Source: a virus
Length of the DNA: 64,000 bases
IMG/VR virus record: IMGVR_UViG_3300032676_000934
Span: 1 to 64,000 of that record
Strand: one strand, 5' to 3'
Position 1 is the first letter of the stretch; every line of letters begins with the position of its first letter. The notes under the pieces were generated by a model that made no database searches, was not told where the DNA came from, and saw only the letters and a program-made list of their open reading frames with translations. This document shows, one piece after another, positions 1 to 64,000 of the stretch. A program made the translations under genes and the position numbers.

Positions 1-1084
1 GCGTGTAACCGTTCAGCGCGACATTGTAGATGTGGCTATTCTTGAGATCCGAGAAAATGTTGGCGTAGGAAAACCACGGGATGGCCGTGCCATCGACTAC
101 ATTCCCGATGTTGGTTTCCGTGATGTTGCCGATGACGGCGCCATCAATGACCTGAAAATTCGTGGCGGCGCTCGTGTCCAGCACCTTGACATTCGTCACA
201 CGCCCGCGTTGGCCTGCGGCGTAGGAGACGCCAAAGCTCATGCAGTTGCGGACTGTGATGCCCTCGATGCGCACATCGTCAACTGCCTCAGCAACGACGC
301 AGTCCCACTCGGACGACATCACATAGAGGCCGTTCGACTGCTGCGACTTCGGCAGGGCCAGATAGCTCGAGACGAGCGCCGCTCGGTTGCCGTCGATGGT
401 GCCTGATCCGGTCAGCGTCGAACCGGACGCCGGACCCTTGAAGTGGATGAGGCCCCGTATCTGAACGCCGGCTGCGAAGCCTGCGGTCTGAACGATCGTC
501 GCACCAGCATCGAGAACGATGTTGATCGGGCATGTCGAAGCGAGCAGTTCGCTCTTGATGCCGTATCGACCGGGCGGGAACTGGAAAGTTGGGACCGGCA
601 GTCCCGGCATGCAGGCATTGAACGCCGCGTTGAGCGTAGACGCGAGATCAAGCGTGGCGTTTCCAGACCGAACATCCGCAATCTGCGCCGCGGTCAGTCG
701 GGTCAGAACCGAGGTGATGACGCCGCTACTGAGTGCGGCCCCCCCGACGCTCATTCCATCCACAGCGCCAGTTGAGCCAAGCCCCTGAAGCTGGATCTTG
801 TACGGCTGAGAGGTGAACTGGCCGTTCTGAGGGTCTACCGTGCCGAGGGTGGGGCCGTTCGGAACGCGGATGCGCCCGTCGGGACCGAGCTGCGGCACGG
901 CACCATTCAGTGTGTTGAGCCGCCGATAGAGGTCGGTGTCGTTGTTATTCAGCTTGTTGAAGGCCGTGTAGGGGGTGTCCCCCTGACCAGAGTTCGGCGT
1001 ACCAGTGATGACCTTCTGCTGCTGGGCGAGCGCGGGCGTGACAAGGCACAGCGCCGCCAGCAGCGTGCGGAAGACGAGGTGCAT
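1..1084 (-). CDS. exported beta-helix tail-spike-like protein (3' end beyond window)
   Basis: An uninterrupted reading frame runs from an ATG at 1084 off the left edge (361 codons seen). It opens with a clear Sec signal peptide, MHLVFRTLLAALCLVTPALA, ending in an ALA cleavage motif followed by QQQK. Around residues 30-60 a linker typical of fibre N-termini follows (FNKLNNNDTDLYRRLNTLNG). From about residue 110 the pattern (FQFPPGRYGIKS, then repeated DAGATI, GSGTIDGNRA, VRIEGITVRNC) matches right-handed beta-helix or pectate-lyase-like folds. A signal peptide on a fibre-like protein is unusual, so it may be exported rather than assembled into the virion. It is the last gene seen in the leftward late operon. 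Confidence 0.8.
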   Translation of the reverse strand, partial: MHLVFRTLLAALCLVTPALAQQQKVITGTPNSGQGDTPYTAFNKLNNNDTDLYRRLNTLNGAVPQLGPDGRIRVPNGPTLGTVDPQNGQFTSQPYKIQLQGLGSTGAVDGMSVGGAALSSGVITSVLTRLTAAQIADVRSGNATLDLASTLNAAFNACMPGLPVPTFQFPPGRYGIKSELLASTCPINIVLDAGATIVQTAGFAAGVQIRGLIHFKGPASGSTLTGSGTIDGNRAALVSSYLALPKSQQSNGLYVMSSEWDCVVAEAVDDVRIEGITVRNCMSFGVSYAAGQRGRVTNVKVLDTSAATNFQVIDGAVIGNITETNIGNVVDGTAIPWFSYANIFSDLKNSHIYNVALNGYT

Positions 1085-1095
1085 CAGAACCGCTC

Positions 1096-1716
1096 TCAGT
1101 TGAAGGTCGGCCAGGAGATGGCGTCGCAAGCCGACTGCGCATCGGCCGCATTCCCTGCAGCCTGGATCGCGGCCTTGCCGCCGAGCCGGGCCCCGCGGAT
1201 GGCCGCCCCAGCCGTCAGAAACGCTTCGTAGGCGGCTTTGACCGAGCGGGCGACGCCCAGCACGTCCTTCGCGGCTTTGCCCGTCTGCGGGTCCGTGTCG
1301 ATGCCGACCGTAGCGGCCAGCATCGGGTAGTCGGTATCCTTGACCGTTCCGGTCGCGGCCAACGCTGCCTGAGCCTGCGCGTAGGCCTCTTGGTACTCCA
1401 TAGCCTGTCCTGACCCTGGGGTGATCAGCGTCAGGCGCACCTCTTCGGCCTTGGCATCAACGCGCGCCTTGAGCTGCGCCTTGAGGTCGTCCAGCGACAG
1501 CATCAGGCCGTAGGGAGCCAGCACCGCGCGCATCTCGGCGTCGCTGACCTTGCCGCTCGCATCGCGCGGCCATGCGGTCGGCTTAGTGCCGTCCGCGATA
1601 AAGGCCTTGTAGTCGGTGTCATCGGTCGAGACGATGGTCTGCCGCGCACTCGCGTAGACGCGCTTGCCGGCATCGTCGAGCCAGTACCAGTTGAGCGGAG
1701 TGTAATTCTTCATCAT
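1096..1716 (-). CDS. tail fibre accessory/assembly-like protein
   Basis: About 206 residues. The N-terminus (KNYTPLNWYWLDDAGKRVYASARQ) resembles fibre-assembly chaperones that carry the WYW..DD pattern. The middle (residues 100-135) is a charged helix, and the C-terminus is Ala-rich with AYAQAQAAL repeats. The ATG at 1716, or the next one at 1713, starts 7-10 bases after the upstream fibre gene ends. Location just downstream of a fibre gene supports a fibre-chaperone role, but the family is not certain. Confidence 0.7.
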   Translation of the reverse strand: MMKNYTPLNWYWLDDAGKRVYASARQTIVSTDDTDYKAFIADGTKPTAWPRDASGKVSDAEMRAVLAPYGLMLSLDDLKAQLKARVDAKAEEVRLTLITPGSGQAMEYQEAYAQAQAALAATGTVKDTDYPMLAATVGIDTDPQTGKAAKDVLGVARSVKAAYEAFLTAGAAIRGARLGGKAAIQAAGNAADAQSACDAISWPTFN

Positions 1717-1723
1717 ACGACGC

Positions 1724-2803
1724 TCACATGTAGAAGCCGGGGGCATTTACGATGCCGCCCAGTGACCCGGGGAAGAAGTTCGTTCCGGCGCCGTTGACGA
1801 TGATCGCGCCCGAGGAGGTCGAATACTTCGACCCAACGGCCGTGCCGGAATAGGCGGCGCCGCCCGCGTAGACGAGGCCGTAGAACGCGGAGACCGCGAA
1901 CGCGAGCGAGAACGTTGGGTTTCCGATGAGCGAAACCGAGGTGCTAGTCGTGACGATGCCGAGGTTTTGCGCGTCAAGGTGCGCCTGGGCTCCGCCGGAG
2001 ATGACGTAGGGCGAGCCATCGTTCGAGATCTGCCCGCCCTGGGCGAACAGATGAGCGACAGCGCAAGTCCCGAAATTTATGTCCGCGCCGAACACGAGGA
2101 TCCCGCCCGGCGTGGCGTAGAGCCCTGCGCCCTGGCCCGCGCCCACACCCGTCGCGTTCAGCGTGAAGCCCGAGACCGAGTAGATCGCTCCGCTCTGGGC
2201 GTTGAAGCACGAGGCGTTCGTCACGGAGATCGATGTCGTAGCCGAGCCGGCGCCCTTGAAGAGAACGCTGCTCGGGTTCTGCGAGCCCACGATAGGCCCC
2301 TGCGCGAGCACGCCGCTCATGTAGGCGCCGCCCGCGCAGTGGACCGTCACCTTGATGCCAGTGATGTCGTAGTTGCGCTGGATCGTATCCCAGGCCTTCT
2401 GCGGCGTCGCCCAAGCGGTCTGCGGCGTCAGCCCGTCGCCCGTGGAGTCGGAACCCGAGGGCGAGACATAGAGGTCCGTATTCGCGGTCGGCCGCTCGCG
2501 GATCGTGCCGGGCGGAGGGACCTGAGTGGCGATCTGCGCGTTCAGGGCCTTGATGAAGTTGGCTTCTAGCGTCGCGACGCTCTGGCTGTCGTTGGCATCG
2601 ACGTTCGCCAGATCCACGATGAACTGGCCGATGACGGCCGAGATGACCGACGACTGCTTCCAAGCCTTGTTGGCCTGAATGGATGGCACCTCGCCGCGCT
2701 GGAAGCCCTGAGGGAGGACATCAGCGGTTGACCATGCGGCATCGTTCAGCGTGTTGGCGCCGACGCCCGTTGCGAAGGGGAAGAAGCCGTTGGTGCCGCT
2801 CAT
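1724..2803 (-). CDS. tail fibre protein with beta-helix region
   Basis: 359 residues. Residues 1-95 look like a phage fibre attachment region (MSGTNGFFPFATGVGANTL, then QANKAWKQSSVISAVIGQFI). Residues 108-150 hold LYVSPSGSDSTGDGLTPQTAWATPQKAW, the start pattern of beta-helical surface proteins (a DUF1565-like motif). The rest is Gly/Ala/Ser-rich short repeats consistent with a right-handed helix. It follows the DUF2612-like baseplate gene, the normal place for a receptor-binding fibre. Confidence 0.8.
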   Translation of the reverse strand: MSGTNGFFPFATGVGANTLNDAAWSTADVLPQGFQRGEVPSIQANKAWKQSSVISAVIGQFIVDLANVDANDSQSVATLEANFIKALNAQIATQVPPPGTIRERPTANTDLYVSPSGSDSTGDGLTPQTAWATPQKAWDTIQRNYDITGIKVTVHCAGGAYMSGVLAQGPIVGSQNPSSVLFKGAGSATTSISVTNASCFNAQSGAIYSVSGFTLNATGVGAGQGAGLYATPGGILVFGADINFGTCAVAHLFAQGGQISNDGSPYVISGGAQAHLDAQNLGIVTTSTSVSLIGNPTFSLAFAVSAFYGLVYAGGAAYSGTAVGSKYSTSSGAIIVNGAGTNFFPGSLGGIVNAPGFYM

Positions 2804-2881
2804 GAGACGGTCCTTGTGGCGCAGGCGCGTGGCCGCAGCGCCGGGAGAGCGCCGCGTTCGCGATGCGGGATGGGTCGAGGG

Positions 2882-3793
2882 TTAGGAGGCGAGAGAAGCC
2901 GCGACCGTGGCGGGATCCGCGCCCCAAGCGCCGATGTCGAAGCCACCGATCTGATCGTTGTTCATGTCGAAGCCGAAGATCGGGGCCTGATCCACGGTGG
3001 CGACGGAGACGCGCACGTCGGCGCCCATTCCCTTCACGGGCAGGAGATCATTGGCGAGGATGTAGAGGTCCGTCCGGGTCGGGAGCTTGCCTGCGATACA
3101 GAGGCTGTAGGAGATGCCCATCCGCTTCGGTGTCGGCGGGTACTCGCCCGGCTCCAGCCACCTCCCCTCGTCGAAACCAGCGCCTGGAACGTCGAAGGAG
3201 AAGATCGCATCGCCTGGATATGGGATGACCGCCCGGGCATTGTCGTTGATGAACACCAGTGTGGCCGGGTCGAAAAGGTACGCGCGGACGATCTGCACCG
3301 CCATGGCGGCCGTGCCGTCCCAACGGTTTGCGAGGATCTTGGCGTACAGAAGCGGGCGGTAGAGGTTGTCCGGCAGGGAGGAGATGTCGTTGGCGGCATC
3401 GTAGTTCGTGCGCCAGTAGCCCTCGTCGAACCCACGGCCGGCGATATCGAAGGCAAACGTCGTGTCCGGGATCGGGATCGGGACGTAGCGGTCGCGACCG
3501 ATCCATTGCCCATCAATGTCAAGCTGCGCGCCGACCGCCTCATCGACATCGAAAGCCTGCGGTAGGCCGGCAACGAAGGCCTGCGCATCCGCGTATGGCT
3601 GCACGCCCACCCGCACGGTCGCCTGGAACCGCGCCTTCGCTGGGTTGGCTTGCCACGGCGTGATGAGCGCCATGTAGTCGTCAGCAGCCGGCGTGGCCTT
3701 CGCAACCAGCGCGAAGGGATCATAGTCCGCGGTGGGGTAGCCGCCGTCAATCGTGACGGTGGTTGAGTCCGCGCTGACGTTGTAGACGGCCAT
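2882..3793 (-). CDS. baseplate/tail protein, DUF2612-like
   Basis: 303 residues. The central part (about 60-150: ADAQAFVAGLPQAFDVDEAVGAQLDIDGQWIGRDR) and the WDGT, PATLVFINDNARAV and repeated GFDEG(R/Y)W segments resemble DUF2612 phage tail proteins, which sit beside the J-like gene in contractile tails. An FDIAGRGFDEG / FDVPGAGFDEG internal repeat is visible. It probably links baseplate to fibres. It starts 1 base after the J-like gene ends, so translation is coupled. Confidence 0.75.
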   Translation of the reverse strand: MAVYNVSADSTTVTIDGGYPTADYDPFALVAKATPAADDYMALITPWQANPAKARFQATVRVGVQPYADAQAFVAGLPQAFDVDEAVGAQLDIDGQWIGRDRYVPIPIPDTTFAFDIAGRGFDEGYWRTNYDAANDISSLPDNLYRPLLYAKILANRWDGTAAMAVQIVRAYLFDPATLVFINDNARAVIPYPGDAIFSFDVPGAGFDEGRWLEPGEYPPTPKRMGISYSLCIAGKLPTRTDLYILANDLLPVKGMGADVRVSVATVDQAPIFGFDMNNDQIGGFDIGAWGADPATVAASLAS

Positions 3794-3794
3794 G

Positions 3795-5006
3795 TCAGTT
3801 AGCCAGAGGGAGCACGGTCACGGCGATGCTGGCCGGCGAACACAGGGCGGCCTCATAGAAGCCGATCGGCACGTCAACGGCACTCGGCAGCGCGCCATCC
3901 CGAGCCTGCGCGAACGAGACGATCTTGAACGTCTTGGATCCCAGCCCGTCGTAGTTCTTGGCGGCGGCGAAGGCCTGATCCAGCTCGACATCTTCCCCGA
4001 TCGCCAGCCCGTTCACGAAATCGGCGAGCGCGGCCTTCCAGATGCCCTCAATTGAGGCCGTGTAGCCCCCGAGGTTGCGAACCGTGACCGCGTAGGTGAT
4101 CGGCACCTGCGTGAGATAGAAGAACGCCACGTCCTGCGGGATGGATGAGGCATCGATTGGCTGCACGGTCTGCACCGTCGTGCCGAAGGTCGAGACGCCC
4201 GGCCCTTTCTTCAATTCGATGATCTGGGCGATGGTGGCGGCATCACCCCCATCAACCACCACCGCGATGGTGTGCCCAGGGATGCCGTTCCGGTCCCGTG
4301 TGCTCAGGCCGTTGTCGTAGACCTGAAGCCGATTGACGTTGTCGATGGCAGCCAAGGCGCCCTTGAGACCATCGGTGAGCCGGAGCGACGGGAGAGCCGT
4401 CGACATCGCCTGCCTCTGACGCAGGGCGCTGTCGCTCTCCACTGGAGCGCCGACTGATGCGGCGGCGGTGTTGGTGACGGATTGCCATCCGCGCGTGATG
4501 GTGGCGATAGAGCCCTTGCCGTTGGCGGTGTCGATCGCGCCCGCGGAAAGCTGCACCGCTCCGATGGTCTGGCACGTCGCCGTGACGGTGACCTGCCCCA
4601 CATCAGGGATCAGAACCACAGGCGGCAACGCCCACTGGTTGCCGGCCGCGTCGGTGACGAACCCGCCATCGATCTCAATCCCGGCTTGGCCGACGATGAG
4701 AAACGGAGCCGTCGAGTAAGAGGCCCGCTTGCGCCGGATGCCGTTCAGCTTGACGTTGCGATCCAGCCCCGTGCCCTGCGCGGTTGAGGGCGAGAAGCTG
4801 TTGTAGGCTGCCAGGGTTTCGCCGTTCGCGTCGTGGATCGCGTTGGCGAGGAGGGCGAGGAACTGCCCATCCTGAGTAGCGGGCTCGATGTTGATGTCTT
4901 GGCCGTAGATCGCCCGATAGGAGGTCTGCACGTAGGCGAGGCAGTCCGCGAAGGTCGGGCGGATGCAGCCGGCAGCCGTGATCTGGCAGACAGGGGTAGC
5001 GCCCAT
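3795..5006 (-). CDS. baseplate J-like protein
   Basis: 403 residues, a normal length for the J-like baseplate wedge family (COG3299 type). Typical features in order are an N-terminal FADCLAYVQTSYRAIYGQDINIEPATQDGQFLALLANAIHD, the helix NSFSPSTAQGTGLDRNVKLNGI, and a C-terminal domain containing GPGVSTFGTT. It is flanked by the DUF2612-like and gp25-like genes, the expected wedge cluster. Confidence 0.88.
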   Translation of the reverse strand: MGATPVCQITAAGCIRPTFADCLAYVQTSYRAIYGQDINIEPATQDGQFLALLANAIHDANGETLAAYNSFSPSTAQGTGLDRNVKLNGIRRKRASYSTAPFLIVGQAGIEIDGGFVTDAAGNQWALPPVVLIPDVGQVTVTATCQTIGAVQLSAGAIDTANGKGSIATITRGWQSVTNTAAASVGAPVESDSALRQRQAMSTALPSLRLTDGLKGALAAIDNVNRLQVYDNGLSTRDRNGIPGHTIAVVVDGGDAATIAQIIELKKGPGVSTFGTTVQTVQPIDASSIPQDVAFFYLTQVPITYAVTVRNLGGYTASIEGIWKAALADFVNGLAIGEDVELDQAFAAAKNYDGLGSKTFKIVSFAQARDGALPSAVDVPIGFYEAALCSPASIAVTVLPLAN

Positions 5007-5008
5007 GC

Positions 5009-5407
5009 TCAGCGACCGTTCTCGACCTTGACGGTGATGTTGGCGGTGTTGGCGCCCTGCCCCGCGAGGTAGGCGCGGGAGTAGACCGTCTGGATCGTGG
5101 CCGAGACGGTGAAGGCGCGGGTTTGGCGGTCAAGGACGCTGCTGTAGGCCTCAATCTCAACTACACCTTGTGTGTCGAGGATGCGAGCCTGCAGCGCCGG
5201 ATCGCGCAGCCCTTCGGTCCGCTTGCCGAGCACCTGTTGCTCGTAGGGCGTGCCCTCGGTCCGGTCCAAGTACCACTGCTCCTGCCAGAGGTTCAGCCGC
5301 GCCTCAACGAGGATCCCGACCGCGTCCGGGGTATCACGTTCAATGGAGAGCTGATCGCCCCCGAAACACATATCGCCCGTTCCAGCCTCGACCTTGCGGA
5401 TCCGCAT
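5009..5407 (-). CDS. baseplate wedge protein, gp25-like position
   Basis: 132 residues from ATG at 5407: MRIRKVEAGTGDMCFGG, then AVGILVEARLNLWQEQWYLDRTEGTPYEQQVLG. The pattern of lengths and the place immediately before the J-like gene fit the small W/gp25-like wedge component. A longer upstream frame exists (to 5719) but it only shadows the preceding gene. The start overlaps the preceding gene by one base. Confidence 0.75.
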   Translation of the reverse strand: MRIRKVEAGTGDMCFGGDQLSIERDTPDAVGILVEARLNLWQEQWYLDRTEGTPYEQQVLGKRTEGLRDPALQARILDTQGVVEIEAYSSVLDRQTRAFTVSATIQTVYSRAYLAGQGANTANITVKVENGR

Positions 5408-6285
5408 CACTCGTCTCCGAGCGAGGTTATCGCAGCCACGTTCACAGGCGGGGGCACGATGTGGGCGATCTGGCCCGCCACAGAGGCTGCCATGGCCTCG
5501 GCAGCGTCCGGCTGGACGATGGACTGCAGGACGCCCTGGAAGCCGCTGGCGACCCCTTCCTGGCGATATCCGTGAGCATCGAAAGTCGGAGGCACAGCCA
5601 GCGCACCCGCAACGCTCGAAACCGTGGCGATCAGCGGGTGCATCTGCTCCCCGTAGGCCAGAGCGGCGGCCGAGCCGGAGATCACGCCCCCGATCGTCCC
5701 GATCTTGCTGAGCACCCATCCCGTCACGACGTCAGAACTCGTCGTGCCAGACACGACCTGAGACACGAGAACGGGCAGAGCCTGCCGAATGCCGGCGAGG
5801 AGGTTGATCTGCGTGAGCGGCGCCGTGACGGCGTCGATACCGGCATCGGCGGGAAGAGCCGGGCCCGCCATGTCCGCCGTGTTGGCGTGGCCGAGCATCG
5901 CGAAAAAGCCAGTCGCTCCGTTGGTCAGGCCGGCGAGGTTGTCGCCGGAAGCTTGCAACTGGCCGAGGGCATTGCTGAGCCCGGCCCCTCCGGTGAGCGC
6001 GGAGATCAGATCGGAGGGCCCACCACCCGACATGCTCTGAAGCTGCGAGACCTGCGCGTTGATCTGCCCTTGAAGGGCGGTCATCGGAGCCGCCATCGGG
6101 TTCTGCATGACCGACGACAGATTGCCGTCCTGCAGCACCTTCTGCATCATCCCTTGGAGACCGGGGCCACCGTCGAGCCGCTTGGTGATGCCGAGCTTTT
6201 CGACAAAGACCGTCACGGCCTTCATCAGCGGGGCGCCTCCCTGAAGCTGGAGGTTCTGCCCGAACGGAACGAAGCCGCCGGCCAT
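5407..6285 (-). CDS. baseplate-associated protein of unknown fold
   Basis: 292 residues, Ala/Gly-rich and weakly hydrophobic (MAGGFVPFGQNLQLQGGAPLMKAV). Residues 65-100 are Gln-rich helices (ALQGQINAQVSQLQSM), and there are hydrophobic stretches at about 195-230. No motif is recognised. It lies between the spike gene and the gp25-like gene, sharing TGATG with the former, so a spike-tip, chaperone or baseplate role is inferred from position only. Confidence 0.7.
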   Translation of the reverse strand: MAGGFVPFGQNLQLQGGAPLMKAVTVFVEKLGITKRLDGGPGLQGMMQKVLQDGNLSSVMQNPMAAPMTALQGQINAQVSQLQSMSGGGPSDLISALTGGAGLSNALGQLQASGDNLAGLTNGATGFFAMLGHANTADMAGPALPADAGIDAVTAPLTQINLLAGIRQALPVLVSQVVSGTTSSDVVTGWVLSKIGTIGGVISGSAAALAYGEQMHPLIATVSSVAGALAVPPTFDAHGYRQEGVASGFQGVLQSIVQPDAAEAMAASVAGQIAHIVPPPVNVAAITSLGDE

Positions 6286-6923
6286 CAGCAGTTGATCAAG
6301 ATCTTGGAGGCCACGTGCTGGATCGTCATGCCGTCGACCACGTGGCTAGATCCGCCTTTCTGGCTCTGCACGGCCATGCCGTTGACCTGATGGGCGCTCT
6401 GCTCGCGAACGGCGGTCACAGCCGTGTGGCTCACATCGTGGACCGTCTGCTTGTCGTCGGTGCGCGTCTGCGTTGAATTGGGGGAAACGCCCTTGAGCTT
6501 GTTCGGGTCGGAGCGGACGCCAGGGACGAAGACCGCGTCCCACATGGCATGCTGACGGGTATCGCCCGGCGATTGAACGCCGCCGTTCTGATGCCAGCCA
6601 TCTATGCCGAGGGCGGCCGGGACGCTGAAGCCCTCGTTGCCCTGCTTGAGGCCGTAGGTCGTCGTGATGCCGCCGCCGCCCATGAAGTGGACCGGCACGT
6701 CGGGAATGACCGGCAGCGTCACTTCGACCGTCGTGCCGTCCGGCTTCCGTTGGATGGCCTTGGTAGTTGGCTGCAGCTTCGCAGTGTGGCCGTCCTGGCT
6801 GTCCTCGGCCAGCATGACCGGGCCAGACTTGGGCAGGCGCGAGAATACGGCGTCAACAACGGTTTCCAGCAGCTCGGTCTGGTCCTCGAACCGCTCGCGG
6901 ATGTCGATTGCGCCGTTCGCCAT
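6285..6923 (-). CDS. baseplate spike protein, Gp138/gpV-like
   Basis: 212 residues. The N-terminal half (residues 30-130: LPKSGPVMLAEDSQDGHTAKLQPTTKA, then LPVIPDVPVHFMGGGGITTTYGLKQGNEGFSVPA) fits the OB-fold of membrane-puncturing spike proteins (Gp138 N-terminal family). The tail end has repetitive HDVSHTAVTAV / HVVDGMTIQHVAS strands like a beta-helical needle. ATG at 6923 is chosen over the frame start at 6944 because AAAGGGG lies 6 bases before it. Confidence 0.8.
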   Translation of the reverse strand: MANGAIDIRERFEDQTELLETVVDAVFSRLPKSGPVMLAEDSQDGHTAKLQPTTKAIQRKPDGTTVEVTLPVIPDVPVHFMGGGGITTTYGLKQGNEGFSVPAALGIDGWHQNGGVQSPGDTRQHAMWDAVFVPGVRSDPNKLKGVSPNSTQTRTDDKQTVHDVSHTAVTAVREQSAHQVNGMAVQSQKGGSSHVVDGMTIQHVASKILINC

Positions 6924-6967
6924 TTGATCCCCTTTGAAAGCCACCGGCTCGGGATTAGCTTTAAGCG

Positions 6968-7321
6968 ATGCGCTACGTCATAGCCGCCGTCGTGACGGCC
7001 TTCTTGTCCGTGTCTTCAATCGCCGCGGCTCAGGGGATGCCCGTGCCGCCGCACGATGTGGATCGCGCCTGCGCCAGCCTGAGGGACAAAGGGCTGATCG
7101 CCAGTTGCGTGCGCGATGAGCAGTTCAGCTACGACGTCGTGACTTCAATCTGGGAGCGGCTATCGCCAGAGCGGCAGCGTGAAAGTTACAAGTTCGCTAG
7201 CGAACAAGGACCGACCTACCACGCGTTCTACAAATCGCTTTCGCTTTTCGTGACCACCCAGGCCCAGATGCAGCAGCAGGACGATGACGTTGCCCGTCCG
7301 CTGCCCCGGTTCCAGAGGTAA
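6968..7321 (+). CDS. small exported protein (moron), unknown function
   Basis: 117 residues with an N-terminal signal peptide (MRYVIAAVVTAFLSVSSIAAAQG). The mature part begins MPVPPHDVDRACASLRDKGLIASCVRDEQFSYD and contains two Cys. It is on the opposite strand to the surrounding late genes, in the gap between spike and tape measure. There is no clear Shine-Dalgarno sequence. It is read against the late transcript, as morons expressed from a prophage are. Function unknown; an envelope role such as superinfection exclusion is inference. Confidence 0.7.
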   Translation: MRYVIAAVVTAFLSVSSIAAAQGMPVPPHDVDRACASLRDKGLIASCVRDEQFSYDVVTSIWERLSPERQRESYKFASEQGPTYHAFYKSLSLFVTTQAQMQQQDDDVARPLPRFQR

Positions 7322-7330
7322 CGAGACGCT

Positions 7331-7675
7331 ATGCGCTACGCCCTCGCCGCCGCTATTTTCTCACTATCTGTTTCGGCCGTCGCTGCGGGGCCCATGCCGC
7401 GGGTGCCAAAGGGCGCGTTCTACTACGAGGCCCGCAACAGTCTGACCGCGCTTGGCTGGCAGCCCGCACCGCTCCCCGCCGACAAGCGCGGTTGCAGTGA
7501 TGGTCGGGAAGATGTGTGCGATCGATATCCCGAAACCGCGGCTTGCTCTGGGACAGGGCTCGCGCTCTGCACCTTCTTATGGAAGCGAGGCGAAACCCTT
7601 GCCGAGGTGACAACCTACGGCGAGGAGGTCGACATGATCCGCGTCCGATCTGTGCAATGTCGGGCCGGTTGTTAG
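7331..7675 (+). CDS. small exported Cys-rich protein (moron)
   Basis: 114 residues. A signal peptide (MRYALAAAIFSLSVSAVAAG) shares its MRY-ALAA start with the previous gene. The mature part has six Cys (residues about 57-114), suggesting disulfides in the periplasm. It follows the previous gene by 9 bases, so the two form a small rightward operon, and its stop overlaps the end of the convergent tape-measure gene. Function unknown. Confidence 0.7.
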   Translation: MRYALAAAIFSLSVSAVAAGPMPRVPKGAFYYEARNSLTALGWQPAPLPADKRGCSDGREDVCDRYPETAACSGTGLALCTFLWKRGETLAEVTTYGEEVDMIRVRSVQCRAGC

Positions 7676-9849
7676 ACCGTCGCCGACTGAGCATTCGCCA
7701 AGGCCAGATTGTGCATCCGGCCAAATGCGTTCTCCATGATCCCGGCTGCCTGTTTCGGGTTCTCGGCGCCCGTGATGGTCGTCTTGTTGTGAAACGTCTG
7801 CGTGACCGTCTTGGTGGAGTTCCCGCCGCTGTTGACCACCGAGGATGATGCTTCCGGCGCGGGCTTCATGTAGTCCCCCGCGTTGAAGCCCGGCATCTGC
7901 ATCATGCGCGGCACGCCGGGGATATGGATCTGCGGCGGGGCGGTTGAGCCGTCCGCACCCTTCACCTCAATCTTAGGCGCCTTGATCTCAATCGGCTGCC
8001 GCTCAAGCGGCATCGTGGATGCCTTGGGATCCACCTTCTGCATCAGGGCGACGGCCGTCGCGTTCTTCGCACCGACGAGCGAAGCCCACTCGTTTTGCAG
8101 ACCTACAGGATCAGCACCGCGTTGCCGTGCTAGATTAGCTCCGATCCGGTCCTGCAGCTTCTCGTCATATAGGTCGGTTCCCTTCAAGCCCAGCTTATCG
8201 CGCTGCGCCCTGAGGGTTGTTCGCACCACCTGATACCGACCGATGGCGCTGCTATTCCAGCGGTTGGCAGGGTTCCGGAGCATGCCCGTCTGTAGGGCAT
8301 CAATCTGGTCAAGGGTAAGTTTGGTCAGATCCTGCTCCTTCCCACCAGGGAGAAGCAGCCCGTTCGCCAGTGAGGTGTTATAGCCCCCGCCGGGCCGGTG
8401 CGCCGTCCCTTCAGAACGCGCGATGTGATCCAAGACATCCTTGTAGGCGCCAGGATTGGCCGCCACACCGCCGGACTGATCGCCTCGCATGGCACGAGCC
8501 ACGCGGGCACGGAGACCACCGCGAGCGTTCGCAGGCTCGTTGGGGTCAGGCTTGCCGCCCAAGATTGTCGGGGCGTAGCGCTGATATATTGATCGGGTGT
8601 CCCGAACCGGCCCCGCAGTTGCTCCGGGCGTGACCACGACACCGGGACCGCCTCCATTGGCCCGCTCGAAGGCTGCAGGCCCAGCTAGGATGCTTGTGAT
8701 GGTTTTGTCGTAGGCCCCCAAGATGGTTGAGAGCTGAGTGACCCCGGCGATCTTTTTGAGAACGCCGAAGATCGTCTCAAATGCGTTCGCGATGGCTTTG
8801 ACGCGGTCCGCGAAGGCGTCCCAGCGCTTCATGAACGCGTCGCCCTCATTGCCCGCGAACCATGTGACCATGGCGCTGAGCTTTTCGGCGAGCCAGACGA
8901 CGGCATCCGAGATGCCGCGCATGATGCGCTCGACCTTCTCAGGGTTCGCCGAGATCCATTCCTGAAACCGCTTGACGATCTGCTCCAGCGCCGGTGCGAG
9001 GCTGACCATCAGCTTGTCACCGAGCGCCGACACCGTCGCCTGAAGGCGCGTGAGCGTGCGCTGGAATGCCATGGAGGCGTCGGCGGCCTCCTTGCTGTTG
9101 ATGCCCAGCGCCTTGGTCGTGGCATCGTACTCGGCCCGGTACTCCTTCACCTTGGCCGCATACTGCGTCAGGAGCTTGTAGTCCTCCTCCGAGATGCCGA
9201 GCATGCCGGCTTCGCGGCTGCCGACCTGATACTCGTGCTTTGACAGCGCATCGACCGTGTCGAGGAGCTGATCGGCCATGTCCTTGGTCGTGTCGACGCC
9301 AAGGCTCTTGACGTAGCTCTTGAGGCCGTCGTTCGTCCGCAGGGCCTGTGCGAACTTCTCGACGGCGCTGACCGCCTGCTGCGACGAACCGCCGACCTGC
9401 TTGAACGCGTAGCCGAGCGAGTTGAGGCTCTGCACCGAGGCGCCGGTTCGCGCTGACACGAAGCCGAGGTTGTCGAACGCCTGAGTAACCCGGTTCACCG
9501 CGTAGCTGATCGCCGTCGCTGCGGCCGTGGCAGCCAGCGCCAGCCGGCTCATGCCGGCCATGAACTCCTTGTTCCGCTCCTCGCGCTTGCGGGCAGTCTC
9601 CTTCTCGGCCTTCTCGCGCTCCTGCGCAGTCGCGAGGGCGGCGCGGGCCTCCTTCAAGTTCGCTTCGCGGGTGAGCTTGGCGATCTCGTCGGCGGTCTTG
9701 GCGCCTTCCCAGCGCGCATCCTCAATCCGCTTCTCAGCGTCACGCACCGCCTTTTCATAGTCGGCGACCGACTTTTTGGCGGTGTTGAGCGAGCCCTGGT
9801 TCACATCGAAGCCGAGGGCTACGAGGAACGAGGCAATGGTGTTATCCAT
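7672..9849 (-). CDS. tape measure protein with lysozyme-like domain
   Basis: 725 residues. Residues 25-95 form a charged coiled coil, 100-121 a hydrophobic segment (SRLALAATAAATAISYAV), and 130-380 more helices typical of tape measures. After a Gly/Pro linker (395-465), residues 470-580 hold a lysozyme-like domain: DHIARSEGT with probable catalytic Glu480, then SSAIGRYQVVRTTLRAQRDKLGL, the pattern of muramidases of the COG4678 type. It would set tail length and open the cell wall during DNA entry. It is rather short for a tape measure. Confidence 0.88.
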   Translation of the reverse strand: MDNTIASFLVALGFDVNQGSLNTAKKSVADYEKAVRDAEKRIEDARWEGAKTADEIAKLTREANLKEARAALATAQEREKAEKETARKREERNKEFMAGMSRLALAATAAATAISYAVNRVTQAFDNLGFVSARTGASVQSLNSLGYAFKQVGGSSQQAVSAVEKFAQALRTNDGLKSYVKSLGVDTTKDMADQLLDTVDALSKHEYQVGSREAGMLGISEEDYKLLTQYAAKVKEYRAEYDATTKALGINSKEAADASMAFQRTLTRLQATVSALGDKLMVSLAPALEQIVKRFQEWISANPEKVERIMRGISDAVVWLAEKLSAMVTWFAGNEGDAFMKRWDAFADRVKAIANAFETIFGVLKKIAGVTQLSTILGAYDKTITSILAGPAAFERANGGGPGVVVTPGATAGPVRDTRSIYQRYAPTILGGKPDPNEPANARGGLRARVARAMRGDQSGGVAANPGAYKDVLDHIARSEGTAHRPGGGYNTSLANGLLLPGGKEQDLTKLTLDQIDALQTGMLRNPANRWNSSAIGRYQVVRTTLRAQRDKLGLKGTDLYDEKLQDRIGANLARQRGADPVGLQNEWASLVGAKNATAVALMQKVDPKASTMPLERQPIEIKAPKIEVKGADGSTAPPQIHIPGVPRMMQMPGFNAGDYMKPAPEASSSVVNSGGNSTKTVTQTFHNKTTITGAENPKQAAGIMENAFGRMHNLALANAQSATV

Positions 9850-10810
9850 TCGGCGTGCCTATGCCGCGCGCTGCCATGGCTGGCGAGATAGAGCCCGCCG
9901 AGGTGGCGACGGCCACGAAGTTGGTGAAGAACGGCTCGCCGCAGGTGTCGCCGAGATGCCCGACGTAGAAGACCTTGTAGGTGCCATCCGCCGAGATGCC
10001 GAAGCGCTGAAGCTGCGCGTTGTTCGGTGCGCCCGTGATGCTCGGGTCGAACTCGGCTTGCTGGATGGCCTTCTGATCAATCTGAACCGTGCAGCCGGGC
10101 ACAATCTGGCCGTTGAGAAGGGCCACGCCCTCAATGCCCTGGATGGTCTGGACGGGCAGGCCAACCAGCCCGGTCTTGCTGTTCAGGACGATGACGCCAC
10201 CAGGGAGCGGCTTATCGTTGGCAAGGATCTGCAGCTTGCCGTTCTGGATAGACCACGAGGTTTTGGTCGCCTGAGCGGTCTGCCGTAACCAGTCCTTGGC
10301 GTTCCCGAACAGGGCGCAGCCACGCGGGAACTTGACCTTGGAAAGCGCATCCTTGTCGATGTAGCCGAGCCCGATGCCGAGCGCCTTCATGGGCTCGTAG
10401 CAGGCCATAGCGCGGTCGTAGTGGGTGTGGCCGCTGGAGAGTGTCTTGTTAACCACCGCATAGTTGCGCGGCGTGCTGCCATCGGTGGCTAGGATCGCCA
10501 GCACCTTGTCGGTCACGTCCGCCCGCAGGTTGCGAGCCTGCCGGATCTCGCCCTTGAACAGGACGTAGATGGGCTCGCCGACGTACCCGGCCGAGAGCGT
10601 CACGGTCTTGCCGACGTAGAAGGCCGGCTGCGTGCTGCTGTCCGCCAGGTTGAAGATGCCGATGCGCGCCACGTTCGGCGTGCTCGCATCCTTCTGCGTC
10701 GTCTCAAAGGTGATCCGGAGGCCCTGGCCGCCGTTCTCGTCGCCAACATAAGTGAAGGTTTTGCCGCCTTCGATCTGAACCGAGACCGTGCGAAGGTACT
10801 GCTCACCCAT
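9842..10810 (-). CDS. baseplate hub protein
   Basis: 322 residues, beta-rich: YLRTVSVQIEGGKTFTYVGDENGGQGLRITFETTQKDASTPNVARIGIFNL, then VTLSAGYVGEPIYVLFKGEIRQA. This is the barrel pattern of phage hub proteins (gp27/D-like). The gene lies directly downstream of the plug gene and overlaps the tape-measure start by 8 bases, matching the order of small contractile baseplates. Confidence 0.78.
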   Translation of the reverse strand: MGEQYLRTVSVQIEGGKTFTYVGDENGGQGLRITFETTQKDASTPNVARIGIFNLADSSTQPAFYVGKTVTLSAGYVGEPIYVLFKGEIRQARNLRADVTDKVLAILATDGSTPRNYAVVNKTLSSGHTHYDRAMACYEPMKALGIGLGYIDKDALSKVKFPRGCALFGNAKDWLRQTAQATKTSWSIQNGKLQILANDKPLPGGVIVLNSKTGLVGLPVQTIQGIEGVALLNGQIVPGCTVQIDQKAIQQAEFDPSITGAPNNAQLQRFGISADGTYKVFYVGHLGDTCGEPFFTNFVAVATSAGSISPAMAARGIGTPNG

Positions 10811-10813
10811 GGG

Positions 10814-11155
10814 TCAGGGCGCAACGTAGTAGAGGTGCGAGGTCACGCCGAGACCGTCGAAGGTCGGCACCTCGCCCGCGCCCCGATCCGTCGTCACGAG
10901 GAGCGCGCCAGGGATGCCAAGGTAGCGGTACTGCGAGAGCAGATCGACGCCGGTCACCATCGGGATGCCGGCCACGAGCAGCGCCCCATTCGCATCACCG
11001 ATGTCGAGCACCCAGCAGCCATCCTGCGCCACGTTGTAGGTGAGCCGCATGTTGTAGAGCGTGCCGCTCAGCGTGATGGTGAAGCGCTGAGCCTGCGACG
11101 GCTTCAGCGGGATCTCGACAGCCGTTGTCACGTCAGAAGCCGGGGTTTCCGCCAC
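10814..11155 (-). CDS. baseplate plug protein (Pam3 gp18-like, DUF6983)
   Basis: 113 residues. The diagnostic stretch (EIPLKPSQAQRFTITLSGTL, LTYNVAQDGCWVLDIGDANGALLVAGIPMVTGVDLLSQYRYLGIPGALLV) closely matches the plug family described for cyanophage Pam3. Known role: sealing the tail tube at the baseplate centre. It overlaps the preceding Dit-like gene by 23 bases. Confidence 0.85.
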   Translation of the reverse strand: MAETPASDVTTAVEIPLKPSQAQRFTITLSGTLYNMRLTYNVAQDGCWVLDIGDANGALLVAGIPMVTGVDLLSQYRYLGIPGALLVTTDRGAGEVPTFDGLGVTSHLYYVAP

Positions 11156-11900
11156 CGAAGACGTTGAGCGGTAGGGCTGGCTCCGGACCCTGGTTCAGGA
11201 TCTCGCCTGTCTCTCCGTCTTGGATGGTCATCTCGCCGACGTCGACCGAGTAATTTGACGCGCTTAGGCCGCTTAGACCCTCACCGACCGCGCCGCCGAG
11301 GCCGAGGTCGCCGGGTTGAGCCGTGCTGCCTGGGCTGAAAGCGCCCGAGAAGGCCTGCGGGCCGACATCTACGGTGGAGACGCTGCCGCCGTTCGTGACG
11401 CTGCCGGTAGAGGCGGGGTTAGCCTGGTCGGCGTTGCTGCCCGGCGTGCCACTGGCGCCGCCCTGCCCCACCCCCGTGCTTGTCGTCTGGGTCGAGACGA
11501 TGACGATCTCCTGCAAGGCGACGGACGCCATGAGGATGTTTTCGGAATGCCCATCGGTCACGACGGAGATGCCGCGGATGATCATGTTCCGGTAGCGACG
11601 CTTGCCGGTGTAGACCGTGAACGGCTGCCGGGCGAGCTGTAGCGCCAGCAGCGCGCGATACTGCTCCTGCACGTATCCGACATAGCCGGCCGTCGAGTTC
11701 GAGAACCCGCAGCGGATTTCCAGTTCGGCCGGTCGCTTAAAGGCGTGGTCCGTGATCACCCCGCCGCCCTCGACCGGGTGCTGAGTGATGATGACCTCGT
11801 CCCGGTGGTTCTCTTCAACCGTCACATCGGCGTAGATCTGGCCGATGGCGCGGGCGCTGGGCTGGATCAGCGCGTAGGAGAGTTCACCGAGAAGGGACAT
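11133..11900 (-). CDS. tail/baseplate protein, Dit-like N-terminal region
   Basis: 255 residues. Residues 25-130 (YADVTVEENHRDEVIITQHPVEGGGVITDHAFKRPAELEIRCGFS, then QPFTVYTGKRRYRNMIIRGISVVTDGHSENILMASVALQEI) fit the Dit-like/LysM-associated phage tail domain. The C-terminal 120 residues are low-complexity Gly/Ser/Thr and presumably flexible. It lies between the plug gene and the chaperone cluster. Confidence 0.75.
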   Translation of the reverse strand: MSLLGELSYALIQPSARAIGQIYADVTVEENHRDEVIITQHPVEGGGVITDHAFKRPAELEIRCGFSNSTAGYVGYVQEQYRALLALQLARQPFTVYTGKRRYRNMIIRGISVVTDGHSENILMASVALQEIVIVSTQTTSTGVGQGGASGTPGSNADQANPASTGSVTNGGSVSTVDVGPQAFSGAFSPGSTAQPGDLGLGGAVGEGLSGLSASNYSVDVGEMTIQDGETGEILNQGPEPALPLNVFGGGNPGF

Positions 11901-11925
11901 GCACCGCCCTCCCCGGCCGGTTGCG

Positions 11926-12222
11926 TCAGGTTCGTCGGGGCTTCAGCAAATCGCGCAGCGGGTCGCTATCTCGACCGAGCGGCTGCAAGGGCTTGGCGAG
12001 GGACAGGGCTTCGGCTGCGATGGCCTTCGGATTTTCAGCGCCGCCTGCGATCTGACTGAGCGCCGCGCCGTATTCCTCAAGGGCCTGAGCCGCCTCGCCG
12101 CAGACGGTCTCCTGCGCCGGAATGCCCTTCAGATCCTGAGCCAGATCTTCGGCCTCATCGCGCAGTTCCTCGACCAACTCCACAACGGAGCGTCGGTCAG
12201 GATGGCGGGGCGGTATCGGCAT
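11926..12222 (-). CDS. small acidic helical protein in tail operon
   Basis: 98 residues, largely helical and acidic at the start (VVELVEELRDEAEDLAQDLKG). No family recognised. No good Shine-Dalgarno sequence precedes the ATG at 12222, and a long antisense frame covers the same bases. The strand, spacing and codon pattern favour this gene. The position matches a tail assembly accessory. Confidence 0.55.
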   Translation of the reverse strand: MPIPPRHPDRRSVVELVEELRDEAEDLAQDLKGIPAQETVCGEAAQALEEYGAALSQIAGGAENPKAIAAEALSLAKPLQPLGRDSDPLRDLLKPRRT

Positions 12223-12260
12223 TCAGAGGGCGTAGCACCCGAACGCGAGACACGGAAGCA

Positions 12261-12437
12261 TCACCCGCCGTTGGGCTTGTTGGCGTCGTGCAGCCGCCAG
12301 CGGTTCTCCGCGTTGGCGCGCATCATATCGTTGATCTCGGCGATGTCCTCAATCTGGATGACGCCGGTCTTGAGGTCCGCGTAGCTGTAGTAGCCGAACT
12401 CGATGGGCTGGAGATACCACTCCTCGCTGTCCGGCAT
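12261..12437 (-). CDS. small tail protein, DUF6889-like
   Basis: 58 residues: MPDSEEWYLQPIEFGYYSYA, then DLKTGVIQIEDIAEINDMMRANAENRW. The LQPIEFG.YSY.DLK.G...I.DI.E.ND pattern matches the short DUF6889 family that follows tail chaperones. It starts 5 bases after the chaperone stop in a different frame, so translational coupling or frameshift fusion (as in lambda G/GT) are both possible. I see no convincing slippery site. Confidence 0.75.
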   Translation of the reverse strand: MPDSEEWYLQPIEFGYYSYADLKTGVIQIEDIAEINDMMRANAENRWRLHDANKPNGG

Positions 12438-12442
12438 TTGGA

Positions 12443-12862
12443 CTAGTTCGGTAGCTGGAACTGGCCCCCGCCGCTGAAAAGCAAGGGGGCTTCGAGAAAA
12501 AGCGGGTAATAGTTGTCGTACAGAACCTCAGTGCTGATCCTGAGGATCAGGAGGCCGTTTTCCTGGATGTCTTTGAACATGAACGTCAGGCCGTCTGAGG
12601 CTTTGATCTTAGCCCAGCGTTGCCCGTCCTGCTTCATCTCGACGACGGCGAGCGTCCTGTCGAGGATGTAATTGAGCTTGTCGTCCTCAAGGCTGCTCAG
12701 CCCCTCGATGACGGCGGACGCAACCTCCGGGGTCATCCCGCCTTTCAGCCCTTTGAAGAGGGGTGCGATGATCGGCGAGGCGCGGCGCAGCACGTGGATC
12801 TGCGTCAGGCCCACCATCTTGCCGGAGCGGTAGGTGACGCCCTTGATGTCGAACTCAGCCAC
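12443..12862 (-). CDS. tail assembly chaperone
   Basis: 139 residues: FDIKGVTYRSGKMVGLTQIHVLRRASPIIAPLF, then TPEVASAVIEGLSSLEDDKLNYILDRTLAVVEMKQDG. This is the pattern of chaperones found between the tube and tape-measure genes of contractile phages. Known role: coating the tape measure before tube assembly. Confidence 0.78.
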   Translation of the reverse strand: MAEFDIKGVTYRSGKMVGLTQIHVLRRASPIIAPLFKGLKGGMTPEVASAVIEGLSSLEDDKLNYILDRTLAVVEMKQDGQRWAKIKASDGLTFMFKDIQENGLLILRISTEVLYDNYYPLFLEAPLLFSGGGQFQLPN

Positions 12863-12871
12863 GGCCTAACC

Positions 12872-13336
12872 TCACAGGGCCAACTGGCCGTCGCCGAGCT
12901 TGATATCAATGGCCGTGAAGATGATGACCCACTCTCTCACGCCGCCTTCCATGGCATAGGTGATGTCAGGGATCTTCAGGATCGAACCATACTGGCACGA
13001 GATTACGTCGCCTGAGACAACGTTTGAGATGTCGATCATATTCTGGCCCGCGCCGCCAGCACCGCCATTCTCGTTCTGAACGAGATAGAGATCCATCAGC
13101 TGACGGTTCTTCGGGCTGTTCTGCAGATAGCGCACAGTCACTCGACCATGCTTGGCGGCATGGACGCTGTGCATGCCGCCGCCCCCAGCGCCTGGAGTGT
13201 AAGTGATTTTGTCTTCTGCCATAGCGACAGTAATGCCCTCGTTGGCGATGGCGCCGTCAGAGAGCGAGAAATTACCGCCCGGCCCTTCAATGGCGGCGTT
13301 CACGTCAACGAGGCTGTATGCGATAGGCGCGGCCAT
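12872..13336 (-). CDS. tail tube protein, DUF3277-like
   Basis: 154 residues: AYSLVDVNAAIEGPGGNFSLSDGAIANEGITVAMAEDKITYTPGAGGGGMHSVHAAKHGRVTVRYLQNSPKN. This is the characteristic start of DUF3277 phage tube proteins. It lies immediately after the sheath gene, the standard order for contractile tails, and would form the inner DNA conduit. Confidence 0.85.
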   Translation of the reverse strand: MAAPIAYSLVDVNAAIEGPGGNFSLSDGAIANEGITVAMAEDKITYTPGAGGGGMHSVHAAKHGRVTVRYLQNSPKNRQLMDLYLVQNENGGAGGAGQNMIDISNVVSGDVISCQYGSILKIPDITYAMEGGVREWVIIFTAIDIKLGDGQLAL

Positions 13337-13351
13337 AATTCGTCCTCAGGC

Positions 13352-14857
13352 TTAGCGGTCCAGGAGGACGCTGATGGAGATGAGGTGGACCGCGCCGGCC
13401 AGTTTGCAGCAGACCTGGAACGGCACGGACTTGCGAGCGGCGCGATCGGCCTGCGACTGGGTCGAAACGGACGGCGCGAAGATGTAGAACCCGGCCGGAA
13501 GGGGATCGAACGTACGCAGCGTGCCGACGTTCGGACCAAGCCACTGGCCTGGCGCCATGAAGCCGTTCGCAACAGCGACGGCGCATGCCCGGGTAATGAC
13601 CGCCTTAATCTGCGCCATGCCCGCATCGGTCTGCGGGACCTTCGTGGCGGTGGTGTAGAGCAGGTTGTAACAGTCGGTCTGGATGCGGTTCTGCAGCCAG
13701 TCCGCGCCGATCCGCTCGTCGATGTAGTCCCCGTTCGCCATAACGGCGGGGAAGATGATCTGTGTGCCGTTCTGGACGGACACGAACACGTTGGTGTTCT
13801 TCGCCTTGATCTGCCCGAACTGGCTTTCGGTGATGATCTCAGCGGCGACGCCGGGCTCCTGCTTGTAGGCGCCCGTGATGGTGGTGTTGCTGCCCTCGTA
13901 ATCGACGGTCGCGAACCGGCCGAACAGGCTCTCGGCCGCATAGGGATCGTTGCGCGAGAACTGCGAGAAGGCGCGGCTGAAATTGCCGGTCTTGAACAGC
14001 GAGGCCAGATCCGCGCTGGTCGTGCTGTCGAGGACGTTGGCGTTCTGGAGCGTCGCGCCGTAGATGCGGCTCTGCGACGTGCTCAGGCCCTCGATCAGAG
14101 CCGCGACGGCGAGATGGTCGCTGTCGGTCGGCGGGGTCGAGGTGGCAACCTGCAGCGAGTACCAAGCGCCGGACTGGTTCGCGAGGGTCGCGACCGCCGA
14201 CACAAGGCTCTCGGCCGCGATGCCGGGCACAGGCGCCGAGGCGTCCACGCTGGTCAGGTGCAGCAGCGGGCCGAGATCGGTTCCGCTCGGGGCCGTGGTG
14301 GCATAGCCGACCGAAGAGGTTGGGCCAGTCGTCGGCGAAGCCACATCGAAGCGGTTGTAGACGCTGTCGTACTTGACGGTCGCACCGGCCACGACAGCGG
14401 CCAGCGCCGTCTGGATCAGCGAGGCGACGCCGTTCAGGTTCAGCGCGCCCGACAGGTTGATGCCGGTGATGTTGCGCGCCGTGCCATCGATGGTGAGGCT
14501 GAGCGCGCCGGTCGTGACGCTCGTGAAGTTGGTCAGAAGCTGCTGCGTCGGCGACAGCGAGGCGCCGCGGATGTGGCCCTTGGTCGCGACCTGTGCCCAG
14601 CGACCGACGTAGAGCACGGCCGGCTGGGGCGACTGACTGAAATAGTCCTTGGCCGCTAGATACTCCGGCGCGGTGGTGCCGAAATCCTGGGTCACGCCGT
14701 CGAGCGAGGTGTAGCGCCTCAACCGCTCGTTGGTGTCGATGACTCCGGAGGTCGAGCCGAGGATCAGCCCGACGCCGAACGATCTGTATTGGGCCGCCTT
14801 GGGCTCGATCGTGACGGAGACGTTGACGAAATCAGCGACGTTCAGGCCGGTAGCCAT
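13352..14857 (-). CDS. tail sheath protein, DUF3383-like
   Basis: 501 residues from the ATG at 14857 (an upstream TTG at 14863 is less likely). The N-terminus VADFVNVSVTIEPKAAQYRSFGVGLILG and later ANGDYIDERIGADWLQNRIQTDCYNLLYT match DUF3383 sheath proteins. Its C-terminal KSVPFQVCCKLAGAVHLISISVLLDR is also typical of the family. A 503-codon antisense frame overlaps it but is a GC artefact. Confidence 0.88.
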   Translation of the reverse strand: MATGLNVADFVNVSVTIEPKAAQYRSFGVGLILGSTSGVIDTNERLRRYTSLDGVTQDFGTTAPEYLAAKDYFSQSPQPAVLYVGRWAQVATKGHIRGASLSPTQQLLTNFTSVTTGALSLTIDGTARNITGINLSGALNLNGVASLIQTALAAVVAGATVKYDSVYNRFDVASPTTGPTSSVGYATTAPSGTDLGPLLHLTSVDASAPVPGIAAESLVSAVATLANQSGAWYSLQVATSTPPTDSDHLAVAALIEGLSTSQSRIYGATLQNANVLDSTTSADLASLFKTGNFSRAFSQFSRNDPYAAESLFGRFATVDYEGSNTTITGAYKQEPGVAAEIITESQFGQIKAKNTNVFVSVQNGTQIIFPAVMANGDYIDERIGADWLQNRIQTDCYNLLYTTATKVPQTDAGMAQIKAVITRACAVAVANGFMAPGQWLGPNVGTLRTFDPLPAGFYIFAPSVSTQSQADRAARKSVPFQVCCKLAGAVHLISISVLLDR

Positions 14858-14923
14858 AAGCAAGCCGCCGCAGACCGGCGTCCCTGGTGAGTGTCGGGGT
14901 GGGATGGGCGCTTGTGCGCGGCG

Positions 14924-15538
14924 TCAGGCCGGCGGGAGCGGCGACAGGAACGGCGTGTTCTCAAGTCGCCCGGATGCGTCGGCCCGGATGGTGCCGTCCG
15001 CTTGAAGGACATTCCGGATTTCGTACCGGCGCTCGATCGTCTGGGTCAGACGGAAGGGAAGGTCCGAGCGGCGCCTAGTCTGAGTGGCCGCGATCTCCGG
15101 CACGCGCCGGATGGTGTCGAAGCCGATGAGGTTCAGGCCGTAAGACCGCATCGCCTCGCGGTTCTGGCCGACGTAGAAGCTATCTCGCGTGAGCTTGGCG
15201 TAGGCGTCCCCCTTGGGGCCGTAGAAGCTCGCCAGCACGTCCAAGCGGTAGAAGGTGCGTAGGATCGTGTAGCCGTCGCCCTCGCCGTGGTGGATCTGGA
15301 CGGGCGTATCGTCTGGCATCGTCGCCGTGACACCGACTGCGATCCATGTCTCGGTGACGTCGGGGACGCGGGGCTGTGTCTCCTGCCATCGCGGGCGAAC
15401 CATGTCGCCCGGCAGGCCCGTCACGCCCGCGATGAGCGTGCCGATGATGGTGTCGAGGTCGAGGTCATCCGGCGGAGGCGCCGAGGTGGGCCCGAGCGGG
15501 CCGCCTGTTGAACTGTCGTTAGCCGAGGAAGCCGCCAC
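14924..15538 (-). CDS. neck/tail terminator protein (LIC_12616-like)
   Basis: 204 residues: LDTIIGTLIAGVTGLPGDMVRPRWQETQPRVPDVTETWIAVGVT, then FYRLDVLASFYGPKGDAYAKLTRDSFYVGQNREAMRSYGLNLIG. This matches the neck terminator family next to DUF3383 sheath genes. It overlaps the preceding neck gene by 20 bases. A probable role is capping the tail for joining to the head. Confidence 0.8.
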   Translation of the reverse strand: MAASSANDSSTGGPLGPTSAPPPDDLDLDTIIGTLIAGVTGLPGDMVRPRWQETQPRVPDVTETWIAVGVTATMPDDTPVQIHHGEGDGYTILRTFYRLDVLASFYGPKGDAYAKLTRDSFYVGQNREAMRSYGLNLIGFDTIRRVPEIAATQTRRRSDLPFRLTQTIERRYEIRNVLQADGTIRADASGRLENTPFLSPLPPA

Positions 15539-15923
15539 TGGATTGCTGCCCCGTCTGGGATGGGTTCAGGGTGGCGAGCTTGCACACGGCCTGCGTGAAC
15601 TGTTCGCCGAAGGGCCAGAGCGAGGCGTTCGTGATCTTGTAGGGGAGCCCGGCGAAGATGACGCCGTCCGCCGCGATCTCGCGCTTGCCGATGTCGATGG
15701 GGTAGCGGGTGACGATCATCAGATCGCCCTCCACCATGTCGCCTTCGCCGGTCTGCACGAGGCCGAGGCCGTTGCCGGGCCAGACGACGCCGGTGAAGGC
15801 CTGGCCGCTTTGCAGAGCGCTGGCGATGCCGACGCTGTTTACCTCGACGATGGATTGGATCAGGACGGCCTCGGACCAGAAGTCGGGGTCGTCGATGACA
15901 TCGGAGACGTTGAGGAGGGCCAT
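15519..15923 (-). CDS. neck/collar protein
   Basis: 134 residues: ALLNVSDVIDDPDFWSEAVLIQSIVEVNSVGIASALQSGQAFTGVVWPGNGLGL. The DVIDDPDF opening recurs in small head-tail joining proteins upstream of the terminator gene. ATG at 15923 is preferred to the GTG just before it. The role is inferred from order. Confidence 0.7.
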   Translation of the reverse strand: MALLNVSDVIDDPDFWSEAVLIQSIVEVNSVGIASALQSGQAFTGVVWPGNGLGLVQTGEGDMVEGDLMIVTRYPIDIGKREIAADGVIFAGLPYKITNASLWPFGEQFTQAVCKLATLNPSQTGQQSSGGFLG

Positions 15924-15942
15924 CACTTCACCGCGTGGACGG

Positions 15943-16152
15943 TCACTCTGCCAAACCGTTATCGCCCTCAGTCGAAGGCGCTTTTGGTGCCGCTGCGATC
16001 ATCGCTTCATAGACAGAATATAGACCGCACCATGCTTTTGGCTCGGGCGCTGCTTCATAAGCATCCGAAGCGGCGTAGGCTGCATCAGCCATGGCCTTGG
16101 TTGCGGTCAATGGGACCAGCACCCAGCCTTTTGGAATGTTCGGCGCAGACAT
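15943..16152 (-). CDS. short phage protein with GWVLVP module
   Basis: 69 residues: MSAPNIPKGWVLVPLTATKA, a mobile phage module of the form G-W-x-L-V-P-x-x-x-T-x-A-M followed by an AMIAAAP-type end. The same module occurs in the gene at 50427. The start codon directly follows the stop of the membrane protein upstream (TGA ATG). Function unknown. Confidence 0.7.
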   Translation of the reverse strand: MSAPNIPKGWVLVPLTATKAMADAAYAASDAYEAAPEPKAWCGLYSVYEAMIAAAPKAPSTEGDNGLAE

Positions 16153-16302
16153 TCAATGGAACTCACACAGCCAGAGAATAGGCCAGCATACAATCCAAAG
16201 AGCAGCCCAGGCAATGTGATCTTGAGGGCCGGGAAACCGGTCTGATTTCGTCAGACCGATGAAAAGCCCTGCTATCAGCCACAAAATCAGGAGAGTGCTC
16301 AC
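16153..16302 (-). CDS. 49-residue membrane protein
   Basis: GTG start at 16302 overlaps the preceding stop (GTGA). Two hydrophobic segments, STLLILWLIAGLFIGL (residues 2-17) and IAWAALWIVCWPILWLCEF (30-48), flank a short polar loop. It sits inside the head-tail joining genes, an unusual place for a membrane protein. Function unknown; tiny size and topology would also suit a holin-like or exclusion protein. Confidence 0.65.
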   Translation of the reverse strand: MSTLLILWLIAGLFIGLTKSDRFPGPQDHIAWAALWIVCWPILWLCEFH

Positions 16303-16799
16303 GAGCCCTTCCGTGTGATCGTATACGTGACGCTGTTTCTTAGCTGGCCGGTGTCCAGCAATGGCTTCTCGCCCGTCCGCCCACGCGCCTTGCGCTCTGC
16401 CAGCGTGCGCTTTGAGAGCGGCACGAAGGGGCCTTCCGTAATCTTGTTTCGAACCGCGTTCTGAGCGATCAGACCGATGGCGTGGAATGCCTTGTCGACC
16501 GCAGCCGCGCCGCCACCGAACAATGCTTCCTTGCCAGCCTTGCGGAGCCGTGCCCCGGCCTCAGCCGCGATGCTCTCAACACCAGGGACGAGGAATGGCC
16601 GAGCGGGCAGGTTCTTTTCGGGATCTCCCGTTTCAAGCCGGTACGCGATTACGGCGTTAGACGGGGGTGCCGGCTCGCCCTTCTCAGGGCGCCGGTCCGA
16701 ACCCTCAGCAGGAATGCCGATCAGCAGTTGGCTCTTGGTGAGAGCCAGAACGCCCTTAGCGATTAAGCCGAGATCGTTCTTGACGACGACGACAGGCAT
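16299..16799 (-). CDS. virion morphogenesis/HK97 gp10-like tail completion protein
   Basis: 166 residues from ATG at 16799, which overlaps the DUF4054 stop. Core: KSQLLIGIPAEGSDR, NAVIAYRLETGDPEKNLPARPFLVPGVES, FHAIGLIAQNAVRNKI, PFVPLSKRTLAERKARGRTGEKPLLDTGQLRNSVTY. The PARPFL and LLDTGQLRNS(V)TY signatures are those of gp10/virion morphogenesis proteins. A longer frame to 16898 is an artefact. Confidence 0.82.
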   Translation of the reverse strand: MPVVVVKNDLGLIAKGVLALTKSQLLIGIPAEGSDRRPEKGEPAPPSNAVIAYRLETGDPEKNLPARPFLVPGVESIAAEAGARLRKAGKEALFGGGAAAVDKAFHAIGLIAQNAVRNKITEGPFVPLSKRTLAERKARGRTGEKPLLDTGQLRNSVTYTITRKGS

Positions 16800-17230
16800 C
16801 AGCGGCCGTAGGGATAATTCGCCATGGCCGCTAGGCTCGCGGCGCGGGCGCTCGGCCGGTAGAACCCGCCAGTCACAAGGCCGCGTAGGAGTGCCCACAG
16901 GCGCTGCCCGTAGGCTGTCCCGTTCCAGACGCCCGCGCCGGTCGAAGTGACCGCCGAGGTGTCCATGGACTTCGACACCGGCCCGACCGACTTGGACGAG
17001 ACTGGGGCGAAGGAACCTGCGCCACCCATTCCCGACGCCGACAGGATACCGAGCGTCAGATTGTGGGCGATGTAGAGCATCGTCGCCAGATCGACCTGAC
17101 CCGGCGGGATGCTCTGCGGCAGCGTCACGCCCGCCTGATCCAGCCAGAACGTGACGGCCGGATCGGGATACTTCGTGGCGTCCTGAAACTCAGGGAACAC
17201 AGCACGGAAGCTGGCGAGCGTGACGGCCAT
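16799..17230 (-). CDS. head-tail adaptor, DUF4054-like
   Basis: 143 residues: ASFRAVFPEFQDATKYPDPAVTFWLDQAGVTLP, LATMLYIAHNLTLG, and the C-terminal YGQRLWALLRGLVTGGFYRP. This matches DUF4054 connectors: FPEF....YPD..V.FWLD..., then YG..LW.L.R. Expected role is the neck ring between portal and tail terminator. Confidence 0.83.
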   Translation of the reverse strand: MAVTLASFRAVFPEFQDATKYPDPAVTFWLDQAGVTLPQSIPPGQVDLATMLYIAHNLTLGILSASGMGGAGSFAPVSSKSVGPVSKSMDTSAVTSTGAGVWNGTAYGQRLWALLRGLVTGGFYRPSARAASLAAMANYPYGR

Positions 17231-17236
17231 GGTGAA

Positions 17237-17722
17237 TTAGCCGACCGCCTTGGTGCGGCGGCTGGTTCCAGTCGGCTCGGGCTCGCCCGGCTGGCTGGCA
17301 TGGCGCGGCTCGCCCGGGTCATCGCCCGGAGGCGTGGCGTTCTCGGGCGTCATCTGCTCGCCCGTGAGGCCACCGGCAGGCGCCTCGGCGGTCGAACCGG
17401 CCTTGGCGTCCTTCTTGGCGTCTGGCTTCTTCAGCGCAGCCTCAAGGGCCGGCTCGAACCCGAACACCTCCTCCGGCGCCTGGTAGTCGTCGCCGACCTC
17501 TTCCAGGATGCCATTGGTGACGAATGTATGGTTCGGGTTGCCCTTCTTCCACGCATTGTAGGTGTCCGCGTCCACCTCGGAGACCGCGCCGTTGCCGGCG
17601 AGCGAGACGGAGCGCAGCGCGGGCGCATCGCCCGGCTTGTCGAGGTTCGGCGCCGGCTCGGTCAGGGTGAGCGCGGTGTGCGAACGGTTCAGGACGCGAA
17701 TGGTCTGAGACTTCTTCGCCAT
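17237..17722 (-). CDS. unknown structural-operon protein
   Basis: 161 residues from ATG at 17722. Residues 1-70 are beta-rich (KKSQTIRVLNRSHTALTLTE, DADTYNAWKKGNPNHTFVTNGILEEV). The last 60 are low-complexity Pro/Gly/Glu with an acidic-basic mix. The N-part resembles small DNA-stabilisation or neck accessory proteins, but I do not recognise the family. Confidence 0.65.
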   Translation of the reverse strand: MAKKSQTIRVLNRSHTALTLTEPAPNLDKPGDAPALRSVSLAGNGAVSEVDADTYNAWKKGNPNHTFVTNGILEEVGDDYQAPEEVFGFEPALEAALKKPDAKKDAKAGSTAEAPAGGLTGEQMTPENATPPGDDPGEPRHASQPGEPEPTGTSRRTKAVG

Positions 17723-17733
17723 GGTCACCCTCC

Positions 17734-18174
17734 CTATTTCTCAGCGGTCTTGATCTTGCCGGCAAACTCGGCCGGCGGATTGGCGGGGTTGTACGGCTCG
17801 AAGCCACTCGGCCCGGCCTGACCGGCTTTGGCCTGCCCCTTGGCGGCGTCCTCACGCTCGTGCGCGAAGACCTGCCCCTTCACCAGCGGCTCCCAGTCCT
17901 TCATCTGGACGCGCCACTTGTCCCAGAGGTCCTTGTCGACCCCGAAGGTCAGCGCGTAGCCGCCAGCGGTCGGGATCGTGTCGCCGGCCTCGGCGCGGCG
18001 CGTGTCCCGGTTGCGGGCGGGGCCGTCGATGATGACGACCGGCCCGACGTAGCGGCTGATCTCCTCCTTGCGGGTGGGATCCTCGCGGGTCGGAGACGGC
18101 GTCGCCACCTTCTCCTGAAGCTGCATCTGGAAGCCGTGCGGCAGCGCGCACGCGACGGTCACAGTGCCGGGCAT
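17734..18174 (-). CDS. unknown protein beside major capsid
   Basis: 146 residues. MPGTVTVACALPHGFQMQLQ, then EEISRYVGPVVIIDGPARNR and GGYALTFGVDKDLWDKWRVQMKDWEPLVKGQVFAHE. The ALPHG and VD...W..W motifs recur in short conserved proteins after capsid genes in alphaproteobacterial phages. It begins one base after the capsid gene ends. Possibly a head-completion protein. Confidence 0.65.
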   Translation of the reverse strand: MPGTVTVACALPHGFQMQLQEKVATPSPTREDPTRKEEISRYVGPVVIIDGPARNRDTRRAEAGDTIPTAGGYALTFGVDKDLWDKWRVQMKDWEPLVKGQVFAHEREDAAKGQAKAGQAGPSGFEPYNPANPPAEFAGKIKTAEK

Positions 18175-18175
18175 C

Positions 18176-19219
18176 TCAGACCCCCAGCATCTGCGACATG
18201 GCGATTGGAGCCTTGACGACGACGCCGAACGTGCCCGAGGTCTTCTTCTGCGCGTAGGACGAGAGCATGCGGACGATCTGGTGATCGCGCAGCTTCTCGT
18301 TGAAGGCGCAGGTCGCGACCTGGGTGCCGTTGAAGCGATCCGCCCAGAGCTGGACGACGTTGCCCGAGGCCGTGGCGTGCCGCGGATCCGAGACGACCTT
18401 CAGGTTCGGGAAGTTCTTCTGCAGCAGGTCCATGACGCTGATGCCGAACTGGTTGGTCGCCATCAGGGCCACGTCGCTCTGCGGCGGCATGACCAGCGTC
18501 ATCGTGTCGGTCTTCTGGATCACGCCAGACGTGCGGCCGACGAGGTCGAGCACCATCGCCTGGAGATCGTTGAAGATCTCGTTAGCGGTGGCGACCACGA
18601 CGCCGTTGTTGACCCACTTGGTGCCGCCCGCAGCCTTCGTGGACGGGGTGAGAGCAGCCGGCAGGCTCGGCTCGTTCAGCATGCCGTAGCAGGCCATGCC
18701 GGCGACGCCGTAGTGGTAGGTGTAGTCCTGGAACTTCGCCAGCGTGGCGGCGGCCGAGGTCTGCACCTCACCGACCCAGTTCAGGCGAGCGAGGCCAGCG
18801 CGGTCCACCTGCAGATCGCCGTACTGCACGACGGTCTGGAACAGGTAGGACGACCGGTTCACCCAGTCGAGGTTGGCGTCGGACCGGCCGTTGTTGTTCC
18901 AATCGCCGTAGGGAGCGACCTCGCCGGTGTTCTCCACGACCATGAAGGTCGCGGTCTCGGTGGTCCAGTCGCCGGTCTTGACCTCGCCCAGGATCTCCGC
19001 GCCCTTGTTCGGGGTCTGGACGATGCGGACGACCTCAGGGTCGACGTAGGCGGCGAGCCAGCCCGGGATACCCGAGTTGGCGGTCGTCACCAGCGTGGGC
19101 TGGGCGTCGAGCGCGAGGTTGAAATTGCGCTTGTACTCACTCGGCAGGAACTCAGCGTCCTGCGCGAGATGAATGCCCCAATCTGCTTCGAGAGTGGGGC
19201 GAACGGATGCGAGCTTCAT
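18176..19219 (-). CDS. major capsid protein, DUF2184-like
   Basis: 347 residues. The ATG at 19219 is chosen because AAAGGGGG lies upstream and because LASVRPTLEADWGIHLAQDAEFLPSEYKR is a normal capsid N-terminus. Conserved DUF2184 features are IPGWLAAYVDPEVVRIVQTPNKGAEILGEVKTGDWTTETATF, MACYGMLNEPSLPAALTPS and the C-terminal GTFGVVVKAPIAMSQMLGV. It makes the head shell. Confidence 0.9.
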   Translation of the reverse strand: MKLASVRPTLEADWGIHLAQDAEFLPSEYKRNFNLALDAQPTLVTTANSGIPGWLAAYVDPEVVRIVQTPNKGAEILGEVKTGDWTTETATFMVVENTGEVAPYGDWNNNGRSDANLDWVNRSSYLFQTVVQYGDLQVDRAGLARLNWVGEVQTSAAATLAKFQDYTYHYGVAGMACYGMLNEPSLPAALTPSTKAAGGTKWVNNGVVVATANEIFNDLQAMVLDLVGRTSGVIQKTDTMTLVMPPQSDVALMATNQFGISVMDLLQKNFPNLKVVSDPRHATASGNVVQLWADRFNGTQVATCAFNEKLRDHQIVRMLSSYAQKKTSGTFGVVVKAPIAMSQMLGV

Positions 19220-19233
19220 TCTATTCGCCCCCT

Positions 19234-19752
19234 TTAGCCGATGGGAAGATGAGAGATTTTGACGAGTTCGCCGGCCGCGCCGGAACCGCCATCGGTCCAG
19301 CCGACGCAGTACCACTTGGTCTCGACGGAACCGGCCACGGTAGCACCGGTGGCTGCGAACGACACCGAGCCGTTCGTGGTGTTGGCGAACGCCTTCATGC
19401 CGATGGAGGCAGTGCCAGCACCCGCGTTCTTCGCGTAGTAGCAGCCGCCGGTCATCAGCGAGCCGACGCGCTGGCCGGCCTGGATCGTCATCCCGAACTC
19501 GGCCGGGAAGACGTTGATGCTAGCCTGCAGCTCACGATGGACGAAACCGGACGGAGCACCCGTCCCGGTCGAGGCCACCTTGTTCTGAGCCGCGTTCACC
19601 CAGGCGAAGCAGCCGATGGTCACGCCGCCCGTATCGGCGACGAGAATGCCGCCGGAGGTGACGAAGCTGAACGACGGATCCGCGCTGGCGAAGTCGCCGG
19701 GGACGCCGGGCGCCTGGACGACGTTGACGGAGGTCTGAAAGGTCGTGGGCAT
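19234..19752 (-). CDS. capsid cement/decoration protein (Gp24-like)
   Basis: 172 residues: TTFQTSVNVVQAPGVPGDFASADPSFSFV, FAWVNAAQNKVASTGTGAPSGFVHRELQASINVFPAEFGMTIQAGQRVGSLMTGGCYYAKNAG. The PGVPGDFAS start and GFVHRELQA..........I..G..V..L..G signatures are those of structural cement proteins encoded just upstream of DUF2184 capsids. It stabilises the shell. Confidence 0.85.
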   Translation of the reverse strand: MPTTFQTSVNVVQAPGVPGDFASADPSFSFVTSGGILVADTGGVTIGCFAWVNAAQNKVASTGTGAPSGFVHRELQASINVFPAEFGMTIQAGQRVGSLMTGGCYYAKNAGAGTASIGMKAFANTTNGSVSFAATGATVAGSVETKWYCVGWTDGGSGAAGELVKISHLPIG

Positions 19753-19766
19753 GGTTCAGGCCTCCC

Positions 19767-20615
19767 TTAAGCGCTGAGGCGGTTCATGTGCGGGAACAGC
19801 TTCGTGGCCTCGGCCACGGAAGCCGCATCCTGCGCGACGGGGCGGGCGGAGCGCGCGGGCGCGTCGCCGGGTTTGGGCGAGCGCTCGATCAGCACTGGCA
19901 GAGCCGAGGCATGAACGCCGTTGTGCTTGATGCCGAGGACGTCGCAGGCGGCCCGGTGATAGGCCTCCTCACTGTCCATGGCCGGCAGATCGCCGACCCA
20001 CGGGCGCACGAAGCGCTCGGCGGCGCGCAGGCGAGCCTGGTGCTCATTGGCGGTCGCGAGGGCGGCCTCGGTGGCGCGCCTGATCTCGGCGTCCATGGCG
20101 GTCTTGGAGACCATGCCCTTGGTGGCTTCGCGAATGCGGGCCTGCACCATCGCGGCGTCCATGGCCTTGTCCTTCTTGTCGTCGTCCTTCTCGTCCTGGG
20201 CCTGTTCACCACCGCCCATGGCTTGGCATCCAGCGATGACCTTTTCACGGTCCTCGGGGCTGAGTTTCCGGCACATCTCAATGCAGGCTTCAGCCGCATC
20301 AGCGTCGTCGTTGACCTCCCCACCTTCTGCGCCTTCAACCGCGGCCTTCACGTCGGCTTCAGCTTCCGGCGGCAGGATCTCGGCCAGCGCCTCGATGACC
20401 TCGGCCACGTCCTCAATGTCGGCGTCCTTCGCCATACGCTTGAAGCCGAGCACGATTGCGGGGATCCGGGATTTGAAGTTCTTCGCGGTCACGCCATCGA
20501 CAAGCGGGCCGAGATCGATGGGCTTGCCATCCATCGCCAGCCCAGCCTTGCGCGCGTACACAGCAAGAGCGCCCTGCAGAACAGCAGACGCGCCCGCAGT
20601 AGCGGTCTTTGCCAT
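19767..20615 (-). CDS. nested scaffolding protein from internal start
   Basis: In frame within the protease gene. An internal ATG at 20615 is preceded by AGGAAA with about 8 bases of spacing. This would give a 282-residue acidic helical protein (MAKTATAGASAVLQ...), corresponding exactly to the scaffold-like half. Lambda C/Nu3 and similar protease-scaffold pairs use the same design. The ribosome site is seen; the product is inferred. Confidence 0.6.
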   Translation of the reverse strand: MAKTATAGASAVLQGALAVYARKAGLAMDGKPIDLGPLVDGVTAKNFKSRIPAIVLGFKRMAKDADIEDVAEVIEALAEILPPEAEADVKAAVEGAEGGEVNDDADAAEACIEMCRKLSPEDREKVIAGCQAMGGGEQAQDEKDDDKKDKAMDAAMVQARIREATKGMVSKTAMDAEIRRATEAALATANEHQARLRAAERFVRPWVGDLPAMDSEEAYHRAACDVLGIKHNGVHASALPVLIERSPKPGDAPARSARPVAQDAASVAEATKLFPHMNRLSA

Positions 20616-21191
20616 GATGATTTTTCCTGTGATTGCGGAGTCGCCGACAACAACGTCAGGCCCGGCGCGGCCCTTAGGAACTAGTGCGCAATGATTGGCT
20701 TTTATTCCTCTCATTACGCCGTCGTAAGTAACGCCCTCGTAAGTTCCGGGCGTCATGTCTGGCGTATATCTATACGCACTCGACAATTCTTTTTGGGATC
20801 CGTCCTCAATTGCGCGAATGGCTGGGCCAGACCAACAGGTTAGGTCGGCATAGAGGTATGGATGCTCAAAACGGGGATTAGAGATCGAACCAACCGTGCG
20901 GTCGTGATCGTGTTCGTCTGCGCTAACCGGATTGTGGTCAAACAGCAGAGGCTTATTATTGAAAGTCTCTGCGCCTTTGGCCAACTCGTCAGGATCGCGC
21001 AAAAGCTTGTAGCGCCGCCTCGGCTCAAGGCCGAGTTCATCGTGCCCCGGAATTTCGGAGCCTAGGTATTCGCAGACATTTGCTTTTGATATTGGCGTCC
21101 GCTTGACATGCAAATGACCGTCGTCGTCGAAAACTCGCGCCGACGCGCGATCAAAAGCGAGCCGATCTTGCGGCTTAGTTGTAAATCGCAT
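19767..21191 (-). CDS. capsid maturation protease, DUF2213-like, fused to scaffold
   Basis: 474 residues. The N-terminal half (DRASARVFDDDGHLHVKRTPISKANVCEYLGSEIPG, KLLRDPDELAKGAETFNNKPLLFDHNPVSADEHDH, GSQKELSSAYRYTPDMTPGTYEG) is the DUF2213 protease with candidate catalytic His and Ser. The C-terminal half (about 195-474) is acidic, Ala-rich and helical like a scaffold. A start site inside the gene at 20615 would make the scaffold alone (separate entry). Confidence 0.87.
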   Translation of the reverse strand: MRFTTKPQDRLAFDRASARVFDDDGHLHVKRTPISKANVCEYLGSEIPGHDELGLEPRRRYKLLRDPDELAKGAETFNNKPLLFDHNPVSADEHDHDRTVGSISNPRFEHPYLYADLTCWSGPAIRAIEDGSQKELSSAYRYTPDMTPGTYEGVTYDGVMRGIKANHCALVPKGRAGPDVVVGDSAITGKIIMAKTATAGASAVLQGALAVYARKAGLAMDGKPIDLGPLVDGVTAKNFKSRIPAIVLGFKRMAKDADIEDVAEVIEALAEILPPEAEADVKAAVEGAEGGEVNDDADAAEACIEMCRKLSPEDREKVIAGCQAMGGGEQAQDEKDDDKKDKAMDAAMVQARIREATKGMVSKTAMDAEIRRATEAALATANEHQARLRAAERFVRPWVGDLPAMDSEEAYHRAACDVLGIKHNGVHASALPVLIERSPKPGDAPARSARPVAQDAASVAEATKLFPHMNRLSA

Positions 21192-21239
21192 TGTGATGCA
21201 GCCGGTTTATGCTCGGCTGCAGGAGTTAGCCGAAGCGGA

Positions 21240-21971
21240 TCACCACGCGAATTCTGCGGGCATCTTATTGCGCTTAGCCAAGTTCTCGGCCCCGGTGAGG
21301 ATTTGGAGATTGGCCTCGCAGTGGAGCCCACAAGCGTTGCGCGCCTTCAGTGGGTAAATGTGATCTACGTGATGCACGATGCCGGTCTCAGCGGTCAGGC
21401 GAGCCGCCTCAACGTAGAACGCCTTGATCTTTTCTAGATTGGCCCATGGCGGCGTCGCTCGCCGCTTCCTGGCCTGTCTAGCTCTCACATGTGCCGCGTA
21501 TTCGCCACGATGCTCAATCGCATACTGACGATTGACCTCGGCGATGCGTTCGGCGTTTGCCTTCTTCCATTCACTGCGCGTCTTCGCCTGACGGTCAGCG
21601 TTCTCAGCGCGCCATCGTTTCTGGTATGCCGAGAAAGTTTCTTTGTTCTCGCGCATCCATTGGCGCTGCTTTTCAAGGTAGGCTTCGCGGTTCTTAGCCA
21701 ACCATCGCGCCTTATAGAGGCGCCTGCGCTCCACCTTTTCTGCGTCAGTCAGAGGCGTTCGAGGCGGCCCGGACCTACTGCGCTTATACTCAGATGTGCA
21801 ACTGCGGCAGACTGGGTTGAGGCCATCCGACCGGCTTTTCGATCGAGGGAAGTCCGCGAATGGCTTCGTGCTATCGCATCTGTAGCAGCGCTTAACCCCG
21901 GCGGCCCGGTTAATGGCCAACTGCGCTCGGGTGACACTCTGCCCCTTGCGCGGTACGGTCTCGTCAGCCAT
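21240..21971 (-). CDS. HNH homing endonuclease with zinc finger
   Basis: 243 residues. A Cys4 zinc site lies at about 29-62 (CYRC....CRSC), followed by a long basic helix rich in W and RRxx repeats (80-170). The HNH core is near the end: GIVHHVDHIYPLKARNACGLHCEANLQILTGAENLAKRN. It sits alone between the head morphogenesis and protease genes with free gaps on both sides, as expected of a free-standing homing gene. Confidence 0.85.
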   Translation of the reverse strand: MADETVPRKGQSVTRAQLAINRAAGVKRCYRCDSTKPFADFPRSKSRSDGLNPVCRSCTSEYKRSRSGPPRTPLTDAEKVERRRLYKARWLAKNREAYLEKQRQWMRENKETFSAYQKRWRAENADRQAKTRSEWKKANAERIAEVNRQYAIEHRGEYAAHVRARQARKRRATPPWANLEKIKAFYVEAARLTAETGIVHHVDHIYPLKARNACGLHCEANLQILTGAENLAKRNKMPAEFAW

Positions 21972-22060
21972 TCGGGCGCTCCTACGCTCGGCTGGTTAGG
22001 GCCGACGTAGGTGTTCCACCACCTCGTCGGTCCGCTCTACTCTAGAGCACCGACAGGCTA

Positions 22061-22900
22061 TTACAAGTCCTCAATGATCGGCTCAGGGTAGCATCGGCAG
22101 TTGAATATTGCCCCTGCGTGCGCTCTGTAGCCTGGGTCGCACTCTGGCGGCTCGCTCCACTTGATCACTTTGCCGTTTAGAGCTTTGTGCGTTACTCGGA
22201 CATCATTATCGGCAGCCGTCCTCCAGATGTAGGAAGTCGATCCGATATGCTCAGCCCTCGCTTGAGTGAGGAGGGTGGACGTTCTCGAAACCTCCGTGCG
22301 GGCGATGGTATTCGCGCGCCCGAGGCTGACCTCGCCGGTCTTCATGATCTCGGCCGAGATCTGATCGGCACGCCAGCCCTTGGTGATGCCCTCGCGGGTC
22401 ATCGCGTGGACGCGCTCAGCGGCTTCGCGCGGCAGGCTGGTGATGAGCCGAACCTGCTCATCCTGCCGTGCCCGCATCACCTGTCCGATGGGCGCCTCGG
22501 CGATTTCCTTGCGGAGCGCTGAGCCCATCTGTTCGGCGACGCGGAACCACGAGCGCTCGTCTCGGGCGGCGACCTCGGCCACCATGCGATTGCCGACCGC
22601 TTCGGCCCACGGCTTCAGCGTCTCGGCGTATCGCTCCAGAGCCCGTCCGATGGTCCCCGTCAACGACAGATTTTCGAGGTCGAAGCCCCGGACCAGATCT
22701 CCCACATGTCGGGCCACGGACCGAAGCCTGCGCCCGTACTCCCGCTCGATCTTCTTCGCCCGGATGAACGCCGAGCGAACCGACTGCCCTGCCCTGTCCT
22801 GCGCGAGAACCGGGAGGCTACTCCGCGGCCTGAGGCAACTCGGGCAATAGATCGTCGGAGCGATCCGGTAGCGGCTCGGCGCCGTCTGGCTGGTCTGCAT
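22061..22900 (-). CDS. head morphogenesis protein (SPP1 gp7/Mu F-like)
   Basis: 279 residues. The C-terminal 130 show the family signature: ITKGWRADQISAEIMKTGEVSLGRANTIARTEVSRTSTLLTQARAEHIG, YIWRTAADNDVRVTHKALNGKVIKWSEPPECDPGYRAHAGAIFNCRCYPEPI. The start overlaps the portal gene by 83 bases; no better in-frame start is seen. A minor capsid protein carried with the portal. Confidence 0.85.
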   Translation of the reverse strand: MQTSQTAPSRYRIAPTIYCPSCLRPRSSLPVLAQDRAGQSVRSAFIRAKKIEREYGRRLRSVARHVGDLVRGFDLENLSLTGTIGRALERYAETLKPWAEAVGNRMVAEVAARDERSWFRVAEQMGSALRKEIAEAPIGQVMRARQDEQVRLITSLPREAAERVHAMTREGITKGWRADQISAEIMKTGEVSLGRANTIARTEVSRTSTLLTQARAEHIGSTSYIWRTAADNDVRVTHKALNGKVIKWSEPPECDPGYRAHAGAIFNCRCYPEPIIEDL

Positions 22901-24413
22901 CCGGGTCCGCTTCCGGCGCGGGCGCCTCGGTCGAGGCCGCGTCGATGTCCTCGTCGGTGATCTGCGTGAACACGCCCGTGGTGTCGGCCATCTCGCGCAG
23001 TTCGCGCATCACGACGTCGCTCGGCAGGGCCGGCTCAGCGGTCATGATGGCCTGTGTCCGCTTCAGAGCGACGTCGGCCTTCTCGGCCTCGCTCATCTGC
23101 CACAGCGGCTCGAACTCGAACCCGATGTCCTCGTCGATGGCGCCGAACTCGGAGAGCTGCACGAAGCCCAGAACCCGCTTCAGGTTCTCGCCGAACAGCT
23201 TCTCCTGATAGGCATGGATGAAGTCGTAGAAGACCCGGACCTCGCCATCCGAGGATGCGTTCAGGCCCGAGGGCGTGACGCCGAGCAGCTTGACGAGCGG
23301 GATGCCGCAGACGCTGGCGATCTGCTCCTGAGCCTGGGCCTGGAGCTTGTCGAGTGTCCCAAGCGGCGTCGAGACATTGAAGAACTCCTCGCCCGTGTTC
23401 AGGGCCATGAACCCGCGGTTGTCCCGCATGTTCACGAACAGATCTACGCGGTTCTGCAGGTCAGCCGTGCCGCCTGCTGCCAACATGTTGGCAAGGTCCA
23501 TGCCCTTGACGCCGCTCACAGAGAACGCGGCGATCAAGTCCGACACATCCTCACGGGTTCGCAGCCAGTTTGCGACATAGGGCTGGGCCATCTGCGTCAT
23601 GGCCAGGCCGCCGAACGCGTAGGCCGACTTGAGCAGGTCCGGCACCTCGCGACCGACGAAGGTCAGCAGCCGGCTCCGGTGGATCGCCTTGCCCTGCACG
23701 TACCACGTCTGAGGAACGTACCAGTCCGCATCCAGCGGGTTGATCGTGTTGTAGCTCTGCGGGTAGGCCCAGACGGCCTCGACCGGCTGCAGGCGCAGGA
23801 GCTTGCCCTTGCGAACCTTCTGACGACTGGCGGCGTCCCGACCGTTGCCGATCGGCGCCTTCAGTTCGTCTCCGACTTGATCGCCATCCAGGGCGATGTA
23901 GAGGTGCCCGCGACCGAAGAACCCGTCCCCCTCCGCAACCCTGCGGAAGGCGTCTCGCACGTTCAGGCGTTCAAGGGCATCGGTCAGCAGGTCGACGCGT
24001 TCCTGGGTCTGCTCATCGCCCTTGCGGTTGACAAGACGGATCCACTTCCGCGTCATCTCGGTGGCGATCGTTTCCACGATGCGCCGGTACTCGGGACGCT
24101 GGGCCATCGCCGACAGCGTCGGGTAGCCGAGGAAGTGCTGGCCCTCCAGCGCGGCGTCGATCTGGCCGGCGGCGAGGACCTGAGCGGCCCAAGCCCCCGT
24201 GGCCGAGAGCGCATCATCCTGGGCGAGGCTGACAGCCGGCGTGGCGCTGCGCGGGAACTCCGGCAGGGCGAACGGGTCGACCCTCGCAGGCTTCGGCTTA
24301 GCGAACAGCGCCACATGCTCCCGCGTCACCTTGAGTGGAGCGATGGTCTCCTGCTTCTGTGTCGGGGCGGCGTTGACCCGGGCTCGGGCTCGCCGCTGAG
24401 CGCGCTTGGTCAT
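22818..24413 (-). CDS. portal protein, DUF1073-like
   Basis: 531 residues: QDDALSATGAWAAQVLAAGQIDAALEGQHFLGYPTLSAMAQRPEYRRIVETIATEMTRKWI, FRRVAEGDGFFGRGHLYIAL, RLLTFVGREVPDLLKSAYAFGGLAMTQMAQPYVANWLR, ASVCGIPLVKLLGVTPSGLNASSDGEVRVFYDFI. These are hallmarks of the DUF1073 portal family. It overlaps the terminase stop by 4 bases (ATGA). Confidence 0.9.
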   Translation of the reverse strand: MTKRAQRRARARVNAAPTQKQETIAPLKVTREHVALFAKPKPARVDPFALPEFPRSATPAVSLAQDDALSATGAWAAQVLAAGQIDAALEGQHFLGYPTLSAMAQRPEYRRIVETIATEMTRKWIRLVNRKGDEQTQERVDLLTDALERLNVRDAFRRVAEGDGFFGRGHLYIALDGDQVGDELKAPIGNGRDAASRQKVRKGKLLRLQPVEAVWAYPQSYNTINPLDADWYVPQTWYVQGKAIHRSRLLTFVGREVPDLLKSAYAFGGLAMTQMAQPYVANWLRTREDVSDLIAAFSVSGVKGMDLANMLAAGGTADLQNRVDLFVNMRDNRGFMALNTGEEFFNVSTPLGTLDKLQAQAQEQIASVCGIPLVKLLGVTPSGLNASSDGEVRVFYDFIHAYQEKLFGENLKRVLGFVQLSEFGAIDEDIGFEFEPLWQMSEAEKADVALKRTQAIMTAEPALPSDVVMRELREMADTTGVFTQITDEDIDAASTEAPAPEADPDADQPDGAEPLPDRSDDLLPELPQAAE

Positions 24414-25651
24414 CCGTAGCGGCGACGGCCCAGACCGAAGGCGGCTGCCTGCTCGGCCGAGACGATGAGGGGCTTGGCACCCCGCAGAAGCTCCACGGCA
24501 TACCGCAGGGCGTCGATGACGTGGTTCTTCTTGTCCGCTAGCACGGGCAGCACCTCGCCTGTGAGCGGGTCGGTCTTGTAGGCGTATAGGGTCAGCTCAT
24601 CGATGGTGTGCCGGCAGTTCGGATGCACCACGATGTCGTAGGACTTCAGGAACTCGATCCCGTCCTCTACCGACCCCTGCCCTTTCGTGGCCGGCACCAG
24701 CTTGGGATAGCCATGCCGCTGTAGGTAGGAGATCGTCTCAGGCCGAGCGCTGTCGGCTCGGATCGGCCACTTGCGGGCCTGACCATCGTCCAGCGTATCG
24801 AACAGGGCCGGCGTCCGGTCGATCTCGCAGCCGACCTTGTAAACCTCGCGGTCGACGTAGAGCGTTCGCCCTTCAGTGAAGCACCGGACCAGCGTGGTCG
24901 GGTCGACGCTGAAGCCCCAGTCCGCGCCGTAGTAGAACCGGGCATCAGTCGGGGTGTCGAACGCCTCAACCCGCCAGTTGCGGAAGACGCGGGCCTCGCT
25001 GTTACGCTGGTAGCCACCCAGCCAGATGTGGGCGTACTTGTCAGCGTCGCGCCGCTGGTCGTAGTCCTTTTCCTCGACCAGTTCGGCCGGCAGCCACGGG
25101 TTGTCCGACCAGTTGGCCTCGACCACGATGCTGTTCGGAACGCGGGTCTCGCCGCGGAGCAGCGTATCAACCGGGTCCGTGGCCTTCGACGGGTTCCATG
25201 AGAACCACAGCTCCGAGCCCGGCATGCGGATCGTGGGACGAAGCAGATCCAGCGAGCGCTGCGACAGCGACTGCGCCTCTTCCACCCACGCGACCCTGAA
25301 CCCCTCCAGCGACTTGATGCTCTCCGCTGTGTGGTTCTGCATGCCCTGGAATACGATCAGGCCGCCGTTGTCGACCTCGATCCTGGTGTCCAGCACGCGG
25401 AAGCGCGAAGCCACGCCGAGACGGTTGATCTTGTCCTCAAGGAGCCGCTTGACCGACTGCTCCAGCGACTTCTGGATTTCACGAACGCAGACCGCCCGGG
25501 TCGGCTGGATCAAGCACTCCTCAATCAGCATCTCGCCGAAGAAGTGCGACTTGCCGGAGCCTCGACCGCCGTGCGCGCCCTTGTAGCGAGCCGGCTGCAG
25601 GAGCGGCAGGAAGACCTCAGGTGTCTCGATCTGGAGGACGGACGATGACAC
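24410..25651 (-). CDS. terL: terminase large subunit (PBSX/Terminase_3 type)
   Basis: 413 residues. Walker A GGRGSGKS at 28-35, Walker B plus catalytic Glu AWVEEA at 121-126, coupling motif WFSWNPS at 149-155. The nuclease half has YGADWGFSVDPT (acidic Asp244), ADSARPE (Asp300) and the late NHVIDALRYAV. This is the DNA-packaging motor. It overlaps the small-subunit-like gene by 35 bases. Confidence 0.93.
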   Translation of the reverse strand: MSSSVLQIETPEVFLPLLQPARYKGAHGGRGSGKSHFFGEMLIEECLIQPTRAVCVREIQKSLEQSVKRLLEDKINRLGVASRFRVLDTRIEVDNGGLIVFQGMQNHTAESIKSLEGFRVAWVEEAQSLSQRSLDLLRPTIRMPGSELWFSWNPSKATDPVDTLLRGETRVPNSIVVEANWSDNPWLPAELVEEKDYDQRRDADKYAHIWLGGYQRNSEARVFRNWRVEAFDTPTDARFYYGADWGFSVDPTTLVRCFTEGRTLYVDREVYKVGCEIDRTPALFDTLDDGQARKWPIRADSARPETISYLQRHGYPKLVPATKGQGSVEDGIEFLKSYDIVVHPNCRHTIDELTLYAYKTDPLTGEVLPVLADKKNHVIDALRYAVELLRGAKPLIVSAEQAAAFGLGRRRYG

Positions 25652-25901
25652 GCTCGATCTTCACGATGTGCTGGACCGGGTTCTCTTCGTCGCCCGCGAT
25701 CTGCATCGGGAGCACTTTGCCCAGCAGCGCTAGGAACGGCCCCGGCGTGTCGATGGCTCGCTCAGCGAGGTAGTTCGCTATCCCCTCATCACCGCCGCCG
25801 CCGGCCGTCTGAGCGGCCTTGAGGATCGCATCCTTGAGCAGGGCGGTGGTTTTGTTCGGAACGCCCTTCGGACGCCCCTTGCCGGCGTTCGGAGGGGTCA
25901 C
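25617..25901 (-). CDS. terminase small subunit-like protein
   Basis: 94 residues: NAGKGRPKGVPNKTTALLKDAILKAAQTAGG, then GPFLALLGKVLPMQIAGDEENPVQHIVKIERVIVRPP. The GRPKG.PNK opening (AT-hook or DUF5681-like) followed by an ILKAA helix and LLGKVLP is the common form of putative small terminases directly upstream of PBSX-type large subunits. DNA recognition is inferred. Confidence 0.72.
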   Translation of the reverse strand: MTPPNAGKGRPKGVPNKTTALLKDAILKAAQTAGGGGDEGIANYLAERAIDTPGPFLALLGKVLPMQIAGDEENPVQHIVKIERVIVRPPDRDT

Positions 25902-25925
25902 AGCAGATCACACTAGTTTGGTGAG

Positions 25926-26348
25926 TTAGCCGCGCTTACGCTTCGCAGCCGTGTCCTCGGCCGAAGGCTCGGGATCAGAGCCATTGGCAGGCGCAGCATC
26001 CCCGGTGCTCTCGGTCGAAGCCGGCATGTCACTGGACGAGGCAGGAGCGGCTGCGGCGGTCTCGGCCGAGGGAGACGGCGCAGCAGGAGCCGGATCGGCT
26101 TCAGCGGGCTTCTCTTCAGACGCTACGGGCATCTCACCCGTCGCCATGACGGTCGCGGTCTGGACGATGGCGTCCATGGAGGTGGTAAGATCGGACAGAA
26201 GCGGCATGGCAGCAGCCAGCTTCTCCTTGACCGTACCCATGTCAGGGGCGGCGTTGGCTTCCGCGAGAAGGTCGAGGCCCTTGGCATGCTGCTCGGCGAC
26301 ATTGGCGCAGAGGCGGCTGAGGGCGATCTTGTGAGCGTCCTGCGTCAT
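25926..26348 (-). CDS. unknown protein with helical N-terminus and acidic tail
   Basis: 140 residues. Residues 1-70 form helices (ALSRLCANVAEQHAKGLDLLAEANAAPDMGTVKEKLAAAMPLLSDLTTSMDAIV). Residues 75-140 are low-complexity Ala/Pro/Glu/Ser ending in AAKRKRG. No family recognised. It shares ATGA with the gene before it. Confidence 0.62.
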   Translation of the reverse strand: MTQDAHKIALSRLCANVAEQHAKGLDLLAEANAAPDMGTVKEKLAAAMPLLSDLTTSMDAIVQTATVMATGEMPVASEEKPAEADPAPAAPSPSAETAAAAPASSSDMPASTESTGDAAPANGSDPEPSAEDTAAKRKRG

Positions 26349-26527
26349 GGATGGCTCCTGCGTGTCAGATCTCTGAACTCGCTATCAGCCGTATCAGCCT
26401 GAGCGATGCGGGCCAGATGCTGGCGATCGGTCAGGGCTGTGGGCTGTGTGGCTCGGCGAGGGCCAGCGGCAGCAGCACGGGCGATGCGAGCATGGCTCAG
26501 GGAGAGGAGGGTGTCGGTGGGGCGCAT
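26345..26527 (-). CDS. small basic protein
   Basis: 60 residues, Arg/Ala-rich: LLSLSHARIARAAAAGPRRATQPTALTDRQHLARIAQADTADSEFRDLTRRSHP. It starts 2 bases after the sponge-like gene and overlaps the next by ATGA, which supports it being a real coupled gene. Function unknown. Confidence 0.55.
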   Translation of the reverse strand: MRPTDTLLSLSHARIARAAAAGPRRATQPTALTDRQHLARIAQADTADSEFRDLTRRSHP

Positions 26528-26529
26528 GG

Positions 26530-26925
26530 TCAGACCGTGTGCGTGCCTTCGACGCCACGGGCCATACGAGCCCGAGTGCGTGACAGCAGCGCTTCTTGCG
26601 CGGCCTCGACGTGTTTCAGCGCCTCAGCATTCTCAACACAAGCGTAAGGACCGGCCTGGAAGGCCTGAAGACGATCAGCAACAATCGCCAGCAGCACCTC
26701 TTGCGTGATGCCGTTCACGCCCATCTCGCCGATCGGGCCGTTCTGGAACAGCACCTTGAGGCATGTCTCATCTCGGCAGGTGCTATCGGCGGACGGATTG
26801 TTCAGCGTGTGAAAGCCATAGACGGCATAGAGGTGATTGGCACCTCCAGCGCCTGGCTGGTCATGGACCTGAACGGTGAGGGTGTCGTTGGCCAGATTGA
26901 CCTTGTGACTGGTAATCTCACGCAT
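26530..26925 (-). CDS. Acb2/Tad1-like cyclic-nucleotide sponge candidate (anti-CBASS/anti-Thoeris)
   Basis: 131 residues. Residues 1-55 (MREITSHKVNLANDTLTVQVHDQPGAGGANHLYAVYGF) are a small beta domain seen before this module in other phages. Residues 60-131 hold LFQNGPIGEMGVNGITQEVLLAIVADRLQAFQ, PYACVENAEALKHVEAAQEAL and LLSRTRARMARGVEGTHTV. FQNGPI.E.GVNG, a helical hairpin, and a C-terminal R.ARGVEGT are, from memory, the signature of the Acb2/Tad1 hairpin family. That family binds CBASS and Thoeris signalling nucleotides. Similar proteins are often mis-annotated. Confidence 0.72.
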   Translation of the reverse strand: MREITSHKVNLANDTLTVQVHDQPGAGGANHLYAVYGFHTLNNPSADSTCRDETCLKVLFQNGPIGEMGVNGITQEVLLAIVADRLQAFQAGPYACVENAEALKHVEAAQEALLSRTRARMARGVEGTHTV

Positions 26926-27025
26926 CTCGTGCTCCCGTCATCAGGTCGAAGCCGGCGCAGATCCATGCTGCGTAGAAGTGGCTCGGCAAGAACAGCCAGG
27001 TCAGGACGGCGTCTGGGTTCGGCAT
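26918..27025 (-). CDS. 35-residue membrane-associated peptide
   Basis: MPNPDAVLTWLFLPSHFYAA followed by WICAGFDLMTG and a charged end. One amphipathic or hydrophobic helix. It overlaps the next gene by 8 bases and follows the 39-residue gene by 2. Too short to classify. Supported by the tight spacing of five small genes in a row. Confidence 0.5.
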   Translation of the reverse strand: MPNPDAVLTWLFLPSHFYAAWICAGFDLMTGARDA

Positions 27026-27027
27026 TG

Positions 27028-27147
27028 TCAGAACCCTGCGGTCTCAGCGAGGATGGCGATCAGGGCACAGGCTAGCCCAGCCGAAGCGATCACAGCGCCG
27101 AGGGCGAAGCCGGACAGCGCAGGATGCTCAAGCACCCAGGCTTCCAT
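27028..27147 (-). CDS. 39-residue single-pass membrane protein
   Basis: Starts MEAWVLEHPALSGFALGAVI and continues with a hydrophobic stretch ASAGLACALIAILAE. The ATG overlaps the stop of the preceding acidic gene (TGATG). Function unknown. Confidence 0.5.
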   Translation of the reverse strand: MEAWVLEHPALSGFALGAVIASAGLACALIAILAETAGF

Positions 27148-27293
27148 CAGGCGCGCTCGGCGGTCTCAGCCATCACCCGGCGCCGAATGCCGGGTAGCTC
27201 GATCTCACCGTCTGCAACCTCGTCCCAGTCCTCGGGGAGGAGGTCGTCGGGATCACGGTCTAGCCGGACGTCGGAGAGATCGTCTTCGTTCAA
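27147..27293 (-). CDS. 48-residue acidic protein (TTG start)
   Basis: The TTG overlaps the preceding stop (GTTGA). Sequence NEDDLSDVRLDRDPDDLLPE, then DWDEVADGEIELPGIRRRV: strongly acidic for the first 34 residues, basic at the end. The start codon is inferred from coupling, as no ATG or GTG is available. Acidic tiny phage proteins can mimic DNA, but nothing here proves that. Confidence 0.45.
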   Translation of the reverse strand: MNEDDLSDVRLDRDPDDLLPEDWDEVADGEIELPGIRRRVMAETAERA

Positions 27294-27634
27294 CGACTGA
27301 TCACCAGAATTGGCATGTCAGTTGCCGTCACGACGGCGTCATCTCGCTCATCAAGCGGCATGAAATCGTCTTCGTGGAACGCCTGCTCCTGATCGGGGCC
27401 GTTCGTGGTCAGCCGAGGCTCGTTGCGGATTTCCTCAAAGATCAGCCCAACGATGCCGGGCGCCTCAGTCCAAGGCTTGCCCCCAAGTTCCGAGGACCCC
27501 ATAACGATATCGCGGATCGTGTAGATACCACCGGTTACCGGCACATGCTCGGGGCAAAGCTCCGGCGGGATATCGGGAAACCACACAGCCTCGGCGGGCT
27601 TCGTGCAGACGACGCGCATGCCGATCTCGAACAT
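27290..27634 (-). CDS. unknown phage protein
   Basis: 114 residues: MFEIGMRVVCTKPAEAVWFP, then PVTGGIYTIRDIVMGSSELGGKPWTEAPGIVGLIFEEIRN and a carboxy-terminal FHEDDFMPLDERDDA. The pattern G..V.C.K.....P....GG.YTIR.I..........GLIFEEI.N....D...AF....F.PL is a conserved hypothetical family in alphaproteobacterial phages. It overlaps its neighbour by one base. Confidence 0.7.
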   Translation of the reverse strand: MFEIGMRVVCTKPAEAVWFPDIPPELCPEHVPVTGGIYTIRDIVMGSSELGGKPWTEAPGIVGLIFEEIRNEPRLTTNGPDQEQAFHEDDFMPLDERDDAVVTATDMPILVISR

Positions 27635-27909
27635 CAGGCGGCTCCGCTCGTGATGGCGTCCATCGCGGCCTTTAGCTCATCGACTCTGTCGGAAAGCTGC
27701 TGGTTCTCGCGGGCGTAGCTGTCGCAGGCGCGCTCGGCGCTTCGGAGGTGCATCGCGATTGCCGCATCCAATCGCTTACGGGCTTCACTGGCGGCGTTCG
27801 CGGCCTCGGATGAGGCTTGGGTGCCAATTCCAAGCTTGCCCTCTCTCAGGGCTCGCAAATGGAAAATGTCGATTGCCGCTGCGATGTCGGCCGGGATGGT
27901 CTCGGGCAT
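27634..27909 (-). CDS. coiled-coil protein, first gene after late promoter
   Basis: 91 residues, helical throughout with a heptad-like stretch ERACDSYARENQQLSDRVDELKAAMD at 58-84. It is the first gene downstream of the promoter at 28079-28106, after a leader of about 160 bases. Function unknown. Confidence 0.65.
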   Translation of the reverse strand: MPETIPADIAAAIDIFHLRALREGKLGIGTQASSEAANAASEARKRLDAAIAMHLRSAERACDSYARENQQLSDRVDELKAAMDAITSGAA

Positions 27910-28078
27910 GGCGAGGTCCGGCGAAGGCTAGCGGAATTTGGTGGCAATGCGGGCGGGCTACTCGCCACGGGTCATCTGAGGAGACCAAAGCGAGCCCGAC
28001 CGAGGGCGGCGGGGTATCCCCTCATGGCCCTATGCGCGGAAGGCACTGCCTTTTGGCCCGCACAACGTCGTGGCGAGA
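27910..28078 (-). other. transcribed leader between late promoter and first late gene
   Basis: No gene seen on either strand. On the minus strand, 20-32 bases after the expected start, lies AAGGCAGTGCCTT (28040-28052), which repeats the core of the promoter-proximal palindrome. Further down, GGCGAGTAGCCC (27955-27966) loosely resembles the RfaH/ops element GGCGGTAGC, with one extra base. Either could load the phage NusG-like factor. This is inference. Confidence 0.4.
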
Positions 28079-28106
28079 ATTATAGAAGCGCCAATCGATA
28101 TGTCAA
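28079..28106 (-). promoter_or_regulatory. late promoter, near-consensus sigma70
   Basis: On the minus strand: TTGACA (28106-28101), 16 bases, TATAAT (28084-28079). Both hexamers are perfect consensus. It points into the operon running from 27909 to the structural genes and begins 27 bases downstream of the NusG-like gene's stop. Confidence 0.8.
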
Positions 28107-28109
28107 GCA

Positions 28110-28130
28110 TTGATAGGCACTGTCTATCAA
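28110..28130. promoter_or_regulatory. operator palindrome upstream of late promoter
   Basis: TTGATAG-N7-CTATCAA, a perfect 7-bp inverted repeat, lies 3 bases upstream of the -35 hexamer and 2 bases from the NusG-like stop. Its centre shares GGCACTG(T/C)CT with 28040-28052. The position suits an activator or a silencing repressor; the binding protein is unknown. Confidence 0.6.
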
Positions 28131-28132
28131 AG

Positions 28133-28969
28133 TTAGGCTCGGCGAAGGGCTGCCGGCGCCTTGTGCATCGGGCGATCAAGGTTCTCGACCGTTTCCAACG
28201 ACACCTCGACCAGCGCCATGCCGCCGAAGACCGAGGTCAGGATCCGGAAGCGCCCTCGCCCGTCGTTGTCGTTGTCGGCCGTGCCGGTAGCGCCTGCGAA
28301 GGGGCCTTCGGTGATCTGGATCCGGTCGCCCTTCGCGACGGCTGGCAGGGCTGCCAGACGCTGAGCCTCGGCAGTGCGTGCCTCTCGGAAGGCGATCAGG
28401 CTCTGGCGCTTGCGCTCGTCAAACCAGCCCTCGCGCTCCTCGTCAGCCATGGGGGCGATGCCGCCGAGCGTGCCGTTCGCCGTCGTGTAGCGGATCGGCA
28501 TCGGGACGGGGTAGCCGTTGTTGCCGAGGCAGGACAGGACGCCGATCGGCGACGCCGGCTGGTGCCGAGGCTTGATCGTCGGGCCCCAGGCATCAGGCAG
28601 GACAGGGTAGTCTGCGCCTGCCGCGTCCGTCCGCCATTCGGGGTGCGGCAGGTGCGCGAAGAGGTAACCTCTGAACAGGGGCCGCTGCAGCTCGGTCAGG
28701 TACAGGTCCCTGCCCTTTCGACGCCGCTCCCAATAGGTCTCGGTCGGCACGTAGCTCGGGATGCCGGCCTCGCTGAGCCCATCCTGGCAGCGGTACTCGC
28801 CCTGCGGTACGGTGATGAGGCAGTACCAGCCCTTGCCGGCCTCCTTCTCGATCACGGGCGCTGTGCGACGCTCGTCGTGCTCAAGCGGGATCTCGTTGGC
28901 CTTGGCCTTCGGCTGGTTGTCGTTGTCCGGCTTGGAGCCGAGGTGCTTGCCGTACAGTCGGGCGCCCAT
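28133..28969 (-). CDS. NusG-like antitermination factor in the position of lambda Q
   Basis: 278 residues. NGN domain at about 45-125: KGWYCLITVPQGEYRCQDGLSEAGIPSYVPTETYWERRRKGRDLY, then RPLFRGYLFAHL. A middle insertion at 130-195, then a KOW domain at about 215-265 (AVAKGDRIQITEGPFAGATGTADN, FRILTSVFGGMALVEVSLETVE). ATG at 28969 has GGAG upstream; longer frames lack support. It is the last gene of the replication operon and immediately precedes the late promoter, so late-gene antitermination is likely. Confidence 0.85.
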   Translation of the reverse strand: MGARLYGKHLGSKPDNDNQPKAKANEIPLEHDERRTAPVIEKEAGKGWYCLITVPQGEYRCQDGLSEAGIPSYVPTETYWERRRKGRDLYLTELQRPLFRGYLFAHLPHPEWRTDAAGADYPVLPDAWGPTIKPRHQPASPIGVLSCLGNNGYPVPMPIRYTTANGTLGGIAPMADEEREGWFDERKRQSLIAFREARTAEAQRLAALPAVAKGDRIQITEGPFAGATGTADNDNDGRGRFRILTSVFGGMALVEVSLETVENLDRPMHKAPAALRRA

Positions 28970-28973
28970 GGTC

Positions 28974-29159
28974 TTACTCCGCTGCGTGATGATGCTGGAT
29001 CTTGGCGCCGACGTACCAGCACCAACGAGGGGCCTCGACCCATTGCCGGTCGCCGATGAACCAAAAGAAGCTCGGCGTCGGATAGCCACTGACAGGCTCA
29101 TCCGGGTTGGCCCCGATGGAGAGGCAGTAGGCGCGGGCGTTGCGCTCTTGAGGGGTCAC
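28974..29159 (-). CDS. small unknown protein
   Basis: 61 residues: MTPQERNARAYCLSIGANPD, then FFWFIGDRQWVEAPRWCWYVGAKIQHHHAAE. Trp-rich and His-rich near the end. It lies 4 bases before the NusG-like gene in the same operon. A helical start of this kind (ERNARAYC..IGANPDE) recurs in phage proteins. Function unknown. Confidence 0.62.
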   Translation of the reverse strand: MTPQERNARAYCLSIGANPDEPVSGYPTPSFFWFIGDRQWVEAPRWCWYVGAKIQHHHAAE

Positions 29160-29168
29160 GCTTCGCTC

Positions 29169-29402
29169 CTAGAAGGGTATGTCGTCGTCCAGATCCGCCT
29201 GCGTTCCGCGGCCGATCGGGATGATCTCGATGTCGCGCTTGCGGACGGCGCCGATGGCCTCCAGCACGATGAAGGTCTTACCGGGATGCAGGCGGGCAAG
29301 CCGCTCGGCCTCGCGAGTGGCAGCATGCGCGGATGGATGCTGCCACGTCGGCTGCCCCTGGCCGAGGCCGTAGACCATCCAGAACGGGTTCATTTCACTC
29401 AC
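29169..29402 (-). CDS. small conserved phage protein
   Basis: 77 residues: NPFWMVYGLGQGQPTWQHPSAHAATREAERLARLHPGKTFIVLEAIGAVRKRDIE. The FWMVYG.GQGQPT..H.S...A..EAERLAR..PG..F.VLEA pattern is a widespread short phage or plasmid family of unknown role. The ATG overlaps the preceding stop by 4 bases. Confidence 0.72.
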   Translation of the reverse strand: MSEMNPFWMVYGLGQGQPTWQHPSAHAATREAERLARLHPGKTFIVLEAIGAVRKRDIEIIPIGRGTQADLDDDIPF

Positions 29403-30100
29403 GCTCTCACTCCCTCGCTCTCTTGAGATCTCGCTTTGGCTTCGGCTTCTCTTAGGGTGGAGAGAGCTTGAAGACGGTCAGCGTGGGCGGTGCCGGCTTC
29501 GCGGGTTCGGTTGCCGGCGCTGGCCTCGGACAGCTCGGCCACGATCTCGGCAAAGCGGCGGGATACCTCGGCCCGCTCCTCATCGGTCGGCGGGGTGTAG
29601 ATCTCGGCATCCAGCACCGCGTTGATCTTCGCGCGCTCGTACTGCGCTTCTGCGATGAGGCGGCGGCAGACAGCGGCGATCTCGCCGGGCTTGGGGGCAT
29701 GGATCCCCTCCCCCTGATCGGCCGCCAGAAACTGCGCACAGGCCGCCTCTACGGCCCAGGCGGGGTACTTCGTCAGCGTGACAAGGAACGCCTTCTTTTG
29801 AAGCTTCCGCGTCTCATCATCTACGTTCGGAACTGCCATTACCGACCGCAGCATCCCAACGGCTCGGACGATGACCGCCGCGTCACAGGGCTGAAGCCGC
29901 TCATCGAGGTGTTGGCGCCGATCGACCAAGACCGCACGCTGCTCGGCGGACGGCTCATCGGCCGCCGACAAGGCGCAGCGCCGGAACTCGCCAGGGATCG
30001 GCTCCAGCTTGTTGTGCAGCCGGCTCGTCAAATCTGCGACCGCCCGGCTCACCGGAACGATCCCACGGGCCTGCGTCACGGCTGAAAGGGCGGTTGTCAT
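29399..30100 (-). CDS. putative replication accessory/helicase-loader-like protein
   Basis: 233 residues from an ATG at 30100 with GGAGG six bases upstream. This start forces a 146-base overlap with the replication gene before it. All-helical: ALSAADEPSAEQRAVLVDRRQHLDERL, AVIVRAVGMLRSVMAVPNVDDETRKLQKKAFLVTLTKYPAWAVEAACAQFLAAD, GIHAPKPGEIAAVCRRLIAEAQYERAKINAVLDAE. Position after an O-like gene suggests a P-like loader; sequence alone does not establish it. Confidence 0.65.
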   Translation of the reverse strand: MTTALSAVTQARGIVPVSRAVADLTSRLHNKLEPIPGEFRRCALSAADEPSAEQRAVLVDRRQHLDERLQPCDAAVIVRAVGMLRSVMAVPNVDDETRKLQKKAFLVTLTKYPAWAVEAACAQFLAADQGEGIHAPKPGEIAAVCRRLIAEAQYERAKINAVLDAEIYTPPTDEERAEVSRRFAEIVAELSEASAGNRTREAGTAHADRLQALSTLREAEAKARSQESEGVRA

Positions 30101-30884
30101 AGCGGCCTCCGGTGAGTTCGGCGTTCGCTTCGATGGCCTCGGCGGCCCAGAAATCGGCGGGCTTTGGCGGCGGGCGTTGCTTCTGGCGAGCATCACGTCC
30201 CGAGAACTTCACGTCGTTCCGGCACCACGTGCGCCACGCCGCCAGCCAGTCGGCCATGATGGTGCCCTTGCCGGCGTGGTAATCGATGAACTGCGGCCAG
30301 ATCACCGCCGCGCGGCTGGGCTCAACGCCGGCCTTGCGAGCCGCTGCGGTCTCATCCTCTGCCAGCAGCCAAGTCGGCTTGATCTTCGTCCGCCTCGGGC
30401 TCGGCGCCGCAGGCGCGCTCTCCGAACGAAGTGAGGAGATATCTTGAATGAGTTCAGTGCCTTTAATGTCTTCTTCTTTGCGTCGCGGGTGCGTCGTAGG
30501 TGCGTCGGAGGTGCGTCGCGTGTGCGTCGGCACGTCGGCTTCGGGTAGGCTAACCCGTTGAAAACGGTCGTATTTTAGGATCGTTATGTGCGTCGCTTTT
30601 TTGTCAGCGGCCGCACAGATAATTTCACGCGAAATCAGGCGTCCGAGGTAACGGCGAACGCGAGCCTCAGACCACGACCATTTCTCTGCGAGGAAGCGGG
30701 TGGAGAAGGCGCACTGGCCGCGCGCAAGGTCGATGGCGCCGCTCCCGACACGGATGCGCATCGGCTTCCAAGCGGCCTGCCCAACGAGCCAAATGAACGC
30801 CTCTCGCTCGCTGAACTCGCCATCGGCAAAGTCAGGATCCGACCAGATGCCGCGGTCTACCGCGAAGACGCCGCGCTCGCTCAT
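29955..30884 (-). CDS. replication initiation protein, winged-helix O-like
   Basis: 309 residues from ATG at 30884. The N-terminal domain SERGVFAVDRGIWSDPDFADGEFSEREAFIWLVGQAAWKPMRIRVG, FSTRFLAEKWSWSEARVRRYLGRLISREII is a phage-replication winged helix. After a basic linker, residues 190-245 (TWLLAEDETAAARKAGVEPSRAAVIWPQFIDYHAGKGTIMADWLAAWRTWCRND) match the DnaD/O-like C-terminal domain. It would bind the origin and recruit host replisome parts. Confidence 0.83.
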   Translation of the reverse strand: MSERGVFAVDRGIWSDPDFADGEFSEREAFIWLVGQAAWKPMRIRVGSGAIDLARGQCAFSTRFLAEKWSWSEARVRRYLGRLISREIICAAADKKATHITILKYDRFQRVSLPEADVPTHTRRTSDAPTTHPRRKEEDIKGTELIQDISSLRSESAPAAPSPRRTKIKPTWLLAEDETAAARKAGVEPSRAAVIWPQFIDYHAGKGTIMADWLAAWRTWCRNDVKFSGRDARQKQRPPPKPADFWAAEAIEANAELTGGRYDNRPFSRDAGPWDRSGEPGGRRFDEPAAQQAGADPWRVPALRLVGGR

Positions 30885-31156
30885 GATGTCGCCTTCGACC
30901 AGCGCTTGCAGGCGGGGGACCGGCCGAGCACATCGCTGCAGTGGCCTCCGGTCCAGTAGGACTTCATCAGCTCGCACTTGAGATACGTGCGGGCTAGGCG
31001 ATGCCGGTAGAGATGATCGCAGGAGCCGCAGGTCTCGCCAGCAGGCCCAGTACCGGGCAGCGCAGCGTAGCCCTTAGCAGTGCCGACGCCGCGCATCTTC
31101 TTGCGCTCGGCCGGCGTCAGCGCGCGATCCTGAATGAAAGCGAGCATGTCGGTCAT
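30881..31156 (-). CDS. Cys-rich conserved phage protein
   Basis: 91 residues: LTPAERKKMRGVGTAKGYAALPGTGPAGETCGSCDHLYRHRLARTYLKCELMKSYWTGG, then CKRW. CGSCDH...K.YLKC.L.....T.G....I.. and a final AC.RW form a probable zinc site common near phage replication genes. Overlaps both neighbours by 4 bases. Function unknown. Confidence 0.78.
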   Translation of the reverse strand: MTDMLAFIQDRALTPAERKKMRGVGTAKGYAALPGTGPAGETCGSCDHLYRHRLARTYLKCELMKSYWTGGHCSDVLGRSPACKRWSKATS

Positions 31157-31725
31157 GCGGCTTCCCCGTCAGTTGCCGGGTGCTCATGAGGGAAGTTCAG
31201 GCGCGCAACCGGTCCAAAGAACGCCAATGCTGCCTTGTCATAGGCGCGGGCAGCCTCCTCAGGAGTTTTGAACCATCCGAGGTAGCGGCGCTCGGGGTCA
31301 GCTATACGCGCCTGATAACCAATGCGATGGTTGCGTTCGCGTTTTTTCTGCACGCCTTTGTAGCCGTTCGCATTCTTGCGTGCTGAATTGCGACAGTTCT
31401 CGCTTCGCGTCGCTGCCCTCAAATTGTCCCGTCGGTTGTCAAGCGTGTTGCGGTTCTTGTGATCTACGTCCCCGCTGATGGCCTGCAACGCTTCGCGATG
31501 GAGGTGGATGGTCTGGCCTGTGCTGAAGCACGTTTCACCCACGCGCCGACTACGGCGGGCATAGTACTGGTGCTGAGGGTTTGTCCCCGCCATCCAGTGA
31601 GATGCTTCAAGAAGGTGCCGGTCTAAAGGGGAAACCAGCGTGACAAAGCCTTTTGTCAAAGGGGACCACGAGTGATCACCGCATGCGCAGTCATGTACGA
31701 CCGGTGGGGAGCTACGCCGCCGCAT
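31153..31725 (-). CDS. HNH homing endonuclease with AP2 domain
   Basis: 190 residues. An HNH core at about 75-110 (LHREALQAISGDVDHKNRNTLDNRRDNLRAATRSENCRNS) is followed by an AP2-type DNA-binding domain (YKGVQKKRERNHRIGYQARIADPERRYLGWFKTPEEAARAYDKAALAFFG). This is the standard layout of HNH-AP2 homing enzymes. Inserted within the replication operon while preserving the 4-base overlap at its 3' side. Confidence 0.9.
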   Translation of the reverse strand: MRRRSSPPVVHDCACGDHSWSPLTKGFVTLVSPLDRHLLEASHWMAGTNPQHQYYARRSRRVGETCFSTGQTIHLHREALQAISGDVDHKNRNTLDNRRDNLRAATRSENCRNSARKNANGYKGVQKKRERNHRIGYQARIADPERRYLGWFKTPEEAARAYDKAALAFFGPVARLNFPHEHPATDGEAA

Positions 31726-32032
31726 AATCCACCTCGCTAAAAAGGTCTGCAGCGGTATCGTCGCTGGGCTTGGCGGGAGGAGACGGGCAGTCGCGACGCG
31801 CGATCTCAGCCTCGGCAGAGGCGATGCAGGACGGGTCGGCGCAGGTGAGTACCCCCGCCGTCGTCAGCGTCTCTCCGTAGCCGTAGCAGGAGCGCTGGCC
31901 GCAGAAGTGACACCAGCGCTCAAGACGGGCGCGGGCGGCGTGCTCCTGCTGCCAACCGATTGACGACAGGTTCTCCGTTCGGAAGAACAACCCGGCCGGC
32001 CCCGGCTGCGTTGGGTCGAACGGCCGCTTCAT
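31712..32032 (-). CDS. zinc-finger-like unknown protein
   Basis: 106 residues. PTQPGPAGLFFRTENLSSIG, then RLERWCHFCGQRSCYGYGETLTTAGVLTCADPSCIASAEAEIA; two CxxC-type pairs suggest zinc binding. It overlaps the HNH-AP2 start by 14 bases, hinting that the homing gene trimmed or replaced the original 3' neighbour. Confidence 0.68.
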   Translation of the reverse strand: MKRPFDPTQPGPAGLFFRTENLSSIGWQQEHAARARLERWCHFCGQRSCYGYGETLTTAGVLTCADPSCIASAEAEIARRDCPSPPAKPSDDTAADLFSEVDYAAA

Positions 32033-32316
32033 GCGGCACCCGTGACTGCCACATAGCTCTGCGCATTGCCGTCACCGAACAGGCCGGCGTCGCATGGAAC
32101 GATCAGACCGCTTTCGACGGCCTGGCGTGCCGAAACCGGGCCGCACTCAGACCCGCTCGGCTCAAACCACCACATCAGAACTTCATCGGTCTCGCCGATG
32201 GCCCGCGGCCGGTAGGCCTTGCAAAGCATCTCGCCGGCTTTCAGACGGTCAATGACGCGAGCAACCCGCTTCGGAAGCGGCTTCGGCTCATCAGCCTTAC
32301 GCTTAGACTTGCTCAT
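32029..32316 (-). CDS. unknown replication-operon protein
   Basis: 95 residues from ATG at 32316 (ATGA overlap). The start SKSKRKADEPKPLPKRVARV is basic, then IDRLKAGEMLCKAYRPRAIGETDEVLMWWFEPSGSECGPVSARQAVESGLIVPCDAGLFG. The middle resembles short phage proteins with a winged-helix-like core (L..GE.LC......G....WF.P.G..V....A..AI..G.L.P.....G). Function unknown. Confidence 0.68.
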   Translation of the reverse strand: MSKSKRKADEPKPLPKRVARVIDRLKAGEMLCKAYRPRAIGETDEVLMWWFEPSGSECGPVSARQAVESGLIVPCDAGLFGDGNAQSYVAVTGAA

Positions 32317-32654
32317 GCCGCGTCCTTTCTGATGCTGAACCGGTTCTCTCGTCTGGCAGCGGCAGCATTGAGCTGCGCCAGCACCTCGTCGCTGCCAGTG
32401 GCCGCATCCCACTCAGGGTCGGCGCCGGGCATGCGGTGAGGCTTGTAAAGTGGCTCCCAAGGCGCCTTGCGCATAAGCCGCAGATAAACTTCGATGACGC
32501 GCTCTCGCGTGTCTGTCTCCAGACAGGCGCGAAACTCTCCCGCTAGTCCTGAGCGCTTCCAGGCCTTGCAATGACCATCGCTGTAGCGCGAGATAGTTAG
32601 GTAGCCAGCCTCAAATTCAGCTAGATAATCGGCGGTTCCGGCGAGGATGGTCAT
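32313..32654 (-). CDS. unknown protein
   Basis: 113 residues: ADYLAEFEAGYLTISRYSDGHCKAWKRSGLAGEFRACLETDTRERVIEVYLRLMRKAPWEPLYKPHRMPG. Mixed alpha/beta, no known motif. Overlaps both neighbours by 4 bases (ATGA). Confidence 0.62.
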   Translation of the reverse strand: MTILAGTADYLAEFEAGYLTISRYSDGHCKAWKRSGLAGEFRACLETDTRERVIEVYLRLMRKAPWEPLYKPHRMPGADPEWDAATGSDEVLAQLNAAAARRENRFSIRKDAA

Positions 32655-33112
32655 GCCTCCCTCCGGACAATGAGGCTGTCGTTGGAGGGAAGACGCCAGT
32701 CTCGGACGGCCTGACGGGCTTCCTCCACCGAGCGGACGACTTTGACTGGGTGCCCGAGATCCTGAAGCGCATCATGGCACTTCTCCTGATCCTCGGACGG
32801 AACTTCCTTCCGAACACCCTTCACGATCGGCGGCTTGACTTCCAGGAACCAAATGCTCGGCGGGAAGTCGGCGGGTCCGATGATGTCGAGATCAGGCCAG
32901 CCAGCGATAGCTCCCATGCGCTTCTCACGGCGACCCTGCTGCATGCTGCGGGGCTTGTTCGGCGTGTGCTTGACCCGCCAACCGTGCGGCAGCGTTGTGC
33001 GCAGGTAATCGAGGATCGCGACATGAACCGGGGCTTCCCGATCCACCCTGGCGCGCTTCTTCGCTGCGTCGGCTCGGCGCTGCTGCAAAGCTATGGCAGA
33101 TGATGCGACCAT
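32651..33112 (-). CDS. VRR-NUC nuclease
   Basis: 153 residues. PD-(D/E)XK layout: Glu26 in the first helix (REAPVHVAILDYLRT), GWPDLDIIGP with Asp74, FLEVKPP with Glu91 and Lys93, then SEDQEKCHDALQDLGHPVKVVRSVEEA with Gln109. This is the VRR-NUC family, often a junction- or flap-cutting enzyme in phage recombination and replication. Confidence 0.87.
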   Translation of the reverse strand: MVASSAIALQQRRADAAKKRARVDREAPVHVAILDYLRTTLPHGWRVKHTPNKPRSMQQGRREKRMGAIAGWPDLDIIGPADFPPSIWFLEVKPPIVKGVRKEVPSEDQEKCHDALQDLGHPVKVVRSVEEARQAVRDWRLPSNDSLIVRREA

Positions 33113-33132
33113 GGGGCCTCGTGCTGTGAGGA

Positions 33133-33366
33133 TTAGAAGGGGCTCGGCGGGACGAGCATCGGGAAGCCGAGGCGCGACGCCCGCTCGACAAAGGCCGCGT
33201 AACGATGCGCGCGGCCGTACATCTCCAGCGCGCAGACGTACTTCTCGACCGTCCGGCGGTTGAAGCCGGTCATCTCAGCGATGACCCGCACCGGCACGTT
33301 CTGGCTGTACAGCTCGCGCATGCGGCGCACGTCGCTGGTCATCAGTTGACGCGGCGCGCTAATCAT
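33133..33366 (-). CDS. small helix-turn-helix protein
   Basis: 77 residues from ATG at 33366. SDVRRMRELYSQNVPVRVIAEMTGFNRRTVEKYVCALEMYG contains a clear helix-turn-helix (VRVIAEMTGFNRRTVEKYV). The longer frame to 33546 shadows the next gene. Probably a DNA-binding regulator or origin accessory. Confidence 0.7.
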   Translation of the reverse strand: MISAPRQLMTSDVRRMRELYSQNVPVRVIAEMTGFNRRTVEKYVCALEMYGRAHRYAAFVERASRLGFPMLVPPSPF

Positions 33367-33755
33367 TGCCCGTCCTTGTCCACCAGACGAGCCACCACGG
33401 CAGGGACTTTCCCTGCTCGCGATACTGAACGGCCCGCGTCCACATCCAGGCGTCCAGTCGTGCCTTGAGCCATCGCATGCTCCCCCCTCCCGAGCGCGAA
33501 GAACCGCGCCCTCTGAAGATCCGCTTCCGCCTCCCAGCGCTCGCATTCGCGGGCGTAGCGCTCCTGGATGGCGAGGTACGTGTCAGCGTCGGGCCGCACC
33601 GGCTGACGGCCTAAGAACTTGCGGACCCAAGATCCGCTTTCCCCGATCTGCCGGCCCACGTCGTCGTAGGCGTGCATCTTCGACCCCACGCGGCGCGCAG
33701 CGCGCTCAACGAGGGCGGAGAGGATCGGAAGGGTGGCGCTAGCTGCGCTTTGCAT
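33363..33755 (-). CDS. unknown protein, regulator-like N-terminus
   Basis: 130 residues from ATG at 33755. AASATLPILSALVERAARRVGSKMHAYDDVGRQIGESGSWVRKFLGRQPVRPDADTYLAIQERYARECERWEAEADLQRAR resembles a lambda-repressor-like or Cro-like helix-turn-helix (DDVGRQIGESGSWVRKFL). The C-terminal part is low complexity. ATGA overlap with the next gene. Confidence 0.65.
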   Translation of the reverse strand: MQSAASATLPILSALVERAARRVGSKMHAYDDVGRQIGESGSWVRKFLGRQPVRPDADTYLAIQERYARECERWEAEADLQRARFFALGRGEHAMAQGTTGRLDVDAGRSVSRAGKVPAVVARLVDKDGQ

Positions 33756-34034
33756 TGTCCGTTTCCGGCCAAAATCTGTCCGCCACACGACAGGGCTCCA
33801 TGGTCGATTGCTGGTCGACACGGAGGAGCCGCAGATGGCCGGACTCGACAGGAAGGGGGGTACGCGACGTGACTACAGTGACCGCGCATGGACCTCGCTG
33901 GACCATGAATGTGCGGTTCGAGAGAGCGGGCGTGCGTACAGACCGTGCAAGGTCCACGACCGTCCGCATGTGAGCGAGCGTCCGGGCTGCAACCCGTCCA
34001 ATCGCAAAGAGGATGGAAAGTGATGGCGAAGGGA
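33756..34034. other. gap with possible small rightward gene
   Basis: 279 bases without a leftward gene. The only supported candidate is a rightward frame at 33835-34023 (separate entry). No inverted repeat, tRNA or clear promoter was noticed. It may hold regulatory sequence for the leftward gene starting at 33755. Confidence 0.4.
33835..34023 (+). CDS. possible 62-residue protein on opposite strand
   Basis: ATG at 33835 has GGAGGA seven bases upstream. The product is charged: MAGLDRKGGTRRDYSDRAWT, with three Cys (ECAV, YRPCKVHDRP, RPGCNPS). It is the only gene candidate in the gap, but against the direction of both neighbours. It could be a chance frame. Confidence 0.35.
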   Translation: MAGLDRKGGTRRDYSDRAWTSLDHECAVRESGRAYRPCKVHDRPHVSERPGCNPSNRKEDGK

Positions 34035-34580
34035 TCATTGCGATACCTCCGCCCAATCGGCGGCCCACAGAAGCTCAGCCGCCGCAATCGGGCAGTCGGG
34101 CTTGGCGACATCCAAGCCCTCAAAGATCGCCTGCACCTTGTGTACGGCGAACCAGACCGACGAGTGATCTCGGCGGCCGATACGATGACCGATCTGAGGC
34201 AGGCTCAGCAGGGTGTAGTTCTTGGCGATCCAGCAGAGGATGTGCCGCGCCTTGATCTGATGCGGCCGGCGACGATGCGCAGCGATCTCCAAGGCAGAGA
34301 CGCCAGTGACGGCAACGACGATGGCCGTCAGGCGCTTCATCGGGAACGGCTTCTGATCCTCAAAGTCCTCCGGGCGAACGGGCTTCGGAGGGAGGAAGCC
34401 CTTCTCGCCTATCTCCGCCTCCGTCCTCGGCTTCGGAGCGGGCGCCTTGATCGAGCCCTGAGGCTTCGGGACGGACTTCAGATGCGGACCGCGCACCAAG
34501 GCCATATCGACGAGCGGCGCCTTTGGGCGATTGTCGCCGAAGCTCACGCGAGCGGTCTCAAAGGGACGGAAGCCAGACAT
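34035..34580 (-). CDS. DnaA domain IV-like DNA-binding protein
   Basis: 181 residues. N-terminal 80 are basic and Pro-rich. Residues 95-160: SALEIAAHRRRPHQIKARHILCWIAKNYTLLSLPQIGHRIGRRDHSSVWFAVHKVQAIFEG, matching the DnaA DnaA-box-binding domain including GRRDHSSV. No AAA+ domain, so it can bind but not open an origin. It may direct host DnaA/DnaB to the phage origin or compete for host DnaA boxes. Confidence 0.85.
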   Translation of the reverse strand: MSGFRPFETARVSFGDNRPKAPLVDMALVRGPHLKSVPKPQGSIKAPAPKPRTEAEIGEKGFLPPKPVRPEDFEDQKPFPMKRLTAIVVAVTGVSALEIAAHRRRPHQIKARHILCWIAKNYTLLSLPQIGHRIGRRDHSSVWFAVHKVQAIFEGLDVAKPDCPIAAAELLWAADWAEVSQ

Positions 34581-34814
34581 TCAACCGATCTCCGATCCGT
34601 TGGCTTCGGTGACAGCGCACAGCTCAGCGAGACGGCGGGCCATGAGACGGGCGCGCTCGACCGGAATGGCGGTGCTGACGTAGTGGCGCCCCCGGTTGCC
34701 GAGCTTGACGACGTAGATCCGGCCGTGGGCGGCGATGAAGCGGATCTGGCCGCCATCCGCCGTCTCGAGGACGTGCTTGAAAGTCGTCTCAGCCGTATCA
34801 GTGAGAGCGGACAT
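34581..34814 (-). CDS. unknown small protein
   Basis: 77 residues from ATG at 34814: SALTDTAETTFKHVLETADGGQIRFIAAHGRIYVVKLGNRGRHYVSTAIPVERARLMARRLAELCAV. Beta-rich middle, helical end. An alternative start at 34829 overlaps the previous gene. Function unknown. Confidence 0.62.
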   Translation of the reverse strand: MSALTDTAETTFKHVLETADGGQIRFIAAHGRIYVVKLGNRGRHYVSTAIPVERARLMARRLAELCAVTEANGSEIG

Positions 34815-34815
34815 G

Positions 34816-35382
34816 CTAAGCCGCCCCATGAGTAGCGCGCTGCGCGGAGGCAGCCGCGAAGGCGACCGAGTTGCCGCGCTTCAGATACCGGACGACCCGA
34901 GCTGCAACGTGCTCGTCCTGCGTGCGCGCCGTGTGCTCGTAAAGTTCGAACAGATGGTCCGGCACCCAGGCTGGGACCTCGACAGGCTCCCACGTCTTGA
35001 ACCGGATCAGCCGATCGTTCTCCAGATCGTTGCGCTGGCCCTGGAACGCGGCCTCGCCTCGGGTCGTCTTCACCTTGACGCCCTTCGGGGGACGCAAGCC
35101 GAAGCAGGCGCGCTCAACGATGTTGACCGAGGTGCCCAGACGCTCGGCGATGATCGGGTAGGACACCCATTCGGTTTCGCGGATGCGGCGGATCTCAGCA
35201 CGCAGAGCCACAGAGCCCGGAACAACCGACCGATGGGTGTTGATCACCTTGGCGACGTCAGAGCCCTTGAGCCCCGGCGCACGGCCGAACCGGCGGAACT
35301 TCTCAGCGACCCGTGTCGGGTTGTAGCCTTCATCGTAGAGGGCCTGCGCTTCGGCGATATCGGAGGGCGACCAGATCATCAC
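34816..35382 (-). CDS. helix-turn-helix DNA-binding protein
   Basis: 188 residues. IWSPSDIAEAQALYDEGYNPTRVAEKFRRFGRAPGLKGSDVAKVINTH resembles the GcrA-like/Myb-like helix pattern. A second possible helix-turn-helix is at RETEWVSYPIIAERLGTSVNIVERACFG. Two such motifs suggest a sequence-specific regulator. Role unknown. Confidence 0.65.
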   Translation of the reverse strand: MMIWSPSDIAEAQALYDEGYNPTRVAEKFRRFGRAPGLKGSDVAKVINTHRSVVPGSVALRAEIRRIRETEWVSYPIIAERLGTSVNIVERACFGLRPPKGVKVKTTRGEAAFQGQRNDLENDRLIRFKTWEPVEVPAWVPDHLFELYEHTARTQDEHVAARVVRYLKRGNSVAFAAASAQRATHGAA

Positions 35383-35678
35383 TCGGCTGCCTCGCGTATG
35401 TGCGCGCCTACGTGCGAGGCGGCGCGATGGTAGGCGGTGCGATACAGGTCGAGCAGAGCTTCCTGCTCGGCCGCCTTGGCGCTGTCCTTCTCGGCCTTCC
35501 GGATCTCACGGACGAGCGCGCCCATGGCCGACTTGTCGAAGCCGTCCGAGCGAGCCTCGGCGTAGATCTCCTTCTTCGCCTCATTGAGGTCGTCCTGCTC
35601 CTGATGGACCCGCAAGATGCGGTCGACGTAGGAGCGCAGGACGCGATCGGCTGTGCCGTCGAAGGGCTCGTCGGACAT
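35379..35678 (-). CDS. GapR-like DNA-binding protein (DUF2312)
   Basis: 99 residues: LRSYVDRILRVHQEQDDLNEAKKEIYAEARSDGFDKSAMGALVREIRKAEKDSAKAAEQEALLDLYRTAYHRA. This follows GapR: L...I.RIER...E...L...IK.VYAEAK..GFD...LR..IR.R......R.E.E.LLDLYL.AL. GapR binds overtwisted DNA ahead of replication forks in alphaproteobacteria. A phage copy in the replication operon suggests it aids or redirects replication. Confidence 0.82.
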   Translation of the reverse strand: MSDEPFDGTADRVLRSYVDRILRVHQEQDDLNEAKKEIYAEARSDGFDKSAMGALVREIRKAEKDSAKAAEQEALLDLYRTAYHRAASHVGAHIREAAE

Positions 35679-35854
35679 CAGCCGGCCATCCGAGCGAGCA
35701 GCAGGAACAGCAGGCCGATGCTGGCGAGGCTGAAGAGAACGTCAGCTCCGACGGACAAGGCAGCCACGTGGCCGCTCTTCACCACGAAGGCCGAGCCAAG
35801 CAAAGCTGATGCGAGGCACCAGCAGCCAATGAACGTGAGGACAAGCCAAGTCAC
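35678..35854 (-). CDS. 58-residue membrane protein
   Basis: GTG at 35854 overlaps the preceding stop (GTGA). Two hydrophobic segments: TWLVLTFIGCWCLASALLGS and VLFSLASIGLLFLLLARMAG. A longer frame to 36004 shadows the Cro-like gene. Located in the early leftward operon next to the immunity region, a site where exclusion proteins occur. Function unknown. Confidence 0.62.
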   Translation of the reverse strand: MTWLVLTFIGCWCLASALLGSAFVVKSGHVAALSVGADVLFSLASIGLLFLLLARMAG

Positions 35855-36105
35855 GCGGCAGCTCCCGAGCGAGAGGATGAAGCAGAGCCCCGAGATACGC
35901 CGGCCATGCGCCACAACTCGTCGGGGGCACGGAGCCCCTTCGACTTCAAAGCATCGCGTATCGCGACGTAGGTGTTGGCCGGAAGGCGGTCCGTAGCGGT
36001 CCAATTCCAGACCGCGTTCTCTGTCAGATCGAACATGGCAGACACCTTGCGGGCGCCGCCAAGGGCCTTCACGACAGCTCGAACATCAGGGAGTGCCTTG
36101 CTCAT
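35851..36105 (-). CDS. Cro-like repressor
   Basis: 84 residues from ATG at 36105: ALPDVRAVVKALGGARKVSAMFDLTENAVWNWTATDRLPANTYVAIRDALKSKGLRAPDELWRM. This is a Cro/YdaS-type helix-turn-helix (ARKVSAMFDLTENAVWNWTATDRLP). First gene of the leftward operon, divergent from the cI-like gene, with an operator in between. It would switch the phage to lytic growth. Confidence 0.82.
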   Translation of the reverse strand: MSKALPDVRAVVKALGGARKVSAMFDLTENAVWNWTATDRLPANTYVAIRDALKSKGLRAPDELWRMAGVSRGSASSSRSGAAA

Positions 36106-36193
36106 GCCAATGACGTTACCAAAGCAAATTGGGTACGGCAAGCCCGAAAAGGCCTTGGTAGAGCAAAATTCCTTGGGTGCGCATAATTCGCGC
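36106..36193. promoter_or_regulatory. immunity operator region between cro-like and cI-like genes
   Basis: Contains TACCAAAGCAAATTGGGTA (36117-36135), an imperfect 19-bp palindrome identical in plan to the site at 36888-36906. A weaker copy (CCCGAA...TTGGTA, 36142-36160) lies 25 bases on. Leftward and cI promoters must lie here, but no convincing hexamers are seen. The cI-like start is followed closely upstream by CATAAT. Confidence 0.7.
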
Positions 36194-36520
36194 ATGCCAA
36201 AAACGTCGAAGATCCGGGCTGAGGATGTGGCCGCCATCGCGGCGCGGCTTAAGGCTCTCCGTGCGGCGACGGGCTTAAGCCAGGAGGCCTTCGCCAAGCA
36301 GGTAGGGCTTGGCTACAAGCAGTGGGGCAACTTTGAGAGTGCGAGTGGCCGCATCGGATTGGATGCCGCACTCACCCTCACGCGCGAGCTGAAGGTGCCG
36401 CTGGACTGGATCTATCTCGGCGAGGAAGCCTGGCTCCCGGCCGGCTTGAGAGACAAGATCCGGCAGAAGATGGCCGCGCAGGAAAGCGACGAGCAGGACG
36501 ACAAGGCTACCCGCGCCTGA
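36194..36520 (+). CDS. cI-like repressor (XRE family)
   Basis: 108 residues from ATG at 36194: SKIRAEDVAAIAARLKALRAATGLSQEAFAKQVGLGYKQWGNFESASGRIGLDAALTLTRELKVPLDWIYLGEEAWLP. Classic lambda-repressor helix-turn-helix (LSQEAFAKQVGLGYKQWGNFE). There is no S24 peptidase domain, so induction would not be by RecA-driven self-cleavage; an antirepressor such as the one at 48047 could replace it. Confidence 0.85.
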   Translation: MPKTSKIRAEDVAAIAARLKALRAATGLSQEAFAKQVGLGYKQWGNFESASGRIGLDAALTLTRELKVPLDWIYLGEEAWLPAGLRDKIRQKMAAQESDEQDDKATRA

Positions 36521-36740
36521 CGAACGGCACGACGTCGGGCGGCTCGCCGCCTCGCGGAGCCTCAGGTTCCGACTCGATCCATGCGTAAGGCATGTTGCGG
36601 TGCCACTTCACCAATTCCTGCATGTAGGCGATCACCTGATCAGCCTCGTCTAGGTCCGTCGGGACCTGCAGAAAGAGACCCATGGCGAGCCGCTTGAGGG
36701 CCGCATCGTCGGTCGTCTTGGGCGGGTCCTTTCGTGGCAT
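36507..36740 (-). CDS. small unknown protein facing the cI-like gene
   Basis: 77 residues: DPPKTTDDAALKRLAMGLFLQVPTDLDEADQVIAYMQELVKWHRNMPYAWIESEPE. Mostly helical. Convergent with the repressor and overlapping its end by 14 bases, so its transcript would be antisense to the cI-like 3' end. Function unknown. Confidence 0.55.
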   Translation of the reverse strand: MPRKDPPKTTDDAALKRLAMGLFLQVPTDLDEADQVIAYMQELVKWHRNMPYAWIESEPEAPRGGEPPDVVPFVRRG

Positions 36741-36855
36741 CGCTCACCCTTCTGTTCCGCAAAAGTTCTAATTCAAAACGGCGGGAAGTCCATGCCTGTC
36801 ATGGCTGTCATCCAGGATCGATTGCCTACAGCTCGCGACCTGCCGAATATGTGCG

Positions 36856-36906
36856 CGCCCAAGAAAATTTGGTGAAAGGGCTTGCGCTACCCAAGCAGCC
36901 TGGGTA
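36856..36906 (+). promoter_or_regulatory. operators and probable promoter of rightward early operon
   Basis: Two 19-bp sites: CGCCCAAGAAAATTTGGTG (36856-36874) and the near-perfect palindrome TACCCAAGCAGCCTGGGTA (36888-36906). Both match the site beside the cro-like gene. TTGCGC (36883-36888), 17 bases, TAAGTT (36905-36910) is a possible promoter overlapped by the second operator. Repressor bound here would block the early genes starting at 36943. Confidence 0.68.
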
Positions 36907-36942
36907 AGTTAGGGTCATCGCAGCCGCCCTGGAGCGAAGCCG

Positions 36943-37182
36943 ATGACCCCGCCTCCCGCCGACCACATCATTCTCGCTCTCGGCATCATCGCCCCCTGTC
37001 TGACGCTCGTCGGGGTGTGGGCTACCGTCGATACGGCTCGACTTTTGGCCGAGTACCGTCGCGACTGCCCCCAACTTACGGGTAGCAAATTCGGTTGCAC
37101 GGCTACCGAGGGTAGAGTTTACGACTCAGCCGATCTGTACGCCATCAAATGTGAAATAAGCGAGCGCGGGGAGGTGCTGTGA
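36943..37182 (+). CDS. small membrane protein, first rightward early gene
   Basis: 79 residues. A hydrophobic helix at 8-27 (IILALGIIAPCLTLVGVWAT), then VDTARLLAEYRRDCPQLTGSKFGCTATEGRVYDSADLYAIKCEISERGEVL. The C-terminal part is polar with three Cys. ATG follows the early promoter by about 30 bases. Function unknown. Confidence 0.65.
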   Translation: MTPPPADHIILALGIIAPCLTLVGVWATVDTARLLAEYRRDCPQLTGSKFGCTATEGRVYDSADLYAIKCEISERGEVL

Positions 37183-37568
37183 TGCCCTCCCCGCAGTTCC
37201 CGGACGGGTATTGGGCCGTTGAAGGCCGCAACGAGTATCGCGAACCTTGCTTCGTTCTTCACAACGTCAGGTTTGGAATTCTATCGGATCACGACTGTTT
37301 GGCGGAAGCTGTTTTCGCCGCGCAGGACCATGCGGATGAATTAGCTGACGAATACTCGGCCGAAGGGGCGGATATTGCAGAGGCGGCCTTTAATAGGAGC
37401 CTCGACAGCATACACGCCATGATTGCCGGCCTGATCGTCCAGCCGCTTCCTGGCGACGATGAGGCTCGGGGTGAGCAGCGTGCGGTTCGGGCTGCTTTGG
37501 CGGCCATCAATGCGATCGGCAAGGCGCCAGCTGCTGCGATCCTCGCTGAGATCGGGGAGGCCGCCTGA
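37179..37568 (+). CDS. unknown early protein
   Basis: 129 residues: PDGYWAVEGRNEYREPCFVLHNVRFGILSDHDCLAEAVFAAQDHADELADEYSAEGADIAEAAFNRSLDSIHAMIAGL. Helical C-terminal half. Overlaps both neighbours. Function unknown. Confidence 0.62.
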   Translation: MMPSPQFPDGYWAVEGRNEYREPCFVLHNVRFGILSDHDCLAEAVFAAQDHADELADEYSAEGADIAEAAFNRSLDSIHAMIAGLIVQPLPGDDEARGEQRAVRAALAAINAIGKAPAAAILAEIGEAA

Positions 37569-37750
37569 TGACCAGCATCCTCGGTCTAATAATTTGCTTC
37601 TGCTGGGGCATGTTTGCCGCAGCAATGGGCCATGTTGTCTTCTACTCGCTCGGCGACACCCTAGTGGTCATTCTGCCGTGCTTCGCGTTTGGACCAGCGA
37701 TCAGGTGTTGGTCGCGGGAATTCTCGGGGGGCAACAATGCCCTTCGCTGA
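37568..37750 (+). CDS. small membrane protein
   Basis: 60 residues with two hydrophobic segments (SILGLIICFCWGMFAAAMGH, VVFYSLGDTLVVILPCFAFG). Overlaps the HNH gene start by 14 bases. Function unknown. Confidence 0.58.
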   Translation: MTSILGLIICFCWGMFAAAMGHVVFYSLGDTLVVILPCFAFGPAIRCWSREFSGGNNALR

Positions 37751-38129
37751 CATCGGAACGTCTAAGCGCCTCGCGATGTCTCAAGGCCGCATCCTGCGGA
37801 TCTGGGAAGCTAGCAAGGGCATCTGCTGCCTCTGCGATAAGCCCATCCAAGGCACCAAAGACACTTGGTACGTCGAGCATATCCGAGCCCTGGAGCTAGG
37901 GGGCAAGGACACCGACGATAACTGCGGCCCGGCTCACTACACCTGCAAGTCGGCCAAGGACGCTGACGACCATTCTCGCGCCGCCGAGGCGAAGCGCGAG
38001 AAGGCTGCCGAGCTTGGGATACCTAAGCGCAGCACGATCAAGTCGGCCGGCTTCAAGAAGTCGGCTCCGCGCCGTCCCGCGACGACGCCCCTCAACAAGT
38101 GGACCGGTCCAGCTTTCCCTTCTCGCTGA
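37737..38129 (+). CDS. HNH endonuclease
   Basis: 130 residues from ATG at 37737. GRILRIWEASKGICCLCDKPIQ, then WYVEHIRALELGGKDTDDNCGPAHYTCKSAKDADDHSRAAEAKREKA. This is the HNH core with CxxC zinc pair, VEHI and N...H..C residues, typical of DNA-cutting HNH phage proteins (also used near cos sites). Early-operon position favours nuclease or homing roles. Confidence 0.8.
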   Translation: MPFADIGTSKRLAMSQGRILRIWEASKGICCLCDKPIQGTKDTWYVEHIRALELGGKDTDDNCGPAHYTCKSAKDADDHSRAAEAKREKAAELGIPKRSTIKSAGFKKSAPRRPATTPLNKWTGPAFPSR

Positions 38130-38143
38130 AGAAGGACGCTTCG

Positions 38144-38224
38144 ATGCTCCTCAATCTAGTCCCTGGGCTGATCTGCTTCGCCTTCGCAGCCCGGATCTTT
38201 TTCAACCTCCTGATCGGATTTTGA
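38144..38224 (+). CDS. 26-residue hydrophobic peptide
   Basis: MLLNLVPGLICFAFAARIFF followed by NLLIGF. AAGGA eight bases upstream of the ATG, and the stop is 2 bases before the next ATG. A single membrane span. Role unknown. Confidence 0.5.
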   Translation: MLLNLVPGLICFAFAARIFFNLLIGF

Positions 38225-38226
38225 CC

Positions 38227-38538
38227 ATGTGCTATTTGGTTTCTCCGTCCGACGATGCCCCCGAGCCACGCAACCTGCCGAACCGGCTCAGCCCCGTTCG
38301 CCTGCGCCGCGAGCGTGACGACCTCCACAACCTGACGGGCGATGTCGTCCGCATGCTGGAGGGCCATCAGGCCGGCGACGCTGGCTTCACGGGCGCCGGC
38401 ACTCGCCTGACCCTGGCCGCGACGCTGAACGCCCTTGAGGGCTTCATCCAGCGCGTCCGTGATGTCGAGGCCGAGGTTCTTCCGCGTCCTGTCGGTTCTG
38501 ACCGGCTGCCGGCTGTCGCTTCTGTCGGGAGCCTCTAG
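38227..38538 (+). CDS. unknown early protein
   Basis: 103 residues from ATG at 38227: DDAPEPRNLPNRLSPVRLRRERDDLHNLTGDVVRMLEGHQAGDAGFTGAGTRLTLAATLNALEGFIQRVRD. Helical. Function unknown. Confidence 0.58.
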   Translation: MCYLVSPSDDAPEPRNLPNRLSPVRLRRERDDLHNLTGDVVRMLEGHQAGDAGFTGAGTRLTLAATLNALEGFIQRVRDVEAEVLPRPVGSDRLPAVASVGSL

Positions 38539-38540
38539 TC

Positions 38541-38921
38541 ATGGCTCAGCACACTCCTGGCCCTTGGTACTTTGGCGACGACGAGCTGACCTCCGGCGTC
38601 CCCGTCATCCCTATACGTGGCGCCGATCACAGGACCGTCGCCGAGGTCGTTTCCACATTTGTCGACAAAGGCGATGTCGATTTCGCGATTACAGATCAGG
38701 ATCGCGCCAACGCCAGCCTGATCGCAGCCGCGCCCGAACTCCTGAAACAGTTGAAGGGGCTCCTCGGCTTCGCCAGCTTCGTCATCAACGAACTCGACAT
38801 CGATACCGAGTCGACTGAGGTCATCCTCAAAGCCAACGGCGAGGACGTGGCCAAGGTGCCGCTTTCGGTGGTGCTGAACAACAGCAAGGTCGCCATCGCT
38901 ACTGCGGAGGGACGGTCGTGA
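38541..38921 (+). CDS. mobile phage module protein (HTPGPW...LIAAAPELL)
   Basis: 126 residues. HTPGPWYFGDDEL at the start, then DQDRANASLIAAAPELLKQLKGLLGFASFVIN. This is a very widespread phage module of unknown function. The gene at 52534 on the other strand carries the same halves (RGPWF, ANARLIAAAPELL). Confidence 0.75.
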   Translation: MAQHTPGPWYFGDDELTSGVPVIPIRGADHRTVAEVVSTFVDKGDVDFAITDQDRANASLIAAAPELLKQLKGLLGFASFVINELDIDTESTEVILKANGEDVAKVPLSVVLNNSKVAIATAEGRS

Positions 38922-39205
38922 GCGGCTTCGTCCTCTCTCAGACGCATGAGGACTTCTTCGCTGTGCTCCACGAGGGCCGGCGGGTCGCCATCCTCTTCCC
39001 GGCTCGCCCCTACGTTCGCGCTGACATCTGGCCGGCTCAGCAGGCGCTGCCGTGGTCGCTAATGCCGGATCCGGAAGCCTTCCCGGACCCGGCCTGCACC
39101 GGCTTACCGAGCCCGCTCAGCCCCGCTGGCAACCGGTTCGACAGCCTGTCCGAGGTTCTGAGCTTCCTCGGCATCGAACAGCGTGCGGAGGCGCAGGCCG
39201 CATGA
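38918..39205 (+). CDS. unknown early protein
   Basis: 95 residues: SQTHEDFFAVLHEGRRVAILFPARPYVRADIWPAQQALPWSLMPD, then SPAGNRFDSLSEVLSFLGIEQ. No family recognised. Overlaps neighbours by 4 bases. Confidence 0.58.
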   Translation: MSGFVLSQTHEDFFAVLHEGRRVAILFPARPYVRADIWPAQQALPWSLMPDPEAFPDPACTGLPSPLSPAGNRFDSLSEVLSFLGIEQRAEAQAA

Positions 39206-39489
39206 CCCTCACCGACAACGATATTGCGGTGCTACGGGCCATGGAGATGCGAAGCCCAGACTTCGGCTTCATGAGCTTCGGTGCCATCGCCAGGGATAGC
39301 GGCGTCGATCGAAAGGCCATCCGCCGGATTGTCCGGAAACTGGCGCGCTATGGGCTCGCCGAGTTCAGCAGTGGCCTTTGGACCGATGACGGCCGTCCTG
39401 CGGGCGCCGGCTATGCGATCACATCAGCGGGCCGCGCCGAAATCCCATTCGATGCTTCGTTCTACGCCGGTACGGGGCAGGCGGCATGA
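39202..39489 (+). CDS. winged-helix DNA-binding protein
   Basis: 95 residues from ATG at 39202: LTDNDIAVLRAMEMRSPDFGFMSFGAIARDSGVDRKAIRRIVRKLARYGLAEFSSGLWTDDGRPAGAGYAITSAGRAEI. The helix-turn-helix FGAIARDSGVDRKAIRRIVRKL and a beta wing ending GYAIT..G are clear. Likely an early regulator. Confidence 0.72.
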   Translation: MTLTDNDIAVLRAMEMRSPDFGFMSFGAIARDSGVDRKAIRRIVRKLARYGLAEFSSGLWTDDGRPAGAGYAITSAGRAEIPFDASFYAGTGQAA

Positions 39490-39716
39490 CTCCCGTCTAT
39501 TGCCACGATTGCGATTGGGTCGCCCCATCATCGCGCATCGAGACCAAGCCTTGGCGATACCGCTGTATGAAGGCGCCGACGCGAGCCGGCTATGCCTTCG
39601 TGCATCCCAAGTATTCGCCAGATCCGCCGTATTTACTTTGCGAGCGCCGGAACTTCGACGGCAAATGCCCTGATTTTCAGCCCCGCCGTGTCGCAGATGA
39701 GGAGACTGCATCGTGA
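39486..39716 (+). CDS. small Cys-rich protein
   Basis: 76 residues: TPVYCHDCDWVAPSSRIETKPWRYRCMKAPTRAGYAFVHPKYSPDPPYLLCERRNFDGKCPDFQPR. Four to five Cys (CxxC, C, C, C) suggest a zinc site; CPDF near the end recurs in this phage family. Function unknown. Confidence 0.66.
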   Translation: MTPVYCHDCDWVAPSSRIETKPWRYRCMKAPTRAGYAFVHPKYSPDPPYLLCERRNFDGKCPDFQPRRVADEETAS

Positions 39717-40351
39717 TTGAGAGCAGCCCATCCATCGGCGAGCTTTGCAAGGCGCTCCACGGCGCCCAGGGCGTGCTGACCGGCGTCGTGAAGGACGCCA
39801 AGAACCCGCACTTCAAGAACCGCTACGCCACCCTGGAGGCGGTTCTCGATACGGCGCGGCCCGCCCTCCAAGCGAACGGTCTGATCGTATCCCAGGCGCC
39901 CGGCCGGATGGTCGACGGCTGCGTTGAGATCACCACCATGCTCGCCCATGTGTCGGGCGAATGGATGCGCTCCACGCTGCACGTGCCTCTCGCCAAGCGG
40001 GATCCGCAGGGCTTGGGCTCCGCGGTCACCTACGGCCTGCGCTACGCCCTGATGGCCGCCCTCTGCGTGCCGCCGACCGATGACGACGGCGAGGCCGCGA
40101 TGCCCAGCCGGCAGATTGAGCGACCAGCCGAGCGGCCGGCGCCGCGCACGAACGGCCACACGGCATCTGAGCCAACCGCCTCTCAGCTCATGGCTCGGGA
40201 GATGTCCTCTCGGCTCTGGAAGGTGTCCGGTGAGGCCGCCGTGAAAGTCGTCACGGGCGATGAAACATTCCGGCAGCAGTTCCGTGACCTCGATGAGGAG
40301 GACCGCCAGCGGGTCGGCGAACTCATCAAAGAGCGGAGGGCAATCGCGTGA
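39713..40351 (+). CDS. erf: ERF-family single-strand annealing recombinase
   Basis: 212 residues, GTG start overlapping the previous stop. IGELCKALHGAQGVLTGVVKDAKNPHFKNRYATLEAVLDTARPALQANGLIVSQAP, then MLAHVSGEWMRSTLHVPLAKRDPQGLGSAVTYGLRYALMAALCVPPTDDDGEAA. These are the ERF signatures (N..FK..YATL..V......L..NGL...Q, Q..GSA.TY.RRY.L....G...D.D.DG). Promotes phage recombination or circularisation. Confidence 0.9.
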   Translation: MIESSPSIGELCKALHGAQGVLTGVVKDAKNPHFKNRYATLEAVLDTARPALQANGLIVSQAPGRMVDGCVEITTMLAHVSGEWMRSTLHVPLAKRDPQGLGSAVTYGLRYALMAALCVPPTDDDGEAAMPSRQIERPAERPAPRTNGHTASEPTASQLMAREMSSRLWKVSGEAAVKVVTGDETFRQQFRDLDEEDRQRVGELIKERRAIA

Positions 40352-40770
40352 GCGGCGATCGCCACACCCTCCGCATCGCCAACGAGGCCGTGCGCGCCAA
40401 GGCCCTGCACTGGATCAGCAAGGCGCCGATCGGCTGGCTCGTGGAGTTCTCCGCGCCACGCCGGACAGATGAGCAGTCCCGTCGCATGTGGGCCATGCTG
40501 GGGGATATCTCCAAGCAGGTTGAGCACTTCGGCCTGCACTACGAGCCGGAAGCGTGGAAGCTGATCGCGCTCGCCGCCCTCGGCAAGGAAGTGCGGATGG
40601 CCCCTGCCCTTCACGGCAACGGCCTAGTCCCGCTCGGCATCAGCACGCGCCGGCTCACTAAGGCCGAGATGTCGGATCTGATCGAGCTTCTTTTTAGCTG
40701 GGGCGCCGAGCGCGGCGTCATCTGGTCCGACCCTTCCCTGATCCAGCCCCATGACAGGAGGGCTGCATGA
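40348..40770 (+). CDS. ninB: NinB recombination protein
   Basis: 140 residues, GTG start. RTDEQSRRMWAMLGDISKQVEHFGLHYEPEAWKLIALAALGKEVRMAPALHGNGLVPLGISTRRLTKAEMSDLIELLFSWGAERGVIWSDP matches NinB/Orf (R...QN...W..L.DI..Q....G....PE.WK......LG......P...G.G.VPLG.ST..L...E.S.LIE....W.A..G). Supports recombination at single-stranded DNA-binding protein-coated DNA. Its 3' end resembles that of the following gene (see findings). Confidence 0.9.
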   Translation: MSGDRHTLRIANEAVRAKALHWISKAPIGWLVEFSAPRRTDEQSRRMWAMLGDISKQVEHFGLHYEPEAWKLIALAALGKEVRMAPALHGNGLVPLGISTRRLTKAEMSDLIELLFSWGAERGVIWSDPSLIQPHDRRAA

Positions 40771-41300
40771 CCAAGTCAAAAGGTCTCTACGAGCGACACG
40801 GCATGCGGCGTACCAAGATCTATGCGGTCTGGCGTTCGATGCGATCACGATGCGAGAATGCAAACGCCGAGTTCTATGCGGATTATGGCGGTCGTGGCAT
40901 CACCGTTTGCCCTGAATGGAAGAAATTTAGCGCATTCTACCGAGATATGGGCGAGCCGCCCGAAGGCATGACGCTGGAGCGCCGCGACAACGACAAAGGT
41001 TATTCGCGCGAGAACTGTCGGTGGGCCACACGCGCGGAGCAGTCAAGAAATCAGCGCAGCAACCTGCGGATCACCATCGGTGATGAGACGCTGCCGCTAG
41101 CAGATTGGGCCGTTCGATACGGCATCAAGTACGCCACAGTCCATCAGCGGATCCGCAAGGGATGGCTGCCGTACTTCGCCGTCACAACGCCACTCGTCAC
41201 GAAGCGGAAGGGGATCCCCCGTGGCGAGCGTGTCGGCACTTTCGGCGCCGACCCAACCTTGATCCAGCCTGAGCAACCCGCCGCTCGGAGGGCCGCCTGA
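40767..41300 (+). CDS. HNH-type homing endonuclease carrying a NinB-like tail
   Basis: 177 residues: YAVWRSMRSRCENANAEFYADYGGRGITVCPEWKKFSAFYRDMGEPPEGMTLERRDNDKGYSRENCRWATRAEQSRNQRSNL. This is the W..M..RC.N.....Y..YGGRGI.V...W..F..F..DMG..P.G..L.R.DN..GY...NCRW.T family. The last 15 residues (ADPTLIQPEQPAARRAA) mimic the NinB end (SDPSLIQPHDRRAA). Confidence 0.83.
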   Translation: MTKSKGLYERHGMRRTKIYAVWRSMRSRCENANAEFYADYGGRGITVCPEWKKFSAFYRDMGEPPEGMTLERRDNDKGYSRENCRWATRAEQSRNQRSNLRITIGDETLPLADWAVRYGIKYATVHQRIRKGWLPYFAVTTPLVTKRKGIPRGERVGTFGADPTLIQPEQPAARRAA

Positions 41301-41446
41301 TGTTCTGGCTCGGCCTCGTCTGCGGCATCGGCCTCTCCATCATCGCCGCCCTCTGCATCGGCTTCCGGGATGCTCGTCGAGATCTCCGCGAGGAGGACGC
41401 GATGCTTGAGGCGGATCGTCGGTTTCGTGAAGAGCAGGACCGATGA
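41300..41446 (+). CDS. 48-residue membrane protein
   Basis: MFWLGLVCGIGLSIIAALCI followed by GFRDARRDLREEDAMLEADRR. One N-terminal span, then a charged helix. The ATG overlaps the previous stop (TGATG) and the stop overlaps the next ATG. Function unknown. Confidence 0.6.
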   Translation: MFWLGLVCGIGLSIIAALCIGFRDARRDLREEDAMLEADRRFREEQDR

Positions 41447-41652
41447 GTGTGCTCCTTCTCATCGCCCTCGGCGTAGCGCTCGCCCTGCTGCCGTCGCTCC
41501 TTGTGATCGCTCTGATCACCATCGCCTCACTGCGTCGGGATCGGAACGAGGGCAATTCCCAGCCGGCAGCGGATGACGTCGCGCCTGTCGTGGTGGGGCG
41601 AGCTGAGATCGGCTGCCTGGTCGCATCGAACGATCGGAGGGCGGCGGCATGA
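41443..41652 (+). CDS. 69-residue membrane protein
   Basis: N-terminal span SVLLLIALGVALALLPSLLV continuing through LITIA, then SLRRDRNEGNSQPAADDVAPVVV. It pairs with the gene before it (tandem tiny membrane proteins). Function unknown. Confidence 0.6.
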   Translation: MSVLLLIALGVALALLPSLLVIALITIASLRRDRNEGNSQPAADDVAPVVVGRAEIGCLVASNDRRAAA

Positions 41653-41900
41653 TGGCTGAGCCCGATTTCGTCTGCGTCGTGTGCCGCCGCGACATCGAGA
41701 TGCGCTGGCACCGTCGCAACGGCCGCGACCGCGTCGTCCCGCCGGTCTGCCGGCACTGCGAGAGCACCTACGGCTCGCGGCCACCGCAGGCCGGCGACTT
41801 CATGGATCGTCGCAAGGCGGTGCAGGTCTCTGCGCTCGCTGAAGCCCTGCGCACCGCCGCCGCTCATCAGAAATGGGGAGGCCCTTATGGCCGCTCGTGA
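41649..41900 (+). CDS. zinc-ribbon-like small protein
   Basis: 83 residues: FVCVVCRRDIEMRWHRRNGRDRVVPPVCRHCESTYGSR with two CxxC pairs spaced about 25 residues apart, and a helical end MDRRKAVQVSALAEALRTAAAHQ. Probably DNA- or protein-binding. Overlaps the next gene by 14 bases. Confidence 0.7.
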   Translation: MMAEPDFVCVVCRRDIEMRWHRRNGRDRVVPPVCRHCESTYGSRPPQAGDFMDRRKAVQVSALAEALRTAAAHQKWGGPYGRS

Positions 41901-42132
41901 TTACGAGGTGGCGCCCGTCACCGAGGGCTTGCAGCTTGACAAGATCATCACCGGGCTGGCGGGCGATCTGGAGGAGCTTCGCGCCGGCCGGATCAGCGTC
42001 AACGACGCTATCGCCCGCAGCATGCTCGCCAAGCAAATCTTCAACGGCGTTCGCCTCTACCTGAACGGCACGAAGATGCTGGCCGATCAGGCCCGCGAGG
42101 TGAAGGCCATCAAGCCCGGAGAGCGGGCATGA
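41887..42132 (+). CDS. small helical protein
   Basis: 81 residues: VTEGLQLDKIITGLAGDLEELRAGRISVNDAIARSMLAKQIFNGVRLYLNGTKMLADQAREVKAI. The L..L...RAG.I...DA...A.LAKQ...GVR........L...A pattern is a common short phage family of unknown role. Confidence 0.7.
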   Translation: MAARDYEVAPVTEGLQLDKIITGLAGDLEELRAGRISVNDAIARSMLAKQIFNGVRLYLNGTKMLADQAREVKAIKPGERA

Positions 42133-42248
42133 TCGCCGACCTTCCTTACCTCGCCCTGGCTCTGCTCGCCTTCGCCGTGCCGACGAGCATCACCCTTTGG
42201 CTTGACCCGCATGTTCGGGCGGCCGGCGCTCGGAGGTGGCGGCGATGA
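42129..42248 (+). CDS. 39-residue membrane protein
   Basis: MIADLPYLALALLAFAVPTS then ITLWLDPHVRAAGARRW. One hydrophobic segment and a basic C-terminus. Four-base overlaps on both sides. Function unknown. Confidence 0.52.
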   Translation: MIADLPYLALALLAFAVPTSITLWLDPHVRAAGARRWRR

Positions 42249-42532
42249 CCCACGCCTTCGCCATGCGCTCCTGCCTTCAGCAGATCTACCGGCATCGGAC
42301 GATGGGAAAGCCGCCCGGCCGCCCAGTCAACTACGCCAAGCATCAGCAGCTCGTGACGGCTTTCGAGGCTGCGAAGGCCAAGGGCGACTATGCTCTCGAC
42401 CGCCTCGTGATCCGAGAGGGCTACGCGTCGAGAGACAGCCTGACGAAGGCCTACAAGCTCGCGAAAGCCGCTCTCACCCGTCGTGTTTCAGAAGCCGACC
42501 GCTCCGGCGGAGAGAAGGAAATCGGGCGATGA
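42245..42532 (+). CDS. small DNA-binding-like protein
   Basis: 95 residues from ATG at 42245: GKPPGRPVNYAKHQQLVTAFEAAKAKGDYALDRLVIREGYASRDSLTKAYKLAKAALTRRVSEA. GRP..Y and a following helical pattern (ALDRLVIREGYASRDSLTKAYKLA) suggest a helix-turn-helix. Function unknown. Confidence 0.58.
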   Translation: MTHAFAMRSCLQQIYRHRTMGKPPGRPVNYAKHQQLVTAFEAAKAKGDYALDRLVIREGYASRDSLTKAYKLAKAALTRRVSEADRSGGEKEIGR

Positions 42533-42984
42533 GCGAGAGCGCCACAGCAAAGCCCGTCCGCCTCTACGAAGTGACCGTCAGCATGTGGGGGCAGTCCTAC
42601 ATGCGCCCCGTGTCGGCCCGGTCGCCGGCCGCCGCCCGGTATCGCGCCTACCTCGACGCGGACCTGAGCATGCCGTTCCGCGAGTACCTGCGGGCCGCGA
42701 GCGTGCGCTTGTCGGCTGGGTCACCGGCTGACGACGGCTACGGCTACATCCGCCGGGCCTATAAGGTCGACCCACGCATCGGCCAGCGCGTCACCCTCAG
42801 GAACGAGGGCAAGGACTGGGAAGGTCGCGAAGGCGAGATCGTCTACCCGGGTGCGTCCCGGCAGTACGTCCATGTGATGTTTGACGACCTTGATAACCCT
42901 GTCGTCGTGCATCCGCTCAGCATCGTGTTCCCGTCTCCTTCCACCCCGGTGATCGGCGAAGGAGAACAACAGAGCGCGTCCTAA
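42529..42984 (+). CDS. unknown early protein with KOW-like stretch
   Basis: 151 residues from ATG at 42529. Residues 1-65: LYEVTVSMWGQSYMRPVSARSPAAARYRAYLDADLSMPFREYLRAASVRL. Residues 85-145: DPRIGQRVTLRNEGKDWEGREGEIVYPGASRQYVHVMFDDLDNPVVVHPLSIVF, an SH3/KOW-like beta barrel. Function unknown. Confidence 0.64.
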   Translation: MSESATAKPVRLYEVTVSMWGQSYMRPVSARSPAAARYRAYLDADLSMPFREYLRAASVRLSAGSPADDGYGYIRRAYKVDPRIGQRVTLRNEGKDWEGREGEIVYPGASRQYVHVMFDDLDNPVVVHPLSIVFPSPSTPVIGEGEQQSAS

Positions 42985-43016
42985 CGGACCGAGCTTTCGT
43001 CCTTCGGAGAGTGACC

Positions 43017-43520
43017 ATGGATGAACAATGGCGTGAGATACCTGGCTATGAAGGTCTATACGAAGCCTCAGACGCCGGTCGTATCCGGAATAGCAAATCC
43101 GGTCTCATCCTGAAACCATACGCACGCGGCCTGTACCTTTGTGTGAGCTTGTTTGGCCCTTCAGGGCGGAAAACCCCTGAGGTCCACCCGATCATTCTGA
43201 AGACGTTCGTGGGGCCGAGACCTTCGGGATTGGTGGCGGCCCACCTCGATGGGAAAGGCACGAACAACTGCCTTTCGAATTTGGCTTGGGTCACTCCGGC
43301 AGAAAATGAAGCCCATAAGCTGATACATGGCACTCACAACAGAGGCAGGAGATCGCCTCACGCTAAGTTTACGGATGAACAGGTCGCAATAATCCGAGAG
43401 ATCTGTGCGCTTGGCGTTTCTGCCAACAAATTAAGCATTCTACTTGGCGTCTATGTATCTACAATAGCCGACATTGTCGGCGGCGAAACTTACCAGCCCG
43501 ATCAAGCCCTTCGGTCTTGA
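43017..43520 (+). CDS. NUMOD4-HNH homing endonuclease
   Basis: 167 residues from ATG at 43017. NUMOD4 start EQWREIPGYEGLYEASDAGRIRNSK, then HNH (HPIILKTFVGPRPSGLVAAHLDGKGTNNCLSNLAWVTPAENEAHKLIHGTH), and a C-terminal helix-turn-helix (KFTDEQVAIIREICALGVSANKLSILLGVYVSTIADIV). Free gaps on both sides fit an inserted homing gene. Its lower GC than the neighbours suggests recent transfer. Confidence 0.9.
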   Translation: MDEQWREIPGYEGLYEASDAGRIRNSKSGLILKPYARGLYLCVSLFGPSGRKTPEVHPIILKTFVGPRPSGLVAAHLDGKGTNNCLSNLAWVTPAENEAHKLIHGTHNRGRRSPHAKFTDEQVAIIREICALGVSANKLSILLGVYVSTIADIVGGETYQPDQALRS

Positions 43521-43561
43521 CCTATCGGCTTCAATCTCTCGCGCACCAACGGAGAAGTCTT

Positions 43562-44008
43562 ATGGATATTTTTGGCGCCTTTGCTCGCGGTGAGGCCGCA
43601 CGGCGCGCGGGCAGCAGAATGATGGTCTTTGATTGGGACAAGGCCGCCCGGATCATCAAGGAACGGGGCGCAACGGAGGCCAGTGCCGGGCTATCTGAGG
43701 ATTGGGAATATACTGGCGGTGAAATTCTGAGCGACGGCAAGCCCGTCCCAAAAGAGGATACATACGTCTATCTCGCCAGTTTGTGGGCTACGCCTGAGCT
43801 GGATATCGATGGCGATCTCATTGATTGCTGGAAGTACCAAGAGGAAACCCCGGGCTGGGACGAGAACACTTACTGGCCGCAGTCCGCGCTTGAACTTGCC
43901 TTTGAGAGCGGTGAGGGCCGCGCCAAGGATGGAAGCGGCGAAGCCGGCGCGACCGCAGGGCGCGATCCGAAGGACGACAGCCTGATCGCCGAAGGCGAGG
44001 CGCCATGA
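43562..44008 (+). CDS. unknown early protein
   Basis: 148 residues from ATG at 43562 with GGAGAAG upstream. FGAFARGEAARRAGSRMMVFDWDKAARIIKERGATEASAGLSEDWEYTGGEILSDGKPVPKEDTYVYLASLWATPELDIDGDLIDCWKYQEETPGWDENTYWPQSAL. The FDWDKAA..I.....  .A.AGL.EDW.YTGG.I..DG.P....YTYL.S.WATP.L...G....C......PGWD..T.WP..A. pattern is a conserved hypothetical family. Confidence 0.68.
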   Translation: MDIFGAFARGEAARRAGSRMMVFDWDKAARIIKERGATEASAGLSEDWEYTGGEILSDGKPVPKEDTYVYLASLWATPELDIDGDLIDCWKYQEETPGWDENTYWPQSALELAFESGEGRAKDGSGEAGATAGRDPKDDSLIAEGEAP

Positions 44009-44094
44009 ACATCTCCCTCCCTTTCTATCCAGAGGGGCGCGGAGCAGAGCGCCTTACCGAGAAGTCCCATCCCTTCAGAGAGACCGGAGAATAG
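44005..44094 (+). CDS. possible 29-residue peptide
   Basis: MNISLPFYPEGRGAERLTEK then SHPFRETGE. Its ATG overlaps the preceding stop (ATGA) and it ends 4 bases before the next gene. Short, polar, no motif. It may only be coupled filler. Confidence 0.35.
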   Translation: MNISLPFYPEGRGAERLTEKSHPFRETGE

Positions 44095-44098
44095 GGCC

Positions 44099-44566
44099 AT
44101 GTTGAACATCCCGAACCTCGACAAGCTCATCGCGCATCTGGAGGCGCAGCCGCCGGAGCGGATCAATATGGCTTTCTGGACCACGGAGCGGACTGGCTGT
44201 GGTTGTTACATTGCCCATGGGCGTGAGGTTTTTCCATACGAGGGGATTGAGGCAATCGGGTTGCCGACCCGGCTTTACGAAAAGCTCTTTAATCCGCCTG
44301 GCCACTACGACGAACGATACGGCGTCAAGCGCTACCCCGCCCACCGCGTCATCGCCACCCTCAAGCGCCTCTGCGACCACTACCTTGCCACGGGCGAGGT
44401 CGTCGTCGACTGGGGACCTGAGCCGACCGCTGGCGAGCCCTGGGCCGCTCCGCAGGCGATTGAGCTGACGCCGCCGGCTCTTCCTGCCGAGATCACCCGG
44501 CTTCTCTCCGCTCCGTCCGACACGACAGAAAGCGCAGGGGTTGCGGGGGAGGCGGTCAATGGGTGA
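44099..44566 (+). CDS. unknown early protein
   Basis: 155 residues: IPNLDKLIAHLEAQPPERINMAFWTTERTGCGCYIAHGREVFPYEGIEAIGLPTRLYEKLFNPPGHYDERYGVKRYPAHRVIATLKRLCDHYLATGEVVVDWG. Globular first 110 residues, low-complexity end. The HRVI..L..L..TGEV.W pattern recurs in phage hypotheticals. Function unknown. Confidence 0.64.
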   Translation: MLNIPNLDKLIAHLEAQPPERINMAFWTTERTGCGCYIAHGREVFPYEGIEAIGLPTRLYEKLFNPPGHYDERYGVKRYPAHRVIATLKRLCDHYLATGEVVVDWGPEPTAGEPWAAPQAIELTPPALPAEITRLLSAPSDTTESAGVAGEAVNG

Positions 44567-44795
44567 GGCCCGCCGGAAGACGATCTTCGTCGCCGAGATC
44601 AACGCCACCGAACTGACCCTTCGGATCGCTGAGATCGCCATCGGCCTCAAGCGCCCGCCCGGTCGGGACGCCGCTCAGTGCCTCGCCGACCTGCGAGCCG
44701 AGCAGCCGCAGTTCTGCGCGACCTTCGACCGGATGGCCCAGGCAGCCGCCGAGTACGTAACCGAGTGCATTCGAAGCGGGAGCCGTCCGTCATGA
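44559..44795 (+). CDS. unknown small protein
   Basis: 78 residues from ATG at 44559: ARRKTIFVAEINATELTLRIAEIAIGLKRPPGRDAAQCLADLRAEQPQFCATFDRMAQAAAEYVTECI. Helical. Overlaps both neighbours. Function unknown. Confidence 0.55.
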   Translation: MGEARRKTIFVAEINATELTLRIAEIAIGLKRPPGRDAAQCLADLRAEQPQFCATFDRMAQAAAEYVTECIRSGSRPS

Positions 44796-46243
44796 CCACC
44801 ATTCCGTCCGGTGAAGCGTTCACGAAGGTCCTGCGCGACGTCTACGGGCAGGGCTGGGACCACGCTGTCAAAGAAGGTTCCGCATCAGAGCAGGAGTATC
44901 AAGACAAGCGCGACGCCTGGATCCGCCAGTACCTCGCGCGGATGCCCGTGGCTGTCCCGGCTCAATCCACACATCGAGACTCGATGCCCTACTCGCTACA
45001 GGCTGGCGAGGGCGGAACATTCCTTAATTCTGAGGCCGGGCAACTGTTCATCTGCGCCGATGTCGACACCGTGCGTCGGTGTCTTGCTGCGATCGCCGCT
45101 GCACCCGTCTCCTCAAGCGGGGATGGGGATGGTGGTGAACTGGAACGGCTGAGTGCCAAGGCCACGAGCGGCGAGTGGTCTGCCGAGGAAGCGGGTCAGA
45201 TCACAGCCTCCGGCACATCGCCCGGCCACGACACCCCCGTCTGGGGCACGATCCTGACAGCCCGCGACACGAAGGACATTGAGGACGGCGTTACGCACTG
45301 GGCAACCGATGGCGAACGGCAGGCCAACGCTCGGTACGTCGCGGCCTTGGTCAACGCTCACCGTTCCGGGAAGCTCGTTCTCGCCCCTGGGTCAGGGGAG
45401 GAGAAGTCTAGCGCGACCCTAAAGGGTCAGGCCACTCAGCAGAGCCCGAGCCAACAAGTTGTCTCGGCCCTTACGGGTGAGTGTCCTTCGCGCGACGAGG
45501 TGGATTTCGATGAGCTGAACCGGCTTTTCGCACTGATGCCGGAAGGCCCGTGGCACACGCTTCGGACCGGCGGCGGTCATGAGATCCGCCAGATCGATAC
45601 CGATCCGACGAACAAGCATCATTGGCCATTCCGACTTTGTCAGAGCATCGCAGGCCAGCGAGCGGCGTGCGACGATGCCGTGTTTGCCTTCATCGCTGGC
45701 GTCCTGAACGCTTGGCCAAGCATCTCGGCCGCCAACTCGGATGACGCTTTCATTGAGCGCACGCTGGCGATGCCGGAGGATGAGCTTCGCAAGCGCTTCC
45801 TAGTCGATGGTAAGTGCCCTGAACAGGCGGCAGATATCGCCCGGCAGTCCTTCAAGATCGCCGTGCTGAAGATGGCCCTGATCCAGATCAGAGATCAGTA
45901 TATTGCCAATCGCGGCGGCATGACCGATGCAGAAGCACTGGAAGCAATCGGGAAGATCGCCGACAAAGCGTTAGCGGGAGAAGCGGCGCAAGCCGCCGAG
46001 ACCGAAGGGCTCGGTCCGAAGGACGATCACGCGGCCGACTTGTCGGCAACGCCCGAACCCTCCCCCCAGTCTTCTCCCACCCTCAAGACCGGAGCCATGA
46101 CGGTCGAGGAGGCGGATCCTTGGAAGACGCTTCGGAAGATCGCCGAGCTTCGCTTCGCCGAGGACGCCTGCGAGCCGTTCGATGAGGCGCTTGACCTCGC
46201 AGACGCCGCGCTCCGCACCCTTCAGGGGGAGGCGGCAGAATGA
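44792..46243 (+). CDS. long mosaic protein of small-phage-protein modules
   Basis: 483 residues from ATG at 44792. Distinct segments: 1-60 helical (VLRDVYGQGWDHAVKEGSASEQEYQDKRDAWIRQYLA); about 105-200 ELERLSAKATSGEW...ATDGERQANARYVAALVNAHRSGKL; about 230-320 FDELNRLFALMPEGPWHTLRTG...DDAVFAFIAGVLNA; 320-390 with ALIQIRDQYI; and 430-483 AMTVEEADPWKTLRKIAELRFAED. Several of these occur elsewhere as separate small proteins, so it looks like serial fusion. Function unknown. Confidence 0.68.
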   Translation: MTTIPSGEAFTKVLRDVYGQGWDHAVKEGSASEQEYQDKRDAWIRQYLARMPVAVPAQSTHRDSMPYSLQAGEGGTFLNSEAGQLFICADVDTVRRCLAAIAAAPVSSSGDGDGGELERLSAKATSGEWSAEEAGQITASGTSPGHDTPVWGTILTARDTKDIEDGVTHWATDGERQANARYVAALVNAHRSGKLVLAPGSGEEKSSATLKGQATQQSPSQQVVSALTGECPSRDEVDFDELNRLFALMPEGPWHTLRTGGGHEIRQIDTDPTNKHHWPFRLCQSIAGQRAACDDAVFAFIAGVLNAWPSISAANSDDAFIERTLAMPEDELRKRFLVDGKCPEQAADIARQSFKIAVLKMALIQIRDQYIANRGGMTDAEALEAIGKIADKALAGEAAQAAETEGLGPKDDHAADLSATPEPSPQSSPTLKTGAMTVEEADPWKTLRKIAELRFAEDACEPFDEALDLADAALRTLQGEAAE

Positions 46244-46479
46244 GCATCCCCGCGGCTCTTTCAATCGCCTGTGCGGTCAGCGCCGTCGCCGTTCCGGCCG
46301 TTCTCGCAATCCATGCTTGGACGACCCGGACTGGTGAGAGCCGACTGGCTCGCGCCATAGATTTCGTCGTGCCAGCCTTAATGCTGATGCCTCTCGGTTC
46401 CTTCGTCGGGTTCATGCTGCCGATCGCCATGTACAGCCTCGGGCGCGCCATTCTCACCATGCTGGAGGCATCACTATGA
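46240..46479 (+). CDS. 79-residue membrane protein
   Basis: Two spans: IPAALSIACAVSAVAVPAVLAI and FVVPALMLMPLGSFVGFMLPIA. Four-base overlaps on both sides. Function unknown. Confidence 0.6.
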   Translation: MSIPAALSIACAVSAVAVPAVLAIHAWTTRTGESRLARAIDFVVPALMLMPLGSFVGFMLPIAMYSLGRAILTMLEASL

Positions 46480-46964
46480 CCTCCTCCGCACCCCGCCGGA
46501 CCGCCGACAACGCCCGCTTCGGGGAAGAGGCCGAGGTCCCTGAGAACGAGACCGCGAAAAAGATCCGGCACGAGATCGCCGTCGCAGGCCTGTGCGGCTT
46601 CGACAGCCTGGATCAGATCCGCGGGCTGCTGAGCGATGCCGCCAACGAGGTCGAGAAGCTGGCCCAGGAAGCCGCCCAACTCCGCTCCCGTCTCCTTGAG
46701 GCTGAGAAGGGCGCCGAGGCGATGCGATGGCAGAGGACTGGCACGAGCACTCAGCCAATCGGGAACGGTCGCGGTGAGAACCAGTGGTTCCGTTCAGCGG
46801 ACGGCAGCATCCGCATGTTCCCGATGGGCTTCGATCCGAACTCGGGCACCTACGGCCGGGTCATCATGCACCGCGGGTTCACCGTCTACCTATGCCCAGG
46901 CGAGACGTTCATTCCGGCGCCTGATCCTCTTGCGCAGAGCCCCGAGGAGTCCGGCGATGCGTGA
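46476..46964 (+). CDS. unknown protein with coiled coil
   Basis: 162 residues. A coiled-coil stretch at about 60-85 (DAANEVEKLAQEAAQLRSRLLEAEKGAEAM), then a beta-rich end (NQWFRSADGSIRMFPMGFDPNSGTYGRVIMHRGFTVYLCPGE). Overlaps the truncated integrase by 8 bases. Function unknown. Confidence 0.6.
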   Translation: MTSSAPRRTADNARFGEEAEVPENETAKKIRHEIAVAGLCGFDSLDQIRGLLSDAANEVEKLAQEAAQLRSRLLEAEKGAEAMRWQRTGTSTQPIGNGRGENQWFRSADGSIRMFPMGFDPNSGTYGRVIMHRGFTVYLCPGETFIPAPDPLAQSPEESGDA

Positions 46965-47322
46965 ACAAGCTTGGCTCGGCTTGATGGTGCTGCTGGGGTG
47001 TGAACTGCCGCCGGAGGCCATGGCCATCGCTCTCGCCATGCCACGCGTCTCTGAGCGGATCTTCCCGTTCAATACGGACGCGGTGTCGGCCTCGTTCACC
47101 CGAGCGTGCGCATTCCTCGGCATTGAGGATCTCCACTTCCATGACCTCAGACATGGAGGGATCACACGCCTTTTCGAGATGGGGCGCACACTGCCTCTCG
47201 TCGCATCCGTCAGTGGCCACCGCTCCTGGCAAAGCCTCAAGCGCTACACCCACCTCAATCACAAGGGCGACCGGTTCGCCGGCTGGCCTTGGCTGAAGGT
47301 CGTTACCGAACCAGAGGCTTAA
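46957..47322 (+). CDS. C-terminal fragment of a tyrosine recombinase
   Basis: 121 residues. From residue 38: FPFNTDAVSASFTRACAFLGIEDLHFHDLRHGGITRLFEMGRTLPLVASVSGHRSWQSLKRYTHLNHKGDRFAGWPWLK. Second catalytic Arg (HDLRH), His/Arg (SGHRS) and nucleophile Tyr (RYTHL) are kept. The arm-binding domain, the core N-terminal part and the first catalytic Arg are absent. The frame opens with a plausible ATG, so it could be expressed as a small protein, but it cannot be a working integrase alone. Confidence 0.8.
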   Translation: MREQAWLGLMVLLGCELPPEAMAIALAMPRVSERIFPFNTDAVSASFTRACAFLGIEDLHFHDLRHGGITRLFEMGRTLPLVASVSGHRSWQSLKRYTHLNHKGDRFAGWPWLKVVTEPEA

Positions 47323-47697
47323 TCACTCCGGCTCCTCTCCGGGGTCGCTAGCGATGGCATCGTAAGCCTGCCCGCCGATCCGATCGGCAATGTCATCGTC
47401 GGCGATGCCTTCGACCTTCACCTCCAGCGTTATCCGGCCGCCTTCAGCGCGAGCCATCGTAAGGGCTTCGTAGAGCTTGTTGGCCGCGTCTCGCATGTCC
47501 TGAACGGCAGCAGGGTCGGCAGGCGTGTCTAGCCCAGGCGGCCGAAGGGTGCGTTCAAGGCGCGCCACGATTTCCGCGTTCATGCTGCGCTTGTTCGCCT
47601 TCGCCGCCTCGGCGAGCAAATCCCGCATGCCGTCAGGCAGCCGGACGAGGAACTTGTCGGCCTGTTCGCTTGGGTACTCGGATCGAGGTTTACGCAT
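47323..47697 (-). CDS. Mnt/Arc-like ribbon-helix-helix repressor
   Basis: 124 residues from ATG at 47697 (a frame to 47763 would run through the operators). [46 protein letters not shown] is an Arc-type ribbon-helix-helix; the rest ([30 protein letters not shown]) may be a Mnt-like oligomerisation tail. It is divergent from an Arc-like gene and antirepressor, as in P22 immI. Confidence 0.82.
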
Positions 47698-47706
47698 GAG
47701 GGCGCG

Positions 47707-47778
47707 CCATAGCACGTCGCTATGGAGCTTGACACGGCGGCGAGTCGATATGTAGAACTCCATAGCGGCTTGCTATGG
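47707..47778. promoter_or_regulatory. twin operators and promoter of the immI-like module
   Basis: Two palindromes: CCATAGC-N5-GCTATGG at 47707-47725 and again at 47760-47778, centres 53 bases apart (about five helical turns). Between them a rightward promoter: TTGACA (47729-47734), 18 bases, TAGAAC (47753-47758). The second operator covers its start site and abuts the ribosome site GGAG of the Arc-like gene. This arrangement would allow loop or cooperative repression of both divergent genes. Confidence 0.8.
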
Positions 47779-47785
47779 AGAGAAC

Positions 47786-48037
47786 ATGCCTCGCCCACGC
47801 TATCCCAGCGATGATGTCGACAAGCTGATGCTGCGGTTCCCGGCAGGGCTTCGCCCCCGGCTTGAACAGCGGGCGAAAGCAAACCTGCGATCGATGAATA
47901 GCGAGGTCGTCATGATCCTCGCGACGGCACTCGGAGCCGAAAGCAAGGAGACGACGACGGGGGTGCAGTTTGGCGACCCATCCCCCGCCGCCGCGCACGA
48001 AGCCGCCCGCAAGGGCGATCCCGTCACCCACGGCTAG
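47786..48037 (+). CDS. Arc-like ribbon-helix-helix repressor
   Basis: 83 residues: RPRYPSDDVDKLMLRFPAGLRPRLEQRAKANLRSMNSEVVMILATAL, an Arc fold with the basic strand LMLRFP and the RSMNSEVV helix. The C-terminal tail is disordered. Co-transcribed with the antirepressor 9 bases downstream. Expected role is autorepression and damping of the antirepressor, as P22 Arc does. Confidence 0.85.
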   Translation: MPRPRYPSDDVDKLMLRFPAGLRPRLEQRAKANLRSMNSEVVMILATALGAESKETTTGVQFGDPSPAAAHEAARKGDPVTHG

Positions 48038-48046
48038 GAGCCGCAG

Positions 48047-48796
48047 ATGAGCAACGATAGCACGAACGGCAGCCTGACGCCCTTCAATTTCGAGGGCGCG
48101 CCGGTTCGCGTCGTCCAGATTGACGGCGAACCTTACCTCGTCGGCAAGGATGTGGCCGAGCGCCTGGGTTACGCAGACGCAACGACAGCGATCCGGTCGC
48201 ACTGCCGTGGGGTGCAAAAGCTGCACCCCATCCCCGATAGCCTTGGCCGCGTTCAGGAAGTTCGCGTTCTCTCCGAACCTGATGTGCTTCGGCTGATCGT
48301 CAAGAGCAACCTGCCGGCCGCCGAGCGCTTTGAACGCTGGGTCTTTGAGGAGGTTCTGCCGACGATCCGGAAGACCGGACGGTATGGCGCGGCCGATCCG
48401 ATGGCCGCCTTGAATGACGCGGCATCGCTGCGCACCCTGCTTCTCGCCTCCGCGGAGCGCGAACTGACGCTTCAGGCAAAGATCGAGGCCGACAAGCCCA
48501 AGACCGGCTTCTTCGATCGCTTCATGAACGCGGACGGCCTTTTCGGCCTCCAGAATGCCGGCCGGATCTTGATTGAGCCGCCCAACAAGTTCGTCGGCTG
48601 GCTGAAGCAGCAGTTCCTCTTCTACCAAGGCGGGTCGCTCGTCCCCCGCGCGCAGTACCGCACAATGGGGATCTTTGAGGTCAAGGCGACGGTCGTAGAC
48701 GACAAGGCCCGCTATCAGACCTACGTCACGCCGAAGGGCCTTCAGTACCTCGCCAAGAAGCTCGGCAAGAGCATCCCCGGACTGGAGGAGGCATGA
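48047..48796 (+). CDS. antirepressor, Bro-N plus KilA-C type
   Basis: 249 residues. Bro-N domain at about 10-110 (FNFEGAPVRVVQIDGEPYLVGKDVAERLGYADATTAIRSHCRG, VRVLSEPDVLRLIVKSNLPAAERFERWVFEEVLPTIRKTGRYG). The C-terminal part 140-249 (GLFGLQNAGRILIEPPNKFVGWLKQQFLFYQGGSLVPRAQYRTMGIFEVKATVVDDKARYQTYVTPKGLQYLAKKLG) is the KilAC/ANT domain. Likely target is the cI-like repressor, which lacks a cleavage domain. Confidence 0.9.
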   Translation: MSNDSTNGSLTPFNFEGAPVRVVQIDGEPYLVGKDVAERLGYADATTAIRSHCRGVQKLHPIPDSLGRVQEVRVLSEPDVLRLIVKSNLPAAERFERWVFEEVLPTIRKTGRYGAADPMAALNDAASLRTLLLASAERELTLQAKIEADKPKTGFFDRFMNADGLFGLQNAGRILIEPPNKFVGWLKQQFLFYQGGSLVPRAQYRTMGIFEVKATVVDDKARYQTYVTPKGLQYLAKKLGKSIPGLEEA

Positions 48797-49038
48797 TGTC
48801 GGCGTTCATCGTGGACGTGAACGACCGCGGCGAGGATGCCGAGGGCAACGACTACAACTACCGCGTCCAGCCGCACGTGATCGCGGCCGGGCTGATGGTC
48901 GAGTTGCCGGTCCTGATCCGCTTCCCCGACGGCCGGCTTCAGGAGGCCATGCAGCCGCGGATCACACAGAAAGGGCTCGCGCACATGCGGGCCGAACTGG
49001 ACGCCGAGAAGGCCGGTCACAAGCCCGGTCGCGCCTAA
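48793..49038 (+). CDS. unknown small protein
   Basis: 81 residues: SAFIVDVNDRGEDAEGNDYNYRVQPHVIAAGLMVELPVLIRFPDGRLQEAMQPRITQKGLAHMRAEL. Ends in a winged-helix-like RITQKGLA pattern. Its ATG overlaps the antirepressor stop, so it belongs to the same operon. Confidence 0.6.
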   Translation: MMSAFIVDVNDRGEDAEGNDYNYRVQPHVIAAGLMVELPVLIRFPDGRLQEAMQPRITQKGLAHMRAELDAEKAGHKPGRA

Positions 49039-49068
49039 CCCCTCCCCACAGATAGGAGAGAAGCGATG
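49034..49068 (+). repeat. repeated gene-leader sequence, copy 1
   Basis: A stop-plus-leader cassette: CCTAACCCCTCCCC, then ACAGATAGGAGAGAAGCG and ATG. Near-identical copies precede the genes at 49770 and 49993. It holds the ribosome site AGGAGA. Confidence 0.8.
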
Positions 49069-49362
49069 CCGAAAGTCACCGACCCGCAGCAGTCCGCGCT
49101 AGTGAAGCTCAAGGCTCACGGCGGCGAAGGCGTCCTCGACAAGCACGGAAAGATCGTAGCCAGCGGCGTCCGGCTGCTCGGCTTCGATCCGGTAACGTGG
49201 CTGCGTCTGCTCACGACCGGCCACTTGGAGGTGCGCGGCGACCTTCGCGTCGGCCTCACAAAGAAAGGCGAGGCAGCTGCCATCGCCACGCCGCTCAAGG
49301 TCAACCCGCACGGCATCCATAGCCGACGCGAGCCGACCCCCGCTCACCCCGGAGCAGAGTGA
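49066..49362 (+). CDS. unknown protein with winged-helix-like end
   Basis: 98 residues: DPQQSALVKLKAHGGEGVLDKHGKIVASGVRLLGFDPVTWLRLLTTGHLEVRGDLRVGLTKKGEAAAI. The L...G......G.I.A.G....F...TWLRL...G.L......RV.LT..G pattern suggests a small winged helix. Preceded by leader copy 1. Function unknown. Confidence 0.6.
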   Translation: MPKVTDPQQSALVKLKAHGGEGVLDKHGKIVASGVRLLGFDPVTWLRLLTTGHLEVRGDLRVGLTKKGEAAAIATPLKVNPHGIHSRREPTPAHPGAE

Positions 49363-49613
49363 TGACCGACGAGATTTCGCAGATGGACGAGGACAACGCT
49401 TGGCGAAAAGACGGCGAGCGCCACGGCTGGACTCTCCCGCCGAAGGCCGCTTGGCCGCTGCGTCTACCGATCGTCCGCGCCGTCCGCGCCGCGTGGCTGG
49501 ACTACCAGGTCCACAAGGCCGCATCGGAGTGGGCGTCTATGGGCATCGGCGTCGGTGGCCCCAATCAGCGCGATCTCTGGATCCTGTACGCCGTCGCTCG
49601 CGGGTGGTGCTGA
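49359..49613 (+). CDS. unknown small protein
   Basis: 84 residues: WRKDGERHGWTLPPKAAWPLRLPIVRAVRAAWLDYQVHKAASEWASMGIGVGGPNQRDLWILYAVARGWC. The W..G...GW.LP..A.WP.RLP..R..R......V...A......GIG.G..N..D.WILYA..RGW pattern is a known short phage family without function. Confidence 0.68.
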   Translation: MMTDEISQMDEDNAWRKDGERHGWTLPPKAAWPLRLPIVRAVRAAWLDYQVHKAASEWASMGIGVGGPNQRDLWILYAVARGWC

Positions 49614-49741
49614 TGAGCGCTTTGCTCGCCATTCTTACCGCGGTCGGCATCCTCGCGAACGTCGTCGGCGCGCTGTGCATCATCGTGCCGTGCGTCGCGT
49701 GGCTCGGCTTCATGGCCTGGGCTTTGACTGACCCCGCCTAA
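49613..49741 (+). CDS. 42-residue membrane protein
   Basis: SALLAILTAVGILANVVGAL then CIIVPCVAWLGFMAWALT. Nearly all hydrophobic, two spans at most. Overlaps the previous stop by one base. Function unknown. Confidence 0.55.
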   Translation: MSALLAILTAVGILANVVGALCIIVPCVAWLGFMAWALTDPA

Positions 49742-49772
49742 CCCCTCCCCCACAGATAGGAGAGAAGCGATG
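49738..49772 (+). repeat. repeated gene-leader sequence, copy 2
   Basis: CCTAACCCCTCCCCC, ACAGATAGGAGAGAAGCG, ATG: identical to copy 1 except one extra C. Confidence 0.8.
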
Positions 49773-49955
49773 GAAGACGTGGATCTTGGCCTCAAGCTGC
49801 TGGCCTACTGCCGCAATCACATCAAGGAGCAGGCCATCACCTGCCCGGAAACCGTCTACCAGAGCGACCGGGTTGTGGAGAGTTCCTACGCCTTTGTCGA
49901 AGGCGTTTGCGACATCGTTGGGTACGCGCAAAGCGCCGATGATGACGAGGACTGA
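49770..49955 (+). CDS. unknown small protein
   Basis: 61 residues: EDVDLGLKLLAYCRNHIKEQAITCPETVYQSDRVVESSYAFVEGVCDIVGYAQSADDDED. Short helical protein with acidic end; the leader before it is copy 2 of the repeat. Confidence 0.6.
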   Translation: MEDVDLGLKLLAYCRNHIKEQAITCPETVYQSDRVVESSYAFVEGVCDIVGYAQSADDDED

Positions 49956-49960
49956 CCCCG

Positions 49961-49995
49961 CCTAGCCTTTCTGCGCAAATAGGAGAGAAGCGATG
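49961..49995 (+). repeat. repeated gene-leader sequence, copy 3
   Basis: CCTAGCCTTTCTGCG, CAAATAGGAGAGAAGCG, ATG: diverged in the middle, with the last 15 bases and the upstream TGACCCCGCCTA shared with copy 2. Confidence 0.75.
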
Positions 49996-50142
49996 AGCGA
50001 GGAGACGCCCCGGCGGTTCAAGGGTGCTGCGCATCGCTGCGCGACTTCGCCCTTGAGCCGCCAAAGCTTACGGCCGGTAGTGGTTTTCATAGAGCCGCGG
50101 CAACACCTGAGCACCTCAGGTGCTCTAATCATGGAGCACTGA
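49993..50142 (+). CDS. 49-codon frame, probably truncated by a palindromic repeat
   Basis: MSEETPRRFKGAAHRCATSP then LSRQSLRPVVVFIEPRQHLSTSG. Codons after about the eighth are made of the REP-like palindrome at 50012-50076, so the original gene was probably cut by that element. It starts at the conserved leader copy 3. Confidence 0.4.
   Translation: MSEETPRRFKGAAHRCATSPLSRQSLRPVVVFIEPRQHLSTSGALIMEH
50012..50076. repeat. REP-like palindromic repeat, copy 1
   Basis: Stem GGCGGTTCAAGGG / CCCTTGAGCCGCC around GTGCTGCGCATCGCTGCGCG; then AGCTTACGGCCG. The same plan and many identical bases occur at 52445-52513. Another small hairpin GAGCACC-TCA-GGTGCTC lies at 50109-50125. Confidence 0.7.
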
Positions 50143-50143
50143 G

Positions 50144-50425
50144 ATGGATATCGGCTATCCATTAATACTGATATCTGGGATAGCAATCGGTTGGGGCTTC
50201 ACACAATTTTATTGGGAGCGCCGAGAACTACGCACAGCAAAAGCCTCTCAAGATCAGGGAGAGCGGGCATTTGAGCGATCGGCTCAGATCGCCGAAGCCT
50301 GGAGATGCGAAGTCACAGGACCTTACGACGCCCCGCAAAATGTTCGAGAGCGCATCGAGCGCCAGAACAAGGTTGCTTGCGAGATAGCCGCTGCAATCCG
50401 GGCAGAAATTGGGGGAAGACGTTGA
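50144..50425 (+). CDS. small membrane-anchored helical protein
   Basis: 93 residues. N-terminal span DIGYPLILISGIAIGWGFTQF, then a long polar helix YWERRELRTAKASQDQGERAFERSAQIAEAWRCEVTGPYDAPQNVRERIERQNKVACEIAAAIRAEI. Function unknown. Confidence 0.6.
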   Translation: MDIGYPLILISGIAIGWGFTQFYWERRELRTAKASQDQGERAFERSAQIAEAWRCEVTGPYDAPQNVRERIERQNKVACEIAAAIRAEIGGRR

Positions 50426-50426
50426 A

Positions 50427-50789
50427 ATGAAGCATGGGCACCAACCCACCGTTAGAAATCACGAACGTCCAGATCCGCCCACTACAGGAAGTGCTGTCGT
50501 GCCTCCAAAGACTTCGTGGAATTGCGCGGCACGCAAGCAAGGTACGGCCGGTGGCAATGATCCTGCTGATTGCGACTGGCCGGTCTGCGGCTGCGATCCT
50601 TACGCGGACAAGGTCATTGCCGCGCTTCAAGACGCCGGAGTCATTGTTGCCGCACCCGGCTGGAAGCTGGTTCCCGCCCGACCCACGGAAGCGATGATCA
50701 AGGCCGCGGGAAGCGAATGGGTGCTCGAACGCCTTTGGCGAGCGATGCTTGCGGCCGCGCCAAATCCTACGGGAGGCGACGCTAAGTGA
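50427..50789 (+). CDS. phage protein with GWKLVP module
   Basis: 120 residues from ATG at 50427. Cys-rich middle (WNCAARK..., DCDWPVCGCDPYADKVIAALQDAG) and the mobile module APGWKLVPARPTEAMIKAAGSEWVLERLWRAMLAAAP. It shares this module with 15943-16152 (GWVLVP...AMIAAAP). Confidence 0.68.
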   Translation: MKHGHQPTVRNHERPDPPTTGSAVVPPKTSWNCAARKQGTAGGNDPADCDWPVCGCDPYADKVIAALQDAGVIVAAPGWKLVPARPTEAMIKAAGSEWVLERLWRAMLAAAPNPTGGDAK

Positions 50790-50929
50790 GCGGCCCCTTG
50801 GATCAACGAACCGCCACATCCGGCGAGGCACTAACAGATGGGATGATAGGGGTCGGGACAGCGGTGCCTCCTGAAAATGGACTGATCGAATTTTCGTGTG
50901 CGAGCCGCACGAGAATTTTCGAACCTTGA
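50786..50929 (+). pseudogene. 5' fragment of an early gene probably interrupted by the IS110 element
   Basis: GTG start overlaps the preceding stop (GTGA), and coding looks normal for about 30 codons (SGPLDQRTATSGEALTDGMIGVGTAVPPENG). The frame then runs into the hairpin-bearing sequence before the transposase and stops at 50929. No matching 3' part is found after the element. Confidence 0.45.
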
Positions 50930-52400
50930 CGGTGCGGAATACGCAGATCGCTTGCTTTCGGCCTTGAGAACGCGATGTCGGCGGCGTTGCCCGAACCGCG
51001 CCCAGCCGCCTTCGGACCTAAAATGGGGCATTCCGCCTCGATTTTAGGTTCAGGTGAGACAGCGCAATGTACTATGTCGGCCTCGACCTCGGTCTCAAGA
51101 AGACCGCCGTGTGTATCGTTGACGAAGACGATAAAATTATTCGCAGGGGCGATATTGATAGTGAGCCAGAAGCCATCGCGCTCTGGCTGTACGAGCAGAA
51201 GCTGACCTACAAACGCGTCGGCCTGGAGTCGGGCATGATGCATGAGTATATTTATTTCGGCCTCGTGAAGGCCGGGTATCCGGCCATCGTCATCAACTCG
51301 GCCGACTCGCGGAACTTCCTCAAGAACAAGATCAACAAGACGGATAAGTCTGACGCGCATGGCATCGCCCGCATGATGCGGATGAAGCACTACCGCGAGG
51401 TCTACGTGAAGACGGAGGAGAGCAGGCGCCAGAGGGCGCTGCTCGCATCGCGCAAGTTGGCCATCGCCAAGATGCGGGACACTGAGACCCACATCCGCGG
51501 GATCATTCGTCACTTCGGGTTCAAGCTTGGCAAGGTCACGAGAAAGCAGTTCGAACCTCGCGTCCGTGAACTCATCGAGCATGATGCCATGCTAATGGCG
51601 ACCGTAGAGCCGATGCTGGCCTTGGCTCGGGCGGCGCGGGAACAGGCGAACACCCTGACCCGGCAGGTGTTGGCCATCGTCAGAGCCTGTCCCGTCTGTC
51701 AGATCCTGATCACGTGCCCTGGGGTCGGTCCCATTGTGGCGCTGATGTTCAAGACCACCATTGACCTGCCGACCCGGTTCCGGAACGCCAAGGCAGTCGG
51801 TGCGGCAGTGGGATTGACCCCGCGACGGTGGGAGTCAGGCGACACGAAGCGCATGGGCCGGATCTCCAAAATTGGAGACGAAGAGCTTCGCACCAGCCTA
51901 TTTGAAGGCGCCCAGGCGTTCCTGGCGATGAACAAGAGGCCGTGCTGGCTGCACACTTGGGCGCAGGAACTGAAGGAGAAGAAGGGGCACTACAAGGCGG
52001 TCATTGCGCTTGCCCGCAAGATCGCGATGGTCCTATACATTCTGTGGATCGAGATGCGGCCGTTCCGTTGGGACGATCAGCCCGTAGCTTGATCACGAGC
52101 TTCCGCCGTTGAGGCGGGAGGTGTCCGTCAAGGACCGAGGGGTTGGTTGGTTCCGGGTCTTACCTTGCAGGGGCATCCGCCTGCTGCGTCTAACAGATTG
52201 GAACACCAACTCGCGGATACCCATCTTGGAGCAGGTTCGCCCTGGCTCCGTAAGCAAGAGCGCAGTCCCTGACGTGATGACTACCTTCCTCAACTTCGAT
52301 CAGTTCGAAAGGCGGTAACGACGCAGATGCGTTGAACGAGATCCCCTCAAGGGGAGCACCTTCGGTGTGCCGTTAAATACGTTGGCCCGCGCGAGTGGGA
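50870..52400 (+). mobile_element. IS110-family insertion element (ends approximate)
   Basis: The transposase at 51067-52092 plus long non-coding flanks. IS110 elements have no clear terminal repeats, so the edges are guesses. The 5' flank (50930-51066, no gene) contains hairpin CGTG-TGCGAGC-CGCACG flanked by two GAATTTTC copies (50889-50920). The 3' flank (52093-52530, no gene) contains GCTTCCGCCGTTGAGGCGGG, AGATCCCCTCAAGGGGAGCA and CACCTTCGGTGTG hairpins. Either flank may encode the bridge RNA. Confidence 0.6.
51067..52092 (+). CDS. IS110-family DEDD transposase
   Basis: 341 residues. DEDD domain: YVGLDLGLKKT with Asp7, RVGLESG with Glu54, INKTDKSDAHGIARMM with Asp93 and Asp96. C-terminal Tnp_20 domain: ILITCPGVGPIVALMFKTTIDLPTRFRNAKAVGAAVGLTPRRWESGDTKRMGRISKIGDEELR, including the likely Ser nucleophile in GRISK. 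Full length, so the element may be active. The enzyme works with a bridge RNA. Confidence 0.92.
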   Translation: MYYVGLDLGLKKTAVCIVDEDDKIIRRGDIDSEPEAIALWLYEQKLTYKRVGLESGMMHEYIYFGLVKAGYPAIVINSADSRNFLKNKINKTDKSDAHGIARMMRMKHYREVYVKTEESRRQRALLASRKLAIAKMRDTETHIRGIIRHFGFKLGKVTRKQFEPRVRELIEHDAMLMATVEPMLALARAAREQANTLTRQVLAIVRACPVCQILITCPGVGPIVALMFKTTIDLPTRFRNAKAVGAAVGLTPRRWESGDTKRMGRISKIGDEELRTSLFEGAQAFLAMNKRPCWLHTWAQELKEKKGHYKAVIALARKIAMVLYILWIEMRPFRWDDQPVA

Positions 52401-52533
52401 GCCGTAGATGAGATTGGCAGCCGTACTTTTTATGATCGCCCGACGCTCGGGTAGTTCAAGGACGCTTCGCGCCGCTGCGCGGTAAATCCTTGAGCTACCC
52501 GAGCTTACGGCCGTTCCTGCTCGGCATGGGTTG
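52093..52533. other. non-coding stretch after transposase
   Basis: No convincing gene. The first 300 bases are probably the 3' part of the IS110 element with several hairpins; the last 90 contain REP-like copy 2. A frame at 52109-52318 is present but has no start site or normal codon use. Confidence 0.5.
52445..52513. repeat. REP-like palindromic repeat, copy 2
   Basis: An 18-bp stem, GCTCGGGTAGTTCAAGGA / TCCTTGAGCTACCCGAGC (one G-T pair), with a loop holding CGCGCCGCTGCGCG, then AGCTTACGGCCG as in copy 1. The two copies bracket the region holding the IS110 element. Confidence 0.75.
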
Positions 52534-52854
52534 CTAAGGCGGGGTACTGCCTTCCGCTCTGAAGATAATTCGGTTGGCCTGATCGACCGGACCGTCTGGG
52601 ACGAAAGTCCCGTGCTCGTAGACGGCTTCGACCAACTCTTTAAGTGCGGTCAGAAGTTCGGGTGCGGCGGCGATCAGCCGGGCATTGGCTCTCGCCTCCT
52701 CCAGCGTTGCCGTCATCGCATTACCCATGAACGCCACGGTGATCGTGGCCGGGTGATCGCAGGAGACAGTCACATCCGCCGGACGCGGAATGGAAGCGAT
52801 GGCTGGATCTGTAAAGTCGTGGACGAACCAAGGTCCACGGGTAAAGGCGGCCAT
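52534..52854 (-). CDS. mobile phage module protein (RGPW...LIAAAPELL)
   Basis: 106 residues: AAFTRGPWFVHDFTDPAIASIPRPADVTVSCDHPATITVAFMG, then EEARANARLIAAAPELLTALKELVEAVYE. Same two-part module as the gene at 38541. Opposite strand to its surroundings, with GGAGG six bases before the ATG. Its promoter region carries shared operators. Confidence 0.75.
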   Translation of the reverse strand: MAAFTRGPWFVHDFTDPAIASIPRPADVTVSCDHPATITVAFMGNAMTATLEEARANARLIAAAPELLTALKELVEAVYEHGTFVPDGPVDQANRIIFRAEGSTPP

Positions 52855-52860
52855 TCGAAA

Positions 52861-52935
52861 TCCTCCAATCCGATACCGTATTGCAGCCTAATCCGGTATC
52901 GGATAGCTTGCAACAAGCGGTATCGGATTGGAGGA
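52861..52935. promoter_or_regulatory. operator region between divergent genes
   Basis: A perfect 18-bp inverted repeat, TCCTCCAATCCGATACCG (52861-52878) and its complement (52918-52935), encloses ATCCGGTATCGGAT (52891-52904). The outer repeats contain the ribosome sites of both divergent genes. The 14-mer recurs exactly at 53166-53179 before the ribbon-helix-helix gene, its likely binder. Confidence 0.75.
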
Positions 52936-52940
52936 CGAAA

Positions 52941-53159
52941 ATGACGGACCACAAGAGCGTAGATACCCTTGGAGATGCGCTTCCTCGCGAGATGACGCGA
53001 GTTCGTGAATTGATCCCGCGGTACGAGAGCGTTCCCATGGGCGGGTTGGCCGCCAACATGATGCGGCACTCGCTGGACCGAGCGCAGATAGCCCTCGCTC
53101 ACGGTGACGTGGTGGCGATGATCCGCTGTTACAAAGACCTCAAGGGTTACGAGGCGTGA
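52941..53159 (+). CDS. small helical protein
   Basis: 72 residues from ATG at 52941 with GGAGGACG upstream. DTLGDALPREMTRVRELIPRYESVPMGGLAANMMRHSLDRAQIALAHGDVVAMIRCYKDLKGYEA: the LP.EM.RVREL...Y...P.....A...M...L..A..A...GD...M...Y..L pattern is a common phage family of unknown role. Confidence 0.7.
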   Translation: MTDHKSVDTLGDALPREMTRVRELIPRYESVPMGGLAANMMRHSLDRAQIALAHGDVVAMIRCYKDLKGYEA

Positions 53160-53165
53160 CGCCAG

Positions 53166-53179
53166 ATCCGGTATCGGAT
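53166..53179. promoter_or_regulatory. operator copy before ribbon-helix-helix gene
   Basis: ATCCGGTATCGGAT, identical to 52891-52904. It lies 13 bases upstream of the ATG at 53192, suggesting autoregulation. Confidence 0.7.
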
Positions 53180-53191
53180 ACGGCCGCACGC

Positions 53192-53368
53192 ATGCCGAAA
53201 GAGAAATTCCCTGACGTGATGACGATCCGCCTCCGCGAGGGGACGTTCAAGCGCATCGACGCGATCACCGATCCGAACAAGCGCGGGGAGTGGATCAGGG
53301 ACCTGATTGAGCGCGAACTGAAGCGCGAGCGACCGCGTAAGCCGGGCTCAGCGTCGAGCGTGTCATGA
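53192..53368 (+). CDS. ribbon-helix-helix regulator
   Basis: 58 residues from ATG at 53192 (an upstream GTG at 53156 would read through the operator). KEKFPDVMTIRLREGTFKRIDAITDPNKRGEWIRDLIERELKRERPR is a MetJ/Arc-type ribbon-helix-helix: strand FPDVMTIRL, then RGEWIRDLIERELKRE. Probably controls the two divergent transcripts starting at 52854 and 52941. Confidence 0.78.
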   Translation: MPKEKFPDVMTIRLREGTFKRIDAITDPNKRGEWIRDLIERELKRERPRKPGSASSVS

Positions 53369-53919
53369 CCCCTATCAAGCAAGAGGAGATCGCTGCGGCG
53401 ATTGAGGCGCTGGTCTTCTCGTCCTACTCGCACGGCCTCGGGGTCGGAGACGGCACGCTGAGCCAAATGGAGCCTCGCCGCTCCGCAGAGGCTCGTTTAG
53501 CCCTCACCGCCGCGATCCTATCCCGTCTCTCTGCCGCCGAGGCCGGGAGAGAGGCGCACCGAGAGCAGCTACAAGAAGCGCTGGACGAAATTGACCGGCT
53601 AAACGACCCGACGCTCAAGCACATGCGGCTGGAGAACGGCGAGATCAATATGGCCGTCGCCGGGCCGATGGTCGAGCGCTTGGCTCTGGCAATGACCGCC
53701 TGGTTCCGGGAGAGCGGCGCCGAGAACTACGTCGAGATGAACCTCAACGCGCGGGACAATTCGGACGACCGCTACTGCGTCACGGTGCAGAAGGTGTGGG
53801 CGAAGTCGCCTCACCAACTCCGTGCCGAAGCTGAAGCCGCCCGCGACTCCGCCCTTCGAGAACGAGACGAACTAGCTCACCGGCTGAAAGCGCTGGAGGC
53901 GAGTCATGAACGTAGCTGA
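53365..53919 (+). CDS. unknown helical protein
   Basis: 184 residues. A coiled coil at 55-90 (AAEAGREAHREQLQEALDEIDRLNDPTLKH), a globular middle (MVERLALAMTAWFRESGAENYVEMNLNARDNSDDRYCVTVQKVWAKSPHQL) and a C-terminal coiled coil. The overall plan is seen in phage early proteins of unknown role. Overlaps neighbours by 4 and 14 bases. Confidence 0.65.
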   Translation: MTPIKQEEIAAAIEALVFSSYSHGLGVGDGTLSQMEPRRSAEARLALTAAILSRLSAAEAGREAHREQLQEALDEIDRLNDPTLKHMRLENGEINMAVAGPMVERLALAMTAWFRESGAENYVEMNLNARDNSDDRYCVTVQKVWAKSPHQLRAEAEAARDSALRERDELAHRLKALEASHERS

Positions 53920-54427
53920 AAAGTTCTGGAGCAAGGTCAAGCGAAGTGATGACTGCTGGGAGTGGCAGGGAGGAAAGTCACCTCTCGGGTATGGAAGAGT
54001 ACGACATGAAGGTAAGGATTGGTTCGCGCATCGAGTGGCTTATTATTTGATTTATGGCGTCCATCCAGGGAACCTGAGCGTTTGCCACAAATGCGATAAC
54101 CCACCCTGCGTTCGCCCGGACCATTTGTTTCTAGGGACTCGTCACGACAACATGATGGACTCGGCAAGAAAGGGCCGTAACGCGATGCAGCGGTACCCAG
54201 AAAAGAACCCGCTCATCCTCAAGATAGCAAGCCAAACTCATTGCAAACGCGGGCATCCGCTGAGCGGCGACAACCTCTATCAAGGGAGGCGCACAAATCC
54301 TCGTCGCGAATGCTTAGCTTGCAAGCGAATGCGCGACCGCTCTGACAAATCGCAGGCGGCACATCGGGCGCGTAGAGCCGCCCGAAGGATCATAGCTTGT
54401 GTGGCCGTGGAGCATGCAAATGGCTGA
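53906..54427 (+). CDS. HNH homing endonuclease
   Basis: 173 residues: FWSKVKRSDDCWEWQGGKSPLGYGRVRHEGKDWFAHRVAYYLIYGVHPGNLSVCHKCDNPPCVRPDHLFLGTRHDNMMDSARKGRN, with HRVAY, the CHKCDNPPCVRPDHLFLGT core, and a C-terminal HCKRGHPLSGDNLY zinc segment. This is the HNH_3 family. Lower GC than neighbours suggests insertion. Confidence 0.9.
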   Translation: MNVAEKFWSKVKRSDDCWEWQGGKSPLGYGRVRHEGKDWFAHRVAYYLIYGVHPGNLSVCHKCDNPPCVRPDHLFLGTRHDNMMDSARKGRNAMQRYPEKNPLILKIASQTHCKRGHPLSGDNLYQGRRTNPRRECLACKRMRDRSDKSQAAHRARRAARRIIACVAVEHANG

Positions 54428-54839
54428 CACATTCGACGAAGCTCTTGATTACATCCGGCCCCACCCATTCACAAACGGCCCGGTGGTATTGAAGTCTGGC
54501 ATGCTTCGATGCTGCGTTTCGGCCATCCTCGTCCACGCGGGGAACCTAGAACGCGAACGCGATGACTATCGAGATGACAGCCTGCGTCTCCATCGAGAGA
54601 AGATGGACCGGTTGCATCGTGCGATTGAGGCTGAGGCTGCCCTGACCGCCGCCCTCGCCCGCGTGGAGAGGCTGGAAGAAGCCCTGCGCACCGTCGACCA
54701 AGACGCACGGGACCACATCCGATCAGATGAGATCGCACCCGCGCTCTTGCGCCCTCATGCCTTGCGGGCTGTCCGGCAAGCCCTCTCCGATCCCAGCGTT
54801 CCTGATCTGAAAGAGACGAGAGAGGGAGCCGAAGGATGA
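54420..54839 (+). CDS. unknown helical protein
   Basis: 139 residues from ATG at 54420: ADTFDEALDYIRPHPFTNGPVVLKSGMLRCCVSAILVHAGNLERERDDYRDDSLRLHREKMDRLHRAIEAEAALTAALARVERLEEALRTV. Coiled coil at 48-100. Overlaps the HNH gene by 8 bases. Function unknown. Confidence 0.6.
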   Translation: MADTFDEALDYIRPHPFTNGPVVLKSGMLRCCVSAILVHAGNLERERDDYRDDSLRLHREKMDRLHRAIEAEAALTAALARVERLEEALRTVDQDARDHIRSDEIAPALLRPHALRAVRQALSDPSVPDLKETREGAEG

Positions 54840-55090
54840 GCGAGCGCACGCTCTACATCACCTATTCGGTGCAGTCCGGCAGTAACACGGGGGTCGGCCG
54901 CAACACCGTGACCCTGAGTAGCAAAGGCGCCCTCCCCGATCTGCTCAGCATGGCCGACATCCGCCGGATCGAGGAGGATAACTTGCGGATCGTTCGCGAG
55001 ACCATGCCAGAGGTAACCGCACTGCACATCACATGGTGGACCGAGATCCGGCCAGAGGTCTCCTCCCCTGCTCCTACCGAGGAGGGCTAG
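54836..55090 (+). CDS. unknown small beta protein
   Basis: 84 residues: SERTLYITYSVQSGSNTGVGRNTVTLSSKGALPDLLSMADIRRIEEDNLRIVRETMPEVTALHITWWTEI. The Y..YSV..G..TG.G...V......  .  ...I..I.......I....P......I..W..I pattern fits an anonymous phage family with a ferredoxin-like look. Role unknown. Confidence 0.62.
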   Translation: MSERTLYITYSVQSGSNTGVGRNTVTLSSKGALPDLLSMADIRRIEEDNLRIVRETMPEVTALHITWWTEIRPEVSSPAPTEEG

Positions 55091-55092
55091 CC

Positions 55093-55320
55093 ATGACCGT
55101 CGCATCCGACATCCACACCATGCAGCCCGGCGACATCTACGAGGACAAGCACGGCATCAAGTGGGCTGTCGCCGGCTTCTGGACCGATCCCGTCGTTCTG
55201 ATGGAGCAGGTCTGGCCGCCGACTGAGGGCGAGTCTCGCAGACAGCAGGCCGGCATCCACGGCTTGCTCTGGGATGGCTTCCGGAAGCTCGCCCCCACTC
55301 AGGCAGAAGGAGAGCGGTGA
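55093..55320 (+). CDS. unknown small protein
   Basis: 75 residues from ATG at 55093: ASDIHTMQPGDIYEDKHGIKWAVAGFWTDPVVLMEQVWPPTEGESRRQQAGIHGLLWDGFRKLAPTQ. The PGD.Y.D..G..W.VAG.W..P.V.ME.V......  .....G.....W.GF.KL pattern is a conserved phage hypothetical. Role unknown. Confidence 0.66.
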   Translation: MTVASDIHTMQPGDIYEDKHGIKWAVAGFWTDPVVLMEQVWPPTEGESRRQQAGIHGLLWDGFRKLAPTQAEGER

Positions 55321-55439
55321 TGTCCTCCCACAACCCAGCAGGAGAAGGGCGGGGACGGGGGTTGATCACCTTCCGGTCAGCGGCACGGGCGAAGGGGTGG
55401 GCTTCCGGGAACTCCGCCATCAGGCGGGACAGGAGGTGA
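55320..55439 (+). CDS. 39-residue basic peptide
   Basis: MSSHNPAGEGRGRGLITFRS then AARAKGWASGNSAIRRDRR. The ATG overlaps the previous stop (TGATG) and its last codons form the ribosome site of the next gene. Strongly basic. Weak support. Confidence 0.38.
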   Translation: MSSHNPAGEGRGRGLITFRSAARAKGWASGNSAIRRDRR

Positions 55440-55441
55440 CG

Positions 55442-55609
55442 ATGTATCCGATTGCGTGGCTGCCTTGGGGCAAGTGGTGGTTCAGATCATGCCGGGGCGG
55501 CCGGCTTGAGGCGGCCGGCGTTACATCGGTGCCAGAGCTTCCCGCCAACGATCCCGACGTGATTGCCATGGGCTACGTCCCATACTGTCACGACGGCGAG
55601 GACTACTAG
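55442..55609 (+). CDS. 55-residue unknown protein
   Basis: ATG at 55442 with AGGAGG upstream. YPIAWLPWGKWWFRSCRGGRLEAAGVTSVPELPANDPDVIAMGYVPYCHDGEDY. Trp-rich beginning. Function unknown. Confidence 0.5.
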   Translation: MYPIAWLPWGKWWFRSCRGGRLEAAGVTSVPELPANDPDVIAMGYVPYCHDGEDY

Positions 55610-55653
55610 GGCAGAGGGGAAATCCGCCCACTTCAAAAATGGCAGGAGGTTTG

Positions 55654-55926
55654 ATGAGCAGGGCAGTTGGGTACATGCGCGAGGAAATCGAGCAGCTAAA
55701 GGGTGAGAACGAGCGGTTGCGGGCCGACTATGCAGCCTTAGAAGCTGACATGCGGGATGTGCGCGACGCCTTGGCACGGACCTTCAGCAAGGACGACCCG
55801 CCGCAGATCTTCACGAGCGCCACAGACAAGCTGGATCGGGCACCGGTCCTTTGGGCCTACGAGCGGGCGAGCAGTGCTGTTCTGTCGGATGAGGTTCGGA
55901 ATGTGGGGCAACGGCACCCCACATAA
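55654..55926 (+). CDS. coiled-coil small protein
   Basis: 90 residues from ATG at 55654, six bases after AGGAGG. VGYMREEIEQLKGENERLRADYAALEADMRDVRDALARTF is a strong coiled coil, followed by a short globular end (TSATDKLDRAPVLWAYERASSAVLS). Function unknown. Confidence 0.62.
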   Translation: MSRAVGYMREEIEQLKGENERLRADYAALEADMRDVRDALARTFSKDDPPQIFTSATDKLDRAPVLWAYERASSAVLSDEVRNVGQRHPT

Positions 55927-56061
55927 CCGCCCACAACGCCGAGGCGGCGCAAGAGCGTGAAGGCCCGGCTGGAGGCATCCGTTCAGCCCGCAGGAAATGT
56001 GGGGCAAATTGTGGGAAGGGGTCATTTTTCGACTGTTCGCGGGACCCCGAAACGATGTCAG

Positions 56062-56376
56062 ATGGAGCACATACAGCCCATGAACTGCGTCAATAAATTA
56101 AACCCAGAGGCGTATGCCCGGGTCCTCGATGTAGTGCGCAAGGCGGACTTGTTGGTTGACAGCACATCCAACGGAGGGATGGAAAGCCAATTCGTTTCGC
56201 AGAACGCATGGCTTGAACTTTCGCATGCGCTTCTTGCGCTGCGGAACATAATACCCATCGAAGAAAAGCCCGCTGAAACGCCGCACGCCGTCGTGCTGTT
56301 CTGGCCGGAGATGGGTAACTCAAACGAGCGGCTAAACGAGGACGAGGTCCTTTCCGCCGCACTTGCAGAGACCTGA
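56062..56376 (+). CDS. unknown protein
   Basis: 104 residues from an ATG at 56062 (weak ribosome site; 56080 is also possible). NCVNKLNPEAYARVLDVVRKADLLVDSTSNGGMESQFVSQNAWLELSHALLALRNIIPIEEK. Helical. Preceded by about 135 bases with the repeated word ATGTGGGGCAA (55910 and 56000 regions). Function unknown. Confidence 0.5.
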   Translation: MEHIQPMNCVNKLNPEAYARVLDVVRKADLLVDSTSNGGMESQFVSQNAWLELSHALLALRNIIPIEEKPAETPHAVVLFWPEMGNSNERLNEDEVLSAALAET

Positions 56377-56435
56377 GCAGGGCGGAGGGGGCATCCTCCC
56401 TTCCCCGAGCGATCCGCCCCCGCTACCTTCACCTT

Positions 56436-56624
56436 ATGAGCGACGACCACGACGCCATTCAAGAAGCCGCAGATGCTCTGATCCTGGCCGGCTATGACGT
56501 GAAGCCTTGGGGCGACGATCTAAGCATGTGGCTCGTGAACGGCGAGACGGTCTCAGACGGGGACCTGATGGCCTTGGCTATCCGGCTGGGATTGATGGAT
56601 CCGACGACGACGCGCCTGCAATGA
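56436..56624 (+). CDS. small unknown protein
   Basis: 62 residues: SDDHDAIQEAADALILAGYDVKPWGDDLSMWLVNGETVSDGDLMALAIRLGLMDPTTTRLQ. An alpha/beta fold; the sequence A...L...GY.V..WGDD...W.V.G...SD.D...LA..LG is a known phage or plasmid short family of unknown role. Confidence 0.66.
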   Translation: MSDDHDAIQEAADALILAGYDVKPWGDDLSMWLVNGETVSDGDLMALAIRLGLMDPTTTRLQ

Positions 56625-56773
56625 ACTCGCTCGGCCTCGTCCTCCCGCTCAAGATCCTCGTTCTGGAGGAGGCGGTGAAGGTTGTGGATCACCAAGGGAA
56701 GGTCGCCTTCTACTGCTACATCGCGGCCGACCGAGAGCGCCGGATCCAGACCAACCGGCTGTCGCCAGAGTAA
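56621..56773 (+). CDS. 50-residue unknown protein
   Basis: ATG at 56621 overlaps the previous stop. NSLGLVLPLKILVLEEAVKVVDHQGKVAFYCYIAADRERRIQTNRLSPE. Function unknown. Confidence 0.5.
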   Translation: MNSLGLVLPLKILVLEEAVKVVDHQGKVAFYCYIAADRERRIQTNRLSPE

Positions 56774-56813
56774 GGCGTTGAGGTCGCGAGGATCTGTGCG
56801 AGGGCGCTGACGG

Positions 56814-57064
56814 ATGCGCTGGAAACTGGAGGGTAAAGTGATCTCGAACCAACTGCCGTTCGATCCGCTGAACGCTACGCCGGAGGAAGAAGCCGGCATG
56901 ATGAAGGGCTACCTCGCCCTGGCCTCGCGCCTCGTGATGCGGCCTGTCCCGAGACGGCTTCGATCGCCTTCGCGCACGGCTGGCGGATGCGGAAGAATGA
57001 TCGGGCCGGCGTCGTTGACGATGACCAACGCGAGTTGGCGCAGAGGATGCTGGCGCGAGCTTAG
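56814..57064 (+). pseudogene. small phage protein broken by a one-base deletion
   Basis: Frame 1 gives MRWKLEGKVISNQLPFDPLN and on to TPEEEAGMMKGYLALASRL. At about 56931-56936 the sense moves one frame back, giving DAACPETASIAFAHGWRMRKNDRAGVVDDDQRELAQRMLARA and a TAG at 57062-57064. Restoring one base within CTCGTG would join them as ...ALASRLRDAACPETAS. The uncorrected frame runs on to 57134 with poor sequence. Mutation, programmed -1 shift or sequencing error are all possible. Confidence 0.7.
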
Positions 57065-57079
57065 CCGCAGCGGTGCAGG

Positions 57080-57112
57080 CAAAAAGAAACCCGCGCGGCA
57101 AGCCGGGCGGGT
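57080..57112 (-). terminator. rho-independent terminator of late/lysis operon
   Basis: On the minus strand: ACCCGCCCGGC, TT, GCCGCGCGGGT (57112-57089), then TTCTTTTT. One mismatch in an 11-bp GC stem followed by a T-rich run. It lies just past the last leftward gene (57161) and can also slow the rightward early transcripts. Confidence 0.78.
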
Positions 57113-57160
57113 GGGTAGAACGACAGCGATGTGAAGCGCCAGGAGAGGCGCGGGTCGGGG

Positions 57161-57568
57161 CTAGGTCGTCAGCTTCATGTCGCGGAGCCGGTCGCAGAGC
57201 GTGCGGAGAAGGTCGGAACTCTGCCGCCATTCCTCGTGCCGGCGATCCGCCATGTCGACTTCGTGTTCCCGGCGCTCCTTCGCGAGCCTCTTACGCACCT
57301 CCATCTCGGCTTCTCGGGCCAGGGTGCAGCGGTCATGTGAGGCTGCCATCGCGCGAAAAGCCTCAATCAGATCGCGGAGATCCTGCTGCCCCATGACCAT
57401 GCCGCCGATCTGGCCAAGGGCAGATGGGCCGACAGTCGGCGGGGCGATGTAGGGCTTTTCAGCCTTGGCCTTCAGCCATCCGAAAAATGCGAGAGCAATC
57501 GCGCCTCCACTTCCAGTTCCGAGTAAGGCAAGCAACCAACTCCAGATATCCGTGGCCTCAGGCGCCAT
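57161..57568 (-). CDS. membrane-anchored coiled-coil protein (spanin/holin-like)
   Basis: 135 residues from ATG at 57568. N-terminal span WSWLLALLGTGSGGAIALAFFGWL, then a long charged helix (HDRCTLAREAEMEVRKRLAKERREHEVDMADRRHEEWRQSSDLLRTLCDRLRDMKL). Topology resembles an inner-membrane spanin, but an Arg/Glu-rich cytoplasmic helix is also possible. Last gene of the lysis group. Confidence 0.6.
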   Translation of the reverse strand: MAPEATDIWSWLLALLGTGSGGAIALAFFGWLKAKAEKPYIAPPTVGPSALGQIGGMVMGQQDLRDLIEAFRAMAASHDRCTLAREAEMEVRKRLAKERREHEVDMADRRHEEWRQSSDLLRTLCDRLRDMKLTT

Positions 57569-58017
57569 CACACCACCCGGTAGCTGAGCGAGCTGTTCTT
57601 GAAGATGTCGTAGCCGGCAGCGGCCACGCACCAACCCTCAAACACGAAGAAGATGACGTAATAGACCCAGGCGGCCGGCATTGGCGCGTCGAACGCCCTG
57701 GTCGAGACGAACATCAGGAAGGCGATCGTCAGCCAGAGCAGCCCGGACGCGATAGAGCCCGCCATACGGATCAATGGCGTGCGTCGCCAGAGACCGTTGA
57801 TGCCAAGGCCAAGGCATCGGAGCGTTCCAATCAGGATTGCGAGGCACCCCCAGGTAGGCTCCCGGAAAACCGCGCTCATGAGGCGGTACATCGGCTCCTG
57901 AAAGAGCGCGTTCGGCTGAAGCACTGTCCAGCCCCAGCCGAGGGCGCAGAGAGCCAGAAGCCACTCCGTCGAGCGCGTTTTGTTCAGAGATGTCATGCCG
58001 ACGTTGTTGTTGCTCAT
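57568..58017 (-). CDS. multi-span membrane protein of lysis cassette
   Basis: 149 residues with four likely spans: WLLALCALGWGWTVLQ, TWGCLAILIGTLRCLGLGI, AGSIASGLLWLTIAFLMFVS, and AWVYYVIFFVFEGWCVAAAGYDIF. This 4-span family often sits next to holins in rhizobial phages. Function may be accessory to lysis. Confidence 0.65.
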   Translation of the reverse strand: MSNNNVGMTSLNKTRSTEWLLALCALGWGWTVLQPNALFQEPMYRLMSAVFREPTWGCLAILIGTLRCLGLGINGLWRRTPLIRMAGSIASGLLWLTIAFLMFVSTRAFDAPMPAAWVYYVIFFVFEGWCVAAAGYDIFKNSSLSYRVV

Positions 58018-58048
58018 GGGGCTGCGCCCTTCGGGGCTGGAGGGGGCA

Positions 58049-58411
58049 TCATCCCTGCGTAATGCCGGGGAGCTTCGCGGCCTCGGCGACGGACGGGACC
58101 ACGTTGGACAGCGGGATCTCGGAGGCCGTCTTCGGTTTCGTCACGACGGCATCGACCTGATCAAGGTCCGCTGCCGACTGGATGATCCCGTGCGGGCGGT
58201 TCTTGATGAGCCCCCACAGGCCAGCGCCCGCGAGCAGGATGCTGCCGACGACAGCCTGGAACTCAGGCGTGCCGAGATAGGCCAGCGTCTCCTTGGTGAT
58301 GAGCCCACGGCTGGCGAGGATGCCGGCCACGAAGCTGATCACGAGGCAGACCATCGCGATGAGCTGCGGAGAGATGACGACCTTGTTGGTCGTAGGTGTC
58401 TGATCCGGCAT
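58049..58411 (-). CDS. holin-like protein
   Basis: 120 residues. Two spans, PQLIAMVCLVISFVAGILAS (14-33) and EFQAVVGSILLAGAGLWGLI (50-69), joined by RGLITKETLAYLGTP, followed by a polar tail. Size, topology and placement near the endolysin fit a holin. Confidence 0.68.
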   Translation of the reverse strand: MPDQTPTTNKVVISPQLIAMVCLVISFVAGILASRGLITKETLAYLGTPEFQAVVGSILLAGAGLWGLIKNRPHGIIQSAADLDQVDAVVTKPKTASEIPLSNVVPSVAEAAKLPGITQG

Positions 58412-58420
58412 TGGTTCCTC

Positions 58421-58654
58421 TCAGCCTAGATGGGGGGCGAGCTTGTCCCAAAGGTCGGCTGGAATGCTGTCCAGCTCGTCCTTGGTGAAGGTCGGGTGAT
58501 TGAAGAAGCTGCACGCCTGGAGCTTCGCCACGAGTTCGGGCTTGAGGCGCGGCAGGGCGTCGTGAACCGGCTTCATGTTCAGCGCCATGCTGATGGTCGC
58601 GCCCTCGCCGGCACTGATCTTGTGAGGCAGGGAGAATGGGTACTTGCGAGCCAT
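58421..58654 (-). CDS. unknown small protein
   Basis: 77 residues: ARKYPFSLPHKISAGEGATISMALNMKPVHDALPRLKPELVAKLQACSFFNHPTFTKDELDSIPADLWDKLAPHLG. No spans, no motif. Between the holin-like and lipoprotein genes. Confidence 0.55.
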   Translation of the reverse strand: MARKYPFSLPHKISAGEGATISMALNMKPVHDALPRLKPELVAKLQACSFFNHPTFTKDELDSIPADLWDKLAPHLG

Positions 58655-58661
58655 GGCGCCC

Positions 58662-59150
58662 TCACCGCGTGCGAGTGCCGGTAACGGGCACCGGCTGGCC
58701 GTTCACGATGATCGTCTTGGTGACGGTCTCACCGACCTTCGGCTCGGCAGGCTTTGCGGGGGCCTTCTTTGCCTTCTCGGGCGCCTCACCGGCCGTGTAG
58801 GACGTCGGAGCCGCGTTGCTCAGCGCCGTGCAGGCGATCTGCGCGACCTTCGTCACCGGCACGCTCACGGAAGCGATGTCCGGGTTCAGCGCGACGATGA
58901 TGTTTTGAACTGAGGTAACGGTCGGCAGGTAGCCGCAGGCGGTCTTGGTGGCCGTGCGGACCTGATTGATGATCGCCGTGACCTTCTGGATCTGGGCGGT
59001 CGAGAGGCCGATGCCGGAGAGGCCAGACGGGGAAGTCACGCCGCCGTTGAGGACGTCGTTGATCTGGCCCTGGCTGGCCGTCAGGTTGCACGCAGAGAGG
59101 CCGACGCCGACGCAGCCAAGCGCCAGCGCCCGAGCGATGTTCGGAAGCAT
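58662..59150 (-). CDS. lipoprotein
   Basis: 162 residues from ATG at 59150 (the longer frame to 59231 lacks a signal). LPNIARALALGCVGVGLSACNL has a lipobox LSAC, giving lipid attachment at Cys21. The mature part is Ala/Thr/Val-rich with a Lys/Pro stretch near the end (APEKAKKAPAKPAEPK) that could span peptidoglycan. An outer-membrane spanin-type role is possible. Confidence 0.7.
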   Translation of the reverse strand: MLPNIARALALGCVGVGLSACNLTASQGQINDVLNGGVTSPSGLSGIGLSTAQIQKVTAIINQVRTATKTACGYLPTVTSVQNIIVALNPDIASVSVPVTKVAQIACTALSNAAPTSYTAGEAPEKAKKAPAKPAEPKVGETVTKTIIVNGQPVPVTGTRTR

Positions 59151-59213
59151 GGTGGTTCTCGCGATGTAGGGATTGCCGGAGACCGCCGGCTCGGGACGTG
59201 CTAGGATTGACGG

Positions 59214-59522
59214 ATGCTGGACGCCGATCACGTCACCCGAAAACTTGCCGCCCTATGGGAGGGGCGCGGGCCTATCGCGCTGACGCCGATGAATGTCGAT
59301 GCGATCAGGTCGAGTGTGTTGGCGACTCTCGGAGAGTTGGCGGATCAATACGATGTAGAAGTGGGGCCCGCTCCCGACGGCACTGTCAGGGTCACGGCTC
59401 AGCCAAAAAAATCGGAGGCCGAACAGGCGGCTATTGATGCCCGGACTCGCGAGATCGCAGAGGATCTCCAGCGTCTTCGTGAGATCGGCGACCGCTACCG
59501 CGCTACCGCTTCCAAGCCGTAA
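59214..59522 (+). CDS. unknown small protein on opposite strand
   Basis: 102 residues: LDADHVTRKLAALWEGRGPIALTPMNVDAIRSSVLATLGELADQYDVEVGPAPDGTVRVTAQPKKSEAEQAAIDARTREIAEDLQRLR. Divergent from the lipoprotein gene and convergent with 59503. It reads against the late operon, so it is a moron-like insertion. The beta middle plus coiled tail could be a structural or antirepressor-like protein; unknown. Confidence 0.55.
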   Translation: MLDADHVTRKLAALWEGRGPIALTPMNVDAIRSSVLATLGELADQYDVEVGPAPDGTVRVTAQPKKSEAEQAAIDARTREIAEDLQRLREIGDRYRATASKP

Positions 59523-59628
59523 GCAGTCCGTACAACCACCCGCCGGCCCGCTTGCCGAGGCTATCGCCGTATTTTGGCGGCGGAAGCTTCGGCATAGGCG
59601 GCAGCCGCTTCTTTGGCTTCTCAGTCAT
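59503..59628 (-). CDS. 41-residue basic protein
   Basis: ATG at 59628: TEKPKKRLPPMPKLPPPKYG then DSLGKRAGGWLYGLLTAWKR. Pro/Lys-rich first half, amphipathic end. Stop overlaps the end of the gene at 59214. Part of the lysis cluster; function unknown. Confidence 0.45.
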   Translation of the reverse strand: MTEKPKKRLPPMPKLPPPKYGDSLGKRAGGWLYGLLTAWKR

Positions 59629-59759
59629 GGCGGGATCCCCAGATACGAGAACGCGACGCACCACATCACCACCAGGATCACGCATCCCAGGATGAGGTGG
59701 AGGTACAGAGACCGGACCGCAGCGCGGAACTCCGGATCATCGTCCGGGTCGATGTTCAC
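59625..59759 (-). CDS. 44-residue membrane protein of lysis cluster
   Basis: GTG at 59759 overlaps the endolysin stop (GTGA). NIDPDDDPEFRAAVRSLYLH then LILGCVILVVMWCVAFSYLG: one span after an acidic start. A possible antiholin or second holin by topology. Confidence 0.52.
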   Translation of the reverse strand: MNIDPDDDPEFRAAVRSLYLHLILGCVILVVMWCVAFSYLGIPP

Positions 59760-60403
59760 CGCTTGGCCTTGGCCCGGTGAATGACGTGCGCGACGGGAGC
59801 GGCGCGCTTCTTGACCGGGACAGGCTTCTTTGGCTCAACGGCGTGCTTGTCGGCGACAGGTTTGGGCTTTGCGGGGGCTACGGAGGCCGCTGGCGGCGTT
59901 GAGGCTTCTGCGGGCGCAATGGGAGCCGCAGGCTGCGCAAGGCCTTTCCTGATGGCCGGCAGAGCCTTCTTCGCCCAGACGAGCCGGCTGGCGAGCAACG
60001 GCTTACCCGGCCGCTCAAAATTGACCATGAAGCTGTGCGTCGCCCCCTCAAGGGTGTGCTCGCGCTTCAGGGCTGCCAGAGACGCCTTTTCGGATCCGCG
60101 CAGCTCGACGTACAGATAGCCGATGTTGGCTGCGTCAGATGCCGGATCCAGCTTGTTGGCCTTGCACCATGCCTCCATGGCGCGGCGACGCGGGCCGGTC
60201 CATTGGGCGAGCCCCCACCCGCCCCGGGAGCCCTTCACGACAGGCTTGATCTCTTGGAGGTAGCGGAACCCGCCGCTCTCGTGGCCCAGATTGCCTAGGA
60301 GTCCAGCGGCCTGAATATCGGTCAGTCCGAGGTCATGCATCAGCCGAGGGCCGAAGGCCGCAGATTTGGTCGAGAACAGATCGACGATGGTCTTGACGGT
60401 CAT
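59756..60403 (-). CDS. endolysin, phage tail lysozyme-like
   Basis: 215 residues. The catalytic domain at about 8-140 has LMHDLGLTDIQAAGLLGNLGHESGGF (catalytic Glu42), SRGGWGLAQWTGPRRRAMEAWC and LASRLVWAKKAL. These are the hallmarks of the tail-tip lysozyme/muramidase group (GNL..ESG.......G.GLAQW...R). The C-terminal 75 residues are Pro/Ala/Lys-rich, probably wall- or membrane-binding. Sits in the lysis cluster. Confidence 0.85.
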   Translation of the reverse strand: MTVKTIVDLFSTKSAAFGPRLMHDLGLTDIQAAGLLGNLGHESGGFRYLQEIKPVVKGSRGGWGLAQWTGPRRRAMEAWCKANKLDPASDAANIGYLYVELRGSEKASLAALKREHTLEGATHSFMVNFERPGKPLLASRLVWAKKALPAIRKGLAQPAAPIAPAEASTPPAASVAPAKPKPVADKHAVEPKKPVPVKKRAAPVAHVIHRAKAKR

Positions 60404-60891
60404 CGGCCAGCAGCCTCACCCATGAACGTCGCGCAGTGGCCGATCCAGTCGGTGCGGAACATGTCCTGCGCCTGCTGGACGGTGATCTTGCCGGCGCAGA
60501 GCGCCCGACCAGCCGCAGCTTCACAGCGATCTTTGACGTGGTAGTTGTTCGGCCCGTCGCCGCGCATCGGCCAGAGGTTCTTGATTGAGCCCGGCGGGTT
60601 GCCGCCGCCGGCCGTCAAAGGGATGAGGTGGTCAATCTCCGTGTCGCAGCCCCTGCCGGCGGCACACCAACCATCGCGCGGCGGGAGGATCCCGTAGGCG
60701 CGCCGCGCCGCGATCTTCTCCGTCACCGTAACATGCCGGAACTCGCGGGTGCTGTGGCCGCAGATCTCGTGAATGTCGGTCGTCCTCACCGCCCCCGGCG
60801 TGAGCACCGGATCGGGCTCGGTGCCGTCGCTGGCGGCCATAGCGGGGGAGTAGACGCAGGCGAACGCCAGCGCCGCAAAAAGGCGGTGCAT
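60400..60891 (-). CDS. exported HNH nuclease-like protein
   Basis: 163 residues. A signal peptide MHRLFAALAFACVYSPAMAA, then CGHSTREFRHVTVTEKIAARRAYGILPPRDGWCAAGRGCDTEIDHLIPLTAGGGNPPGSIKNLWPMRGD. The HNH core is EIDHLIPL..GG.N...NLWP. Cys pairs suit an oxidising periplasm. Signal-peptide HNH proteins are known mostly from bacteria, not phage lysis clusters. Stop overlaps the endolysin start by 4 bases. Confidence 0.78.
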   Translation of the reverse strand: MHRLFAALAFACVYSPAMAASDGTEPDPVLTPGAVRTTDIHEICGHSTREFRHVTVTEKIAARRAYGILPPRDGWCAAGRGCDTEIDHLIPLTAGGGNPPGSIKNLWPMRGDGPNNYHVKDRCEAAAGRALCAGKITVQQAQDMFRTDWIGHCATFMGEAAGR

Positions 60892-60932
60892 GTGAGGTCC
60901 TGATGCTTGAGAAGCGCGGCGGCCGGGCGGCT

Positions 60933-61261
60933 CTACCGATGCGCAGTCACGCGCCAGTTCACCGTCTGAGACAGTGAGATCAGCGCCGACGACGTGAAGC
61001 CTATGGCGACCGTGTTGGTGGCGCTCACGAACGAGAAGGCAATGTTGATGCCGTTCGGAAGGGCTGCGGTCGGCTGAACGGTGATGTCCTCACCGGCTGC
61101 GAGGCTATCTCCCGTGACGGCGGTCCCGGCGGACCGGGGATGCTTACGGAAGCCACGACGGGCCGCACACCAGCATTCACCGTCACACTGGCGCGCGAAG
61201 GCGCAGGCACCTGAATGACAGGCACGCTAAAGGGCGCGCTGGTGGAGGGGTATTGGGCCAT
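60933..61261 (-). pseudogene. collagen-like/tail protein with one-base frameshift
   Basis: The first 44 codons (MAQYPSTSAPFSVPVIQVPA then SRASVTVNAGVRPVVASVSIPGPPG) run in one frame. The sense continues in another as TAVTGDSLAAGEDITVQPTAALPNGINIAFSFVSATNTVAIGFTSSALISLSQTVNWRVTAHR and stops with TAG at 60933-60935. One base is missing near the GGPPG codons (about 61130). The uncorrected frame ends at 61025. Confidence 0.7.
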
Positions 61262-61319
61262 GGGCGGCCTCAGCGGTGTCGAGAAGGTGGGGCGGCCGAT
61301 CAGACGCCCGGTGTCAGAT

Positions 61320-61354
61320 CACCCGCTCCCGGCTTGGTGTGCGGGGAGCGGGTG
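61320..61354. other. strong hairpin between fibre genes
   Basis: CACCCGCTCCC (61320-61330) pairs perfectly with GGGAGCGGGTG (61344-61354) over a 13-base loop, 4 bases past the tailspike stop. No T-run follows on the minus strand, so it may be an RNA-processing or partial stop signal. Confidence 0.6.
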
Positions 61355-61357
61355 GGG

Positions 61358-63163
61358 TCATGTGTCGATGGCAACGATCGTATAAGTGATGTTCAGCACC
61401 CAATACATCGTCGTGGCGGCTACGCCTGTAATCTGCACACGGATGACGTTACTGGCGGTGTCCGCAATGATGTTGATGCCGGGCGTTGCTCCAAAATCAT
61501 TCTGGGGCGCGCCAAACTCTGTCGTACCGACCTGCGTGACGGCGCCGCCGTTTGGCCGGCGAAATGTCGCACGCGCAGACTGTCCAAATGCATTGGCGCC
61601 CAAACCGTTGGCTACAGCGGACACCTCAACGCGAGTTGAGCGTGAATTGCCGATTGTAATTGTGTAAACGTTACTAGTGTTTCCGTTGGTCGATTTGAGC
61701 GACGCTTGCGCTTCTACTTTCTCCGCGCCGGTAAACCCGGTCGCGAGGCCCTGCAAGCGCCGGATCTGCTGATCCGAGATGTAGCTGCGAGCGCTTAGTA
61801 CGCTCGGCGTCGAAGTGTTGCCGGCATAGACGTTGTTGAGAAAAGCGTTGCTGGTTTGGTTCGCGTCCAATTCGCGCATCGGCGTGTAGACGCCGGAGAA
61901 GGTGTTGTCCTGAACGATATTGCCAGAACTGTTGTAGGTCATACCGTTGAAGGTGCGCGCTTGGACTACGACGCCGTATTGCGTGCTCGGGCTGACGTAG
62001 ACAGCGGGATCGATGAACAGGCGGTTGTTCTTGACCAGCGCTCCGGATGTGCCTTCAAGCGAGATAAAGTTTCCCTGCAAATTGTAACCGGTATTACCGC
62101 TAATTTGGTCGAGCTGGGAAATTCTCGATGTGATTGCGGTGCCTGTGAGCCCTTCAAATCGATTATTCAGGAAAAGATTTCGGACCCCAGGCAGGTTAGA
62201 GGTATCGGCCTCGCCGGAGAAAAACCCGTTCTGCCCGCCGATGATTACATTGTCATGCCATGATACGCTTTGGTAAAGTCGCTTAGTTCCGCCCGCATTG
62301 GCGCAATTTATGAACGTGTTGCTATAGACTTCTCCGCGCCCGTTCGTTGTATCTCCATTTCCGAGACCGCTGATATATACTCCTTCGTCAGAGAAGCCCT
62401 CAAAGATATTATGATGGATCTTTACGGCGTCGCATGCGCCAAAGACTCCGCTATCTCCGCCAGCCGTCACATAGGAAGCGCCGGCATACAGGCGCAGATG
62501 ATCTACTTCGCAGTTGGAGCCGCCTGAGAAGTAGATGGCGTCATTGGCCTGCCCCGCCTGACTGTTCGGAGCGGCTGACACGTCGATCAAGCTCGCGCGC
62601 CCGGATCCAGTCAGGCGCACACGGGTGCAGTTATTGAATTGGAGGCACTTGCTCGCCAGCGTGGGAGCTTGTTTTACGGTCGCTCCCGCCAGCAGCTCGA
62701 TTATAAGGTCGGATAGCGCCGATGCTCCGACCGTCGTGCCGATCAGGTACACTCCTGCCGGGATCAGAACGTGTCGATTTGAGGACAGCGCTTTCTTGAA
62801 GGCAGGGCCGTCATCCGTGATACCGTCGCCCGTCGCGCCGAAATCCTTGACGCTCACTTTGTCAGCGGCTCGGTCAGCATGCGTACGGGCCGCCGTCCCG
62901 CCAGCCGCCGTTACGCTCAGCGCCGACGCGTCGCCGGTGGTGTTGCCGGTGCCGCCCTGCGCCACAGACAGCGCGGTGGTGAGTCCGGTGAGGCTGGTGA
63001 TGTCGGAGTTGGCACCGTTGGCGGCGGCGCCAAGGTTCGTGCGAGCAGCGGGGGCGTTACCCGCCCCTGTACCGCCGAACGCGACATCCACGAACTCGCC
63101 AGCCTGCGTATTGCGCTGGTTGCCGGTGGTCGTGTCGCGCGTGATCGGTGTGACGACGCCCAT
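61358..63163 (-). CDS. tailspike, pectate-lyase-type beta-helix depolymerase candidate
   Basis: 601 residues. An attachment region at 1-105 with GGTGA and GGTGNTTGDASALSV repeats; then DRAADKVSVKDFGATGDGITDDGPAFKKALSSNRHVLIPAGVYLIGT at about 100-150, the signature of pectate lyase superfamily beta-helix tailspikes. Parallel coils with NNRFEGL, NSSGNIVQDNTFSGV and HHNIFEGFSDEGVYISGL repeats occupy 180-470. The C-terminal 130 form a trimer or receptor domain. GC drops noticeably compared with neighbours, suggesting recent acquisition. Confidence 0.85.
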   Translation of the reverse strand: MGVVTPITRDTTTGNQRNTQAGEFVDVAFGGTGAGNAPAARTNLGAAANGANSDITSLTGLTTALSVAQGGTGNTTGDASALSVTAAGGTAARTHADRAADKVSVKDFGATGDGITDDGPAFKKALSSNRHVLIPAGVYLIGTTVGASALSDLIIELLAGATVKQAPTLASKCLQFNNCTRVRLTGSGRASLIDVSAAPNSQAGQANDAIYFSGGSNCEVDHLRLYAGASYVTAGGDSGVFGACDAVKIHHNIFEGFSDEGVYISGLGNGDTTNGRGEVYSNTFINCANAGGTKRLYQSVSWHDNVIIGGQNGFFSGEADTSNLPGVRNLFLNNRFEGLTGTAITSRISQLDQISGNTGYNLQGNFISLEGTSGALVKNNRLFIDPAVYVSPSTQYGVVVQARTFNGMTYNSSGNIVQDNTFSGVYTPMRELDANQTSNAFLNNVYAGNTSTPSVLSARSYISDQQIRRLQGLATGFTGAEKVEAQASLKSTNGNTSNVYTITIGNSRSTRVEVSAVANGLGANAFGQSARATFRRPNGGAVTQVGTTEFGAPQNDFGATPGINIIADTASNVIRVQITGVAATTMYWVLNITYTIVAIDT

Positions 63164-63179
63164 AAATTCCGCCCTCAGC

Positions 63180-63674
63180 TCAGTTCAGGAAAGGAGCCTG
63201 CGGCGCCACACCAAGATCAGTCGCGGACAGCGCCGTGCCGAGCTTGGTGATGACGGTGGATCCTGCCGTAGTCGGAGGGGTCGCCGTGAGGTTTCCAGCC
63301 GTGGTCGCGGATAGGAAATAGTCCTGTCCAGGCGTGAGGCCGCCAGTCGTGCCGGCGATGGCATCCCATTGTGCGGTGGTCAGGCTCAGGATGCCGTTGA
63401 ACAGGAAGTTGCCGGTTCCGTTGGCCGGGATTGAAGGGTCCAACACCAAGGCAAGCGCTTTGCCTGCCGCGACCGAAGTGGCGATAGCGCGAACGTGCTT
63501 GCTGGAACTGTTGATGATGACCGGCATGCCAGCGGTCATGGCCGCCGAAGCCTCGCCGCTCGTGCCCTGCCGAACGTCGGCGAGAGCTGCGAACACGGTC
63601 ATGGTCTCACCCGCTTGAATGTTGCGGACGAGGCCGGTGGTCGCGTCACGCACGACGGGAACGACAACGGGCAT
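63180..63674 (-). CDS. structural repeat protein, paralogue of next
   Basis: 164 residues: PVVVPVVRDATTGLVRNIQAGETMTVFAALADVRQGTSGEASAAM, then VIINSSSKHVRAIATSVAAGKALALVLDPSIPANGTGNFLFNGILSLTTAQWDAIAGTTGGLTPGQDYFLSATTAGNLTATPPTTAGSTVITKLGTALSATDLGV. Ends in PFLN. A capsid-decoration or fibre-attachment style beta protein. Confidence 0.7.
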   Translation of the reverse strand: MPVVVPVVRDATTGLVRNIQAGETMTVFAALADVRQGTSGEASAAMTAGMPVIINSSSKHVRAIATSVAAGKALALVLDPSIPANGTGNFLFNGILSLTTAQWDAIAGTTGGLTPGQDYFLSATTAGNLTATPPTTAGSTVITKLGTALSATDLGVAPQAPFLN

Positions 63675-63681
63675 GGCTACC

Positions 63682-64000
63682 TCAGTTTAAGAAGGGCGGG
63701 GAGATATCGAGGATGAGCGTCGTGGCGTTGACCGCACGGCCGACCTTGACGGTGCAGTGGCCCGTCGTGACATCCGGGAGAAGCGACAGCGTGCCGTTGA
63801 GCGCGAGGAAGTAGTCGCGGCCGATGGCGAGCTGCGCCGTGCCGACGACAGCGGTCCAATCGGGCAGCGCCAAGGTTTCGCGCTGGATTGATACCGGATA
63901 GCCTGAGGCGACCGCACTTGTGGCGAGCCCCTCGACGTAGGCAGAGGACAGGCCCACCGAAGATGCTGGCTGCGCCCCAGGGGGCACGGCGAGGACGACG
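63682..64000 (-). CDS. structural repeat protein, 5' part beyond window
   Basis: The frame stays open to the right edge (VVLAVPPGAQPASSV...), 105 codons seen. Residues around IQRETLALPDWTAVVGTAQLAIGRDYFLALNGTLSLLPDVTTGHCTVKVGRAVNATTLILDISPPFLN parallel the end of the preceding protein (DYFLSA...GNLTATPP..AGSTVITKLGTALSATDL........PFLN). So two tandem paralogues lie here. Confidence 0.68.
   Translation of the reverse strand, partial: VVLAVPPGAQPASSVGLSSAYVEGLATSAVASGYPVSIQRETLALPDWTAVVGTAQLAIGRDYFLALNGTLSLLPDVTTGHCTVKVGRAVNATTLILDISPPFLN

Follow-up and report, generated by a model that had tools for sequence, protein, structure and literature searches.

The window considered here is a 64,000-base stretch comprising positions 1 to 64,000 of a 67,387-base virus record (IMG/VR IMGVR_UViG_3300032676_000934). 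It carries on its minus strand a NusG-family gene (28133 to 28969) that encodes a 278-aa protein, with an ATG at 28969 and a stop codon at 28133; this choice of start codon is supported by the proteins of close relatives, which align from the residues MGAR. It is flanked by replication genes on one side and by the late operon on the other. A replication protein resembling DnaD-type helicase loaders is encoded upstream (29955 to 30977, minus strand). Downstream, beyond a promoter and an untranslated leader, come a small ORF of 91 aa (27634 to 27909) and the late genes, all on the nusG (minus) strand, for the terminase large subunit (TerL; 24410 to 25651), the portal protein (22818 to 24413), head morphogenesis, a protease, the major head protein (18176 to 19315), the tail sheath, and the tape measure. 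Since a tail sheath is among these same-strand products, this is the late operon of a contractile-tailed phage, and it extends over roughly 25 kb. The position is thus that of Q in lambda, as had been proposed by an earlier reading of this DNA from its letters only (here, the sequence-only reading). Outside these regions, an IS110-family transposase is found at 51067 to 52092, in the right-hand phage region, and a pectate-lyase-like beta-helix protein, probably a tail spike, is encoded at 61358 to 63163.

The gene product is a NusG paralogue

The NGN domain, at residues ~45 to 150, was recognized by Pfam (NusG, E = 7e-8), and the KOW domain, which follows an inserted linker at residues ~210 to 265, gave a weak Pfam match (0.063). 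The PHROG match of the protein was "transcription antiterminator." A profile built from the window clade and its relatives matched E. coli NusG structures (E = 1e-34) as well as LoaP-type and RfaH chains, and, since the same profile aligned across the C-terminal domain of NusG, a KOW domain is present. An AlphaFold model computed from nine sequences was poor (pLDDT of 44), and one computed from a 51-sequence alignment reached a pLDDT of 77; when the latter was used in a structure search, NusG was retrieved first. This model contains a KOW-like barrel that matches 1nz9 and 2jvv, so that the KOW domain is predicted as a beta barrel and not as an alpha hairpin, a prediction that may miss a second fold. 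The window protein had no match to the Q protein family, its Pfam and PHROG matches being of the NusG type only, and a genome scan with it returned a sole match, a KOW-only protein in an Omnitrophota MAG. Pfam, PHROG, profile, and model therefore agree that the gene encodes a NusG-family (NGN plus KOW) paralogue, as first suggested from the sequence.

A consensus promoter and a palindrome lie behind nusG

A -35 box, TTGACA (28101 to 28106, minus strand), lies 26 nt beyond the nusG stop codon, and across a 16-bp spacer from it stands a -10 box, TATAAT (28079 to 28084, minus strand). Each box agrees with the consensus at 6/6 positions, 12/12 in all, and the promoter faces the late genes. When up to two mismatches were allowed, TTGACA-16-TATAAT had a single match in the 64 kb, with 0.47 expected at that tolerance. 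The sequence-only reading had described just such a perfect promoter facing the late operon and had placed it right behind the gene, which holds, after a gap of 27 bases, which is one too many. Its figure of about 160 untranslated bases is borne out, as the next ORF starts at 27909, 169 nt past the -10 box and ~162 nt past the nominal start site. Not mentioned in that reading was a palindrome, TTGATAG-N7-CTATCAA (28110 to 28130, assigned to neither strand), which directly precedes the -35 box and is a probable protein-binding site.

Promoter, palindrome, and leader are conserved in related loci

A protein search of the collections yielded only nine related loci, L002 to L010. Identity to the window NusG protein was 87 to 92% for L003 to L007, 62% for L008, and 47% for L009 and L010, and L002 had the same sequence. 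BLASTN with the intergenic region detected the promoter and leader in L004 to L008, and with a covariance model the leader was located in L003 as well (E = 0.0016), at a distance of 1.6 kb past nusG. The region between nusG and the promoter is occupied in the relatives by inserts, mostly with ORFs, of ~0.2 kb (L005), 0.5 kb (L004), 0.6 kb (L008), 0.9 kb (L007), and 1.9 kb (L006). The sequence-only reading had suggested a search for the same gene-promoter pair in related phages, and the promoter and leader are kept there; the tight spacing is not, and with 0.2 to 1.9 kb between nusG and a conserved promoter and leader in L003 to L008, it is not essential. The nusG gene of L008 (121 to 921) is chimeric, with an N-terminal half nearly identical to that of L003 and a C-terminal half like that of L009 and L010. 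The L008 leader is also divergent, a hint that the C-terminal half and the leader may change together.

The -35 and -10 boxes were matched at 12/12 positions in L004, L005, L006, and L008 and at 9/12 in L003 and L007, which shows that the promoter is under selection. In L003 the promoter reads TTGACG-17-TATATA and stands, with the palindrome, before the leader. In both L009 and L010 the stop codon of nusG is overlapped by CTTGAC, behind which stands a promoter-like site of lesser strength (8/12). The spacer (28085 to 28100 in the window) is conserved in L004, L005, L006, and L008 (approximately GATWGRYGCY), beyond the needs of a plain promoter.

The palindrome core, ATAG-N7-CTAT, is invariant in the window and L003 to L008, and in L003 a flanking G-C pair is replaced by A-T through changes in both arms. 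No record has more than one copy of the exact 17-mer (the window record, G003, G004, and G005 have one each), and the only copy in the window record is the one beside the late promoter. Its sequence suggests that the palindrome is bound by a dimeric regulator; a general repressor operator is unlikely, given the single copy in each of these four records. Together, these comparisons indicate that promoter, palindrome, and leader form one conserved unit that is separable from nusG.

The window leader is a covarying RNA

The untranslated leader (27910 to 28078, minus strand; model R2) contains three hairpins, which were found by RNAalifold on a five-sequence MAFFT alignment (A2). Hairpin 1 (28034 to 28063) consists of two stacked stems with two-sided changes in the relatives, hairpin 2 (28005 to 28029), the GGGCCATGAGGGGATACCCCGCCGCC region, is nearly invariant, and hairpin 3 (27952 to 28001) is long and shows many two-sided changes in the relatives; all are on the minus strand. 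After the hairpins comes a conserved stretch, GCATTGCCACCAAA (27937 to 27950, minus strand), with a consensus of approximately RTATTGYCCCYAAA (ATTGYCCC); RTATTGYCCCYAAA or a near variant was recognizable in all nine related leaders.

On A2, 96.8% of the cells pair, versus 43 to 55% after sliding of the partners, and two-sided changes are seen at seven pairs, in a test that favors this structure because the structure was derived from A2 itself. When L003 and L008 were added through the model, 20 of the 38 pairs changed on both sides in the resulting seven-sequence alignment (A6), a count reached in 0/500 shuffles, although A6 was fitted to the covariance model and leans to it. The stability of the window leader did not stand out from that of shuffled sequence (z = 0.11), and so the case for the fold rests on covariation and not on energy. 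The covariation indicates that the window leader is a structured, folded RNA, and the importance that the sequence-only reading had attached to the leader gains weight from this conserved fold, of which that reading had no account. Neither the window leader nor the leaders of the relatives matched a described Rfam family. The only Rfam match of note was a tRNA-Thr (TGT) gene in L009 (2872 to 2947), directly after the leader and within the late transcript.

No U-tract terminator was recognized in the window leader, and terminator-like sites around it occurred at chance level. In eight relatives a GC hairpin closes the leader after the conserved stretch, and similarity stops beyond it; this hairpin was rejected as an intrinsic terminator because it has no U-tract. 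It is missing from the window, which, compared with L004, lacks ~160 nt from the interval that separates the conserved stretch from the gene that comes next; the DNA around the start of that gene, the 91-aa ORF, again matches L004. A long-range pairing of GGCAGTGC with GCATTGCC, favored by an eight-sequence fold, can form in the close clade only and shows no covariation. Inspection of the leader alignments revealed no UNCG-type loops in the covarying hairpins. In L010 the leader end TTTCGCCGCGATGNCGGC (6900 to 6930) is apparently repeated ~460 nt further on (about 7370 to 7400), which may reflect an interruption or a duplication of the leader.

A second NusG-linked RNA element occurs in other alphaproteobacterial prophages

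Searching with the proteins of the relatives (tblastn) turned up published phages of Mesorhizobium, Sinorhizobium, Rhizobium, Agrobacterium, and Bradyrhizobium, as well as the "Nostoc" phage Nsp-JY10, in all of which a NusG-like gene follows the replication region and precedes the terminase. Behind this gene, six published phages carry an element, R1, which is made up of a two-part stem (CCYTGA/TCARGG and GYCTC/GAGRC) followed by CAGTGC-GNRA or UACA-GCTATG. Where the sequence of these six phages extends far enough, R1 is followed by a terminator, for example GGCGGCCGAAAGGTCGCCTTTTT, and a terminator is clear in the cassettes of phi2LM21 and phi3LM21 from Sinorhizobium sp. LM21. R1 was then sought with a DNA pattern of its 3' half, which holds no protein information, and was found in at least 120 IMG/VR stretches, of which 80 were fetched. 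The loci with R1 are L045 to L124, L024, L026, L027, L040, L041, and L042. All 75 fetched loci with enough sequence had a NusG-like ORF 87 to 150 nt upstream of R1 on the same strand, and TerL lay 0.8 to 2.3 kb downstream in 33/33 testable loci. The stems of R1 covary (61 cells with two-sided changes versus 20 in shuffles), and a terminator-like hairpin directly followed 69 of 76 distinct copies, compared with 166/710 control stretches (23%). Like the window leader, R1 had no described family in Rfam.

R1 itself had no significant match in the window, even with filters off, and the two leaders are thus unlike RNAs in the same place. A CAGTGC...GCYATG motif seemingly shared by the window and R1 leaders was dropped, as covariation puts its bases in different pairs. 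No clear promoter adjoining the element was found in the R1 group; promoter-like matches between nusG and R1 exceeded the control, and this excess probably comes from the YTGACA arm of R1 itself. In Bradyrhizobium phage ppBjS10J-1 (L025, 8529 to 9270), the NusG-like gene is followed by more than 500 unannotated nt that contain a long GC hairpin and then ACTTTTATTT and that have no R1 element.

Discussion

A NusG paralogue is constantly linked to a structured leader that stands before late genes, and the simplest account of this link is that nascent RNA recruits the paralogue. We consider it probable that the window paralogue is loaded via the leader RNA and brings about processive antitermination of the late operon. 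The phage paralogue would be made from the early or replication operon, RNA polymerase would start at the strong late promoter and transcribe the leader, and the leader would fold into its three hairpins and a conserved single-stranded stretch. The paralogue, through KOW and/or NGN, would recognize this nascent RNA and replace host NusG on the elongation complex, and the polymerase so loaded would resist pausing and intrinsic and/or Rho-dependent termination over the ~25-kb operon. The termination sites in the window may perhaps be Rho-dependent ones within this long operon, and a separate regulator at the palindrome would probably silence or time the late promoter. We infer leader binding, antitermination, dependence of the late genes on the paralogue, and the role of the palindrome. 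The broad proposal that the late genes are under NusG-type antitermination, already put forward in the sequence-only reading, is supported by conservation across the relatives and by the R1 module, whose parallel to the window is an analogy between different RNAs.

The closest precedent is LoaP, a NusG paralogue that depends on an RNA hairpin in the leader and lets transcription pass an intrinsic leader terminator both in vivo and in vitro. LoaP has been termed the sole bacterial NusG-like protein for which binding to a specific RNA element is known (PMC12691694). As with LoaP of Bacillus velezensis and its dfn and mln leader hairpins, there is a NusG paralogue, a structured leader RNA of the target operon, and a long operon, and the R1 group also has an intrinsic leader terminator after its RNA element. 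Unlike the antibiotic clusters controlled by LoaP, the targets here would be phage late genes, of alphaproteobacterial phages judging by the relatives. The window leader is also larger than that of LoaP, with three hairpins and with neither a UNCG hairpin nor a recognized terminator, and RNA binding by the window protein is putative.

The arrangement recalls lambda Q and pR'-tR', in that the gene sits after the replication genes and ahead of the late operon, the late promoter comes right after it, and the leader has a length similar to that of pR', which yields short transcripts (6S RNA, ~194 nt). Q is an unrelated protein that acts at a DNA site between the -35 and -10 boxes, whereas the window protein has the fold of NusG and the window leader is a conserved RNA. 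It is nonetheless conceivable, though we regard it as improbable, that the paralogue is loaded by DNA, either like RfaH at a paused complex through nontemplate ops DNA or like Q, AlpA, and GafZ at a site between the boxes, with the leader doing another job. The spacer that is partly conserved in the window, L004, L005, L006, and L008 is a possible DNA recognition site, ops DNA is recognized by RfaH (PMC7819879), and GafZ of the Caulobacter GTA uses, like Q and AlpA, a putative element between -35 and -10 (PMC11150451). With RfaH and the plasmid-borne RfaH-type paralogues, the window protein shares the NusG fold of a specialized, operon-specific elongation factor; it may differ in its KOW, which is predicted as a beta barrel and not as the alpha hairpin of autoinhibited RfaH, and it differs in that the conservation of the leader is structural. 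The GafYZ system controls an alphaproteobacterial, phage-derived late cluster by antitermination, but GafZ acts together with host NusG and has not itself been described as a paralogue of NusG. Against loading by DNA, conservation runs through the full length of the leader and has the pattern of a conserved RNA structure, and in the R1 group the link between NusG-like gene and RNA element is without exception even though no clear promoter adjoins. Since the leader is a folded RNA, recruitment by RNA, the LoaP principle, is better supported than binding of duplex DNA as by Q or of ops as by RfaH.

Somewhat less probable still is a leader that works in cis, as the put RNA of HK022 does, or that is bound by host Nus factors, in which case the phage NusG would act elsewhere or only displace host NusG. 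The window leader is structured and promoter proximal, as is put, a phage leader RNA with hairpins, and put, as a nascent RNA element, counteracts pausing and termination (PMC9378689). However, put acts without a phage protein, and an RNA of that type would need no linked protein gene, whereas leader and nusG co-occur in all relatives and R1 always adjoins a NusG-like gene. We give even less credence to a role of the leader in translation or as a small regulatory RNA (for example, a short transcript like 6S or an mRNA-stability element) that is unrelated to the paralogue; short transcripts from lambda pR' do exist, a GC hairpin closes the leader in several relatives, and no Rfam family matches, but this would leave unexplained the constant link to NusG of two unlike RNA families before the terminase. 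Finally, we regard it as very improbable that the paralogue serves host takeover in general (by anti-Rho action or uncoupling) next to a promoter that is simply strong and controlled at the palindrome. A consensus promoter with a dedicated palindrome found once per record would suit this reading, but the conserved RNA fold would have no role, and it would go unexplained that nusG is strictly placed ahead of the late operon in other phages.

The module of NusG paralogue and structured leader appears, from comparative evidence, to be a real and widespread variant of NusG-paralogue antitermination that is likely new, with the leader RNA as its likely target. Phage NusG genes are already annotated "antitermination," and no paper on a NusG-RNA-leader module was found in searches of the open-access literature. 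On balance, we favor the broader proposal that many temperate alphaproteobacterial phages place their late genes under their own NusG paralogues guided by leader RNAs of at least two unlike families. These would form a class distinct from Q, N, put, and RfaH, with the window as a divergent branch that carries its promoter, operator, and RNA as one portable cassette. If this is true, RNA-guided NusG factors would be common rather than unique, as the two covarying RNA families suggest, phages of rhizobia and their relatives would have a late-gene switch of this kind, and short promoter-leader-terminator cassettes would become available for studying how NusG paralogues reach one operon.

Follow-up and report, generated by a model that had tools for sequence, protein, structure and literature searches.

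The Arc and Mnt repressors of phage P22 are model proteins, and the immI switch built from them is taught as a system of two repressors and two operators. Its elements follow each other in the order mnt (minus strand), TTGACA, Oarc within the promoter, TATATT, Omnt, arc, sar and ant. In phage lambda, two divergent repressors, cI and Cro, read one operator set. The antirepressor Ant is dispensable for growth and induction of P22 and acts on foreign repressors (PMC3121763), and ant modules have been called morons in P22-like phages (PMC2629481). Gifsy-type systems combine a short cI without a cleavage domain with LexA-controlled antirepressors encoded outside the immunity region (PMC3121763). 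For the ribbon-helix-helix (RHH) fold, AmrZ from Pseudomonas aeruginosa (3QOQ) reads GGC half-sites via Lys18, Val20 and Arg22; the AmrZ-DNA structure has a 5-bp linker, the authors mention that in Arc, too, five bases separate the half-sites, and a change of the linker in the AmrZ site lowered binding 7.5-fold (PMC3325190).

We analyzed a window of 64,000 nucleotides (positions 1 to 64,000 of the viral record IMGVR_UViG_3300032676_000934), in which a sequence-only reading had recognized the mnt-arc-ant arrangement of P22. This comparison holds in part. As in P22 immI, two Arc-family genes diverge, the one in arc position precedes an antirepressor gene, and the cI locus is separate, so that gene order, the RHH identity of both proteins and the distinct cI/cro locus all agree. 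The operators, the N-terminal domain of Ant and the room for sar do not. P22 has distinct Oarc and Omnt sites, whereas the window carries identical 7-bp arms twice. In P22, Oarc lies between the -35 and -10 elements of Pant and Omnt at its start, while the sites in the window are found upstream of the -35 element and at the start; by position operator 2 corresponds to Omnt, operator 1 is without counterpart in P22 and Oarc without counterpart in the window. The N-terminal domain of Ant is P22_AR_N in P22, but Bro-N (with ANT) in the window, and the gap between arc and ant, occupied by the sar region in P22, is reduced to 9 bp with no room for sar, although an antisense start may be located inside the ant gene of the window. 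Finally, the β-strand code of the two RHH partners is nearly the same in the window and differs in P22.

Architecture of the RHH module and its operators

The gene in mnt position, arc1 (47323..47697, minus strand), encodes 124 aa with the β strand K-F-L-V-R, and its divergent partner arc2 (47786..48037, plus strand) encodes 83 aa with the strand K-L-M-L-R. Both match the Pfam Arc family (PF03869), with E-values of 1.4e-15 and 9e-11 and scores of 57.3 and 41.9 bits against a curated cut-off of 20.4, both strands end in the conserved arginine, and nothing else in the record matches this family, so that the assignment of two flanking Arc/Mnt-like genes is sound. Arc1 is homologous to AmrZ (3QOQ, E 7.5e-13), and Arc2 matches Mnt (1mnt) and AmrZ. 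The residues in base-contacting positions are K-L-R in Arc1 and K-M-R in Arc2, similar but for the difference of leucine and methionine. Note that the PHROGs name 'Partition protein ATPase' for Arc-like proteins was set aside as an annotation carry-over, as the proteins consist of RHH only. With AmrZ the module has in common the homologous RHH domain, the Lys-x-hydrophobic-x-Arg strand and, as proposed here for the window, autorepression; AmrZ is, however, a single host regulator with a GGC rather than an AGC half-site, and it has neither a divergent partner nor an antirepressor (PMC3325190). Many of the nearest relatives of Arc1 are found in Alphaproteobacteria.

The 88-bp intergenic region holds two exact copies of CCATAGC-N5-GCTATGG, spaced 53 bp start to start, in full agreement with the initial description of twin 19-bp palindromes between the divergent genes. 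Putative operator 1, CCATAGCACGTCGCTATGG, is located at 47707-47725 with the spacer ACGTC, and putative operator 2, CCATAGCGGCTTGCTATGG, at 47760-47778 with the spacer GGCTT; the palindrome of the latter extends to 23 bp, CTCCATAGC-N5-GCTATGGAG. In a scan of the 67,387-base record these were the only exact matches. Single perfect palindromes with 7-bp arms and N5 are commonplace, with 11 occurrences in 64 kb, and what is unusual is the presence of two with the same arms inside one 88-bp intergenic region, whose twin score exceeded those of 60 out of 60 dinucleotide shuffles. Read from left to right, the start codon of arc1 is followed by 9 bp, operator 1, 3 bp, TTGACA (47729-47734), 12 bp, GATATGTAG (47747-47755), 4 bp, operator 2, 7 bp and the start codon of arc2. 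These two elements form a putative plus-strand promoter for arc2-ant (47729..47755), which is kept in the three relatives L003, L004 and L005. A promoter between the sites had been postulated earlier, and the conserved elements support it, with the likely start adjoining operator 2, but a strict sigma-70 consensus scan of the region returned none.

Directly downstream of arc2 and co-directional with it, ant (48047..48796, plus strand) encodes an antirepressor-type protein of 249 aa in which Bro-N (1.2e-19) and ANT/KilAC (1.1e-19) both exceed the Pfam cut-offs, as had been anticipated; it also matches phrog_130 (5.9e-69). A comparison of the Ant sequence with the PDB gave nothing useful, and the genes neighboring the module had no match in PADLOC. 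The following gene (48793..49038, plus strand, 81 aa) shares its first 4 bases with the end of ant, shows a weak, sub-threshold KilAC-like match and is 98% identical in a sister phage.

The main cI/cro immunity locus is found 11 kb away (35851-36520). It consists of a cI-like repressor of 108 aa (36194..36520, plus strand; HTH_31/HTH_3), the inferred target of Ant, and a cro-like partner of 84 aa (35851..36105, minus strand) with weak matches to YdaS and P22_Cro. The cI-like protein contains an HTH domain only and no Peptidase_S24 was detected in the record, which confirms that the main repressor is without a self-cleavage domain. The assignment to a myovirus likewise stands, on a tail sheath (E 2e-112) and baseplate genes identified with PHROGs; a doubt that had arisen from an empty Pfam search for the sheath was dropped once PHROGs detected it. 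The short cI without cleavage domain and the antirepressor outside the immunity region resemble the Gifsy-type systems, but control would be exerted by the RHH pair rather than by LexA, and the module has no LexA box in its vicinity (PMC3121763). As an induction input, the LexA box GTTC-N7-GTTC was rejected, with none near the module and counts at chance level. One such motif, the alphaproteobacterial form of the box, is present at 36754-36768, just past the cI-like gene, at a count that corresponds to chance.

Twin operators and a possible specificity code in divergent Arc pairs

In two relatives, L003 and L005, orthologs of arc1 and arc2 diverge as they do here, the ATG start of arc1 is retained, and TTGACA...GATATGTAG is kept between twin palindromes. 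Their sites have changed to the type CCATATC-N5-GATATGG, in all four half-sites for L003, where the sites are 54 bp apart, and in three of four for L005, where one has drifted and the distance is 52 bp. The gene after arc2 in L003 carries a P22_AR_N domain in place of the Bro-N domain found here, which indicates that one RHH/operator cassette has been joined to different antirepressors. The Arc2 search of viral contigs yielded a single relative, a strict operator-plus-promoter pattern retrieved only L003 and L005 from these contigs, and in 397 genomes of one order it gave one match with one mismatch that we judged to be due to chance. With so few matches, the exact CCATAGC operator type is rare.

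Starting from relatives of Arc1 in viral and genome contigs, loci from the Ant search, P22, Pyei1 and SPN3UB, we collected 107 divergent Arc/Arc pairs, all of them distinct. In 72 of 106, the intergenic region contained the same palindrome twice (p<=0.05), and P22 was not among these. Clustering at 60% identity left 77 non-redundant pairs, 50 of which had one operator in twin copies, compared to 1 of 154 control windows, which were matched in length and taken from the same contigs. Odd spacers of 1, 3 or 5 were enriched (48-61 of 106 pairs) with respect to even spacers (4-11, with 5 expected), and the enrichment was limited to symmetric sites centered on a base pair, as would be expected if the linker measures 5 bp, as it does in Arc and in the complex of AmrZ with DNA (PMC3325190). 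These data suggest that two identical, shared sites are the usual arrangement and that P22 is the exception. In a search that covered mainly freely available papers, we found no account of divergent Arc pairs sharing twin operators, which does not amount to a proof of novelty.

Among 86 genes on the arc2 side, the domains Bro-N (15), P22_AR_N (12), Rha (9), ORF6N (6), KilA-N (5) and AntA (4) were identified, where one gene can count under more than one domain, while an antirepressor-type domain was found on the arc1 side in only 2 of 71 cases. In the same position on the arc2 side, 8 of the 86 pairs had an integrase and 2 a resolvase; given the integrases, divergent RHH genes are not associated exclusively with antirepressors.

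The collection also allowed us to relate protein and operator sequences. Lys18, Val20 and Arg22 of AmrZ correspond in the alignment to model positions 5, 7 and 9, and the base-contacting residues equivalent to Arc Gln9/Asn11 and AmrZ Lys18/Val20 showed the best match from partner to partner. This agreement exceeded chance at position 7 (z 11.3) and position 5 (z 7.5), and both positions were identical in 27 of 77 pairs versus 3.9 expected, with a maximum of 13 in 5,000 permutations. Position 9 is an arginine in nearly all proteins, and the inner half-site base -3, which this arginine would read, is a cytosine in 65 of 69 cases. Operator bases -4 to -7 vary with residues 5 and 7: Q-K occurs with GGACCA or GGATCA, Q-N with AAAGCA, H-R with GACGCA, K-I with ATGGCC and K-L with ATATCG. 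For arc2, no positions covaried with the operator better than 5 and 7; for arc1, covariation was strong at position 7, but also at some helix positions, which we ascribe to relatedness. Kinship inflates some of these correlations, with a background z of up to 4.4, and clustering and the use of other positions as a reference correct for it only in part. A considerable fraction of pairs combine strongly differing partners with twin sites, so one protein may own both sites in those cases.

Exchange of the module in a sister phage

A sister phage with the same backbone (G001, IMGVR_UViG_2902405164_000001) differs from the window in defined segments. The C-terminal tail of arc2, the ribosome-binding site and the first codons of ant are 97% identical in DNA sequence (115 bp), and the KilAC domain together with the next gene is 92% identical in DNA, with 96% identity for the KilAC domain of the protein. 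In between, a Rha-type domain takes the place of Bro-N; upstream of these segments, both RHH domains (QKR/QKR) and the operators (now of the ACCAC-x-GTGGT type) have been replaced. The cI and cro genes were replaced as well, with 34-35% amino acid identity, and the DNA on either side of them is 81% and 92% identical. As a single case, the parallel exchange of cI/cro and the N-terminal domain of Ant would fit an action of Ant on the cI-like repressor; alternatively, both places may be hot spots of exchange. Further scans revealed no other sister phages for testing this co-exchange. Close to cI, the sister phage also encodes another Bro-N protein (L107:2752-3744), with Bro-N DNA 74% identical to that for the N-terminal domain of Ant in the window. 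No Bro-N gene was seen at the corresponding place of the window, and Bro-N seems to move between loci.

A proposed shared-operator switch and its alternatives

We propose, with moderate confidence and on the basis of sequence comparisons, that Arc1 and Arc2 share both operators in a cI/Cro-like logic and gate arc2-ant, whose product would disable the cI-like repressor. With nearly the same DNA specificity, each protein would bind the twin AGC-N5-GCT operators as a dimer of dimers, and the covariation across the collected pairs favors such sharing. In the prophage, Arc1 would hold both sites and shut the arc2-ant promoter between them; once this is active, Arc2 would feed back on the same sites, limit ant and compete with or repress arc1. 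The differing 5-bp linkers could confer different affinities on operators 1 and 2, as suggested by the effect of the linker change in AmrZ. Ant would then disable the cI-like protein at a distance of 11 kb, which is short and not cleavable, in the way that antirepressors inactivate other short repressors (PMC3121763). The genes, the operators, the conserved architecture, the covariation of base-contact residues in the two proteins with one another and with the operator, and the exchange of the module are observed; that each protein binds at each site, the order of occupancy, the target of Ant and any role in induction are what we infer here. The proposed arrangement resembles lambda in that divergent repressors act on the same operators, but it uses RHH instead of HTH proteins and two sites instead of three, and its output is an antirepressor. 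The L versus M difference between the strands, a promoter that is weak by consensus and the single sister-phage pair linking Ant to cI count against it, as does the truncation of the only integrase domain, given that the explanation supposes a temperate-type myovirus.

A faithful copy of P22 immI, in which the Mnt-like Arc1 binds one operator and the Arc-like Arc2 the other with distinct specificities, would account for the gene order and for the placement of operator 2 at the promoter start, like Omnt. We consider it very unlikely, as the arms of the sites are identical and the base-contact residues almost the same in both proteins, where P22 differs on both counts, and as operator 1 does not lie between -35 and -10. 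It is also improbable, if less so, that Arc1 alone owns both operators and Arc2 is an accessory protein or poor binder acting in another way, for example by heterodimerizing with Arc1. Several pairs with differing partner strands (PQ/KI, PP/KM) nevertheless have twin sites, and the covariation with operator bases is weaker on the arc2 side (z up to 6.8 versus 13); yet residues 5 and 7 still covary best on that side, and the strands in the window are K-L-R and K-M-R.

A further alternative concerns the target of Ant and is compatible with shared operators: the module may be of the 'moron' type, with Ant hitting mainly other prophages or late transcription rather than the repressor of its own phage. 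Both the behavior of P22 Ant (PMC3121763) and the designation of ant modules as morons (PMC2629481) are in favor of it, as is the location of the Pyei1 module among tail genes. The absence of a cleavage domain from the repressor and the exchange of both cI/cro and the Ant N-terminal domain in the sister phage speak against it, and we regard it as rather unlikely. The antirepressor may be the induction route, as had been suggested at the outset, but this role must not be transferred from P22, whose Ant is not needed for induction. If it applies, it would offer phages with a non-cleavable repressor a possible route that can be tested.

More tentatively, and with slightly less than an even chance in our estimation, P22 immI would be an outlier of a widespread class in which divergent RHH pairs with matched code share twin operators and control antirepressors that can be exchanged for one another (Bro-N, P22_AR_N, Rha, KilA-N, AntA). 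P22 would then be derived, by splitting of the twin-operator specificity, the pairs would embody a natural, readable RHH-DNA code, and heteroimmune phages would swap the RHH/operator/Ant-N cassette along with cI/cro. If one operator present twice and read by both proteins is the common form, the logic of the switch is nearer to that of cI and Cro than to the textbook case. With more than 100 pairs tying two residues to four operator bases, RHH specificity would become predictable and testable.

The surroundings of the module contain several further elements. A truncated C-terminal domain of a tyrosine integrase (46960-47322), the only integrase domain of the record, is convergent with arc1 and ends at its stop codon; similar pieces are found in the Burkholderia phages BcepIL02 and DC1. 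An IS110-family transposase (51067-52092) is inserted in the region of small phage genes, and two genes for HNH endonucleases (43011-43520 and 53906-54427) are found some way off on either side of the module region. Near-identical junctions of stop codon, ribosome-binding site and start codon (CCCTCCCCCACAGATAGGAGAGAAGCGATG or one base off) occur at two gene boundaries, 49033-49069 and 49736-49772. The junction sequence is common to the sister phage, and the repeat may represent a site of gene shuffling.
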